DNA from: Branchiostoma floridae
Taxonomy: Eukaryota > Chordata > Leptocardii > Amphioxiformes > Branchiostomatidae
Length of the DNA stretch: 64,000 nt
Assembly: GCF_000003815.2 (NCBI RefSeq)
Contig: NC_049985.1
Coordinates: 7,194,066-7,258,065 of the forward strand
Direction: 5' to 3'
In this document: positions 1 to 64,000 of the stretch, piece after piece
Numbering within the stretch: position 1 is the first letter of the stretch
How the letters are laid out: every line of letters begins with the position of its first letter
The notes under the pieces: generated by a model
Told to the model about the DNA's origin: nothing
What the model saw: the letters and a program-made list of their open reading frames with translations, nothing else
Database searches by the model: none
Position numbers and translations under genes: made by a program

Positions 1-3000
1 GACTCATCGTGCTTATCCAAGGACTAAGCACCTCAAAGAGAACTCCAACAGCTCTATTCTCCCCTGTATTTCAAGATTAAGATATCTGCAACAACTGCGC
101 ATCGACTTGAAGTGGGAAAAGTCGTTTGGTACAACGTGAAGGAGATGATGATGAGGAGATCGTCGCGCACGTCCTGACTCCAGGCTAGTCTCTCCACTGG
201 TACTGTTGGGATGGTGGCAGGTCCGGACTGACTCAACAACAGAATCCCCCAGCGTCGGCGAACGGAACTGCAGCGTCAGGACAGGTCGATCACCATTTGC
301 AGTAGTAGTAGTAGTATCTAAACCGAGACGGAGAGGATACTTTAAATATGGTCGGAACGCGTGGTCAGACAACAGGAGGTGCTCACTCTTAGCCTCTCTC
401 GACCCCGACTGGGGCTGACGGCGCGCTGACGTGTTTTATAGGCGGGGGGATGTGCGAGAGGGGCAGGGCCGGGTCATGCCGCCGTGTGACTGACGACCTG
501 CGATGACGCCGTCTCCTCCATGTCGCCGGCCAGCAGACTCACGCGAAAGAACCCGGATGCACCGAAGCGCCGCCATGCCACGGAGTTGAAAACTAAAAAA
601 GGGTCCGTTGCAAAAGTTTCGTGTCTTTCCCCTGTAATTTGTCGCCTCCGAAAACACCGGTCACTGAACAAACTGAACCAACTGGCGGCAAGTGTTTCCT
701 TTAATTTTGTAACTAGCTTCTTTGAGAAGCCGTCGCCGGTTTACCGGGTGTCTTTAAAATAATTGATTTAATTTCCAATTTCAATTGACGAGAGGACAGG
801 TGGGAAAGATCTAAAACAAAGTGTCTAATGATATAAAACACTAATGATAGAACTGTGGATCCGTTATTTCCAAAAGCTCGGAGAAAGATTTAGGGATGTT
901 GCCAAAGCTGTCCGAGCGCTGTTTTTTTTCTTTGTGGACTGCCTTGACAAAAGAACAAGTTTGTTGGAAAACATGGAATAGGATACGGTTTTTAATGACT
1001 TCACTGCCTAGTGGGACGTAGCAATCATACTCTGATGATATGAAATGATTTTGGTAACGATTGAAGTTGAACTTTCAGCTAAGAGGCTAAATCAATTTCC
1101 CCACTTAAATCTAAACCAACAATTACGTGCATTAGCGCCGGATAATAATGACAGGCGGCGTCAACCCTCGCCATTGGCGACCGGCGCCCCGCCCCTTGTT
1201 TACGCTTGGGCCCACTTCGCACTGGAACACCAACGACCGAGCTTGTTTACTTTAGCAATTGTGCCCAGTGCATTGGAGGGTTGGCGCGTACCCGTGGGTG
1301 GCTGGCGGGGGGTGAGTTGTAGATCGCCGCCCCTAGCGCCACTAGTATAAACTGTGCGGGCTTTATCATCGTCGGAATCAGAGGAACCCAATTAGAGACC
1401 GAGTTCCCTCTGCAATCTGGGGACGGGGAGTTTTTTTCTTGCGGCAAATCCTATCAAATCAAATCCCGTAACAGGATTATAAGGATAGAATCTAGACCAC
1501 AATGAAAAATTGTGCTTTTAAATTCAAATAATAAAGATTACTGTTTTATTTGTTGTAAACAACTTCTACTGTGCATTTATCTTTACACATAATATGTCGT
1601 ACGGATATCCTCGATTAAGGATATGGTCGTCGTAGCTACTTTCTGGTCATTTTCACAAGAAAGTAGTACTGTACTAGCGTTAGTATAGCAACCATACCTA
1701 CTCATCAATTGACTTCTTTTTCCCGCAGCTTTTGCACTACTATGGTGTAGAAAATGAAGTGTATGGGCGTTTTTCAATCGTTTCTTTGAACAAAATATTT
1801 TGGCAGCATGCCAGGGCTGCAGTGACGTCAACAGAAGCTTGGCACGACGTTTTCTTCACATTTTACATTTACTATTTTTTTCTCAAAACACAAGAAAGGA
1901 CAAAATCTACCAGAATGATGTAGGTTTGTATTCGAAGTTAAAAACAAGACTCAAGCCTCTTTGATATGGTAAACACCCTAAACGACCCGCCAATTATCCA
2001 TTTTAGAATGTCGCGCCTATCATAACATTTTTGACACTAAGCCTTCAAATTCCTTTCATGAAAAAACGACAAATCTCTTTGACATGCCCATCACAGCTAT
2101 GCATGTGTCTAGTACTGGTCTGACTCTGTCCAAAACACCTTGCGTCTAACAAAGTAACGCCTGGATGCAAACACGAAAGACCGCATCTTAATGAAAAGTA
2201 TATGTGCAAAGATTTTTTCCTCGAGCTCTACATTTGAGAGGAAGATTGCGTACAAATTTGAACTAAACAAGCCAATGTGTCGACCGGTCCCTGTACTGTC
2301 GCCACTTCTTAATTGTATAATTGAATTGTGTGTGCCGTCGCCTCAAACTACACCCGTCTAAGGTTCCGCCAATTTCGGACGGCTACGATAATCATTTCAC
2401 GATGTGGTACGAAGCGCCCATACAATTTAGCTGGAGACACTCTGAAGATTTCCGAAATAAGATTTAAAAAACAAGCAAGCAAACCTATTAGCAATTTCTT
2501 GGTTAAGTCTTTTTCGTCAAAGACGGGACATAAAAGGGACGAAATGATTTTTTCTTCAATCAGGGCAAAGACAGGAGTAACCTGGTCGACCCCAGACACC
2601 GGGGCTTCACAGAGAACGTATCGGCCCCGCGGTGTAACTCTACCCGAAGGGAGTCAGGGGTTAGGCCGGTACATGCTAGGGACGCCGCTCTTTCGTCATT
2701 TCAAACAAAATAACTCCACATGTTCCTGAACTATTGCTTAAACCACGTACAGCAATTAAGGTCCAAGAAACACTACTTGTATTTCTTACCAAAATCATAG
2801 ATGTTTTTTTCTACCTCGAGTTATCGCCAATCCTTCACAGGTAGACTAGACTTCAACGTGTCGTATTTGCTCGCTATTTCATTGAGTTTTCTTCTTGATA
2901 TGAAAATGCATCATTTTTTTGTTAAGTACAAAAAGTAACAAATACAACTGGCTATTACATATATAATTCTACTGTGCCGATTATTGATAAACATAAACCA

Positions 3001-3380
3001 CTTCCGGCACATCTCTATCGACTCGTATCTTATTCCTTATGCCCATGCATTTCCGTGATTTAGGATGTTCTTGAACAATGTAAAAATATATAATAGCTGC
3101 ATTTCCCACTGATTGAAGTCTTATTCCAGCGTACGCATAGTTGAATCAAGGAGGTTGAATATTGTGACTTTAAAGACCGTTCGGTCACAACCGGTTGTAG
3201 GTTGGTAGCAAGGAGGTTAAAAAAAGGGGTTTTAACCTCCTTGGTTGGTAGTAATAGATAAAGAACATGTGACTGTACTGTTGGTGCGTTGCCTAGTATG
3301 ACTAACTGAACATATCTCTTTCATGTCACTATTTACTACAGATGTTGTTATCAATACATTTATCGATAGCTTCAGGGTAT
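1..3380. other. Gene-free stretch at left edge
   Basis: I see no supportable gene here. Open frames are short, overlap on both strands and show no recognisable domain. About 1140-1430 is CpG- and GC-rich and could be a promoter or 5' exon of a gene lying outside the window, but nothing in it decides this. A small perfect hairpin sits at 3210-3242 (listed separately). Confidence 0.5.
3210..3242. repeat. Perfect 13-bp inverted repeat
   Basis: AAGGAGGTTAAAA (3210-3222) is followed after 7 bases by its exact reverse complement TTTTAACCTCCTT (3230-3242). A near-identical GTTGGTAG tract flanks it on both sides (about 3201 and 3244). It could be the remnant of a small foldback element; no function is evident. 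Confidence 0.6.
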
Positions 3381-3406
3381 GACTGTTTAAGAATGAATGA
3401 AAGACC

Positions 3407-3412
3407 TTTATT
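3407..3412 (-). terminator. LINE polyadenylation signal
   Basis: On the minus strand this is AATAAA, about 100 bases after the ORF2 stop and immediately before the terminal ATTC repeat. It is a plausible polyadenylation signal for the LINE transcript. Confidence 0.5.
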
Positions 3413-3508
3413 GTACATTCATGCCTCGACGGGCTAGGTACAGGTCACTGATAACAGACATGACTGATAACAGACATAACAAACATATGCAAAAACAACA
3501 AGATACAA

Positions 3509-6500
3509 TTAACTAGCTGAAGGTACTAAGCTAACAGGATGGTCGACATCTTCTCGCTTCTTTGTACAGGTGTAGATATAGGAACAGATAATGTTTGATA
3601 TACAGGGTTTGTCTAGGCGCATCAAAAATAGAAATTTATCCGTTGCATTAAGGTGTTCAAAATATGGGAACTCTTTTCTTATATATTCATAAAGCACAAT
3701 CCGTTCATTATGGTACAGTTTACAGTGTAAAATAAAATGCTGTTCATCTTCTACTTGTTGCAAATCACAAAATTGGCAGACTCTATGCTGCAGAGGGGTG
3801 CGGTTGTGCCTTCCAGTTTCGATATGTAACTTGTGGCAACTAATCCGGAGTTTAGTGACAGCCACTCTGTGTTGTATGTTTTTCACCATCAGATATTCTT
3901 CTTCTTTATAAATAGTCTTGAATAATCTATAGGTTCGTAATTTGTTACCGAAAGATTTGTCCCGGTTGTCATTGTGTATTTCAGCTTTAAATGTTTGAAT
4001 ATAAATATCCTTTAATCGTTGGCTGATGGCGTTGGTTATAGGTAATAGGTTTGTTCCTAGAGATATTTGAGATCTCCATATGTAGGCAAAACCGCATTCC
4101 TCCAGTATCTTACGAACGCCGGACGCCCAGCACTTGTTTCCATTTGCATCTAGTTGTAATTGACAAGATAGGGCGTCGGCTTGTAGACTGTCAGCTGGCA
4201 CGTTTTGACGGATTCTTAGAAAGTGTTTGATAGCGTTCAGGGAGGCTTCCAGTTGAATGGGGTACCTCCCTAATTCCGCTCTTGTGGCAAGGTTAGATGC
4301 TGGTCTGGGGATATTTAGTGCTTGTTTGCAGAATTTAAGGTGAACAGATTCAATGGGACAGGTTTTAGGGCTTTTTAATGCGCCCCAGATTTCTGAGCCA
4401 TAAAGTAGAATAGGTTTGACACATGCATCGAAAAGTTTGTTTCTAACTGGTAATGAGGCGGTGGCTTTATCTAAAGATTGTTTTATTCCGAATAAAGCCT
4501 TCAGACCTTTGCCACTCAGGTATTTGTTGTTAGCTTTAAACGTGCCAGCTGCACTCACAATAATACCGAGATAAGTATAACAAGTTACAATTTCTATTTC
4601 ACGATTATCAAACAGGAGAGAACAGTTTTTAGGTAGACTGCCACCCTTTTTAAATACAATAATTTTTGTTTTCCTAAGATTTACTTTTAATTTCCAAAGT
4701 GCACAATAATTTTCCAGATTGTTCAAGGAATGCTGTAATCCCTGTTTGGACTCGGAAAAAATTACCAAGTCGTCAGCATACAACAAGCAAGGGACAGTTT
4801 TGTTGTACATAAATGGAGGATTACAGGGAGCACCGTCAAATTGGGACACAATATCGCTAAGAAAAAGGTTAAATAATGTAGGGCTTAAATTACACCCTTG
4901 TCTCACACCACAATTAGTAACAAAAGTTTCAGTCAATCCATTTTTAGATTTAACGCAGTTTATAGTCTTTGAATACATGCCTTCTATTACTTTTAGAAAT
5001 TTACCACCAATACCGAGCTTACTCAATTTAAACAAGAGGCCGTTTCTCCAAACAGAATCAAATGCTTTGCTAAAATCAATGAAGCAAGCGTAAAGTTGAC
5101 GATTTTTGTTTAGATATTTGCTAACTAGTGTACTTAAAACAAACAGATTATCGGTAGTTCTAAAGTTTTGTCTGAAGCCTGCTTGGTGTGGCTGGAAGAG
5201 GTTATTGTGTTCTGCGTATTTGACAAGGCGTGAATTTAGAATGGAGGAAAATAATTTCCCTAAACAGCTGATTATAGAAATCCCTCTGTAGTTATCTGGC
5301 AGGGAGGTGTCTCCTGACTTGTGGATAGGGACAATATGACTTACTGACCATTCTTGCGGAAAATGACCATTTTGTAAGCAAGTGTTAAACAAGTGGAGTA
5401 TAGGTTCTTTAAGCAACATTTTACCAGATTTTAGCATTTCATTCAAAATTCTGTCATTGCCGCTTGACTTATTGTTTTTTAGTTTTAAAACTGCGGTGTC
5501 CAATTCTTCTGGAGTGATTGCGGAATCTAGTTCTGACGAGTTTGGTGGGGTGTTCGAAAAGTCTGTTTGAACGTTTTCACTGGGAAGGTCGTTGTCTGTA
5601 GAGCTATCAGGAAATTTGTCAAGATTCTTGAAGTGATTTACCCATTCCTCTTCTGTAATCTGGTTATCGTCATTTGGCTTTCCTGGTTTCAGTTTATTTA
5701 TCAAGTTCCAGAATGCACTCGGGTTTCTTTCCCTTAGTGAAGACAATTGATCCATGATTTGTTGGTGGAAATCTCGTTTTTTCTTTTTTAACAATTTCTT
5801 ATATTCTTTTTTACTTTTGAAGAATCTACCCCTTATGTCTGGATTCGAAGGATTTTTTTCCAGTAAAGATGCTATGTTTTTCACTTCCCTTTTCATTTCC
5901 ATGCAGGTTTTGTCAAACCATTTCTTGTTTTGTCTTTTACGTGGGCGTTTCCTTACCCTTTTCAAACATAGCGACTGATCACCTGCTTCTCTCAGAATGG
6001 AACCAAACTCAGACACATAATCATCGATTTCCGAAGTGCTGTTTATGTTGTTTGGAACATTAGAACAAAGTAAACGTAGTCTGTCGACGAAATGAGACTG
6101 GCCGAGAGAAGAAAGAAACTTCTGGGCTGATTTATCGTTCCATTTATATTGTTTGGGGAGAGGTTTTGCATTTGATATTTTCCGGCTTTCTTGATAGGAG
6201 TGATTTGTTGATTTTGATTGGATTAATGCCCAAACCATGCAGTGATCAGAGAATAACGTTAATGGTTTTATGTGAAACGATAAGATATGTGGGATCAGGG
6301 ACTGACTGCAAATTATGTAGTCAACTGTGCTGCTTCCACGCGGTTGGTGACAGGTAAATTTCCCCTGTAAATCCCCAGCTACCCTCCCGTTTAAAACTCT
6401 TAGGTTAGCTTGAACACATAGGTCAGCGATATGCCTGCCGAATTTATTCGGAGGGGCCTTATCCATGTGTTGTCTATCTGAGGAGTAAGGGAAGCTGTCT

Positions 6501-7039
6501 GGATTACAATCGTCGGGAGTGCTATCATCTACATAATCGCGCAAATCACCAAGACGAGCGTTTAAGTCGCCGCCAAGTAAAATAAATCCGTCTGAACTAT
6601 ATCTGGATATTTCGCTTTCTAGGATTTCTAATGTATGATTTTCTGCGTATTTGTGGGTGGTTGATGTACTGGGACTAATATATGCCGAACAGATGAACAA
6701 GTCTTTTGGTAGGCCCAGTAGCTTTCGGTCTATCTGTACCCAGAGAACATCTGTGGATTTTGATTGTGCTTTCTTGACGTAGTTTCTGTACTCAGTCTTG
6801 TAGAAGAAAATTATACCCCCCGATGAGCGCTTTGCTCGCTTGTTTTTTTGTCTGCATTGGTGGAAATAACTGTAGCCGGGAATGTTAATTTTTGTGTTTT
6901 CTGTGCTCCAGGTTTCTAGGAGCGAGAAGAAGTCAAACTTGTTTACATAAGACACGAAATCTATATCCTCTAATTTGGTACCTAAGCCATGAACGTTCCA
7001 GGCACCAAAGCTTTTGCTTCCGCCTGGGAAAGTTTTCAT
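3509..7039 (-). CDS. LINE ORF2: endonuclease-reverse transcriptase
   Basis: This 1176-residue uninterrupted polyprotein copies the element's RNA into nicked target DNA. An apurinic-like endonuclease (EEP) domain spans about residues 10-270: AWNVHGLG at 13-20, LLETW around the metal-binding Glu42, GGDLNARLGD at 156-165 and SDH at 264-266. The reverse transcriptase spans about 560-830: FIDFSKAFD with catalytic Asp655, GVRQGCNLSP near 711-720 and YADD at 754-757. A C-terminal knuckle (CQFC followed by HFILHC) sits near residue 1100. All key catalytic residues are present and there is no internal stop or frameshift, so this is a full-length, recently mobile copy. The start is the first Met, just ahead of the endonuclease. 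It lies about 300 bases downstream of ORF1 on the same strand. Confidence 0.93.
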   Translation of the reverse strand: MKTFPGGSKSFGAWNVHGLGTKLEDIDFVSYVNKFDFFSLLETWSTENTKINIPGYSYFHQCRQKNKRAKRSSGGIIFFYKTEYRNYVKKAQSKSTDVLWVQIDRKLLGLPKDLFICSAYISPSTSTTHKYAENHTLEILESEISRYSSDGFILLGGDLNARLGDLRDYVDDSTPDDCNPDSFPYSSDRQHMDKAPPNKFGRHIADLCVQANLRVLNGRVAGDLQGKFTCHQPRGSSTVDYIICSQSLIPHILSFHIKPLTLFSDHCMVWALIQSKSTNHSYQESRKISNAKPLPKQYKWNDKSAQKFLSSLGQSHFVDRLRLLCSNVPNNINSTSEIDDYVSEFGSILREAGDQSLCLKRVRKRPRKRQNKKWFDKTCMEMKREVKNIASLLEKNPSNPDIRGRFFKSKKEYKKLLKKKKRDFHQQIMDQLSSLRERNPSAFWNLINKLKPGKPNDDNQITEEEWVNHFKNLDKFPDSSTDNDLPSENVQTDFSNTPPNSSELDSAITPEELDTAVLKLKNNKSSGNDRILNEMLKSGKMLLKEPILHLFNTCLQNGHFPQEWSVSHIVPIHKSGDTSLPDNYRGISIISCLGKLFSSILNSRLVKYAEHNNLFQPHQAGFRQNFRTTDNLFVLSTLVSKYLNKNRQLYACFIDFSKAFDSVWRNGLLFKLSKLGIGGKFLKVIEGMYSKTINCVKSKNGLTETFVTNCGVRQGCNLSPTLFNLFLSDIVSQFDGAPCNPPFMYNKTVPCLLYADDLVIFSESKQGLQHSLNNLENYCALWKLKVNLRKTKIIVFKKGGSLPKNCSLLFDNREIEIVTCYTYLGIIVSAAGTFKANNKYLSGKGLKALFGIKQSLDKATASLPVRNKLFDACVKPILLYGSEIWGALKSPKTCPIESVHLKFCKQALNIPRPASNLATRAELGRYPIQLEASLNAIKHFLRIRQNVPADSLQADALSCQLQLDANGNKCWASGVRKILEECGFAYIWRSQISLGTNLLPITNAISQRLKDIYIQTFKAEIHNDNRDKSFGNKLRTYRLFKTIYKEEEYLMVKNIQHRVAVTKLRISCHKLHIETGRHNRTPLQHRVCQFCDLQQVEDEQHFILHCKLYHNERIVLYEYIRKEFPYFEHLNATDKFLFLMRLDKPCISNIICSYIYTCTKKREDVDHPVSLVPSAS

Positions 7040-7336
7040 ACTGTTGATAAAGTACTAGTACTAAGAAAAATTGTGTCTTTACGGTCCGAATCCACAATAC
7101 TTGACAATACTTAACTAGTTAAACATTTAAATAGAGATACTATGACAATGAATTCTAAAACTTCAGTGAGATACTATAAATTGGAAGTCTAAAACTACTA
7201 CTATATGTTTATGAAATACCAACGTTAGCAAACAATGAGTCTAGCAGTTCTTTAAGAGATAACAAACAAAAACAGAAAAGGGAATTTAAAAGTAAAGGCA
7301 CATAGGGTGACGCAAAGTACAGTCCCAGTACACATC

Positions 7337-8236
7337 CTACCACATGGCGAACATCGGCGGCCACATCATACTAGGGTGCCATGGCCAGGGCGGTGGGTTC
7401 ATCAGCGGTGGATGTCGGGGCGGGATGGGGATGTTGGCGTTCGGGTGGGGTCCCCAGGGCACGGGAGGAGGCTGGAACATGGGCCGGCTCCAAGGTCCGG
7501 AGGGTGGGGGCTGGTTCCAGGGTCCTGCACGGTGTCTGGGCGTGATCGCTGTTTCCCCCGTCTGGCCATTCGAAGTAGAGGACTTTGACCCTTGCAGGGT
7601 GATAGGGCCGCTAACCCTTGGCGCATCGAACGTCTGTCCTGTTCTCTGTGTTGAAGGTCCGGTAGGAATGACAGGCATACATTCTGTCGGGCCTCTCTCA
7701 GGTGCCGGTGCAGGGCGTCCATGCACGGGGTGGTGACTTGAAGTTGGAGCGGGTTGGGAGCGAGTAGGAGGCTGAGTTGGTCTTGGAGCGGGTTGGGGTC
7801 GGGAAGGTGGTTGGGATCGAGGAGGTGTCTGACTGGGTCTGCCCATCTGTGCACCAACTACTGCGTCTCTGTACGAGCGGTTCGGAGAACTTAGCTTGAT
7901 GTTTGCTGTGGGTTGGTTGTTGTTGATGATAGGGTCGTTCCTTCGGCCCATGTAATGGCCCAGGCCTACGAGGGGGTTGATCGTTCGCTTTATGTTGGCT
8001 GCCAGAACCCGAGTCCCATTTCTGTTGAGATGATATCCGTCTGATGAGTACAGGGGTCTCTTGATGGTCCCAGAGGTGGCAAAGTTCGAGTTGTCGATAG
8101 TGTGAATGTAAGACGTCTCATCAGCGGCGACCTTCAGGAAGGTGTTGACGTCATCACAATTCGTCGAATCCGTCTCGTAACGTCTTGACTTCACGTGCAA
8201 GATCGCGCTTTTCCCTTTCAAGACGCACAATGTCAT
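7337..8236 (-). pseudogene. LINE ORF1 3' part: truncated esterase plus proline-rich tail
   Basis: This frame overlaps the end of the upstream ORF1 frame by 83 bases. Its first residues are an out-of-frame reading of the coiled coil. Homology appears to start near NTFLK and continues through IDNSNF and a DGYHLNRNGTR block, which resembles the C-terminal Asp-x-x-His block of the SGNH esterase found in ORF1 of CR1-type elements. The N-terminal esterase half with the GDS nucleophile is absent, so I infer an internal deletion with a frame change. After the esterase remnant comes a low-complexity Pro/Arg/Gln tail of about 170 residues ending in Trp/Pro/Met-rich sequence. The esterase cannot be active in this copy. 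The tail could be genuine coding sequence or simple-sequence expansion. Confidence 0.65.
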
Positions 8237-9260
8237 CTTTCAGCTTTTTCCCTTCTTCAATAGTGAGGCCACTACACCTGTGGTTTTGGCCGGAGGATTT
8301 CAGTTTGTCTTCAAGGACAGACAGCCGTTGTGAAATAGAGACCTCAAACGTTTTTCTGTCGGCGATTGAATCAACTAGACACGTTTCCAGCTTGTTTACG
8401 CTGTCTTGAACAATAGAGCAATTGGAAGAGGAACACCGATCCGCCACATTTGTCTGAGTGTTAGACATATTGTCAGATACACCTTCAGTCTCATTACTGA
8501 TTACATCAAGCAAACCTTTAGGTACAGTTCTGCACAGCGGACACACATCAGACGCAAGGGGTTGATCACACGTTTGGCAAAGTGTAGTGCTGCTATTCAC
8601 TGTCGTTATAGAACCCTCCAGGCTTGTGTTCTGAGATGAAACAACCGTATTATTGTTCACGAGAGGAGTGGAGCTAATGTTCTGTTGTACCTTCTGTCTG
8701 AGACCAGGGAACACTTCCGAAAACCAAAGCAAGTACGCCGAACCTTGAATCAGCAACTTCTGGGTCGATTCGTAGATTTTGATGCTCACAGAACCAACCG
8801 ACTGTTTGGTTTGGAAGTCAACGAACGTGGTTTTGATGTGATGACCGTCACTGGACTCGTCCTTTGCTCGAGTGTTGTAGAACTCCTCACATTTAGAAAG
8901 CCAGGAAATCGCATGATTGGGGGGGAGGTATATTGTGATACTTTGAGCGTTGTGTTGTATACAATAGTTCCTAGGCTGTTTCAGCGATTTCTTGGAGAAT
9001 CTGGGCGCGCCGGGGATGGTATGGCTGTCGTTGTACTGTTGTCTACGGGAAGCGTCCGAAAGAACAGTAAAAGCCTTCCTCACCTCTTTGTGCTTTACAT
9101 GAGCTTTCTTGAAGACGCTGTCTGTCCTGCTGAGCTTGCACGCTTCTTCATACAACAGGAGCTCTGTCGTGTAGGCAGCGACAATTTCATCGTGAGTCGC
9201 TGTGGGTGGAACACCGAGTGCCGAGTACAACTTTTCAGGGTCACTTCCATCGGTCGCCAT
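8154..9260 (-). CDS. LINE ORF1 5' part with DnaJ-like domain
   Basis: This 368-residue frame opens with a J-like domain (about residues 9-77): LYSALGVPPTATHDEIVAAY matches helices I-II, and KEVRKAFTVLSDASRRQQYN matches helix III and its end. The HPD tripeptide between helices II and III, needed to stimulate Hsp70 ATPase, is missing; the position reads LLYEEACK. Residues about 100-190 form an alpha/beta segment including KIYESTQKLLIQG, which resembles a segment I associate with esterase-containing ORF1 proteins (from memory, unverified). A four-cysteine zinc-ribbon-like motif (CQTC, then CPLC) lies at 228-243 and a coiled coil at about 335-365. The frame ends at 8154, where an intact element should continue into the esterase. 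ORF1 proteins bind element RNA; the J domain's role is unknown. It is followed by the esterase remnant and ORF2 on the same strand. Confidence 0.8.
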   Translation of the reverse strand: MATDGSDPEKLYSALGVPPTATHDEIVAAYTTELLLYEEACKLSRTDSVFKKAHVKHKEVRKAFTVLSDASRRQQYNDSHTIPGAPRFSKKSLKQPRNYCIQHNAQSITIYLPPNHAISWLSKCEEFYNTRAKDESSDGHHIKTTFVDFQTKQSVGSVSIKIYESTQKLLIQGSAYLLWFSEVFPGLRQKVQQNISSTPLVNNNTVVSSQNTSLEGSITTVNSSTTLCQTCDQPLASDVCPLCRTVPKGLLDVISNETEGVSDNMSNTQTNVADRCSSSNCSIVQDSVNKLETCLVDSIADRKTFEVSISQRLSVLEDKLKSSGQNHRCSGLTIEEGKKLKDDIVRLEREKRDLAREVKTLRDGFDEL

Positions 9261-9360
9261 TGTTCCGAGCGCTTGGGTCGGCTTGGGTTGTCTGTTGCTC
9301 CAAAATTACCGCCGTATTTGCAGCGAAAATAGACCAAAGTACGCAAAAACCTACTCAAGT

Positions 9361-10198
9361 AGAAGAAACTTACATCAGCAAACTAGTAGAATGTAAAATA
9401 TTGGATGGATCGAGCTTCACAATGAGGTCTTTCTATGACCTAATTCCCGCAGTCGGTGTTTTTGACACTTTTCAGAGAAGAATTTCCACTGAACCTGTTC
9501 TTCCTTAGTATATTATATAGATGCGCATGGGCGTAGGTTTTGCAATTGCGTAGGCTAGTTTTTTTAAGAGAACACATTTTTTTGGGTGGGTAGGGGTCAC
9601 ACATTCAGGACTACAGCACGGCTTTTCCCGACCCTGTCTACCCGTAGTGATAAGCTTAGGGGATCGGCACTGGGTTGGGAATAGCCTGGAATCTATCCAC
9701 TCTAGCTCCAAAGCGCTATAGTACTAAATGTAGCTCTGTTGAAGCAAATTGGAACGCTGCCTAGTATGGCTAACCTAACTACAGTTTACTAGCTACAAAG
9801 CCCTCATCTGATCCAAACAGAAGACTCCCCCTACTTTCAAATTTACACTATTATAGTCGGATGTCGCAGAAGACTTTTGGCTACATGTCCAATCAACATC
9901 CCAACCACAGATGAGATTGCCCACAACTTACTCCCAACCATGCTCTCCAGAAGGTCGGGAATCCATGGTCATGATGGATATGGTCGGCTATGTGTGACAG
10001 GGTCTTGAAGTAGTCTCTACCAGACTGATTACGCTGGCTAGTACACTATAGGGAGAATAGTTTGCCAGGGGAGTGTTGCTACCAGAGGAGTTTACCGGCA
10101 GCGCAGCCGGAGAGGATACATTTACCTAAGCGTGGACTGACTCCCCTGGCCAATTTCCCGATTTTTTTTGCCGAATTTTAGGATCCCCGCTCCCCGTA
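9361..10198. other. Intergenic sequence with a short dispersed repeat
   Basis: No gene is seen. About 10010-10060 (AGTAGTCTCTACCAGACTGA, then a GCTGGCTAGTACACTATAGG segment) recurs in slightly diverged form at 17584-17635, so it belongs to a dispersed repeat family. The 5' UTR of the LINE probably occupies the first part of this interval. Confidence 0.5.
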
Positions 10199-10312
10199 GG
10201 AATACTCTCCAAGCACCGCGCGCGAGACATTTGAAAACAGTACAAAATAGAAAGCCCGATAAAAAAGTCAAAACAACCGGAGCCTAACCTCTGCTTGTAG
10301 AGTACTTAGGAA
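10199..10312. repeat. Diverged foldback MITE copy
   Basis: This is a shorter, diverged relative of the element at 10469-10672. It shares AAAACAGTACAAAATA, then CGGAGCCTAACCTC and TACTCTCCAAGCA, in the same order. The ends face each other as imperfect inverted repeats. It has no coding capacity, and its superfamily is not recognised. Confidence 0.55.
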
Positions 10313-10468
10313 GGCCTGGTGGAAACTCAGCTTGAAGAGCGAGCCCCTCTGGAAGCGTTGATGGTACTCACTCCTACTATTGATAATCAAGCAATTGTCT
10401 TTTTCTGACAGCTCATCTTTCCAGTTAGTATTTTTAATTGAACGAATCCCGTGAAAAAGTCTTACTGG

Positions 10469-10672
10469 GAGCTCTACTCTCCAAGCAGAGATTAGGGTAT
10501 GCCTTTTTAAAAACGTTTCTTAGGCGTTTTCATCGAGCTTTCTATTTTTTTTTTACTGTTAGGCCGGGCACAGCAAGAAAACAGTACAAAATAAAAAAGC
10601 TGGATGAAAACGCCTAAAAAACGTCAAACAGTCGGAGCCTAACCTCTTCTTGGAGAGTAGAGGAGCTCACGA
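10469..10672. repeat. Foldback MITE of about 200 bp
   Basis: The element is almost entirely an imperfect palindrome. The left end GAGCTCTACTCTCCAAGC matches, on the opposite strand, the right end near 10645-10672. The inner arms 10512-10560 and 10577-10625 are reverse complements over about 48 bases with few mismatches (both contain AGGCGTTTTCATC). It carries no open frame. It is non-autonomous, and the transposase source is not in the window. Confidence 0.75.
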
Positions 10673-10679
10673 TGGTATG

Positions 10680-13600
10680 GATACCAGGCTAATTCACTCC
10701 TGACACTACAGTACAGTACAGACCGAACAACCTGCGCCAGCCTTTTTAATACGGAAGTCTGTTCGCCTGGATTACAGCATGAGACAGAGGCGGGGGACGA
10801 CATTTATCAACTGGTCAGAGAACGCTAATCTGGTAAAGGCTGGGGGAAATGTAGGGGGAGGGGGAACACCGTCCGGGAGAAAAACCCTGGGATGTTATTA
10901 TGTATCCCTCCAATTATTGTAAAAGACCATTTTCATCCCATACGATGCACTCTTGTATTAAGTCGATAAGTCTTATAGATCTGTAGTTATGTATAAGTGG
11001 ATGCCATGCTTTGTACCTTGTACAATTGTTGCGCAATAAAGTTATCATTGTTGTATTAGGGCTAGGAGGTTTTATAACCTTCTGCTTTAGGGTAACGCCA
11101 ATTGAGCGGTCAGTCAGGAACTCACCTCTGTTTATTGGGTGTCCACACAGGAAGCCAAGTCATCGACATTTTCTGTAGATGACCACTCGTGTGGCGGACT
11201 TTCTTCCGTACTAGTCAAGTTGATAGTCTGAGGACTTTACTATATAAGGACTATTATAAGTGTGGCTCACATTTGGGCTTGAATCAGAGGAACTTAAAAT
11301 TACAATTACGTTTACCGAAGAGGGCAGGGGTACCACGCTCCCGGTGTGAGTGGATCAAACCTTACAGTCTGGTCTTCGGGTTGACATCTTGAAAAGGGGA
11401 TAGTCACCTGTTATGACAATCCTTCCACGACATGTGGCAAAATCTCAATAGATGATTGATTAATAAATAAATCATCGTCTTGTTGAAATAGATGTAAATC
11501 AAGGAAAGAGTGTCAGTCTGTTGGAAATATGTGTTCATTTTCCATCATAACGTACTTGCGATCACCAAATTTAAGTGTTATTCCTCCATAGACCTCTGTG
11601 GGTTTTGTTTCGAAACCCTTAGGGGAAGAAAGCGACAATGACTTGGGAGTACACAAATAAGTTATAAGTAGTCTTCACTTGTATCCTAAAATGCATTAAT
11701 CAAAACAATGCTATGCAACTACATTTAAATACCTGTTATGGAATTTATATTAATGAACGCATAATATTCATATTGAAAACAAATTTGCACAATCAAATTG
11801 TGTTTAATGAGTTGTTTGATTCAATGCTTTGTAAGATAGTGCAATAATAAGTAAAGCAGAAGTAGTTAAAAAGGATGATGATGTGTCGGGAAAACGGAAC
11901 ACACGGAAGACTACTAGTAATTGACTATCAGCACTGCAGAATGCAGACTGTATTGAAAAAGAGTGCAATTTCTTACCCAGCAACCCTGCTAGTTCATGGT
12001 GTGCGAATTCGTTATGATACCCACAATCATGGTGATGACTATTCTCACATAAACAATTTCATTCATAATTCTCAATTTGAAAGGTGACACTAACTCAAAC
12101 GTGAAGTTATTCCTATATTTAACGAAAACATCGTTTCGGTACACCTCTGTACTGCCGTCATGATTTGACAGATCGCTCAACGAATGTCATGGACAAGGAA
12201 CACTGATTTGACATTCTGTTGTATTTTTATCATCATATTCTAATCATGAAATCAAAGGTCACACACAAATCCGATTTTGGTCGCTGTATGGTCACTCAAG
12301 GATTGCCGTCTCAATGAATAGGAGACGCCGAACACACCGTTACTAACAACATAAGCCTTGTGGAGACCAGAGAGCTTTTCATGGCGAAGTTTGGATGGTC
12401 TCCAGTTTTTACATCTGACCTTAGAAATACCAAACAGAAGCCTTGAAAAGAAGCCGCCCTCAGATCTAATGATCGTCTTGGGATTTCAGAGCTCGTATTT
12501 TAACAACTCTGAAGAAAAGGAAAAACGTGCGGCTGAATGAAGTCTCGGTCAGGAGTCGCCATGTCGTAAATTGCCGCACCACAAAAGAACGATCCACCCG
12601 ATTGGTGCGGGTGAACGGAGTCACGTTAAGCTCATAATTGGGTTAACTATTCAGCCAATGACTGATTTACCTGCGCTCTTGACATTTAAAGACGTTGAAT
12701 ATATGATGGCGAGAATCAATGAGAACAATTAACGTCGACTCTATGAAAGGGACAGACACTAAACAGAAGTTTGTGCGACGCGTTGAGCCCTGGAGGTAAC
12801 ATACTTCAATGAGTGCCGACACTTTTGTATGTTTAGTTATACTGAGAATCAAACTTGTATGATTGAATATATGGCAGTCTGGGACTGCGGTTAGGCGCCG
12901 TTTTTAACAGACAGTTCTTTATTTATGTGTATTCCGATATGGGTAATACAAATGTCAATCAATTAATCAGATATATGATATTACAAAACTTTTGTTCGAA
13001 TCAGGAATTGGTCTAAATCCACAGGCGACGACAATGGACAGCGCTCCACAAATCATTTCGAATATTGTAATTAGCCTATGGAAAATGATGGCATATGCAT
13101 TTTCTTGTAAGCATGATTAATCCAGAAAAAAGTGACATTGAAACCAGAAGAAGAAAAATTAGTATCAGATTCTGAATCCGCTACAAAACTATTGTTCTAC
13201 TAGGCGGGTAACAGATATTCTGTGTACAACAGACATTCTCTGTAAAATAATTTACTTTCTAAAGTTCCTTCATAAGTACTAGTAATGCTATCATCTCAAT
13301 ACCCATGCACCAGGCACATTAATCATAATTCAATGTAACATATTGGCCCCAAACTTTAAAATACTCTCGAGAACAAGAGGTTTATATGCATGACATCTAT
13401 GCCTATTTTCAGCATTTGCGCCATTGCTTCATAACTAGCTTACTTTGGAAAGAATCGATCGGAAAATCTACTTTCTGCATATTCCTAGGTTAATCAATGG
13501 GTCTTCTCCGGTACACAACAACACCTATTAAAACAACAACAACAACAACAGACGAACACTGAGGGTGGCCCTCCGTGCCATCCATCTCCCTCTATCAGCC

Positions 13601-13849
13601 TGATCCCTCTCCTCCTCCCTAAGTACGGTCCGGCTGGCGGGGTCCTAACCGGCCCCAGCTGTAAGGTGGCCGGAGTTTGTTTAGATAGCCCCCGCTTATC
13701 TGTGTGGGTACAGACTGACGGGCTCCCTGCACGGCACGCAGTAATGATGATGTAGTGGGACCACAGCTTTGTTGGCGGGAAACCGTCATGTGTTATAATT
13801 GTGTTTTGATCTCTGTGGCATCCTAACAAGAGCAAGGATTTCTCTCTCT

Positions 13850-13912
<63 letters not shown>

Positions 13913-15985
13913 GTCTCTCCCCCTCTCTGTGGGTGTTTGTGAGTGTAACTGTTTGTGTTTATGTGTGCGTCAGCAACAAACATGTCTTTAGAGGTCTTTA
14001 GACACACTTTTATTCTATATCTTAATTTCAGGTACTTCTTCATCTATTAAACCGTAAAGAAGAGACCACGGATTTCTTTGAACATTTTACTGGACAAATA
14101 CATAGACAATACACATACTGACATAGGGCTTGGCCAGAAAAAAAGCAACAGCAACAATGACTTTGGATCTAATTCAAGCGCTTACATAATATCTGGTTTA
14201 TAGCAAGTCTATTGGAAAGTTCATGTCCGGAGGCTAATTGCAAGTGGGTAGGTGTATTTGGAAACATACCCACTGTAGGACCTGTAGACATAGGAAACAT
14301 ACACATGACATTATTGTCAGGTTTTAACAATATGCGAGTTTTAGTGTTAGCTATATATCTAGACAAGCTTTACCATAAGAGAAGAAAACCAGCCTGTAAG
14401 ATAGTTCCACAAACCACTGCCTCACCACAACGGAAATTTGTCTCATAAGTAACGTCACTAGAAATGCACTTGCAAAAATATCCCTCCGCCGACGTCTGCC
14501 GTGTGTGTGATTGGTGGATTGATTGACGTGAAATTGAGGGATCTAACCTGTCAAGATGGCGACAACCGACTCAGGTTACATTGGGGGCGATCTTATCTGC
14601 TAGGTCGTTCAGAGATGATGGGGAAAACAGAACCCACGTGCTCCTTTCACTCAAGATGCAAGGAGAATAGTGGAAACATTTAGCGAGAGGGTGGATTTCC
14701 ATTGTCAGTCTTGTAATTCGATAAGTTAAATTGTTGAGGTTGACCTGTGTTGACATATTTAAAGACCAAACACGCTAAAAGTGAGCTACAGTCCCAATAT
14801 TCAAATGTTACAAAGTCAATAGGTAACATTTCAATGGATTGAAAGGTACATTTACGATATGAGCGGCAAGGTGATCAATTCAGAATTGTATAATAGATGT
14901 CAAATATGTTTTAAAACAAAGAAGCAAAATGATTGTTGTATGAATACTTTGTGAGATATTCTGAATGCAAACAACTTGTGAGAGTTTATGGCCATTTATC
15001 TAAAAAGTCGGTTTTGTCCCATGGTTCCTTTTCCATTTAAGAAGGCGTATTTTTGTTCCAATGCGCTGTACATCCGTACATTGATTTCGTTCTAGTTTCT
15101 GTATGTAAGATTTCCTAGACATTTCTAACCAACTGTGTTGTGTCTTTCAGGTAAAGTTTGGACACCCTTTAAAGACACCCCTAGCCTTCAACGACACATG
15201 TCGGAAAAAACACCGGGGAGCTGTACAAGAAGTGGGCGGCATGGGTCTCCTCTTGCACCGAGGACTAAAGTCAAGATCAACGGTGGAAAGATGAAGTTAG
15301 CTCGGTTACGGCCATGGAACGATGTGAGACAGCCCTGGTCATGAAATCATAGCGTTTGAAGCTTTCGAAGATACATTTCGCGTTGACTGGTCAAATCCCA
15401 GCTGACTTTCAGGAAGGAAAACGCAACATTGCCTTCAATTGTACGTCAGATTTGTGTGAATAACATGATAAAGCAGTGCTACTAAAATTGGAAATCATTT
15501 TGTAAGAAATCATACAACAGTGACTTCTTATGTACACCTTGCAATGTCTTTGACTTTTTTTATTGTGCTAGACCCTAGCGTAAGAAGGATTGTCGGACAC
15601 ACACAAGTTTCAATACTTCACAGAAATTACTTGATGTTGCAGTGTTGTTGTTTTTTTTAATCCGGACCACGCAATGTTCACGAATGTACCTCTAGTAAAA
15701 AAATCTAGAAATTCATGTCACCTGAAAACCGTGAAACCGTGAATGTAGATATACGATCTTAACATTTGAATAAAAGACGAATGATTTGTATGTATAATGA
15801 CATCCTCAGTCAACATTGTACAGCAAAAACTTCGTGAATTCGTCTGCACTTGGTAACTCTAACTGTTTTGTTTATTCCATTGTTTATCAACACTACAAGT
15901 AATGATATTTACCTTCATTCGTTTAAGTATCTATTGCATTTACCTCGAGTAGACAAGCAGGTGCAAATTAAGATGATACGTTCAT
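10680..15985. other. Gene-free stretch with microsatellites
   Basis: I found no gene. AT-rich unique-looking sequence alternates with simple repeats: AAC at about 13531-13550 and a long CT tract at 13840-13920, whose opposite strand reads as a meaningless Arg-Glu repeat. Around 14490-14600 the sequence is richer in CpG and includes AAGATGGCGAC, a YY1-like motif, but no exon could be anchored there. Confidence 0.45.
13840..13920. repeat. CT/GA microsatellite
   Basis: An interrupted run of CT dinucleotides about 80 bases long, with GT substitutions and one T-rich break near 13850. It is a simple-sequence tract and is not expected to code. Confidence 0.9.
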
Positions 15986-16257
15986 GCTACGGCCGCGTGG
16001 CGCGTTGGTACACCCGATCCCTCGATCTCGGAAGTTAAGCAACGCGACGGTCCGGACAGTGCTTGGATGGGGGACCAACCAAGGACGTCCGGATTGCTGT
16101 AGCCTCACGAAGTTTCCACGAAATCGTCTTCCGGGAGGGACGTAAAACGGGGGTCCCGTGCTCGAGGAGGTGCCTCGACCACGTTAAACAGCCTCATTAC
16201 TCATACTGGGTACCTACTGACTGGCAAAATACACCAGATGATTATTATTATTATTAT
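15986..16257 (+). mobile_element. 5S rRNA-derived SINE
   Basis: The head (15986-16105) aligns along its length with eukaryotic 5S rRNA: GCTACGGCC at the start, GATCTCGGAAGTTAAGC at the box A region, GCTTGGATGGGGGACC at the IE/box C region, and GCTGTAGCC closing the terminal stem. About 120 bases of unrelated body follow, containing GGGACGTAAAACGGGGGTCC and CACGTTAAACAGCC, and then an ATT trinucleotide tail at 16241-16256. This head-body-tail plan is that of SINE3-type elements, transcribed by RNA polymerase III from the internal 5S promoter. GTTCA on both sides may be a weak 5-bp target duplication. A genuine 5S gene is unlikely because of the changes in the stem regions and the attached body and tail. 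Relation to a named amphioxus SINE was not checked. Confidence 0.8.
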
Positions 16258-16745
16258 GTTCAAGCTGCAACGGGCTAGCCTGTTCATTCGAACTAGCTAT
16301 GGGAAGCGAAATGATTTATAGCCGGAGACTTCTATCTCAAGAGAGAGGCAATCATAAACGATTTTCACGAAAAGAAAAAGGAAAAAAAGTCCCCAGAGTT
16401 TGTTTCCATCTGCGGCGCTGAATTCCTGAAATATCTTCCCCTAATGTTGAATGTTTGCCGGGCCATTACCAGGTACGAGTGCTTACGTCAGGTCGCAATT
16501 TACAAACTAATTACGTTTTCTGGAGATACCAGACGCCGGGTGGAATTTGCACCATCTGTCCAATCGTCTGGTTCGAGAGGAAAAGTTACTGTTACAGGAT
16601 TATGTAAGGATTTTAAGCAGAAATCTAGACATACCTGTAGCGCAGAAAGTAACGATTTGCAAAGAGCCTTCGTGGTATGAGTACTGTACTACAATGTCAG
16701 TGCTATTAACTTTTATAAAGGTTTGAAAAGCTTCGTGCTGATATT

Positions 16746-17375
16746 GTTTCTCTGAATCCATTGGTGATTTTTTTGCCCGAAATTGCCTTATTTGTAACAC
16801 ATCTACGGCATAACATATTCACTCCTTTTATTGTGCTGTATTTTGAAACTGAAACATTTCTGCCCTGCTTTTCTCCCTGAGTGGTTTAGATGAGAAGATT
16901 AGAAGATTATTTCTACCTTTTCAAGGGATTGTTCGTCTAAAATGTTATACTGTACATCAGAGGGGGTGTTATCGGGTGTTTCTCTCAATCCATTGATAAT
17001 TTTCCCCCCGAAATTGCATTATTTGTAATACTTCTACGGCATAACATACTTAGTCATTTTTAATGTGCTATATTTTGAAACTCAAACATCTTCTCAAGGG
17101 GTTGTTGGTCTAAAAAGTGCACCGTAAATTACAGGAGGCTGTATTTTCAAACATCTAAAATCAAACATCTTTGTCCTTCTTTAAACATTCTCCTACAGCA
17201 GAGTACCGTCAGTCATTTATTCCTGACTGTAAAACAGATGGAGTCCCTCTGACGACTCTGTTTCGCCTTTGCGTAGGAGAATGTCTTTAAACGGTTTAGA
17301 AGATTTCTTTCCAACTTCCCAAGTGGTTGTTCGTCTAAAAAATGCACCGTAAATCAGAGGGGTGTGTTATCGGGA
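16746..17375. repeat. Degenerate tandem duplication with embedded foldback
   Basis: A segment of about 230 bp starting with TTTCTCTGAATCCATTGG (16746) is repeated from 16977 (TTTCTCTCAATCCATTG). Both copies share CGAAATTGC, TACGGCATAACATA and TTTTGAAACT. A third partial copy, with GTTGTTCGTCTAAAAAATGC, lies at 17285-17375. A foldback separates copies two and three: TTTAAACATTCTCCTAC at 17180-17196 and its imperfect reverse complement at 17273-17290. No gene is supported. Confidence 0.65.
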
Positions 17376-17379
17376 GAGG

Positions 17380-19990
17380 GCGGCGGTGGCGTCGGACCGT
17401 CCGGCCGGCTTCCCGCCTCGTCTGTCCCCGCTGACAACTCACCGTAAACAAACAGGCGACATGGGGAAACAATGTCGTAATGGGGCGGATATATACACAA
17501 CACTCCAGGGATGGGGGGTGCACAACATCCGAGCAGATGTTGGGATGGAAAGTCGTTTTTCTGACACGCAACGAGTGTCGAAGTAGTAGTCTCTACCAGA
17601 CTGACTACTTACGCTAGCTATCATAGGGAGAAAAAAATTGCTTCTTCATTTCTTACCAGTTTTTAGCTACCAAATATGAGATCTATGTGTTTTGGAGAAA
17701 GTCTACTTTGACGAACAAACAAACTGAATAATATAGGCCGAAAAACGTTTTTGTTTAAATAGCATAACCGCACTTGAACTTTCTTGTAACGCTGCGTCTT
17801 CCACCCTATGTTCATCTATTACATGTTCGACATGCGAAGTATTTAGAAACGGAAAGATCCCACCTACTCGTATTGAATAGAAAAGAGAAGACTATATCGA
17901 ATTGATAAAAACGATGTTATAATCCCTCCTTTGTTAACCTGATTATCATTTCTCGGACATGAATGCTGTATTCTTCACTGTAACGGCCATGTGATAAGGA
18001 TCAGCTTATTCTGTTTAGTCTCAAAGGGCGTTTCCCTTCATTTGTAACTAAATTCGATTACACATTTACAGCATGACATATGTCCATTTTGTATGCTATA
18101 CGATATTGCTACATGATATAAAAGTCGTTTTACGTATGAGGCAAAACAACGACACTTCGCCAATATACGTCCATAGTCACTGCTATTTGCTAAGAAAAGA
18201 CAAAAGTTATCTTTAAAGATCATAATTACATCTAGTCCTTGACTTGTAATAACCTCGTGAAGGGTTGGGAGGAACAAAAGCCAGTTATCATAACCACCAT
18301 CGCAGTTCCCACACACTAAGTATATGATCGCATCTACATAAGCAGGGGAATCGGAAGTGATCTGGCCGCATCATACACACGTGGATGCTCTCACCTTGCA
18401 AATGGCAGCCTTCTGGCCAGGAGACTTGTTAACATGCCATTGTCCTTGAACCCCACTGTTACAATATCTGCTGTGAGGTGTGTTTAGAGGTGTTTTGTTT
18501 ATCTAATGACTACAGATTAGAACTTTATTGTACATCTTTACCCAATCGAGTTCAGTACGGATGACAAAAAGACAAAGCATACATATTGAAGTTAAACACT
18601 TATAGCTTTGTCGGATTGTCAAAGCGCACGAGGAATGTAAATTTTCCAGTGCTGCTCATATGTCTAAGTGAGGTAATCTACTTTTTTGTAACTTAATCAG
18701 GATATTTCTATTAGAATGTATCGTACATCATACGTCCTAACACCAGTATTAGATAGTCTCAAATTCTATTGTTTAAATGTAAATTTTACACAGCTGATCA
18801 TGAGGTTATCGGTACATAATGACATTTTCACTTTTCGGCCACCAATGTGTTGTTTGTCGTTGCTCAGAGAAATCAGTTTATATTAAGACGTGAAATAAGA
18901 CTGAAACAAAAGTCACATGGAGGCACGGAGTTGTACTTCAACGTGAAGCTTAGAAACACATAATGTAAAAGCTACTCTCAGACAATAAAAGTCTAGTACA
19001 CTTATTTCATACCATTCACATGTATCTAAGATAAGGAAGAAAATAATCAACGAGTACTTAGAAACCCTAAGCTCTACACGTTCTGTATTGTTCAAAATAG
19101 AAACATTATAAAAGTCATAGAAAAGGATGGTTAATAGAAAAGGCAAAGCTACTGTCATCTGCGCTGAGTTCATGTAGCTCCAGTACAGGTGGTTGCTGTG
19201 CCCCCCTCCCCCCAAACACATACACACAGATATACACAGGCTTTGGCTTGAGTAAATAATGGTTAAGCCTCAGTAATAAGATTTCCTCTTCTATCGTCCA
19301 TCATCGCGGTAAAGATAACGGAGGCATGACGAAAATGTCATGCTTGGAATTTCTGTGTCCCGTCCCTGTAACGCGGCGTTTTTGTGTGCTCAAATATAGG
19401 GGGCGCTGCTATACTGCGAAAGGCGCTGTGTGGTGTGAGCGTAACAGTATTATCGCATGATGAACGAGAAATTGTTCTAAAGACAGGAGTTACAATACTG
19501 ACTTGAGTTCACCTCGTCTATCGATTGATCAACAAATGATAAAGAGAAAAAGGCATAACCTATCCAAACATATAATTTCCCATCACATTACCTGTAATAT
19601 CATTGACACGTTTGCTATCTCACAACCACCTGTCCTATGGCCTACAGTAAACTTCAGTTGTCTTTTTGGTCATCCTATGCCACAACGAAACATAGAAGTG
19701 CATGTAAGAAATATATACAAACTACGCTCACGACTAATTTTATTTACACGTTTTGTGTATTTTGTTGTCTTTTACATAATAATTTTCGTTCTTGGGAACT
19801 GCCCGGGCGCCGATTTAGAAATGTGATCCTAGCACCGGTACCAGTAGACTGTACGAGTCTGGCATATTCTCTTGCACTTGTTTTCTACTGTACTCGGGTC
19901 CTTGCTTCCAGCCTCCAAAAATGACGCACAATAGAACTGAAACCGTAAATGCATTTCTAAAAGTTTTTGAACGGTTGTTTTCATCACCTG
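17380..19990. other. Gene-free stretch
   Basis: No gene, RNA or clear element is seen apart from the dispersed repeat copy at 17584-17635. The sequence is mostly AT-rich and looks unique within the window. Confidence 0.4.
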
Positions 19991-20288
19991 TTAAAGGGGC
20001 ATTCCACTTCAAAAGCGAGTGTTAGTTTCTGATAGATGATTTTTTGGAGGGATACAAATGCACCCGACTTTTCGCAAAGTTATTTCATTCGTCTTTTCGA
20101 CAATAATCATTTTCTAAACCTTTATTAAAAGTTATTACATTTATACACGCCATCAGAGAAAAGAAAGCCAGGCTGGTAGAACCTGCTGCTACGTAAGGAG
20201 GCTAAAACATCAGAAGAACTCCCCTGACACGCCAGAGTCTTCCCAATTAGACCCTGAGACATCCTAAGTGATAATGTGTCCCCTTTAA
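19991..20288. repeat. TTAA-bounded MITE
   Basis: The left end TTAAAGGGGCATT and the reverse complement of the right end, TTAAAGGGGACACATT, are inverted repeats of about 13 bp starting at TTAA. The element is about 298 bp with no coding capacity. TTAA borders suggest mobilisation by a piggyBac-like transposase, although the short inverted repeats alone do not prove the superfamily. Confidence 0.65.
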
Positions 20289-20289
20289 G

Positions 20290-23200
20290 CCTGGCTAATT
20301 TGGACGTTAATGCTTCTCCGAGACTTTGGGCTCAACGTTACCCCCTCCGTAATCCTCGCGCAAGACGCCTGCTCCACTTCTCACGACTCAAGTTCGCCAA
20401 GCACAGGACGCGTCCGTCTTAAGATGTCTTAAGGGCGTCTTGTGAGTTAAGCTTGTTGGGGTTATGCCTGGCTTGGCGGGATTCCTCCGGAGGATCAGTG
20501 CAGGACCACCGGGGCAGAGGGAAGGGCGGCCCGCCGAGCGTCTAGACCGGTGACGCCTGGGGTAATGACGGGCCCGGGCCCGCCTAGGTGTGCGAAGCGT
20601 CACGGTGAAAGGACGCCTGGGACGGCCGCCGCTATCGCCACCGGCCGCTTGGCCACAAAATTAACGATTCCTAGTAGACTCCCGAGGTCGCCGTATCAAG
20701 TGTTAGGTGACTCTTAAGTTTTATAGTGCACGAGGAAAAGGTCCAAGTTAGAACAATTTTGTTATATTCCATCGAAATGACAGGTCGGTTCATACACAAT
20801 TAAACAACTTTTAGAATGGAATTCTGTCAAAACACGTGACTGATACATTTACGTCCTTCATAACTACATAAAAATCAGGGTGCAGTTTGACTTGGAGAGA
20901 TTCTTCTCATATAAAAGAAATATGTTTTGTACAGTGACATGTCGGACATACTCGTATTCAGAGGGAACTGAACGAAAGAAATCAAGAACGACCTATACAC
21001 TATAACAACGCAGCATACGCGCTCTCTCCATCCCACACGTAGCTTGTACAATGTTTCACCCAATGTTTTACCCCCCTTGTTTGTTTAGACCCGTCAAATG
21101 ATCGTCCTCCAAGACTTCTTACCTCCTGATTACCGTCTCGTTAGAACCTTATGTTTTAACTTGGCGCCGTGTTCTCTGGGAATATCCAATTTCCGTCGTT
21201 TCCTCCTCAAGCGCGGGTCTGGGCCCTTGCGGGCTGGTCCAAACGGTCGGCGCGATCCTGAGAAAGAAAGAGAGAAAAACATCCACGTTTGAAAGTCTTA
21301 GAATAACAAGGAAACTGATTGACTCGAACTTGCCCTGGTTAATTGGTAGATTTGGATGTGGAGGAAGAAGGGTTTTGGTTGTGTAACGTTAGCTAGTATG
21401 TTGGATAATCGTTTGGGCGGAGACAGATGTGTGATGTGTATGTGGTGGTAGAGAGGGGATGACGAAGGGTCGGCCACAGGGAATGGGGCTTTCAGTGGTG
21501 ACTTCAACCAAGGGTCAGGGTCAAGGAAACAAGGAACCAACTAACCAACGAAACAAACATCGTAGCTAGCGAGTTTTCTTGATAAAGTGGAATGACGGTG
21601 CATATTTTATTCATTTGTTTGTTTATTGTACTGCTCTGGCCTCGTGGCGTAACACACAAGGTTTGCAATGAACAACCTGCATATCCGGACAGATTCATTT
21701 CATCCACTCATTGGAATATGCCTCTGGTACTCTTTTCCATAAGTGTGCTGGGTTCTTTAATAATGCGCTTGAGGTGTGTAGCTCTCCTTCTTAAACACGG
21801 GACCTCCATTTAACGCCCTATCATTGAGACGTCCCTAACGGTTATCTCTTCACAGAATATCTTCACAAAATGCAACATGCGATTCTACCCCACCCCCCAC
21901 CCCCCTCCCGGCAGACGCACACGCCCCAGTCTGACCTCCCGTCTGTCAGCAGTGGGATTTTCCCGCCATGTCAGGGTGAGCTCAGAGGGGTGAGCTGTAG
22001 TTGTACAAGACCAAAACCACCGGGCCAGTGCCGACAGCTTGTCAGCCAATAAATGGCCTTATAATGACAAGAATGCCCCAGCTCTGACACCCGAGATGGC
22101 TTCTAATTACTAAGGAGGAGAGGAATATGCTTTTGAAAAGTCTCCAAGGTAGCTGATGCAGTTTTAAACGCTCCAAGCGCGGATGTCAATACTAGCACAA
22201 AACAGCGATGTTCGGTACCAAATACCCCCACAACGCTAGAGGAGGTTTGGGCATGGGCTTTGTCGTGGGTTTCACAAGATTTACACGGACAGAAAGGTGG
22301 AAATATTTCCTAATAAGGATTTTGGAAACAGTCAGTTCGTCTGCGGCAAGGTTTATGTTTTGTCTCTCACCCGGCAAGTCTACTGTTATGTATGTTCGAA
22401 GCCTTAGATACATGGACCAAGGATTCTGAAATTAAACGAAGATTTATTTCGTTGTCGCTGAAACAATGATATGAAAGTTACACTAGCTATCCTCTTTATG
22501 AAGATCAATTTTACTTACCCCAATAACAGCACGCAAATGAACAAGTAGTTGCGTTTCTTAAAATGTTGCGCAATTAAGTAGAAGAAGCGCACATATTTGT
22601 TGGTTAGTGATGTTCATGGTTGCCATGGTATCAGGCTACACGAACAAACAAACAAACAAACAAACAAAGCAAGGAACAAAATGTAAAAATCCTCAGATGC
22701 ATGGTAATGTTGTAAGATGCAGCATGTTCAAGGTACAATGTGTACAGCGTAAAGGGAAAGCGCTACTGGTTTCTAGCTTTGGTAACGTTTATAGTCTTGT
22801 TTAAGACTTGAATTGGCGCTTGCTCCCAACGTTCACGAGAGAGTATCGTATCAGTATGAGATTGAGAGCGAGCTTGCACTAACAAGGCTGACGCCCAGAT
22901 TACATAGCTTCGCGAAACGCCTTTATGGAATAAGTTTATACAACACTTAAGGCATTCATTATTGCCAAACATCCACAAACTAACATTTGCTGTCCCGAAA
23001 AGTACTTAGTGTTTGTATCAGTAAAATGCCTGTATTGTAGCACGTTGCACGAGCGACTGTAGATGATAATAGTGAAAATAAAACTGGGCCACAAAATCAC
23101 GGAACGTCTCCATACAATAAACAAACAGGTCATGAAACAACCAATAAAGTGTTATTAGCTGTGGTTTCAGGTGTCTGCTCTGTTTCCGGTTGAAACGGTC

Positions 23201-25250
23201 ACCAAAGTTTGACTTTGGGAGGTTGCAGCTTGAAACAGGTGGTTCTGATTCCTGGTCCGGTTTTGTTAATGGGAAAAGCCCAGGGATTAACTCTCATGAA
23301 CCTACATAAAATCAGGGCAGGATTTGTGGGCAATAAAATACGTAGAACACAACCAGTGTAACGTTACGTTTAAGGGTAAGGGGTATGTTTGGATACGAAT
23401 TCTGTGACTTCAGCAGAGGAAATCGTCTATTCTATCAACAAAAACGACTTGTATCAACCTTGGTTGCTTTTCCATACCTGAAAAGAGGCCACCTGGCGAT
23501 TTCACTCTACAGTGCAGTTGCCCGTGTTTCTTTTACCCCAGTTCCAAACGCTTAAACACACAAGTTCAGTGGTAGCAAGTTCAGTGAAGTTCAGTGGTAG
23601 CAAAACCATACGTATATAAATAATGTTTGTAACTACTATGTTGAAAACTACTTTTAAGCGTATGTAATGAACAGAGAGTTGTTTTTAATGGTGCATCGGT
23701 AACACAAAATGAAGACATTTCGTACCGAGCCCCGAAGTTGGAATTCGAGGTGTCACATGGGAAGATTTTGTATTAAGATAGGTTTGCATGACTGCAACAA
23801 TAATATAATACCAAATAGTCCAGTAATGCCTCAGATCCAATTAACTGGACTCTACATGGAAGAAATCTCACCGCTGCTGATACGTGTCAAAAGAGACCCT
23901 TAGCGGATTAAAGAAGTACTGCAACTATCAGTTGACATGCAATGCATCCCTTCCATTCTTACACTGTTTTCTTATGGACGTAAATTACGTAAGGAAACTT
24001 AAAGATATTAACAGATCAACGTCCTTTAACAGTTCAACCTACCCTCGCCGAGATAGGTAAGATTGTTTCGTTTTTGATGACGGAAACCTGTGGAAAAAGA
24101 CACATCTTAGACCATTATAAGTTAACTTTCGTCTACAACACCCGAAGGGAGTATGCCGTTTTTTTATCGTAGATTTTATCCCTTGTCCACTAAACTTCCA
24201 TTCTTAATTGGAAGTGTCTTACTCTTTATTCAGTGTAAATGGCGATCCAGTACGAAACCGCCTTTACGAGCTTAGACCGATTTTTTTCATTCCCCCAAAC
24301 CCCGAAATGTCGCAAATTGGCGGTTGTTTTGTAAATTCCTGTCAAGATTTGTGCTGTAGTTCAGACATCCATGTCTTTTTTGCATCGACACTTATCCAAT
24401 AACCAAACCGATGTGCAGATATCATACTGTGAAATCAATAATATTTCATTTCTTATGCATTTCTGTCGAAATTATTGAGTAAAGAGAATGTCACTATGTT
24501 GTGATGATGTTTTCACTAACCAGTGTTGTTTTATCGAAACTCAAGCACCTTTTCTTTACAGTGTACCAATAGAAGTGGTACATGAAGAGCTATCACATCC
24601 AAATTGCGTTCACATTTGAGAACCAAGAAGACGTTGAACAAATACAACGATGTTTCTGTGTTTTAATATCAATAGATACATTTTTTTTTTTCAAAATGCT
24701 GTTAGGTTTGATGGGCTCAGAGCTGAAATAATATCATATCATACCATATCATATCATACCATATCATATCATATCATATCATATCATATCATATCATATC
24801 ATATCATATCATATCATATCATATCATATCATATCATATCATATCATACCATATTATATATCATATCATACCGTATCATACAAGCAACGTGACGAAGCGC
24901 TTTGTGTGAAGAAAAAGTCTACGCTGTCTACAAATTACAGAAATAATCATTGTTTCATTAGAAGGGTGCAAACAGCACCGTGACCTACTGCTGGGGGTAG
25001 TGAACTGGCGGGTGATGTGTTGTCATTTCTGACCCCTTGTTTTCTTGTGCACTTATACTCTCAACTTCAAGCACTAGCCCTTCCTGAAGTCCCACGATTG
25101 ATACTACGATATACGACAATACGTAGGTCTAGCATCGAGAATATCAGTTTCGGCAGATCCTCCATGGCTAAATCGTAACTGCGCGCCGTCCAGAATGGTC
25201 TTTAATACGGACACTGAAGACCATAATCTCCACCATAGACCGTTGGTAGA
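20290..25250. other. Gene-free stretch
   Basis: No gene is supported. About 20380-20660 is unusually GC- and CpG-rich for the region, but no exon or splice structure could be anchored. An AAAC-type tract lies at about 22640-22668 and a pentanucleotide microsatellite at 24731-24890. The rest is AT-rich and unremarkable. Confidence 0.4.
24731..24890. repeat. ATATC pentanucleotide microsatellite
   Basis: About 30 near-perfect copies of the 5-bp unit ATATC/ATACC. Because the unit length is not a multiple of three, every frame cycles through the same Ser-Tyr-His-Ile pattern, giving an artefactual open frame. Confidence 0.95.
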
Positions 25251-25435
25251 NNNNNNNNNNNNNNNNNNNNNNNNNNNNNNNNNNNNNNNNNNNNNNNNNN
25301 NNNNNNNNNNNNNNNNNNNNNNNNNNNNNNNNNNNNNNNNNNNNNNNNNNNNNNNNNNNNNNNNNNNNNNNNNNNNNNNNNNNNNNNNNNNNNNNNNNNN
25401 NNNNNNNNNNNNNNNNNNNNNNNNNNNNNNNNNNN
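25251..25435. other. Assembly gap (185 N)
   Basis: A run of 185 undetermined bases. Sequence on either side shows no gene. Confidence 1.
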
Positions 25436-25623
25436 CCTTGACGTTCATGACACATGTCATCACTGTTATAAAAATTTACATGATCATATGACTGAAGTTA
25501 AACGTTAGGAAAACAAAGACTGAAATTCCCTGTTTCTAATGTTGTTACAGTTGAAATGAATGTAAGTTATTACAGCACACAGTGCTATATTATAGTACTC
25601 TTTACGTGTTTTACCCAAAATTT

Positions 25624-25841
25624 CAGGAAGGGTTTGCAATGTCTCCAGAAAAACACGGAGATTTAATGACTACATTAACACTGAAGAGTTCCCACATACA
25701 AACTTTTCATGTTTCTCCCTCTCAGTCTAGATTAACTACGTTTTCCAGAAAATTAGTCTGCCACTTGCAGAAAAACAAAATGCCATTCGCACCACCTAAT
25801 GCCACGTCATACCTCAAAATAAAGGGAAATGTGGTCTTACG
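25624..25841 (+). repeat. Dispersed repeat, copy 1
   Basis: This segment of about 215 bp matches 36161-36362 at high identity, including AAAATTAGTCTGCCACTTGC and AAAACAAAATGCCATTC. It carries several small indels, and the open frame through it is not conserved between copies, so it is not coding. It lies about 1.2 kb upstream of the first lectin exon. Confidence 0.75.
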
Positions 25842-27030
25842 TCATCAGACTAATCAAGGTATTACTTGGTATATTCATGTCTGTCACATTTATGGTCTCA
25901 TTACACAATTAGATCGCCCCATTGAATTCAATGCTTTAACACACAACTTCTAGGTCCACAAATCCAATTAAAACACAGTCTATTTGGAGATGTTTTGCTT
26001 TCTATTGTAAGCACACACGTTTGTTAGACAATAAACAAAATTTCACCCAAATCTAGCCGACGTAACGATTTCTATCACATTTCAAAATACACCTAGCCGC
26101 TATCCGCTAGAGGTCGTCTTCAATACCCGGAGCCTGACCGGAGCACTCAGTATAAATAAATGTAAACGTCCGAGGATCGATCGGGTCACGAAACTTTCGT
26201 GCATGATCATGCCAGTAATACACAAGCTTTCATCTAAATTCCTATTCATATCAGTTATGGTTTATTAATGGGAATTTATAGTCCACCTAAAACAACGCTT
26301 TGCGGGCCAGATTCCTTTAGACTCTACACTCGGAGTAATACAGGAATGAGACCTTATGCACTGCAAGACACGACACGAATTATTATGATAAGATATACTT
26401 ATTTTTACATTTTTATAGCAAAATCTGTCAGATAATGTACAGGGATGTATGAATCAAATTCATTCTACGAGTTTACCCAAATCAGTTTAACAATATATAC
26501 ATATTCTCCTTGTCGATCCTGACGTTCTGACATGTAAAGACGCCACCTGACACCTCTTAGCAAAACTGCAGCGCTAAGCATGGGATTGTCACTTAGGTGT
26601 TACTTGGGTGAAGACGCCAAATGAAAATTTATTGTAGAAAATATGTTAAGGTATGCGTTAACGTAAAAGTCTTATGTGTGATTACTGTCTACGTGTGTGA
26701 CGAAGACCGAAAATTTCAGAGGAAGAAAATAAACACAACTGTTTTTCTCTTATGGGTGAATATAGATGAATTCAATGCATTTGATGGGTTTTCAAACATG
26801 ATGAAAAAGGTAGAAAGTCTTTCAAATTTGTTTTCGATACCTCTCTTTCAATATGCAACAAAGAAAACAATTACGTGTCTATCTGATTTGTCTGGAAACG
26901 TGCTTTGTTTGCCACCCATAATTTTCTTTCATCTTTGGTCTCTAATTTCTTCATATTTCACATTGCATCTCGGACCCCGCCTGACGCAGGGCGTGTTTTT
27001 TTGCTGTGCAGAAACCTGACAAGTCGCACC

Positions 27031-30000
27031 ATGCCGAGAGGGCAACAGCAGTCCCAAACTGGCGACACAGGTAAATATGTTTTTATAATATTTTCTTTCT
27101 ACCTATGTCAGCGGCCAATGGGATTTGTTTCAAAATCTATGTAATGACAACACTAAGGTTTGAAATTACCCAGTGCCGTGCAATTGTATATGTTCATTCT
27201 TCTAAATAGCATTTGGTCGAGGCATGAAGCCTGGAGGATGCATTTTTATGGCAGTATTTTCTATATCCCGCGGGGGGGGGGGGGCACAAGTAGTACGGGC
27301 CGGTATATAGGGGGACTACCTCGCCATATGGATCAAGTGCGAACCCCGCTTGGGGTATGGTGTAATGAGGGGTGATTTTCCGATGGTGAAGTAAATCCCC
27401 GTGAATAGGAAGTGTCGGGCGTTAAGTTCGTCCTCAGTCGTCAAACCTCTGCACGTGAAAGAACCCGGCTCACTTATCGAGAAGAGTTGGTGTGTTTGGC
27501 TGAAAACATAACCGGTTTTGAACCCAGCATCGCTGTTCAAGATGGAACGTACAATCAAAAGCCATACAATACATGAAATATTGTGATATCGCACAAATTA
27601 AGGTAACCACGATGATCAAGCAATCTTTTTTTTCTCTCAAAAGTAAGTTTTTTTTTGGAACCCAGATTCTAATTTCAAACCTTGTCGCTACGTTTACTGT
27701 GACGTCATAAGAAGTCATATTTGGATTTCCATGCGACAAAAGCAACTTGAGTTGAAGAATGGCTCTCTGATGGTGCGATGTACAATAACAGGAGAAGGGT
27801 GTCAATTTGCCACAGATGCACTGGTGTTCTAAATAAAGTGTTACTACCATAGTTAATGGATATACATTTGTTCAAATCATGTTGTATATTGCTTCATTAA
27901 AATCTTGAAATGACTGGTCTCCTAAATTCATACCGCCAGCGCCATTTTAAGTTTGTAATTTTTCTCCAGACACCACACCCAAGCAGCAGACTGATTGGCA
28001 GGCACGTGCCGACGCCGCTGCGAGTGTGCCTAACACTATGTACGCCTCCGGAGCAGGTAAATAGTTTTTCAAGTCGGCTTACGGCGTCCTGTTCCTTTTT
28101 TTTATTTTTTTTTTATTTACTTAGAGGTCACCGCAAAACAAGGCTCATGGAGCCACTCAAGCGTTTTGGGTTACATTACTGAATTGTGAAGAGAGATGTT
28201 TGTTTACCCTTAATTTAAACAGTTTCAGGCTGTACCCTGTGGGGAAGCAAGTCCGTGGAAGCTTTTATGCGTACATTTTGTCCTATATCTGGAGTGTGTT
28301 TAATTTTATGATTTTCTCCCAGGCACCACACCCATGCAGCAGCCGCAGACTTATTGGCAGTCCATTGCGGACGCCGCTGCGAGCATTCCCAACGCTTTGT
28401 ACGTCTCCAGAGCAGGTAAAACTCTGTAATTTTGTCTCATATTCGTCGTACGATTGCCGGAAGATCACAAGCAGATTACAAGCAGGTTTTGTAAAAAGAA
28501 ATCAACTGTCTTGTGGCGAAAGGACTGCCGTAGAAGCTTGCCTCCGGTTGATTCTGTCATAGATAACTCTACGACATTAAAATCTTATAACAACCTTTGA
28601 CGGATGTTACTGCGTTGCTATGACACAAACTCGACTTTAATACAGACAAATATGATTTCTTTAGCAATTATAAAATTGAAACAATCGGGGCAAAGTTAAA
28701 AGAGCACATTATGCAGTGATCAAAACTTATAAGACTGCTTCGTTCGAAGAACAATGTTTAATGACCCGTTTTATTGTATGAGCCCTGAAAGATTAGCTCA
28801 ATCTGAGCTAAAGGGCATCGCAATAAGCCAATTAATGTTGTTCAGTTGTTTTAAAGAGGCAATTCTAATATAGACAAAATCGGTCAGCTCTTTGTATGTT
28901 AAATAAATAAATAGAAATGAATAAATAGATAGATTGCTTTTCATGGAAGTTCATCTCTGTTGGTAGAAATCATAGTATAGAAATTTAGTAGTATAAAATA
29001 GATTGCACAGTGAATTACCGATCGTGCTGTTTATTTTTTACTATTATGTAATTCATTGTGTGTTAGTACCAACTTGTCTAATCTGGATGAAAATTAAGCT
29101 ATGTATATAATTTACAGCACGAAAATTTGACTTCCCCAAATTTTTGCCTGTCCATGCCATCTCAAAGTCTTTTCCAGTCTTTGTATATCCTTGACAAAGA
29201 CTGGAGTTGGACAGTCAAAACTCTCGCGTTCAATTTTCGCGTTAGAAATTCAAGTTCAAAGTTTTGAAAAATCATTTTGTTTTCTAACAGACCGCACGTA
29301 TCCGGGTGGAGCAAGTGGCCGCCGCTCTCTGTGTAGCTTCATCCGCTCGAAGCTTATTTACATCACCACGGTCATTGCCGTGCTGCTAAGCCTGGTAGCT
29401 GTGGGACTTGCCCTTTTGGCGTTCATCAACAATGGGGTAAGCGCTCTCGCATTATAAGGCCTGCTGTAAAGTAATTGTCTCTTTTCTGTCCATCAAGCCA
29501 TAGCTTTATGATTTTTCATATTGTTTTTTCAACCTTTGGTCTAACCTACATATATACGTTTATCACACGTTCGTAGGAAACATCTGAACTGACCACCACT
29601 GTTAACGCCTTGAAGCGTGACCAAGGCAACATGACCACCACTGTTGACACCTTGAAGCGCGACCAAGACGACATACGCCAACTGTCCACCGCTGTTGACG
29701 CCTTGAAGCGAGACCAAGACAACATGCGCCAACTGGCCACTTCTGTTGACGCCTTGAAGCGCGACCAAGACGACATACGCCAACTTTCCACTACTGTTGA
29801 CGCCTTGAAGCGCGACCAAGACGACATGCGCCAACTATCCACCACTGTTGACGCCTTGAAGCGCGACCAAGACGACATGCGCACCACTGTTGACGCCTTG
29901 AAGCGCGACCAAGACGACATACGCCAACTTTCCACTACTGTTGACGCCTTGAAGCGCGACCAAGACGACATGCGCCAACTATCCACCACTGTTGACAGCT

Positions 30001-31266
30001 TGAAGCTAGACCTGGACAAGGAGCGCAGCCGAACCGCCGCCTTGGAGCAGCGTCTTCACGAGATTAGTAAGACGCTGTGTTAGTTCACGTGTATACTATT
30101 TGTTAGCATTCTTATTATGTTGACTTGATAAGAATGGAAGGGAAAAATCACGGCATGTGATTATCAACATTCCACTGCGCGATATTATTTCCTTCATCAA
30201 TAGTTCATATGGCTGCAGGGTGATTTGCTTTAATAAATAGAGTCTATATTCACAACCACAGTCAATGTCCTCACCAAAGTTTCGGCTAATTTGATGAGAG
30301 TATTCAACATAGTATACTGATGTCTCTAATAAGCAATGATTGTAATGTTACAAGTATGAAATGATATATATATATATGTATGTATATACAAGAAATGAAG
30401 CTTCACACACTGATGTTGATGAAGGAAGTGTAATGATTTGTTTAGTTTCATTCCAGTCAATAGGACCAAACTGTTGTTGATTTTTTTTTTTGCAGTGTTG
30501 GCGCCTAAAGGTTACGCAGAGTTCCGTGGAATCTGCTACAAGGCCTACGACACACATAAGAGCTTCAGCGATGCGGCCGCGGCCTGTCGTGAAGACGGCG
30601 GCACCCTCGCCATGCCCCGAGATGCTGAGACCAACGCCTACCTGATCTCTTTGCACAATGCCGTGAGCGACATTCTGCCCTGGATCGGCCTGCACGATCA
30701 GCGCGAAGAGGGAAGCTTTGAGTGGGTGGATGGTTCTGCACTTGGGACATACAGCTTCTGGGCTCCGGATGAACCAAACAACAAGGGGGGCAACGAGGAT
30801 TGCGTTCTTTACTCCCCACCCTGGGAAGTCAAGTTGAACTGGGAAGACAAGTGGGACGACGCAGGATGTAACGTACGGTTTCCCTTCATCTGTCAGGCCG
30901 TCCCAGGTACTTTTTATAACCGTACCATTTCCCGAAACCTTTCTGTCTAGTGAACATGCCACAGCTTCTGTATCCATTACACGGAGAGCATCAGGCCATC
31001 ATAACATTCATTAAATATTCATATACAGATATCAAACATGCAAATGAGGGACTGATTTGCATAATTCAAACAAAAATTGCAAAATCATTTAATGATAAAT
31101 GACGGTAATTTTATGCTTGTGACATGTCTAAGTTGGCTGACTTTGAACATTCCATACATGAATGAATTTGTGTTCGCCGGACTCCAGTTAGTATCGCTAT
31201 TTTTATGAGTACATAACTACACATCTCACCCCTGCTAATGTTGCTCACTTTCCAGGACGTCCGTAG
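27031..31266 (+). CDS. Type II membrane C-type lectin with repeat coiled-coil stalk
   Basis: Seven exons reconstruct 425 residues: 27012-27070 (ATG at 27031), 27970-28056, 28323-28415, 29291-29436, 29577-30066, 30496-30906 and 31256-31266. All introns are GT/AG and the frames join exactly. The N-terminal tail of about 90 residues is cytosolic and polar. A membrane helix (about 96-117, VIAVLLSLVAVGLALLAF) is encoded in exon 4. The stalk (123-285) has nine near-identical coiled-coil repeats. The C-type lectin domain (about 290-420, exon 6) has WIGL, an EPN Ca2+/mannose-type motif, a WDD in place of WND, and the four core disulfide cysteines. A carbohydrate-binding, probably oligomeric, surface receptor is expected. 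No signal peptide is present, consistent with type II topology. The last exon adds only two codons and the stop. An upstream 5' UTR exon is possible, because a CAG acceptor precedes 27012. Ligand unknown. Confidence 0.85.
27266..27500 (+). repeat. Possible SINE fragment in lectin intron 1
   Basis: After a G run, this stretch contains GCACGTGAAAGAACCCGGCT and ATCGAGAAGAGT. These resemble the body of the 5S-headed SINE at 15986-16257 (CACGTTAAACAGCC) and a layout common in marine-invertebrate SINE tails. The match is partial and no promoter head is clear, so the call is tentative. Confidence 0.35.
27970..28415 (+). repeat. Duplicated cytoplasmic-tail exons of the lectin
   Basis: Exons 2 (27970-28056, 87 nt) and 3 (28323-28415, 93 nt) encode nearly the same peptide: TTPKQQTDWQARADAAASVP versus TTPMQQPQTYWQSIADAAAS. 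Both are symmetric phase-1 exons with matching flanking splice sequences, so they arose by exon duplication. Either can be skipped or included without a frameshift. Confidence 0.8.
29583..30010 (+). repeat. Coding minisatellite (42/51-bp units)
   Basis: Nine tandem units with consensus TTVDALKRDQDDMRQLS lie within lectin exon 5. Most are 51 bp (17 residues); a few are 42 bp (14 residues) where QLS is missing. Internal units are nearly identical at the DNA level, pointing to recent expansion or homogenisation. Fourteen residues equal two heptads, and the three-residue additions shift the heptad register. Long open frames on the opposite strand are a by-product of the repeat length being a multiple of three. 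Confidence 0.9.
30990..31100. repeat. Octamer-palindrome repeat copy in lectin intron 6
   Basis: Contains CATGCAAATGAGGGACTGAT followed by TTGCATAATT, matching the core of the tandem array at 31900-32720. It lies in the last intron of the lectin gene. Confidence 0.55.
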
Positions 31267-31559
31267 GCGACAGGCGGAACTCTCGCCACCACTGTACAGC
31301 GGCTCTCCGACCATCCGCAGTAAAGCTAACCAGCGAACGTGAAACCTGGATTTATTGCAACAGGTCAAATCATCACGTTGTTTTCTGAATACGTTTAAGA
31401 GTTTGCTGAGTAGAAAACTAATGGAAGAAATGGTGACTGGGCACCAAAGCAATGGATCACGTACTGTACAGTGGTAGACACGCCTGAGTTTTCATACAGA
31501 GAAAATGTACATTTCGTAAGATATGCACATAACCATTTTTACCTTTGCCAGAATGGCTA

Positions 31560-32720
31560 AGGTTATGTTTTAGGCTTGTGAGTCTGTGTGTCTGTGTGTG
31601 TGTGTGTTAACAGCATAACTCGAGAAGCCTTTGATGGATCCCAATGATATTTGGTAGGTGGGTAGAGGTCGGGAAAACGAAGGTCAAGTTCGATAATGGG
31701 CCCCCTAGCGGCTTGCTAAGGTACTGCAGCAGAACCTCAATTTTTTATATCTCGTGTTCTGGACATGCTGTGGTCATGATTTTTGACTGGTAGATAGCCC
31801 TTGGGGCAGAGAGTAAGTGCTGTGAGTTTGGACCCCCTAGCGGCTTGTTTAAAACTGCAGGCGCCGGTTTCCTTTCAAACTTTGGACGAGAATAACTCTA
31901 CAACGTGTTGACGGATCGTCATGATTTTTGGTATGTAGATAGAATGAGTGATGACTTACATAATGATATACTAATTATGCAAATCAACAGCTGATTTGCA
32001 TAATTAATGAGGAAAATTTATAAATCCACTGCATTCCATGATAGGACTTTCAAACTTGTTACATATGTAGCTGGGAAGGAGAGAAAAGTCGATGGATATC
32101 AATTATGCAAATGATGGCCTCCTTTGCATAATTAATGAGAAAATATGAACATGTTGACAGATCATCATGTCTTTTGGTATGTAGGTAGCGTAAATGAAGA
32201 CCTACATAATGAGAGACCAATTATGCAAATCAACAGCTAATTTGCATAATTAATGAGGATATTTTATAAATTCAAACTACATTCCACAATAGGACTTTAA
32301 AACTTGTCACATATGTAGCTGAGAAAGAGAGAAATGTCAATAAATGTTTATCATGCAAATGATGATCTCATTTGCATAATTAATGAGAAAATATGAACGT
32401 GTTGAAGGATCGTCATGATTTTTGGCATGTAGATAGCCTAAGTGAAGACTTATATAATGTGATACTTATAATGCAAATTAACAGCTAATTTGCATAATTA
32501 ATTAGGAAAAGTTCATAAATCCACTGCATTCCATTATAGTACTTTCATCAAAGTTGTCACATATGTAACTGAGAAAAAGGGAAGAGAAAAAGAGGTGTAT
32601 TTAAAGACTTTGAAAGAGAATAAGTCAAGAATGGATCAAAGGATCATCATGATTTTTGGTATGCTGATAGATATGGTAAATTGTAACTTGGGATCTAATT
32701 TGCATAATCAATGCCGCAAT
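31560..32720. repeat. Tandem repeat array with octamer palindromes
   Basis: From about 31900 a unit of roughly 246 bp is repeated about 3.5 times. Landmarks are GGATCGTCATGATTTTTGG with starts near 31911, 32158, 32404 and 32640. Each unit holds palindromes of ATGCAAAT and ATTTGCAT; that at 31973-32005 has perfect 14-bp arms (AATTATGCAAATCA). The leading part (31560-31900) is related to 58806-59030, sharing a CCTAGCGGC-type block and GTACTGCAGCAGAACCT. The array probably lies in the lectin 3' UTR or just downstream. No coding capacity. Confidence 0.75.
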
Positions 32721-33759
32721 TTTATAAACCAACTCCAAGCATACAATTATAAAGAAAATGAAATGAGTAATGCATTTGTCTACAGACATCATTCTACATA
32801 ACAAACCTGGTTTATTTGGCAAAGGTATGTGTTCGTGGAACTCTAGTTAAACATAGAAAACATGCTAGAAACTGGAAAGCTCCTGGTTTGGCTGTATCAA
32901 ACCCACCACCTGTTTCTGGAGCGTTTCCTACAAAATGCTGATAGACAGGACTAACAAAATATAAGCACAACTTCACTTATAGTAATAAAGCGTAACCTCA
33001 CTGTTTTCACAATAGACTGACTTTCTTTTGTTGTTGTAAACGGACGAAGAACACCATGCCAGAATTGCTGGTATTTATTGATGGAATTTCCTTTGTAACA
33101 AGACTGAACCAAGTTATAGAGATTTTTTTGCTGTTCTCCAATGTTTGTAGACTGTGCTCATTTGAGCCTGGACCACTGAAGAAGCCAGATTGGTGAAACT
33201 GGTCTGTGTGACAGACTGAATAAAAGTTGTAAACGGAAACTCTGCGGCTCCGGCTGTCTCACTGAGGGGTGACTGTGGTGGGAAAGTTTTTGGTTAGCGT
33301 GAGGAACAGTCGGCTCCATACATAAATGTTATCTAACTTTTGGAAACTGTCCATTAAAACCACATGAGGCATGAAAGTGCTGTGCTTATGATGTGTTTGC
33401 AATTGAGCAGAATTTGAGTTGTGCTAGTAGATTCGCATTGCTATATTACAGTACAGGGAGTGATGTACCCAAAACTGTGTTCCACTCATGGCCGCCTTGT
33501 CTTACCCAACGTGCCCGGGCACAGCCTAGGCTGACGTCACATTGCCACAAAGGGACCCAGCCGAGCAGCTTTGGGGAACGAAAAGTCCGGTATAAAAGGC
33601 AAAACAGAAATCAGACCAATAATAATTCAACAGCATGCCTTGTGTATATTTATTGGCATAAACTTCATTTTTCGTTTCCGCAAACAGCCCGGCTGGGATC
33701 CGGGTAGGAGATGTGACGTAGGCATAAGTACGTAACTGCTTTACAAGAACACATCCTTC
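32720..33759. other. Intergenic sequence downstream of the lectin
   Basis: No gene is seen. AATAAA at about 33222 could be a distal polyadenylation signal for the lectin transcript. Short frames carry no recognisable domain. Confidence 0.35.
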
Positions 33760-33771
33760 ATTCTTGTTCTT
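33760..33771. repeat. Left target-site duplication of truncated LINE
   Basis: ATTCTTGTTCTT here is identical to 35802-35813 on the other side of the truncated LINE. It abuts the T run that is the element's poly(A) tail on the minus strand. Confidence 0.85.
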
Positions 33772-33944
33772 TTTTTTTTTTTTTATTCACATTTCTTTAA
33801 AGAGGATGAGACAGAAAGCAGACCCTGCTTATCGAGGTCTTCTCCTCATGTACATAAACAAAATAAGGACACACATACAGGACTACAAAACGCTAAATAA
33901 CAAAGTCAAGAGATAATGATAACGACATGAAATAAAACAACAAG

Positions 33945-34160
33945 GAATCAAATAACAAAGTGACGTGTAGCTGGCATACAAACTTAGAAGTAATCAAATA
34001 AGGTTATAAATCAACTTAAACAACCTGTCTATTGAACACAAGACGTAACTTACATGAAAATAAACAAGGAATCAAATAACAGAGTGACATATGGCTGATA
34101 AACAAACTTAGAAATAATAATCAAATAAGGTTCAGCTGAAACGATCTGTCTGTTTGATGA
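33945..34160. repeat. Direct duplication at LINE ORF end and 3' UTR
   Basis: GGAATCAAATAACAAAGTGAC near 33948 recurs near 34072 as GGAATCAAATAACAGAGTGAC, each followed by ACAAACTTAGAA and ATCAAATAAGGTT. The period is about 125 bp and the second copy runs into the last codons of the frame. Confidence 0.7.
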
Positions 34161-35801
34161 ACTTGAATACAACATCAAATAAATGACAGTTCTGGATGGT
34201 AGATAGTACTGGGTTTCCCCTGAGTAAGGTTGAACATAAAATATTTTCAGTGGTGTGTCTTGGGTCAAATGGTAAGATACCCTGCATGAACATAGTGGTT
34301 AAAGATGACAACATATCAAGTCTTGCATCATTGTATAGAGGACAGTGTAGAAAATAATGTATAGTTGATTCGTTAGGGTGGCCACATTTACACATAGGAC
34401 TATTTACACATTTATGTTGGAACAGGTGGAAATTCAACTGACCGAAGTTAAGTCTAAGTCTAGTGAGATGGATTGCTGGGTATCTGGGACCATGCGAGAA
34501 GTGCAGGTGGGTAGGAGGTCTATAGAAAAAATACTCCGACTCATTTTTGAAGCTAGCAACAGAGGGAGATGCTCTGGTAGTGAGCGGTAATTGATTCCAT
34601 GAAAGAACAGAGGAAGGTAAGAATGATCTCCTGTACTTCTCAGTTCTAGAAGGAATTTGGATATAATTTTGATTAGCACGAAGGCTGTATGTAGTGCGGT
34701 CACAGATCTGGGGTGGAATAATTTCACAAAGATATTCAGGTGTTAAACCGTTAACCATTTTGTAAAAATGAATAAGTTTGTGCTTTTGGCGTCTGCTGGC
34801 AGTAGTTTCCCACCCAACTTCTGACAAGATACTGTCGTTACTTGTTCCTCTCATTGCACCTGTGCAAATTCGAGCTGCAGTGAGCTGGACAGATTCAATT
34901 AGGTTGCAATCTTTAACCGACAATTCATCCCATACAACATCAGCGTGCTCTAATAGTGGTCGTATCATAGTTTTGTAAAGAATTTCGAGTGTTTGCCTCG
35001 GAGCAAATCTTGAAATTCTCTTTAGTAAATTTGTTCGTTTCATTGCATTTGTTGTAATAATTGAAACATGTAATGACCATGATAATTTTGGCGTAAGATG
35101 TAGGCCGAGGTGTTTATGAGAGGATACCTCAGTCAACCGAATACCCATAAAATACAGTGGTGGATGTACAACTTTAGTTCGCTTGGTTGTAAAAGTTATT
35201 AGTTGAGTTTTAAGAGGGTTGAATGTAACGAGCCATTGACGTGACCAGTTATGAACTAGTCTAAGATCGTGATTTAGCCTTACAGCTGAGGTAATAGGGT
35301 CTCTAACAATCTCAGTTAGTGAGGTATCATCTGCAAATAAGTGGCCATCCGTTTCTAAGTTGTCCACCAAATCATTGATGAAAACAAGGAAAAGAAGTGG
35401 GCCCAAAATAGAGCCCTGTGGGACACCAGCGCCAATGGGTAACCATTCGGAACAGGCTCCGTTGAGTACAACACGCTGCTCACGATCATTTAAATATGAC
35501 TCAATCCAGGCAAGGAGGGGACCAGTTATTCCTAATTGTTTTAATTTAAAAATTAGCCCCAAGTGCCAGACTTTATCAAATGCTTTAGATATGTCTAAAA
35601 AAACAGTACGTACATCAAGTCCTTGATCAAGTGCTTGATGCATATTATGTGTTAGATATAACAATGAGTTAACTGTCGAGTCTCCCGGAGAGAAACCTGA
35701 GTTTCGATCGGTGAGCAGTTTGTTTTCGTACAAGTAGGATGACAAGGGGATATATACAATTCTCTCAAAGACTTTTGATATACATACATATACATATACA
35801 A
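34132..35801 (-). pseudogene. Truncated LINE reverse transcriptase fragment
   Basis: The frame is open from the insertion border (about 35800) to the stop at 34132; the first Met gives 537 residues. Upstream in-frame sequence reads SKVFERIVYIPLSSYLY, a standard reverse transcriptase segment, so the frame was cut by truncation and not initiated here. Visible motifs are FLDISKAFDKVWH (first catalytic Asp), GVPQGSILGPLLF and FADDTSL (catalytic FADD). A C-terminal knuckle, CKCGHPNESTIHYFLHC, is near residue 470. The endonuclease and the first part of the reverse transcriptase are missing, so the fragment cannot mobilise itself. There are no internal stops, implying recent insertion. Confidence 0.88.
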
Positions 35802-35813
35802 ATTCTTGTTCTT
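35802..35813. repeat. Right target-site duplication of truncated LINE
   Basis: ATTCTTGTTCTT, identical to 33760-33771, marks the 5' border of the LINE insertion. Confidence 0.85.
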
Positions 35814-36160
35814 CTATCAGGAGGTTAGTTGTTTTGCTTTCAAACGATATTGTGACAAAACTCTAGCCCGGCAATCGGCTTCCCCTGTCACCCAATTGTC
35901 AGATATAATCACCATCCACACTGAGCTTAAGTTACTTACTGCTGACTAAGTAAGTGGAAACATAGGCAGGCACGCCTTAGCACAGACAGAAATATAAAAA
36001 AACAATACCTCCATTTTTCACGGAGGTAAATGGACCTTGGAGGCCTAATTTCCTGACAAACACAAATTTAGGAACTGTTGAAAACAAAATTCAATTTCTC
36101 ATTTCTTAACTATCATACAGTCTGTTCGTCAGCTGAACGATGGGATCTGCGGTGAGAAGA

Positions 36161-36362
36161 GGAAGGGTTTGCAATGTCTGAATAAAAACACGGGGAATTA
36201 ATGACTACATTATGAGTTCTCACGTACCAACCTTTTCATGTTTCTACCTCCCGGCATAGATTAACTCATTTTCCCAGAAAATTAGTCTGCCACTTGCAGA
36301 AAAACAAAATGCCATTCTTACCACCTAATGCTACGTCATCCCTACAGGTGAATGTAAATTTG
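36161..36362 (+). repeat. Dispersed repeat, copy 2
   Basis: Second copy of the repeat at 25624-25841, same orientation, with indels. It sits about 0.7 kb upstream of the first UGT exon. Confidence 0.75.
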
Positions 36363-36670
36363 GCCTGTTGTTGTTTGCGTTTACTGGGTATGTTGTGTAT
36401 AATCATTGTGGAACTCTGGTATCTTTGGGCCTCATTAATTCAATTTCGTGATTCTTGGACAAAAAAAGATATTCTGGTTATGCTGAACTGAAAGAACAAC
36501 ATAGCGTACACGCATGTTTGTGTGTTAATGTGTATATGTGCATATAACGTTACACTGCATGTATGTGTGTGTACTATGTTTTGGCACTGTGTGTACATGC
36601 ATGTACATGCATATGTGTGTAAAAACATCTGTGTATAAGCGACTTGTGTGTGGATGTGTGAATATAGACG

Positions 36671-36770
36671 NNNNNNNNNNNNNNNNNNNNNNNNNNNNNN
36701 NNNNNNNNNNNNNNNNNNNNNNNNNNNNNNNNNNNNNNNNNNNNNNNNNNNNNNNNNNNNNNNNNNNNNN
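36671..36770. other. Assembly gap (100 N)
   Basis: Exactly 100 undetermined bases, probably a fixed-size scaffold gap of unknown true length. It lies just left of the region where homology between the two UGT upstream regions begins. Confidence 1.
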
Positions 36771-36849
36771 GGACTCGATAGGCCGGCAGTTACGGTTTTG
36801 CCTTCAAAACATCTGTTTGGAAATCTCTATAATTATTAGAAGTATAAGA

Positions 36850-37077
36850 CCCGTGAGAACTCCGTCCGGGACGAGCAGCTCGTTGTGTACCCAGCCTGGG
36901 AACATGCAAACATCAAATATATTGGCATGTCGGCCATGATTGGTCCAAAAGCAATCAGCTTCCTACGGACTACCAATCGTTTCCCTGCTTGTATGCTGGA
37001 GAATTTGTTTAGAAGCTAGAACCTTTGATCACTGCCTCTCCACAACGTTTGGAAATAACCACCTCAAGCGCAACAAT
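36850..37077 (+). promoter_or_regulatory. Upstream region of UGT first exon A, duplicated
   Basis: This sequence is homologous to 41065-41374 upstream of the second UGT first exon. Shared blocks include GACGAGC, CGGCCATGATTGG and CGGACTACCAATCGTTT, and then GGAGAATTTGTTTG. Conservation of the non-coding sequence shows that the duplication included the presumptive promoter and 5' UTR. No TATA box is obvious. Confidence 0.5.
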
Positions 37078-37941
37078 ATGGGGATTGGACCGAAGCTTCG
37101 ATGTGCCACTCTTCTGCTAGTTTTCCTGGGTTTTCTGATCAGACACAGGAGCAGCGCAGAGAAGGTTCTGTTGGTACATCCAACATTTTACAACAGCCAC
37201 TGGATGAATATGGCCAAAATCGGCCGTGCTTTGGTGGATAAAGGTCATACCGTCACTGTGGTTGTTTCAGAGGACATTGTAGAAAAACGACGGGCAGAGT
37301 GGCCTGACTTTCAGTTTGAGGTATTCCAAGACCAAGGAACCCAAACAAGGCTCAGGGAAGACCACGCTCACACTACGGCTAGGACAATGTCTCACTTGGA
37401 ACTGATAGAAGAATTCGTCCCTGGGGAAGGAGATTTGATAAAACACTGCGACCTGCTTCTGGGTGACAGTAAGCTGGAGCATCGACTGAGGACATCCCAG
37501 TACAGTGTGGTAATTTCTGATCACGTGTTTCCCTGCGGCGCTATCCTCTCAGCCCATCTAGACGTTCGGGTCCCTCACATCGCCGTCATGCGCGGAGATC
37601 CTTTATTTCTTGACGAAACATCAACAGGTGTACCGGTCCCTCCGTCGTACGTACCATCTCTTGTAACCGATTTTACCGATGATATGACCTTTGGACAACG
37701 AGTGCAGAACGCTATCGTATCTACTCTTCTCCCAGTGCTGGCACGCCGGGCTGCGGGTAGCAGATATGACGGACTGGTCCGTTCGTACGTCAGTGAGGAA
37801 GAGACTATTCAGAGTGTTACGTCACGTACGGACTTGTGGCTTTATCGAACCGACAATGTGCTGGATTTTCCTCGTCCAAGCATGCCAAACATGGTTCAGG
37901 TTGGAGGGCTGAATGTCCGTGTGGTCGCCCCCCTTACTGAG
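37078..37941 (+). CDS. UDP-glucuronosyltransferase first exon A (alternative first exon or truncated copy)
   Basis: This exon encodes 288 residues, the whole N-terminal acceptor-binding half of a UGT, and ends ACTGAG followed by the donor GTGAGT. A signal peptide (about 1-27, TLLLVFLGFL core) targets the ER lumen. The catalytic His41 (SHW) and Asp148 (VVISD) match the expected His-Asp dyad. It is closely similar to exon 1 of the complete gene at 41375. The start at 37078 gives the same MGIGPKLR N-terminus as that gene; an in-frame upstream Met at 36940 is less likely. No exons for the UDP-sugar-binding half follow before 41375. Because the exon ends in phase 0 like its paralogue, it could splice to 42355 as in the vertebrate UGT1A locus; otherwise it is an incomplete tandem duplicate. 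The frame is intact, favouring use. Confidence 0.82.
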
Positions 37942-38024
37942 GTGAGTTTTTATACTAGTCGATGGTAGCAACTGAGGAACTGTCGTCCATAATGCTCTGT
38001 TCACATGTCAAATCAGCAAGTCTC

Positions 38025-38059
38025 GACCTAGTTCTCGCAACTCTCGCGAGAACTAGGTC
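38025..38059. repeat. Perfect 14-bp hairpin with CGCG core
   Basis: GACCTAGTTCTCGC (38025-38038) pairs exactly with GCGAGAACTAGGTC (38046-38059) across a 7-base loop. The loop side includes TCTCGCGAGA, a motif also clustered near 45240-45345. It lies about 85 bases downstream of the exon A donor. Confidence 0.7.
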
Positions 38060-39837
38060 ACTCCGTGATCATGATGGACTGACAGTCATCGAAAATTTGG
38101 AGGTATGTTTGCTTACCTGTCAAAACTAGTCACTGTTTGATGAAAAATTCTATTAAATATACAGAAAGTCGCGTCTCCGCAGCGATTGGATTAGACAGCT
38201 GAAGAAGACAAGTGAGTCAAATTTCTGAGAACAACATATGATCTCTTCAACGTTTGCTACTGCTACCAACTCAGATGAACGTTTATGCCGATGAAGGAGG
38301 TCTTAGTTCACTCAACTACGTGACAGTTCACAAGTACTACGTATTTCAGCGGCTTGTATGAAATAAGAGACTAATACTACACAGCAACTGTTAGAACAAG
38401 CCTGTACACTATTTTATTTTTCAATTTATATATTATAAAAATGAAACCAGTGCGCTCATTTATCTAAAAAATATTGCTCTCAGGAGTTGGTCAACATGAC
38501 GAGAAAATACCAAAATAGGAAAACATGTTGCGTGGTAGCATTGATTGTTCTTGTAGAAGCCTTGATTGTACTTGTAAAAGTGTAGAAGTGACACCTGTGT
38601 GGCGGCCTTAAGTGTAGTTTCCAAATTGATAAATACAAATGATACTAGTCTACTACACAGGTACTGAAGTGTCACTTTGTGCACTTCTTGAATACCGGAA
38701 TAAAAGACTTATTGGCTCATCCTAGTACCATGTTTTGCTATAACGTTTATGGTGTCTACTTTGACAATTTAGGCTTTTTTAACAATTTCGTTTTTTTTGC
38801 TCTCTCGCATCAAATCCGGAGTGTGCAGAGGATGCCATCATTACAATTCAACTGCTTTATGAGTGACTTTTCTTTTTTTAAATATTTTATTGCATTTCAC
38901 AAATAAATACAGAATTCGCATTTACGATAAATAAGACATGGGCAAACATAATCTACGGATCCAACGGAAAAGAAAAATGGAGTGACATGTACAAGTTACA
39001 ATCAGCAGCAAAATAAAATATAAAACAATGAATGCATCTCAATCATTAATAACTGAACAAATTTTAAGAAAAACGTCTGGAGTTCTTTTAAATGAACAAA
39101 AGAATTGCAGCTATCTTTCTTTCTGCCCCCATAGTGCTAGGAACAGGTAAGTATAGCTGTAGTTGTAAATGCCGCTATCATGACTCCAGCATTCATCTTC
39201 TCTATGTACGTTTTAATAAGGTTACATGTTTAGACAGCTTTCTACCTTCATGCCCCCCCCCATGACCTGGTAGTCAAGGGACTAAGTAGGTGGGTACATG
39301 TTTTAGATAAAGCTACACCTGATGATATTCCCTCGACAATAGTAGTTCAGCCAAATTCACAAAAATGAAAATTTGCATCATCACATCACACTGTGTGTGA
39401 CTCATTAAAGCAAGCTGTGAGGCGTTTTTATCGCCATTCCCACTCAGAGGTGAAACCTTGAACTTTCAACCTGAACTAACAATAGGTTTAAGAGAACAGG
39501 TCTAACCTCATTTCATGCAAAGGTGATTTCGTAGTGGAGCAGCACTGAAATATCTCTATCTCTGCCGTCCAATTTGTGCCTCACAGGTGGGAGTACATGT
39601 TATATCCATTGTACAAACTCTAGATCAGGGTGAGGTTTGGCAGTCTACATAGAAAGTTATTGCACGAACGTTATCCATACTAGTAAGCCTGTGCTGCCAT
39701 GGCTGCCACCTATGTGTGAAAAGACTAGAACAGTTACATTCTTACTCTGCTCCGTTTTCTATCCTGCTTACAGCTAACGTGAGAATGGGCTGTGTTGCGG
39801 TTTTGAGGTCAAGGGTCAATTTTTCAGTTTACCGGAA

Positions 39838-40990
39838 GTCCGTGACGTAAGATTCATGGCGAAGTGTGTTTTTTTTTTATAGCTGAGATGACGGACTTTA
39901 ATATGAGGGTATGTTTGTGTGCCAGTAACGTCAGAAAGTTGAGTTGTTAACAGTTGCTTTCTCCTATTCTCTGTATAGAAAACCATTGTTTAGAGGCTGT
40001 ATATTGGATGACTGGTTGATGCCCTGAAGCGATTCAGGTATCACCCTGACCTCCCCCTTTTTAGCTATTTTGGGGCTGAATACACCTCCATGTGTGTGTG
40101 AAATATGATCCCAGGGGACATGCCATGCTAACTTTGTTGAGAATTTCCCATATTTTAGCTGATTTGGGTTAACTGGTGTGCTAATGGACACTGCTTACAA
40201 TGGGAATTGCCATTGATGTAAAATGACTTGAGAGGGAGAATGGACTCTAGAGTCTACAACTCTTCCATTTGACCAAGGACGTTAATTTGACCTGTATTCT
40301 ATTGGCAATTGCGAAAGTAAATTATGAATAGTCCAGACGAGTTCGGTTGGACGTGAACCACATTATTTGGCAAAGTCCCAGGGGAGGAGCCGAGAAAGTG
40401 GTCCAGCTCATGGATACAGGGGGTGTATTCCTAGGCCTCATTATCTTGTGTTTTGCTAACTTTTTTTTTATGTTAGCCTGTGGCAGGTGTCATGACGGCA
40501 TACCAGAGTCTGTCAGTGCCATTTTCAGAACAAAAGAGGAAGAAAGTAGTGTGTCCATTGAGTGAAATTGGACTTTGACGTACTTTTATTAAGTGTCCAG
40601 CACACACCTTCTGAAAGTCCCCACAAAGCCTATGAAAGGACACTTCATGACCAAATTCCATGTCCCTATCACTGTATAGGCAGTCTCTGTGTCATAGTGA
40701 CTAGCTGTTGGCATTTCTTGGCCTACATATGCCAGATTTCTTGAAAACAGCTCTTGGTATATATGCCCTGCCCAAGGGTCCATTTTTCAGTTTCCCGAAA
40801 GTCCGTGCCGTAACATTCATGGCGACATGTGTTTTTTTTGGATTGCTAAGATGACGGATATAATATGAGGGTATGTCTGTGCAAGGATTTTGCCAGTTAT
40901 TAACAGTAGCTTTCTCCTCTTCTGTGTATAGGAAACCATTGTTTAGAGGATGTATATTGAATGACTGGTGAATGCCCTGATGGTGACGGT
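39838..40990. repeat. Tandem duplication, offset of about 955 bp
   Basis: The block 39805-40030 recurs at 40770-40990. Shared landmarks are TTTTTCAGTTT, GTCCGTG and TAATATGAGGGTATGT, then CTTTCTCCT and AACCATTGTTTAGAGG. The intervening sequence is unique, so this is a segmental duplication rather than an element with terminal repeats in an obvious sense. Confidence 0.65.
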
Positions 40991-41374
40991 TGAGATAGCA
41001 GAGTACAGCAAAGAGGCGGTTTGATGTCGCCGTTGGATGTCTCTGCGTAAGAGAATGGTATATAGGATACCCGTCAGAACTCTGCCCGGGACGAGCGCTG
41101 GCATCTCTTTGTGTAGCTAGCATGGGAACCCATTGCTGCGGACCCATTCAAACATCAAAAACCTTGTCATTTCGGCCATGATTGGTTCCAAACTGAAAGG
41201 CAATCGGCTTCCCACGGACTACCAATCGTTTCGCTGCTTGTACGTTGGAGAATTTGTTTGGCAATCAAACAGCTTACCTAGATACAGGTCAGTTAGACGG
41301 TTTTAACCTTTGATCAGCCCTAAAAGAACTGCCTCTCTGTTTGGACATAACCAACTCAGATCAAGCGCAGCAAT

Positions 41375-43651
41375 ATGGGTATTGGACCAAAGCTTCGAAG
41401 TTCCACAATTTTACTGGTTTTCCTTGGTTTTCTGATCAGGAGCAGCGCAGAGAAGGTTCTGATGGTACCACCGCCATGTTACCACAGCCACTGGATGACT
41501 CTGGCCAAACTTGGTCGTGCCTTGGTGGATAAAGGTCATACCGTCACTGTGGTTGCTTCAGAGGACATTGTAGAAAAGCGTCGGGCAGAGTGGCCTGACT
41601 TTCAGTTTGAGGCATTCCAAGACCAAGGAACCCAAGCAAGGATCATGGAACTACAAGACAAGGCTTATTCATTGGTGGAGATATTGTCTGTCTTTGAAAT
41701 GAGAGAAGAAATCGTTGCTGAGTTTGGAGAGTTGATAAAACATTGTGACTTGCTTCTGGGTGACGGTAAGCTGCAGAACCGACTGAGGACATCCCAGTAC
41801 AGCGTTGTCATTACTGATCCCATCTTTGATTGCGGCGCTATCCTCTCAGCCCATCTAGACGCCCCTCACGTTGCTGTTCTGCGCGGAGATCCCTTTTTGG
41901 ACGAAACATCAACAGGTGTACCGATTCCTCCGTCGTACGTACCATCTCTAGGTACCGATTTTACCGATGATATGACCTTTGGACAACGAGTGCAGAACGT
42001 TGCCTTGTCAACTTTCCTATCAGTGGTAACACGCCAGGATCTGAGTAGAGCATTTGACGGACTGGTCCGTACGTACGTAGGTGAGAACGAAACTATTCAG
42101 AGCGTGACGTCACGTACGGACTTGTGGTTGTATCGAACCGACAATGTTCTGGATTTTCCTCGTCCCAGGATGCCCAACATGGTTCAGGTTGGAGGACTGA
42201 ATGTCCTTGAGGCCGCCCCCCTTGCTGAGGTAAGTTCTCGCTGGTAGCGAATAGAAATTTTCGGCATTAATTCTGTCTTCATACGTTAACTCGATGTTGT
42301 TGGATGTCTATTAAGATGACGAAAACTCACTATGGGTGATTTATCTCTCTACAGGACATGGAAGCGTTTGTCCAGAGCTCTGGAGACGATGGAATGATTG
42401 TCGTCAGTTTCGGGTCGATGTTCAAGACGATGTCGACGGAAAAGCAAGAAGTCTTCGCGGCAGCCTTCGCCCGACTCCGGCAGAAGGTGGTGTGGCGGTA
42501 CGTAGGAGAGAAACCGACCGGGCTGGGTAACAACACCAAACTACTGGCCTGGCTGCCTCAGAACGATCTGTTGGGTGAGATTAATGTTCTCATTATAAGA
42601 CAAAAAAACTTTGATAAGTATCAAATCGAAAAATAATACAGCAAATGCCCTGGGGAATACTCAGATGATACTACTATGCATGCGGGGAAAAATTCCACAC
42701 ATGCTTACGAAATTTTGGGAATTCTTGTCAAACGGACGCACACTATATCATTAGGCTTGCCCCTGCGGCGTCGCCAAAAAGTACTGAGAAAACATCAGTA
42801 ATACAGGACTTCATTGAATTACTTAAATCATTATTTAAGATAAGAACTGCAAACATTCATGGCGTTCTGTGATTATATATTTTACTCGGGTTTTCCTATA
42901 TGTCTACATTATGTGTATATACTTAGAGCACATTTTCCGGATGACTTGCTTTGCTTCTGACTTGCTGTATTTGTTTGTAGCTCACCCGAAGACCCGAGCC
43001 TTCATCACTCACGCTGGGTCGAACGGCCTGTACGAGGCCCTGCACCACGGCGTGCCCATGGTCTGTCTGCCGCTGTTTTCGGATCAGCCCGCCAACGCCG
43101 CCCGGGTGGTGGCCAGGGGACTGGGGGTGAAGTTGGACTTTAGCACGGTCACGTCCGACCAGTTGTACCAGGCCGTTCTTCATGTTGTCACCAACACAAG
43201 GTACTCCTAGTGTCACGTGGATGTACAGGATCTAATACACTGAACTATAGATAATTGTATAAACACACACAGAAACAGACACACACGCAAACGCACACAC
43301 GCATAGACACACACACACACACACACACACATTCTTCTAACTTATCTGTTTTATTTCCTGCTTGCCAGCTACCGTGAGACGGCAGCCCGTCTGTCCCGTC
43401 TGCACCGTGACCAGCCCCAGTCACCCATGGAGCGGGCCGTCTGGTGGATAGAACACGTCATCAAACATGGCCGACTGCCCCATCTCCGCGCACGCGTCGT
43501 GGAGCTGCCGTGGTACCAGTACTACCTGCTGGACGTGTCCGCGTTCCTGCTGGCCGTCTGTGCAGCTGTCCTGGGTATCGTGTGGTACAGCTGTTCGTTC
43601 TTTTGTAGGAAGATTTGTTGTAAAAGTGTCGGAAAGTTGAAGTCTCAGTAG
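41375..43651 (+). CDS. UDP-glucuronosyltransferase, complete four-exon gene
   Basis: Exons 41375-42229, 42355-42574, 42981-43200 and 43369-43651 join in frame to 525 residues, the usual UGT length. The enzyme transfers a sugar from a UDP-sugar to lipophilic acceptors in the ER lumen. Visible features: signal peptide (about 1-25), catalytic His39 (SHW) and Asp148, and the UGT signature in exon 3 (THAGSNGLYEALHHGVPM, then LPLFSDQPANAARV). A single C-terminal membrane helix (VSAFLLAVCAAVLGIVWY) follows, and a short cytosolic tail ends KLKSQ, a KxKxx-type ER-retrieval motif. All introns are GT/AG. Family membership does not reveal the sugar donor or acceptor; glucuronic acid is assumed by homology. 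Exon 1 is paralogous to 37078-37941 upstream. The gene is convergent with the guanylate cyclase gene. Confidence 0.93.
43261..43331. repeat. AC microsatellite in UGT intron 3
   Basis: Interrupted CA dinucleotide tract of about 70 bases between exons 3 and 4 of the UGT gene. Confidence 0.9.
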
Positions 43652-43782
43652 AAAGTTAAAAAGTGAGTAAAAAAGAAAATTACCACAGGAAACTTTTCAC
43701 TCTTTAATGTTTACTATATCTGTTACACTGTCAACGTACACGTAACTCGATGGTACCACAAACAGTATCTATATATAAAAAG

Positions 43783-43785
<3 letters not shown>

Positions 43786-43821
<36 letters not shown>
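43786..43821. repeat. AT microsatellite downstream of UGT
   Basis: Run of about 18 AT dinucleotides, 135 bases after the UGT stop codon. It may lie in the 3' UTR. Confidence 0.9.
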
Positions 43822-43827
<6 letters not shown>

Positions 43828-44817
43828 TACGCGTTAAAATTACAAGTTGGCCTCAGACAGATACTGATCAAGGATGGGTTGCTGTTTACTTATCTATGTC
43901 CAAAACACGCTTCACTCATACATTTTCTCGGAGATCAATCTCGGCACAATTATAATACAGGCTGTATGTCATGACTAGCTGTGACGTCAACAGCGCAAAT
44001 ATCTACGTAACGAAATGTTTAAAAAGCAACATTATAAACGCAAAAAACAACAACATACATTTATTTGCATAATATGTCACATAAACTTTCGGTTTACGAT
44101 TTTAAAGATACCTTCTGTTCAAGTTACCCTTGTACATGTTAACAGTACATATTGTAATTAGTAAGAAAACAGTTTATAAACTTTACTAATCTTGTTCCTA
44201 TCCAGAAAGCTAACGTTTTTGACATTGGCACTGGTCTTCAGAAGTCTCTACAATGCTGGGTAGGAGTAATTGTACTGAGGATCAGCAAAAAGTGATCTGC
44301 TGCAGCAGTCTTCTCTTTGATATCTTTCTTTGGCATTCACAACATTTTGACGTTTTGTGGTAACAAACTAAACTATATAACACTATGCGTTTGTGTAGCT
44401 GCAGATAAAGCTGGGTTTCTAATGTTGCTGTTAGAAGTCGACATATTTAAGATATTAAGTACCTCATCGACACCTTGCAAGCTTCTAACAAGTCAACAAT
44501 CTTTGCATGTAGAGGGATTTTACAATATTGATATACATGGTACCTACACATATAGTTCTCTCTCAGTAGAATAAAATCCATACATTTGTCCATATACATA
44601 TACGATATATACGATATATAAACTCGTAAATATTGTATAATACACAAGTACTTTACATGACTCTTCATTTCAAGCGTCAACTTGATTTACAGCATGATTA
44701 CATACAATAGGATATCATCTATGGGTAGAACACAAACATTTGTGATGTTAACTCTGAACTGGTTCACAAAACAGTCCCACGTGATCAGTTCAGACTATAG
44801 TCCTGTGAGATCTCAAG

Positions 44818-45230
44818 TAGGTGTGGGTACCGGTACATCGGTAAAAAACCGTTTTTTCCTTATTGGACCAGTCCGGTAGACCGGATGTTCGACCTAATAG
44901 AAAATGAACAGATAGTATGAACAGACTTTCACACGTTTCGGGGCTTACCGGTCGAAGAAAATGACAAGAGCCAAGTAGAGGAGTTTATAGTCATCTCTCC
45001 CAAGTTTTACAGTCAATCGTACAGAGGCAGTTAGCCTTGTAGGATTTTAAAACGTCAGTGGGAGTGGAATACCCCGCCAAACAGATTTCCTTGTGGAGAA
45101 ATGGACTATTGTTTTGAGTGTCGTCCATTTACAAGTTTTCACATACTGAATCAGGTCCAGGTTCAGGCACGGACCTGGACCTAATCCTCTGGACCTGAAC
45201 CTGAATTTTCTGTACCGGTACCCACCCCTA
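44818..45230. mobile_element. hAT-like MITE with 8-bp target duplications
   Basis: The ends are inverted: TAGGTGTGGGTACCGGTACA on the left and TGTACCGGTACCCACCCCTA on the right. Flanking 8-mers ATCTCAAG (44810-44817) and ATCTCAAC (45231-45238) match at seven of eight positions. An 8-bp duplication is the hallmark of hAT transposition. The 413-bp element has no transposase. The interior near the right end holds GGTCCAGGTTCAGG-type direct and inverted motifs. Confidence 0.8.
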
Positions 45231-45237
45231 ATCTCAA

Positions 45238-45345
45238 CAAGTCACATAACAGTCCCGCGAGACTTCGACATTCTCGCGAGATCAGTTCACACATTACTCT
45301 GGGTAAATCTCGTCAGTTCACACAACAGTCTCGCGAGATCTCCTG
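45238..45345. repeat. TCTCGCGAGA-containing short repeats
   Basis: CAGTCCCGCGAGACTT, TTCTCGCGAGATCAGTTCAC and CAGTCTCGCGAGATCTCC are related short units; diverged relatives lie at 44764-44816 on the other side of the MITE, so the MITE inserted into the array. TCTCGCGAGA is a palindrome known as a vertebrate promoter motif. The last unit overlaps the 3' end of the guanylate cyclase coding sequence. Confidence 0.55.
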
Positions 45346-48300
45346 GCGAGTAGCCAGCACTCCATGGGCTCCTTCTTGCCCTTCATCTGAACCGGTCCCC
45401 GGTAGTCGAACCGGAAGGCAGGGTCGTGGCACTCTGGCTGCATCAGATCTCTGTACGTACATGGAATCGTAAACATGTATAAACAGAACAGGATGTGCAC
45501 TTCGCATCACAATCACAATCAAAAGTACAATTTACTCCAGTCAATAAAGTACCTCAACGCAAGTATGAATTGGACGATGTCTCTGATGTATAAGCATCAG
45601 TTTAAACGTGTAACCACTTAACATTTTGTATACACTGGACACATGTCCCTGGCGCTATACACCATCCACACACAGGTAAACACATATGTGCCTGGTGCTG
45701 AACACCATCCACACACAGGTAAACACACCTGTCCTTGGTGCTGAAAACATTTACATACAGGAAAACACACTTGTCCTTGTTGCGTAACACCATCCACACA
45801 CAGGCAAACACAAAAGTCCTTGATGCTGAACACCATCCACACACGGGCAAACACACCTGTCCTTGGTGCTGAAAACATTTACATACAGGTAAGCACACCT
45901 GTCCAATGTGCTGAAAACATTTACATACAGGTAAGCACACCTGTCCTTGGTGCTGAACACCATCTACACACAGGCAAACACACCAGTCATTGGTGCTGAA
46001 AGCATTTACATACAGGTAAGCACCTGTCCTTGGTGCTGAAAACCATCCACACACAGGCAAATAGACCTGTCCCTGGTGCTGAAAACATTTTGCAGACAGG
46101 CAAACAGGCCTGCCCTTGGTGCTGAGCACCATTTTTATTCAAGCAAAAGAAACTGTCCCTGGTGCTGAACATTATTTACATATAGGCAAACAGATCTGCC
46201 CCTGTTCTTGATGCTCAACAAAATTCACACAGAGGTTAGACAAACATATACAGGTAATAACACATTTCCCAAGTGGCAGTTCTGAACTCCCTCCACACAC
46301 AGGAAAACGCAACTGTCCTTGGTGATGACGACCATCTAAACATGGATACACACATACATACCTGTCCTGAAAATATGTTATTTGTCTAATTTTCCATGTT
46401 GAAACCTGTTTTCTGATAAGCATATCACAGGTGGACACGTCTCTAGTATACCTCACCTGTAGGCGTACTCGGACACGTTGATATGACCCTTGACCCCCGT
46501 GGTCTCTGTCCGACTGGTCAGGTTGACCGTGTTCCCGAACAGACAATACCGCGGCATCCGCTGACCTATGACCCCTGCAACCACCTCCCCACTGTGGATA
46601 CCGATGGTGATCTGGGAAGGAACCAAGATGGCGGCGTCACCAATACGTACACATATAAAATGCAATATAATAAGTATGGTCTCGATTGGGGAGGTAAAGG
46701 TGGTAGAAGGAGAGGCATGGGCTTTGAATTCCAATACTGTGCTCTAGACACAGTAGATAATAACCTATTGTCCTTATGGTCTCCAAAAGGCTATGAGACT
46801 ACCTTTTAGGTGTATGTGGAGAAAAGTTTGACCTACTTGCACGCCCTCCATCTCCTCCTGTTTACACTGGTGGCTGATGTCCATCATGTCCAAGGCCAGG
46901 CGTGCGATACAGCGGGCATGGTCCATGCACGGCTCCGGTAACCCGCTCACAGCCATGTACTTGTCTCCTACTGTCTCAACCTGAGAGAAAAAAAATCCAG
47001 TTACTTCGCTTGCCGGAGCGACAAGGACTTTAATTTTTGTTTTCTACTACCAGGACGATGTAAGGGGGAGGAGATACGAATTCAGTCACGATTTGGACCT
47101 CGATGAAGCGCCACCTGGCGGCGAGAAGTACCTATCAGTCATCCACACGTTACATGTTTAGAGAACTTACTATCTACTTCATGCTTTTTCTACTTCGCTA
47201 CTAAATGTTTCCAAATCAACCCATGTTAGTATACAGCAACTAGCACAAAGACCTAGTGACCCTCAAATTCAATGAATCAGGACGGGCGGATGCCAAACAT
47301 CTTTACCCTGTTGCTTAAATTACGATTCTGAAAGGCCATCTCTTCCTAACAGTGTATCACTAGATTCATCCTGAGAGGTACAGAGACCTGGTTGAAATTT
47401 CACTGTTTCCCACGCTACCTTGTAAACGCTCGGGTTCTTCTTGGGGTCCGTCAGGTCGTCGAAGCGCGTGTAGATGTCGTTGAGCAGCTTGACGATCTTC
47501 ATGGCGCCCGTGGCCGAGGCGTTCCTCTTGCAGAAGCAGTTGAAGCCGACGATGCCGCTGAAGAGCAGGGTGACGTTATCGAACCGTCTGGCGGGAACCG
47601 GCCGGTGATGACGCAGTTCTGTCGCCACGGAGATCGGCAGGATGGAGTACAGCAGTCTGGAACGGTTCAAACATCGGATAAACGTACCTGATGTCGGCTA
47701 AAGATAAGTGGTTATGTTCGTTGTATGAAATCTGGTATGGATAACTATGGATGTATATTAGATATGATTAAATCTGATTTCGGCTCAGCTTCTTTCGACC
47801 AAATGTCCAGGTCATTGTAACTTCATTTGTCCTTGATTTCAAAACTGATCTAGCACCACTTGCGGGATGACAAAATACTTTGTGGTACGAGCCAGCATCT
47901 GCGACACGAACTATGATATAAGAAACAACAAATGGCATTAAATAATGCATGGCATCGTGCCTCGGCAGAAAATGGCGGTTGGTGTCAAATGTTTACGATT
48001 TGGTTTCTCCCCGAAATGGAGTTACTTTCAGTTGCTTGGTGTGACACCGGAAATGACGTCAGTCTGACCTGTCAGTCTTCTTCTTCTCGTCCTCCAGTTC
48101 CCGGTAGGTCTGCTGCAGCTTGTCTGTCAGAATCTCCAGCTTCTGCGTCAGCTTGTACTCCGCCTCGAACTGCTCGGACAGCAGCACCAAGTCTCGCGTG
48201 GCGTCGTGCAGCGGGATGTCCGACAGGTACAGGCCGCGGCGGTTCAGGTCGTCGAGATTCATCACACTGTAGGGGGTGATGGAGATTTATTTTATGTTTA

Positions 48301-51300
48301 ATAAATGCACCAGCTTGTGCCAGATTTAAACAGATTTTATGCACATTTTAAACAGCATCAGGTACAGATATCAGATTAAATCATATCTTATATACACTTG
48401 ACAGGTATCCATATCAGATTACATACAATTAACAGAAGCACTTATCTGGAGCCAATATCAGGTAGATTTATCCGGCTCCGATGAATGAGCAATGTGAAAC
48501 AATGAACCAATCGTGCATCGAAGGGTGTTTGTAGTCACGTGGTTATGACGCACCATCATCAGTCGTCCGCCATGTTGGATGGTTATAGACATCAGGTTCG
48601 GCTGAGAACGTCTAAATGGTTGCTGTTGTGCTACCTACGCAACATCATTTTGGCAACTACACGTGCGAACAATGCATACGATAAATAATTGGGCACTAGC
48701 GCTTGGGATAATGACTACTTCAAAGGGCAAATTGTATGTTACCAAACATATACCTCGGGGAGCAAAGAAATAGCATCCAATCAGATTCCTCCACGTAGAT
48801 CATCTGCCCCTTCAGGCGCATGCGCGATGACTCGTTCCCGATGAGCTTGTCACGTGACACGGCGCCGGAGGAGATGTCGATGAGGCCCTCCTTGGTGCGC
48901 AGGACGAACACCGTGTTGATGTGGCTCGTGATGGAGTTGAAGGCAAACTTGATGTGCGGGCGGATCATGTCGAACAGGTCGCACACCTTACACTCTTGGA
49001 GGCAAATCTTGTGAGGAACAGAGAATAACACTGTTTTTGGTATTTTCAATACAAGAATGAAAGTTACGCCAAAAAGCAGTTAACGTTACTCAAGCAACTG
49101 GATATGATTTAGGAAGCGGCCAGACGTTTCAGATAGCATTCACTATATCTTTCGTCAGTGTCACCAAAAAAGCATGAAAGTTCGTCTGAGTTGATGAATT
49201 ACATCATTGAGAAAATAAACTGTTCGCCAACTGCAAAAAATGGACTCACCGGTCGGGAGCGATATCAACTTGCCAACAGCCTTTGACCCACTGCTGACGT
49301 CACATACCCCAAAAGACACGTAGCCAGAGTATTTGGGTCAGATAGTTGAAGAAGACAGCGATTCAGCCGAAACTCCTGGTGAGTTCAGTCTAATTTCTCT
49401 ATGATGCTTTCATTACCTTTTGCACAAGCTAGGTAAATGAAGAATGCACCAAATGTCTGGAATGACAAAACAATCTGTCTCCTACCTGAGGGATGACCCG
49501 GCTGATGGACGTTCCCGCCTGCTGAATGACGAGGTTACGGTCGAACATGACGTGGAAAGGGAACGCTCGGCAGAACGTCGCGGGGCTGATCTTCGGCTCT
49601 CGCGAGAGCCCGACGTCAAAGGTGTCCTTGTCGTGTGCAGAATACCGCCTGACGTCATCCTTTTCCAAGATGGCGAACTTGACGTGGTCGGACTCCTCGC
49701 CTTTCCTTTGAATGATTTGAACCTGAAAGAGCAAAGAAAGTTGTAGAGGTAGTGAGCTCCGTGTCTTTACTAACTATAGAATGAACTGCCAACTGGTCAT
49801 ATTAACCATATTCAAATATCATTCATCGATTTATTCATCATATTTACGATAGACAATGACAAGACATTGTTTGGCTCATGACTACAAGCTAAAAGTTTTA
49901 ACGTTCTGTTTGCATTGTAACCACGTCAAAGCACCACGCGATGTTGCACCTTGGCCGAAAGGTATGGGGAACAAGTTCAACCATGCGCCTTCAGTCACTA
50001 TCTATATGAGGTACTGCAATACCTTACTACTGTATCGTCCTTCCACCAGCAGAACAATATAGTCCTTATATATCTATAACGATCGAATACTTACGTCCAC
50101 ATCGGCGTTGTGTAGTTTTTTGGCCACAGTTTTGACGATGCCGATGACGATGTGCTCCAGCCCCTCCCGCTCGGAGTAGTAGTGCAGGATGAGGGTGCCG
50201 TCCTCCTGGGTGGTGCACCGGAAGGACGGAGCGCGCATGCCCGGGTAGATGGTGCCCAGGTGATCGTGTAGGGCGTCCAGGTTCTGTAGGAAATCTCTGC
50301 CGAGGAGAAAAAACAGTACATGAGTACATGAGGAGTTCCAAAAACCAACCCGGGCAGAAGACACCCATATTAGAAAGGCTTCGATAGCCTGACTAAAATT
50401 GCGCCCCTAGCGGCCGGCCCTACAATTGCCGCCGCCAGCGAGAGATGGTATAAACACAGGATGGTGGTTCGAGAGAGGTATCAAAGAGGCCGTTCACATC
50501 AGGGCCCTGTCACCTACGCTGAACCGTTACCAGGACGCCACCGACTCCCCCACATCTACAACACTCGTCTAGTCACGTGACCTGAGAGAGAGAGNNNNNN
50601 NNNNNNNNNNNNNNNNNNNNNNNNNNNNNNNNNNNNNNNNNNNNNNNNNNNNNNNNNNNNNNNNNNNNNNNNNNNNNNNNNNNNNNNNNNNNNNTGGTGA
50701 AAGCTTCTCACAGCAAACTTCCAGTCGTGAGTACTAGTTTATTTTCATTGATTCCTAAGAAATAAAGAAGACTATGAAATCCATGTTTTATTACGAGACG
50801 AACTTGCAATAATTATGAGAATGTAATTCAAATACGACATTTAAGAAAGTTGAATTTTGGAGATGGAGCCAACCAACCAAACAATCAACGTGTGGAAATC
50901 ATCAGTGTCTTCAACAGGATGCTGAGACAACACTACCCCAATACTTGCCCCTTGATGAGAACAGTTGCTGCTGCAATGTATCTTCTATACACCCGAATAT
51001 AAACATAGGTGACAGAGCAAAACTATTGGCAATGGCCGAACATCCAGTTTACTCTGGACGGGTTTGGGCCATTTTGGCAAGTACAGTAATTCAAATTTGG
51101 CCTTTCGACCTAAATTAATCAACCAGTGAATAGATGAATCAATCAATCAATCAATCAACAAACTATGATCATCCAATAATTAGTCAACAAACCAATAAAT
51201 TAATCAATCAACCGCACAGGAATATGTGTACCTGATGTTTGCTCCCAGCACAGCGAGGATCTTGTCATAACCCGACTCCTGACAGAACTCAAAGAACAGC

Positions 51301-54300
51301 GCTCCGAACAGCTCCAGTATCGAGTTGGCATCGATCTCTGTGCGGACAAAAAGTTAGATCATATCTAGATATTTAGAGGGCCCCAAGGTACGTGTACTTG
51401 ATGTGTTTTGTTTCTTTCTCCACTGTTTCACAATTGAAATTTGAATGGAACACTATAACAGGATGGTTTTACAAAGGTCCCAGAAAGTAGATAGAAAGTT
51501 GGACCAGCCGATTTTTATTGGAAACATTGCCGTTCAAAGTTGTCCATACAAAAAGAAACTTGTGATGTGCTGCCGATAACTTGTACAGACAATGCCTGGT
51601 GGCCTTCATGTAATTGTAATCTAGTAAAAATGGGCCCCCAAATGTCGTTTACCACGATCACACCTGTCGAGATGCCAATCAGAGTTGGTTCGTTGCTAGA
51701 TTGACTGTGCACTGTGGGAATGGGATTTGAAACACCGCTTATGTGCGCCACCTTTCGACATGTACAAAAACTGCATACTTACGTAAAATCTTGGTGGCAG
51801 CTCCCACCAAGTCGTATGTCTTGTCATCCCCATATATTTGCCGGACAAGGAACTGGCCGTCAATGTCGACGCCGGCTTCTCTTCTATAAACGACAATAAT
51901 ATCAATACTAGGGACAGACGTCTAATTTCATTTTTCTCTGAATTAAAGATTGTTCAGCAAAACCTATTCCGAAATGGATTTTTTTTATTTTTAGATTTTT
52001 CGAGCACTTAACATACCACCTCCCTGTTGCTACATACATGTTGTCACAATGACGTCAGGTATCTTTAACGTTCGTTGATTGGGTCAACAAACAAACACTA
52101 AAGAAATGACTGCAATGTAAACTGTATGTGTCTGTCTAATATTGACATAACAAGTGTAGTGACACTTAGTACGCCTCCTGGAATTTCAGGCCATCTATAC
52201 AAATCCTCTCAAGACCAGGCTGAAAGTTTATCACTTGTGCATTACTGCGTCATTCATCACAAAGCGAAGTTCTCAGTGACAGCTTACAGCATTCTTTGTG
52301 TCTGGTAACAGCAACATGTCATGTTTTCACTTAACATGAATAGTAACTGGGTCTGAAGAGAACCGTTAGTGAGAGATCATTTATGGAACTAGACAAATGT
52401 AGATAAACCGCTTTTCAAACGTCAAGATCTTTTGAATTCTTAGGTATCGTGCGATATCAAATTTTTATTGTTAACTTACGTTATCGTAAAGGCTAAGTAA
52501 GAGTGAAGAAGTGCATCTGTTTGAGCTTCATTGACGCTTAAACTTTTCACTTTAAAGTAACTTCATTTGTTCGTTTTGGAAAGTATGCAGAATCATTTCA
52601 CTTCAGGTTGAGAAAACAAATTTATCAGGCAAATCTTCAAATCATCAAAACGAGTCAAGTGAAGTATCATAATTGGAATTCGCAGAATATGCAAATTGAA
52701 TAATAGTCGCCGATCGTAAAATTTAATATAAGTGTACATTGTTGAAAACATTTTCCTTGTATATATATATATATACATAAAGAGAGAGAGATAACTTCGG
52801 AGATTTTGAAGTGGAATCTACAAATTTTCCGAAAATCAAATGGTCAACGTCAAACAACAAAAACAAAAAAAAGCAGGGTCGCCCTCGGGGCATATTTGAC
52901 ATTTTCGAGACTTCCCGTTAACGTACACAATTTTGACCACCGCGTACTGACAGCAGTTTACTCACACATGTCGGACAATTTACCACGAGGAATCAACCTC
53001 CAAATTCCCACCCAGCGGTGCTGACAGGTAGCTTGACGAATTACCAAGAGAGTACTCAACGACCCATTTGGGATGTTTCTGTCCTCGCTAGCGCTCACCG
53101 AGGCGACGGTCTAGTTGTCTACGGGGTAAGCCCTACCTGGCCCCGGTGACCTGTTTTTGTAACCCGGTGGCCCTGACACCCTGCCTGACGGTTTGCAGCG
53201 TGTGGGGAATTATTCATTGACTTGAAGTAGCAACTCTTCATCAATGGTTTCACCTCTGGGTGACCGCTAATGCATTGGGTGTATCGAGACAGTTGAAAGG
53301 CTGAACGGAAGGGAAAGCGAGCCACACAGCTTCGGTGGCAGGCAAATCAACAGGCGTTGAAAGGTCTGGTACAGACTTGTGCTTTACTGTCAACCTTGTC
53401 ACCATCCTCCATGCACGGGTCGGCTTAGAGGTGTTATGTAGAGCCCAGTCAGCCAAGCCTATTTCTTCTGGCAGGCCGTCTTTCCAGCTGAAACCAACCA
53501 CGTAAAAAAAAGGTGTGCGGCTGTGCACTAATTCATTGTGAGGACGACACTCCTAGCGCGAGGTCGTGTGGCTTTTAGCGCCTGTTTCACCTTAGATGTA
53601 CTACTATAGCCAGTAGGTACCGGTCAGAGCATGTTAATTCACCTTTTTGTACCATTACAGCCAGTAGGTACCGATCAGAGTAATGAGGCTTTTGTAACGT
53701 GCTCGAGACACCTTCTCGAACACAGGACTCCAATTTGACGTCACTTCCGAAAGACGCTGCAGCTTTAATCAGAATGCTCTTCCAGGTACAAGAACCGTTA
53801 CCAATTGGACCCAGTTGCTCAATTCACAATTGTGAAGCCGCTACCAACGCAGCTACTTGTACATGAAAGACTGCCATTACTTGTCATTGAGAGTGAAAGG
53901 GTTTGAAAATAAGACGCATCTACGTTGAATATATTATCTGTATTAGTCATACACAGAGGTTAAACATAACACCAGATTTCTGATGCAATATTCATACAGT
54001 ACAGCGCTTCCGTAGTGGAAATGGAAAATGCTCAAATTGACTGAATTCTAAAGGGATGGAGTTTTATAGTAACCAGTCAACCCTTTCAGCTCCGACTTAC
54101 ATTTTTTGGGGTATTTTTCCACTTTCTACTACATCATGTATCTACATAGCCCTGATGGAACTGAAGTGATAACTAATCGTTTCTAGCCGATATTATGAGA
54201 CAACAGATCACGAAGGTCTATTGTTTCACAAAACAAGCACTCTAAATGGGAGACGTACGCAAACCGTCTTGTTTTGCAAGTAAACATCGGACTGCCATGT

Positions 54301-56649
54301 CATCCATTTTGAGTTTGACCAACTGTTGAGCGTCACGTAACGGTGGGAAAGTTTAGAGGAAATCTCATTTTGAGAGTATGAAAGTTATCAAACGATGTAG
54401 ATCAAATCATGGGTAATATTCTCACAATATATGCAGCAACCGCTGTGACCATTGAGGGACCAAACATTTGAAGCGAATGTTATAGATGGGGAAGAATACT
54501 TCTCTTTCGTTCTGCATGTTTTGCTGCCTCTAAAATAAATACTTTTACATCTTGAATTATATAAAAATCATGAAATCTATTAGTACAATGCAGACATATA
54601 AAATTCTGGTTACCGAACGTTCGCTAAAGGTGCAATCTCGCTGCAATTGCGTCAAGCTTGTGTCTCTGCGACAATCAAAAGATACTCAATGAATTTCAGA
54701 TATAAAGAACGAATTTTCTTACGTTTGGTGCATTTTGTTGTCTTCTAATCTAAGTCATACTTTTGCGTATTACGCAATACCTAGATTATAAAAAAATTGG
54801 CAAAATAACACAAGTCACAACAGTGCCGCATTGAACGAGCCCCGCAGTGCCACACCGGTGCCGCAAGTGCAGTGAGATACCACCTAAAGGTGCACTCTTA
54901 CCGGACGTGGGGCGCTCTTGCAGAGTTGCTGCGTTCCTTCGCTGCGTCACTTTTTAGTTATTTTCTCCAATTTTTTTCATAATTCAGATATTGCGTAATA
55001 CATTAAAGTGCACAGAAGACGACAAAATACACAAAATTAAAAGTGAGAAAATTTGTTCTTAATCTCTGAAATTCGTTGAGCATCTTTCGAACCCCGCAGT
55101 GACGCAAGCGTGCCCCACGTCCGGTGAGAGTGCACCTTAAACGGTCACGTCCGACACATTCTGTTCCTGTATACATTGTGTCTCCACAGTCACGACCGTC
55201 CCTAGGCGTAACACAGCAGCTACACGGCACACGGCGGTGGCTAGCCATGTTAAACTGAGCAATTCGTCACTCGTAAGCCCAGCGAAATAAACAGCAGCTT
55301 AATGTTTGGCTTATTGATTGTCTCTGAAGTTTGAACCATTGTGAACGAATAACGATGGTGAATTGATAAGGATATTGTGAAATATACATGCATCATATCA
55401 GAATGGAATATGGTGAAATTATCATATACGGTGTATGACAAATATACAAAGGTGAGTTTTAATGACTATACCATTGAAACAATTGTCCCTTGTTCAAAAC
55501 GATGTCTTTCTAAACCCGAAAATGAAAATAATTCGGCGCACTTATTTTTACATAACGGTTTCGGATGGTAGCCCTATGAAAGTCATTATAGAATCGGTCT
55601 GTCTTGAATGTATTAAGTCGATTTCTCAGGGGAATTTTTGTCATTAGTTACATTGACAAAACGCCTGTTGCTCGGCGTATTGCTGAATAGCCTACCACCA
55701 ATTACGAGCTATGTTTTTCTACAACATAACCCTTGACCTTAAAGTATTCTATACTGTATCCCCATCACCTCTATTTGAATGGTACAGGTACTTGCATACA
55801 TCGCTTTCTTTTCGGGAAATGATGTAACAAAAAAAATATATAGCCGTTGCTAAAGGATTGCGACCACACAAGAACTGAGTGAATGAACAAATCACATACT
55901 TGATTTCCTCCCATTTTTCCTCTCCGAAATTCTTGACCACCAGGAGCTCCAAAGCGTGGTTCACGAAACCGTACTGTATAAAAGGAGGAGGAGGAACATG
56001 GATTAAACCGGGATTAAGTGTTGAATAGGAAGGGAAGGTCACAGGGACTGAATCAAAGGTCACGCCACAGGCCAAATGAAGGGGTCAGCGCTAGGACAGG
56101 GCTGGACTCAAGAGCCCACTTGTTGTATTCCCTTCAGTTCTCCTCCAGCCATTTCCATTGAAAACACAACAATACCCCTGCGACAGCTGACAAGATATCA
56201 ATACATCCACGTACTATCTTAAGTGATGAGATGTACAGAGAATATATGGACTCAATCGCGGTGATGTTTAATGAGCAGCCGGCAATTTAGTCAGGAGCGA
56301 TTCCAAGTGGGGACTATGGCGTTTGTTGTAATTGCATTATGTTTGGTACTCAGAGGTTGGTCAGTGAGCTTGTTTTCAAGGCAGGAGCTGGAGATACACA
56401 CATTTACACCGCCATACACAGAGAACCTCATTTACAGACGGATTAGCATGGCTCACATCACAATCCACGGGAAGAGAACATCGCTGCATACATTTCCCAT
56501 CCTCTCACACAGCAGCCGAGGAGGATGTTGTTGAGGGCGGCTCGTCAGAGGAAAGCCCGCCCACGCAATGTTTACGATTTTTGTGGAGGAAGAGTCTTCA
56601 ATATCATCTATTCCACGCGAAAAATATAATGAGTATGGGTACTCACCAT
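45318..56649 (-). CDS. gucy1b1: Soluble guanylate cyclase beta-1 subunit
   Basis: Twelve minus-strand exons: 56647-56649 (ATG only), 55900-55973, 51783-51883, 51232-51337, 50095-50296, 49486-49722, 48754-49007, 48069-48266, 47419-47656, 46837-46980, 46457-46611 and 45318-45450. All introns are GT/AG, frames join, and the product is 614 residues (vertebrate beta-1 is about 619). With an alpha subunit it forms the cytosolic NO receptor that makes cGMP. The heme-NO-binding domain (1 to about 180) starts [12 protein letters not shown] and keeps the proximal heme ligand His105 (LDALHDHL) and the Y-x-S-x-R motif (Tyr134, Ser136, Arg138). A PAS-like domain (about 205-345), a coiled coil (about 345-390) and the cyclase domain (about 393-605) follow; GDKYM is at 476-480 and NLTSR at 549-553. 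The beta-1 identity rests on the whole-length match. It ends convergently with the UGT gene. Confidence 0.95.
45650..46340. repeat. 42-bp minisatellite in cyclase intron 11
   Basis: About 16 units of 42 bp, of the type CACCATCCACACACAGGCAA plus ACACACCTGTCCTTGGTGCT, alternate with units starting AACATTTACATACAGGTAAG. The array fills most of the intron between the last two exons. Because the unit is a multiple of three, several minus-strand frames stay open with a Cys/Gln-rich repeat; these are not taken as genes. Confidence 0.9.
50595..50694. other. Assembly gap (100 N)
   Basis: Exactly 100 N, within intron 4 of the guanylate cyclase gene. Because the protein is complete across it, no coding sequence is missing. 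Confidence 1.
51120..51215. repeat. AATC-type simple repeat
   Basis: Degenerate run of AATC/AACC tetranucleotides in cyclase intron 4, just before exon 4 (minus-strand sense). Confidence 0.6.
54625..54888. repeat. Foldback MITE copy A in cyclase intron 2
   Basis: The left end TAAAGGTGCAATCTCGCTGC and the reverse complement of the right end (TTTAGGTGGTATCTCACTGC) are inverted repeats. The interior GAATTTCAGATATAAAGAAC matches copy B on the opposite strand. No coding capacity. Confidence 0.7.
54885..55141. repeat. Foldback MITE copy B, abutting copy A
   Basis: The left end TAAAGGTGCACTCTTACCGG and the reverse complement of the right end (TTTAAGGTGCACTCTCACCG) form inverted repeats longer than 25 bp, including GGACGTGGGGC. 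It starts on the four bases that end copy A, and its interior is inverted relative to copy A. Confidence 0.75.
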
Positions 56650-57000
56650 CTTAAAGCATGGAGATATCAGAGGAATCGAGGCAAGAAGGCGTCAGCAGGG
56701 CATCTTCTAGAGACGGTACAGCAAAACATCATCGTCTGACGTGTTTTTCTCGGGACCCAGGGCTGTCCGCTAGCTCACCTCCAGGGCTGCAACCATCTGC
56801 AGCCACAGTGATTGGGCCCGTGTGTGTGTGTCCGGGAGTGAAAGGCGGAGCCGCGCTCTGGGATATGGATTTTTTTCTCCAGCGGATAGACCGTGGCCAG
56901 TACTGTCGCAGCACCACGGCCTGGCAAGCTTCGCTTGATTTCTGAATTCAGGACGACGCGCTGATGCGATTGACGTAAGCAGCTCGAAATTACAGATGCC
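56650..57000 (-). promoter_or_regulatory. Presumed 5' UTR and promoter of guanylate cyclase
   Basis: On the minus strand, sequence leading into the ATG-only exon reads ATGCTTTAAG and then the start ATG. It therefore contains a two-codon upstream frame (Met-Leu-stop) that ends one base before the main start. The region is somewhat GC-richer than its surroundings. The transcription start is not identifiable by eye. Confidence 0.45.
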
Positions 57001-58805
57001 TGCTTATATAGATGGTCACCGTTAGGCAGTTCGGAGGGGGATCGACAGGAGAGCTTTTGTGATGTGTGCTCGGGCTTGTAACGTAGCCCGTCCTACTATA
57101 CCATATTAAAAAAAGCTGTATATCAAATTTTAGATAATGTTTCGCATACGTGTCAGAGTCACTGTCTAAAAGAGATGCTGCTCTCTTGCTTGGCATCACA
57201 TGTCAACAACAAAGCATAAACTTTCTTGAAAAGTATAAACGAAGTGTCGACTTACAGACTAAATATGAATACAGCCGACGGAAGATAACCTAGTTTCTCC
57301 AATATCAGTTACAGCTGTTCGTTCCCGATAAGAGGAATATCTGCTCTCTGTACTAACGATACTAATTCATGGAGTCCTCAGAGACCGCTGGCTGTATGTC
57401 TCTACTGTCAATCGTACCAAGTGCTGGTATGCATAACCAAACACTTGAGGTCTTACAGGAGAATGTGTAAATCAGGATATAAGGCCACAGCAAGAGAATT
57501 TCATGGATGACATCTCTCGCATTGATTTTCACCCGATTTCGATGATAAAACAAGCGAGAAATTTAGGTCCACATTGCAAACTACGGAATATGAAAAACTA
57601 TGTTTTGCCACGGTTTTGCGGTGGTCTTGACTGCGGGTAGAAGTTACAAAAGTGACGTAGCCATGGGTGTAGTTGTCGAAGTGAAACTGGTGAAACTACT
57701 TCAGTTGATGTCGAAGCTACACTAGTGGCAGCTTTGAGTGTAGTTGCCAACTTGCTAGTTGTTAGTGATACTAACTAACTAGATGGCTGTGACTGATACT
57801 GTGTTTTCTCTTAATTTCTATTACAGTATTGACAGGCACCATTTTGACAATCTACGCATCATGTCTGTTTGATCCCTCTTTCGCATTATGTTTAGTGGTA
57901 TCTGATCAAGACTACGAAGGAGCTTTCATCTCATTGGTATGGTATCCACCAAATGTCCTTGCCGTGGCCTAATGTTTCTCTGATGCCCTAGCTAATCTTA
58001 ACAAAGACGATGTGAGATTTACCCGCGCGTGATGATGCACCGATTCATCAGGTTTGTTGACCTGCATGTCAATAAACAGGGACGACAGGAGTCCCTCCTC
58101 ATGAAAAACAGCTGGAGAAAAGCTTGTGATAACCTCTGTGCAGCGGACAGACGAGTTATCAACGCAAAGTCAACCACAAATATACAGGCCGGAAGACATA
58201 GTCAAAAGGCCCGTCTCCCCAAGAGCTTAGTGAGGTGAAAGGTTGCAATACTTCTGTAAAACATACCAAGTTAACATATCGAACATGGTGCATGTAAACT
58301 GTAACCTTAGGCAGAAACTATTACCGTCTTCTAGCTCAATACACGACTAAGATTCTCAACTAAATGTCACTAGAACTTAGTAGAAGAACATTTTCCAACA
58401 AGCGCTTGTAGTGTTTTTTTTTGTAATGTATACATAGAAGATAATAGTTTCTGCCTGTTATATCTACAAGCAGATTTTTATACGTGGTAACTTCACAGTA
58501 TGGATACGCAAAGGACGTGTACCAACAGGTGCACATCCCTATATAATGTGTCAAGTGTCAAACAGAGTAGAGCAAGTTTTGGTCAAATGATGTCCCCAGA
58601 GTTTCCTCTTCATGCACATTTATTCACATACCTGTACGCAGGTTAATTCATTAATCTTCACTATGTTTTCATAACGGTATGTAAAAAAGTTATTTGTAGA
58701 AGACATTAGGAAAGTCAGTGTCCTTGTGTCAGTAAAGATTATCTTGTACAGAGCTATGCCTCGTTATATAGTCTAATGATACAATAAAGGGGCAGAAAGT
58801 TCTTA

Positions 58806-59030
58806 CCTCCATGAAAATGGAGGTATATTGTTTGGGGGTCTCTATCTTTATCTCTGTTTGTGTTTCCAAATAATTGTGGTACACCCAGCTTGATAATGTC
58901 TGAGTGCGATGATATTCAGTATGTCAGTAGATCTTCTTTAGGCGAAGTTCAGGGTGGACTATGGGCCTCCTGGCGGCCTTCCTTGGTACTGTAGCAGAAC
59001 CTTCGGTTTCTGTGTCTTTTCGTTCTGGCG
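58806..59030. repeat. Dispersed repeat related to 31560-31760
   Basis: Begins with the hairpin ACCTCCATGAAAATGGAGGT. It then follows the same skeleton as 31560-31760: a TTTGTGTTT/TGTGTG region, a GATATT-GGTA-type block, GGCCTCCTGGCGGC (compare GCCCCCTAGCGGC) and GGTACTGTAGCAGAACCT. A similar hairpin, ACCTCCATTTTTCACGGAGG, lies near 36007. Confidence 0.55.
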
Positions 59031-62000
59031 TGTTGTTGTCCATGTACCAAGAGGCCGGCAAAACTTCTGACACAATTGGCGAAAAATCGTATGCGAAACA
59101 GGGTACGTTCTATAGTCGCCTTCGCGACATCAGTTATCGGGTTAGTGCATTAGCCGTTGAAAGGGAAGTGGTTGACCGGGGATCGGGAGTACTAATTAAC
59201 GGTTGACGTTTGCGACCGCCGCTGCTAGCTTGATGTATCACAGTTCTGTCATTAACGTCTGTTGTATGTCTCCATTTGGAGGGAAACGGCTATTTTCTTT
59301 ATAACGTGAGATGTTATGACCTTCCAGTGCAGCCCTAGACATTTTATTTGTTACTTACGGCCAATAGTGAATGAACTACGTGTAAAGGATTTGTCGACAG
59401 GGATTGTATGCAATCTATTGCGAAGTCCTTTAACAGCATGTGTGCCTTAATGTCATTGCTAATGTACCGACGGAATCCTCCGAAACGACATGAGGCCTCT
59501 TACGGTAATGAAGGGATACTCTCTTTGAGTCTTTCATCCAGACAATCTTCGGTCTCATGAATATATATATATATAAATGTCTCAGCAGGGTGGCCATTTC
59601 GATCTGACGGAAAGGCCAATTCTATCATTCAATGAACATAAACGTGTACACCAAGTGCACACCCATCTGATGAGAATGAACATCGAAGCATCGAGAGCCA
59701 TTCTTCCAGCTCTTGACACCACTATACCATGACGTCACAATGAATACGCTAGCCAGTTTGGAACCTGGAACCACAGCTTGTGAAAATGCTATTTCATTGG
59801 TGAGCTTTAGTGCAGAGTTTTAAACATGCCGCCATGTTTATTATGACGTCATGACTTGTAAGATCACCCTTAAATCTAATTACCTAGTGTAACCAAGAAT
59901 CTTAATCAAGAGCTTGGTGTATGATTTTTAATAGTTTGATGTTCAATAACATGTTGAACATGAAAAGATTGGACTCACCTTGTTTTTCATCTGCCCGATG
60001 ATCGTCTGCAGTTGAAAGGGGACTTACGTTTAAAGCAAGGATTCGTTATTTTTCAGAACTATTGTAGAGTGGAGTTCGTTGCAATCAGATCAAGTACAGT
60101 AGATGTATCTTCTTTGAACCTTTGTTTGGACCTTTGTTTAATCATGAAAGCTCAAATCGGCCTGCAAGCCGTTTTTCATTGAAGTCATTAGATAAGCTTT
60201 AACAACAACTACAGTGAGATATGCAAAGGTTAGGTGTGACAGACCGTTCAGTGTTATATATGACCAGTTGCTGCCGTGCCGCGTGTCTCAGCTGGTGCGT
60301 TACGCCGAAGGGCGGTTATACCGGCTGTATAGGTACAGTCTTACAAGCGCAGATACCCTATTATGCTATTTGATAAGCATTCCATACAAATTCTGGACCG
60401 AAATTCGGGCCCTTCCCGTCATTTACGACGAAGAATTAATGCATGTGTACTTGTATGTGGATCAATGTTGCCTTTACTTTAAAACTGTTTGAGGGTGGTC
60501 CTTTTTAAATGCCATCTCTAAGTATCATTAATTACAGAACAATTGAATCCAGTTTTTGACAGAGATGTTTTGTACGTCCATCTGAGAGAGCTTCTCTATT
60601 GGTGACTTTGGCTGATTGACTAGCATGTAGACGGGAAGCAAAGCTCTGGACAGGAAGTATCAAAGTATGCACTTAAACATGTGAATGGGGATTGGGCGAA
60701 AATCCAACAAGGATTATTTTTTCAAAGACAAAGCAACTGATGCTAAATCGTATGTCAACTTTGCACTTAGCACTTAAAAGGTGGCGCTTGATATAAATCC
60801 AGGAACACGTATCACACGGACCAAGGCCGTAAATCAGCCAAATGTCGTGAAATCCTGCACTACATAGGGCCGAGTGTGAGCACTAGATATATCCTTCACG
60901 AAGAAACATGTAGCAAGATTTAACAAAACAAAACAGTTGATGTCGGGAATATTGACTTTGACACCGTATGTGATATTCAACGAGGTCCATTTGGTTCACT
61001 ATTATGTTATTGCAAAAAGTCGATGTTGCTAGATTCCAAAGAAAGCAATATGCTGAAATATAATTCTGAATTTCAAATTTCACCATTGAATTTCAAAAGA
61101 AGCACCATAGAGGACAATCAGAAGCTCACAGTAGACAGCGAGGGCTTTACCTTGTACCAATCTGCAAGATTTATCATGTACATATTTCCAGATATCAGGA
61201 CTTCAGGTCAGGATGAAAGGACACCAAGAGTATAAGAAATGAGATCCGGAAAGAGTCTCGCGGAAGCAGCTTTGATTACGATGACCTGGTCACCTGATGT
61301 GATCGTCCTAGACAAGAGATCACTCCGCTAGAGAGACTAGTGGTATCATGGGGGAGACAAGGGCTGTACCTTGGCAGTCGTACAGATCTTATCTTTAAAA
61401 AGCTCTTGTGCCGAAGCTGAAACTTTCATCTCCTACCCTCAGATAAACGATGGCAAACATCAAGCGAGCCAGAATGTTTATGAGGTCTATGTCCTGGGTT
61501 TCGAGATGTCTGGAGGTTACAACAAGGGTACCTTAGTGGAGTGAACGGAGATTACTGTCAGCAAGACATGCTAGTCTATATATATAATGCTTGCTTCACA
61601 ATCACAGGACTAGTATGTTATAGCAGACAACCAGTTTAATGGGGACATCAATTTTAAAGATGTCAGCCCTGCTTTCTTTTCATGTTCTGCCTCGACACCT
61701 CTCAAGCTGTTGCTGAACCATTGATGTATGCAGAACTCGCACACAATGTTTGATGTTTCGAATTTCTTTCAAACGTAAGTAGACGAAATGGAAAGATATA
61801 CTGGTTCCTGATTTAAGGTGCGGAAACGTTAAACCCTTGCCACAGCACCTTCCACCGAACTTGTCCCGACCACTAGCCAACAAAGGTATAGGCAGTGTGT
61901 TGTGATCAGTTTGACCAGTTTAAGACCACTCCTATCATTCGCGACAGCCTTGCCCCATCCGTTTAAAAAACCTGTACACTAGTGACCTACTCCAAATCGA

Positions 62001-62108
62001 GCTCGAACCTACTCCCAGCCACTCACAACCTCTAACCTTAGGCTGTCGACTCCCTCCTGACTGATTACTACTGTTTAATAGGGGCTTAATACACTGTATT
62101 GAAATATG

Positions 62109-62430
62109 AAGAGTTACATCGTAACATTTATACTTTGCTATTGGTTTGGTTGGGAAAAGAAATACAGTTATCTATCTGCTTTACAGAAGGAGTCCTGTGT
62201 TCAACCTTTTTATTTTTTATTTTAATTTCATTTGGGTCATCAGTAATCTAGAATCATTTGATTTGATTATAAAGAGTTAAATCGTAACATTTCTACTTAG
62301 CTATTGGTTTGGCTGGAAAAAGGCATACATCTATGTCTATCCGTTTTACAGAAGGAGTCCTGTACATGTGTTCAACCTTTTGATTCGTTTTAAAAGTCTC
62401 ATGTGGGTCAGTAATCTAGAATAATTTGAT
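62109..62430. repeat. Direct tandem duplication, about 160 bp
   Basis: 62109-62263 and 62272-62430 share AAGAGTTA, CGTAACATTT, GCTATTGGTTTGG and TTTACAGAAGGAGTCCTGT, then TCAACCTTTT and CAGTAATCTAGAAT. No coding potential. Confidence 0.75.
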
Positions 62431-64000
62431 TCAATAACTACATAACATTCTTTCCATGGTCTGATAAATTTGGATAGGAATAAAACTTTCGTGTTTCGTG
62501 TATCTTCAAAATGGGTGAGTTTCATGTATAGATTTACGGCTGCAGGTGGTATATTCAACCCACAAATCTAGATAGATACCTTCATACTGAACAAATTCCC
62601 AACGCATGGGTCATGAAAAAGTCAAGATTAAACGTAAGAAGTAAATCAATTAATATAGCAAGATATATAGTCGGGATTTCTCAAGAGAACTAAGATTCAC
62701 ATTCTACTGAATCAGAATGATTACTTTTTTTAACCCGCCATCCTCTACTGCTTTACAGAGAAGGAATAAATACGGTTTGAGTGATGCTAAGGGGAACTTA
62801 TGAATATAATAACTCGCACACCATGGTGCCTGTGATTTCATCATTTCGACACCTTTTGCTCCCGGGCAACATTTTCAGGGCTGTGTTGCCAAGATACGAA
62901 TCACATCCCTGCAACAGGTAGATTATTGTGGATATCGTCGGTATAATTACGAACGAGAGAGGAGTGGGAATGGGTTTCTGACACATTCGTCATTTCCCCT
63001 GCCTCTCTGTGATATGATTGTGCCAAAAAAGATAAATCAGAAATGAAATGTTTGGATAAAAATACCTTTGCCCTTTCCACCGATTCCCTACTGTTGGGTA
63101 ATCGTCACAGAGATCATGGCATTTTTACTACAAATGAGAGACCATTTTACTTTCGCCCGATGGATTTATAGCTTTTACATTTGCTGATGAAGTCTTGCTG
63201 GTATCTGGAGTTGTTCCCTTTCTCTGTACTTTAGACTTCGACCCAGAACAGGGCCGGTACTGATTTGCAACAACCTTTGCAGACCCAACCACCAATCGGG
63301 TCATCAGTTATCCTGAAAAAGACCCAGTGAGAGAACTGGAGAGCTTGATGAGACACTATGTTTTAGTTTGAAGAAAGTTAAATCCTACTTCCATATAAGC
63401 TTCCTCTCTTAGTCCATGGTCCAGGTGTCCCCCCAAATGGCCATTAGGTACCTTATAGAGGGACAAAGGGTGACTTTTTTTAAAAGGTTGATTCCTCTAC
63501 CTTATTATTTTGCACGATAACCATGTCAGACGCCCATCTTTACAAGAATCATCACGTGTTTCTGTGACGTCACTCAAATGTGTAGAATTATCATCGTTTA
63601 TTACAAGTAATTAAATGCGCTTTTGATAATCTCTAACTACACTTCATGAGTATCTGTTTTAAACTTTTCATTCGAGACAAGCGAATGTATATGGGCACGT
63701 AGTTCCAGTGTTTACCGAAGTGTCCTTCAGATGAAAACGGAGCGCGTCGCCATTAGGCCTTGACTGATGACAAGTAAATTTCAGCGCACTCCATTAGATG
63801 AACTGCAGTATATTAATGTAAAATGTCATCACAAGAGTACCGAAACGACTAATGAATAGTCTGCACTGCTTGGAAATGGAGCCACGTGAATAATGACAGC
63901 GTTCCAGCCAGGATTTTATTTTAGCGTAATGGTAATGGCAAGGATGGTGTGGAATGGGGTGGGGGCAATGGTCCTTCCACGGTGAGATCATAGCGGTGAG

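Follow-up and report, generated by a model that had tools for sequence, protein, structure and literature searches.

Esterase-type ORF1 proteins have been found in CR1, RTE, RTEX, and Penelope-like elements; the accessible part of PMC3905857 describes them as a coiled coil plus an esterase without a structural RNA-binding domain. The accessible part of a second source adds members of L2, mentions a zinc finger or leucine zipper in some esterase-type ORF1s, and names PHD in other ORF1 types, not alongside the esterase (PMC4120745). The ORF1 studied here, from the lancelet Branchiostoma floridae, resembles these known proteins in that it has an SGNH esterase. As in the esterase-containing (type IV) ORF1s of CR1, L2, RTE, and RTEX, e.g., that of zebrafish ZfL2-1, the esterase follows a predicted coiled-coil-like part, there is no RRM, and an ORF2 with an EEP endonuclease and a reverse transcriptase (EEP-RT) lies downstream. 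Human L1 ORF1p and the Jockey-type ORF1p are also multidomain proteins encoded upstream of an EEP-RT ORF2, but none of the ten lancelet ORF1s that we tabulated has a Pfam match to RRM, CTD (Transposase_22), or CCHC at E<=1.

The lancelet ORF1 differs from type IV ORF1s by an additional J-like domain at its N-terminus and by a conserved mid domain. The accessible parts of PMC3905857 and PMC4120745 mention neither of them, and the J-domain term does not occur in these two papers. A limited search of open-licence papers returned, among the titles and abstracts listed, no description of a J domain in a LINE, an absence that is not proof. The known part of the system is the esterase-type ORF1, and a J-like domain on such an ORF1 is apparently undescribed, as far as this limited literature search goes.

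The closest cellular counterparts of this domain are the J-domain proteins (DnaJ and the DNAJB family), which share its sequence profile and predicted helices. Unlike them, the ORF1 domain lacks the HPD tripeptide and is located in a retrotransposon protein. Tim16/Pam16 is a J-like protein without HPD, the partner of Tim14/Pam18 in the mitochondrial import motor. It is 11% identical to the ORF1 domain over the aligned part and, in contrast with it, works in that motor; a likeness of dimers would be an analogy only.

A damaged copy of the element in the window

The window, i.e., the whole stretch of 64,000 nucleotides that we analyzed, contains a damaged copy of a LINE whose lineage combines an esterase-type ORF1 with an EEP-RT ORF2. 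Its features are the following:

3391..9412, minus strand: LINE copy, 5'-truncated and with an internal deletion; ends approximate
3391..3412, minus strand: 3' end of the element, with an AATAAA signal and a (CATT)n tail; copies on C4, C7, C17, and C19 diverge from the window sequence here
3509..7054, minus strand: ORF2 of 1181 codons, with Pfam matches to an EEP endonuclease and a reverse transcriptase
7340..8156, minus strand: remainder of ORF1, read in another frame (P0002): C-terminal esterase portion (SGNH type, with the DGYHLN motif) and a Pro-rich tail
8154..9260, minus strand: ORF1 fragment, 368 codons, from the ATG at 9260 to a premature stop at 8154-8156
8157..8158, no strand: junction of a 617-base deletion, from the alignment with L002, L003, L004, and L006
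8160..8420, minus strand: predicted coiled-coil-like helices (AlphaFold2 model; weak match to a coiled-coil family)
8532..8579, minus strand: Zn-ribbon-like Cys motif with four invariant Cys; a PHD-like module stands here in groups B and C
8676..8981, minus strand: conserved mid domain, residues 94-195 (alignment A5, 13 sequences)
9030..9230, minus strand: J-like domain, ORF1 residues 11-77 (Pfam DnaJ)

The copy can be aligned to L002, L003, and L004 from position 9412 on. Since these near-identical copies reach about 70 bases further 5', up to a common CAAGATGGCGGC terminus, the copy in the window is 5'-truncated. At the other end, four copies part from the window sequence between 3398 and 3383, at the AATAAA signal and (CATT)n tail. 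The sites at 9774 and 3306 share 16 of 17 bases, a near-repeat that scored above 20 of 20 shuffles and was considered as a target-site duplication. We rejected it because both repeats fall outside the element ends. Inspection by eye at the revised ends revealed no clear target-site duplication.

The relatives L002, L003, L004, and L006 align on both sides of 8157/8158 and have 617 additional bases in between. The deletion shifts the frame; hence, the ORF1 of the window ends after the coiled-coil-like part and a portion of the esterase is lost. For comparison, the full ORF1 has 837-848 residues from the ATG in the four group A relatives of alignment A1 whose ORF1 end is covered. The sequence that continues in the other frame corresponds to the C-terminal portion of the L002 ORF1. 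Only the C-terminal part of the esterase is kept there, and Pfam finds no GDSL match in the window copy.

A first-pass annotation of this DNA had not recognized that ORF1 is truncated in this copy and had overlooked the SGNH esterase. The deletion, the continuation of ORF1 in another frame, and the absence of HPD described below are additions to that reading. It was right about the intact ORF2 downstream on the same strand, a frame open throughout its 1181 codons that matches RVT_1 (5.9e-40) and Exo_endo_phos (5.9e-8). Full-length ORF2 copies with 99-100% identity exist in at least four other places (39 of 8938 candidates scored), and the ORF1 region is 96-99% identical at the DNA level in L002, L003, L004, and L006. 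These near-identical sequences on other contigs suggest recent activity of the element.

Elsewhere in the window we observed a second, different reverse transcriptase fragment (34813-35799, minus strand), about 26% identical to the ORF2 of the element. There is also a 5S rRNA match of 51 bits (15985-16105, plus strand), possibly a 5S-derived repeat, and a cluster of four matches to the mir-2060 precursor in Rfam (45645-46148, minus strand), a family whose origin fits a lancelet.

The N-terminus of ORF1 matches cellular J domains

Over model positions 2-63 of 63, the J-like domain of the window scores 35.1 bits with Pfam DnaJ (E 1.5e-8), above the gathering cut-off of 27.8 bits. A profile made from nine ORF1 N-termini retrieved J-domain proteins at E 4.4e-13. 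Scored against a profile built from six host J domains, all nine ORF1 N-termini gave between 31.6 and 47.0 bits, and the best shuffled control reached 13.2 bits (1800 shuffles, 1767 reported). A single hhalign comparison between the ORF1 J-like region and host J domains gave 98.6% (E 1.3e-15). The search of the PDB with the J-like region as a single sequence was weak, with a best E of 0.0012. AlphaFold2, used without an alignment, predicted helices at residues 8-15, 23-40, and 48-79, with block-mean pLDDT of 83-90 across residues 11-70. Judged by the sequence comparisons, the N-terminal J-like domain of ORF1 is homologous to the cellular DnaJ/Hsp40 domain.

The profile search thus bears out the J-domain match that the first-pass annotation had placed at the start of ORF1. 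The same cannot be said of its proposal that a specific Hsp40 exon was captured: the ORF1 J profile scored 16 of the 18 host J exons, with L046 on top (49.7 bits), and such broad matches identified no donor among them.

Distribution of the J-like domain in the genome

Our search of the 513-Mb genome with ORF1 gave at least 65 matches, counting the window and fragments. Six matches other than the window span the J-like region and the remainder of the 383-residue query with 85-99% identity, and more distant families are found at about 57, 50, 43, 35, and 26% identity. A genome-wide scan for DnaJ gave at least 73 matches, host genes being counted exon by exon, and at least 34 of them, the window included, lie in ORF1s of this lineage (a DnaJ match at most 1500 bases from an ORF1 place, in a comparison with 53 of the 65 ORF1 rows). 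Copies with a common 5' UTR and ORF1 are present on several contigs with a matching ORF2. Downstream of such ORF1s, an ORF2 was found in all nine stretches examined, 43-71% identical to that of the window; it is one open frame in five of them and two frames in the other four, one of which is split at a run of N.

We aligned 13 representative ORF1s (alignment A1), in which we find, from the N-terminus on, a J-like region, the mid domain, a Zn ribbon or a PHD-like module, a coiled-coil-like part, the SGNH esterase, and a tail, the latter being cut by the end of the sequence stretch in 9 of the 13. They fall into three groups:

Group A, short Cys ribbon: L002, L007, L012, L015, L018, L021
Group B, PHD-like module: L031, L032, L034
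Group C, PHD-like module: L035, L037, L039, L042

At E<=0.01, Pfam recognizes the Lipase_GDSL_2 esterase in all 13, DnaJ in 9, and PHD in 7. The nine DnaJ-positive ORF1s are the members of groups A and B, and the eight that were tabulated are all above the curated cut-off. No Pfam DnaJ match was found in the four ORF1s of group C. By hhalign, their N-terminus is a homologue of the A and B N-termini (91.5%, E 8.5e-7), and by itself it is not recognizable as a J domain.

These results show that ORF1s of groups A and B widely contain the J-like domain, and we are close to certain that this domain is lineage-wide and constrained. The claim made at first pass that the domain belongs to the LINE therefore stands for many ORF1s of this genome, where it occurs beside the same Cys motif and an ORF2 (9 of 9). 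It holds less well for group C, which has diverged, and for some damaged copies (e.g., L027, L028, and L044) that are devoid of the J-like segment.

The sequence AAGATGGCGG lies 216-273 bases upstream of the ORF1 ATG in 11 of the 17 loci examined in groups A and B (L002, L003, L004, L006, L007, L014, L015, L017, L019, L021, and L030), and is absent from the copy in the window. We take it for the 5' end of four compared copies because these diverge from each other just before it. Human L1 has a YY1 site at its 5' end, which AAGATGGCGG resembles, possibly by convergence.

Outside the lancelet genome, viral contigs searched with P0001 and alignment A1 provided no confirmed relative. The comparison of prokaryote genomes with A1 gave 35 loci (L074-L108), all within residues 471-645, where the esterase lies; we took these loci for ordinary esterases and left them out of the analysis.

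Other modules of ORF1

The mid domain, of about 100 residues, is present in all 13 aligned ORF1s and includes LLIQGSAYLLW in the window copy. It resembles no named Pfam family, with weak and scattered matches only, and its PDB search gave nothing of note (best E 0.28, a Tctex-type dynein light chain being among the matches).

Esterase and PHD domains were reportedly described by Kapitonov and Jurka in 2003. In the lancelet ORF1s, the zinc-ribbon-like cysteines noticed at first pass in the frame of the J-like region proved to be C228, C231, C240, and C243, invariant in the 13 ORF1s. The ribbon match of the window in Pfam is weak (E 0.015, below the cut-off), and only that of L039 is above the cut-off among the four PHD matches tabulated. 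Where a coiled coil was proposed for the same frame, long helices of coiled-coil type are predicted with modest confidence at residues 281-325 and 334-367 (block-mean pLDDT of 40-77), and the coiled-coil-type Pfam matches in the tabulated ORF1s are weak.

Loss of HPD and selection on the J-like domain

The HPD tripeptide, in the loop between helices II and III, is found in none of the 33 whole J-like rows. We collected 36 J-like rows, whose 34 loci all belong to groups A and B, and three of the rows are pieces of the broken L008; the whole rows represent 32 places (L009 and L023 are the same place, and the window is counted as L001). HPD is kept in 18 of 18 host J exons examined, a chosen, non-random sample of the 39 DnaJ matches outside ORF1s. 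Among the nine aligned representatives, the position of the His is always occupied by Glu or Asp, and D4, L11, Y12, L15, Y30, E59, V60, F64, L67-S68-D69, R73, Y76, and K91 are invariant. As HPD is missing, we use the label J-like and do not speak of a J-domain protein in the strict sense. In the accessible part of PMC11349236, HPD is regarded as essential for the interaction between J proteins and Hsp70, and J-like domains without it probably do not stimulate Hsp70 directly.

Rates of substitution were compared in 13 pairs, of which three have no value. For the J region, the two pairs with dS<1 give a dN/dS of 0.20 and 0.34, and eight pairs with dS>1, which are less reliable, give 0.08-0.26. 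Its dN/dS stays below the tail value in all six pairs where both have one and exceeds the esterase value in four of the six pairs that allow this comparison. In the pair L002-L007, dN/dS is 0.25 for the esterase, 0.27 for the mid domain, 0.50 for the coiled-coil-like part, and 0.44 for the tail. In the measurable pairs, the J-like region shows purifying selection. Considering these values together with the loss of HPD, the domain seems to be under constraint in a role other than that of a co-chaperone.

Distances between J-like regions track those between reverse transcriptases (Mantel r 0.85 across ten elements of this genome, unrooted; a value as high arose in 1 of 5000 permutations), as expected for descent with the element. 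Within group A alone, the two are uncorrelated (r -0.33, p 0.36).

Discussion

We favor, with a probability of about 0.5, the reading of the J-like domain as a non-catalytic assembly module. By analogy with the HPD-less Tim16/Pam16, it would be a small helical module for protein-protein docking or dimerization in the ribonucleoprotein, with no part in driving the ATPase cycle of Hsp70. Its conserved helix III and the segment that follows would help the assembly of ORF1p together with the coiled coil, and the domain may bind ORF1p itself, a different J protein, or some other partner. The mid domain, the Zn module, and the basic Pro-rich tail would handle nucleic acids, and the esterase would act as it does in other esterase-type ORF1s.

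That the likeness to J domains arose by chance in a helical segment is a reading for which the weak single-sequence PDB matches could be invoked. We consider it extremely improbable, since it is ruled out by the shuffles (at best 13.2 bits) and the profile comparisons (E 4.4e-13 for the profile, 98.6% and E 1.3e-15 for hhalign), and DnaJ is matched by 9 of the 13 ORF1s. The chances are just as slim that a host gene fragment was fused to, or lies beside, one insertion: we found no evidence for it, and the presence of the domain in many copies rules it out, with at least 34 places in the genome and the same 5' UTR and ORF1 on several contigs with matching ORF2. Copies in this genome that keep the J-like domain beside the Cys motif and an ORF2 were the check proposed at first pass; of the two outcomes named there as fatal, copies without the segment and a profile search without a J-domain match, neither overturned the claim, the diverged group C and the damaged copies being noted above.

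Two other readings accept the homology and concern what the domain does now. It could be a relict, a J domain captured long ago that serves as a structural spacer or N-terminal cap and is kept since its removal would unfold ORF1p. The divergence of group C to an unrecognizable form, the loss of HPD in groups A and B, and the stronger constraint on the esterase in four of six pairs point in this direction. We find it rather unlikely, because helix III and the next segment retain a number of invariant residues in groups A and B (E59, V60, F64, L67-S68-D69, R73, Y76) and the J region has a lower dN/dS than the tail wherever both could be compared. It could also act as a hijacker or decoy of chaperones, if a domain devoid of HPD still binds host Hsp70 or a J protein and thereby recruits or blocks the chaperone. 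In DnaJ, Y25 of helix II and the basic residue that follows have a role in Hsp70 binding. The equivalent Y30 is invariant in the nine representatives and is followed by a basic residue in eight of them, which speaks for such binding, as do the retained J homology and the purifying selection. However, none of the 33 whole rows has the tripeptide described as essential for the interaction with Hsp70, its His is replaced by an acidic residue in the nine representatives, and the J signature is gone in group C, which together make this reading unlikely. The suggestion of the first-pass annotation that the domain recruits or mimics chaperone contacts is weakened by the loss of HPD and the acidic residue in place of its His. 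A scenario in which an entire lineage of recently active LINEs acquired a cellular J domain before the split of groups A and B, dropped HPD, and now uses the domain as a decoy or tether of a host chaperone or J protein during particle assembly is, in our view, improbable; if true, a non-LTR retrotransposon would possess a module that serves as an interface with chaperones, and roughly half of the DnaJ-profile matches of this genome (34 of 73, with host genes counted per exon) would be part of mobile elements.

Of the LINE proteins, those encoded by ORF1 are less well understood, and the esterase-type ones have no recognized RNA-binding fold according to the accessible part of PMC3905857. Under the reading as an assembly module or under those involving chaperones, the J-like module would give such proteins a concrete contact surface, for building the particle or for meeting host chaperones. 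As 34 of the 73 DnaJ-profile matches of this genome lie in LINE ORF1s, counts of chaperone genes made from profiles alone would be inflated. Finally, in groups A, B, and C we may be seeing how a captured domain drifts beyond recognition by profiles inside a mobile lineage.
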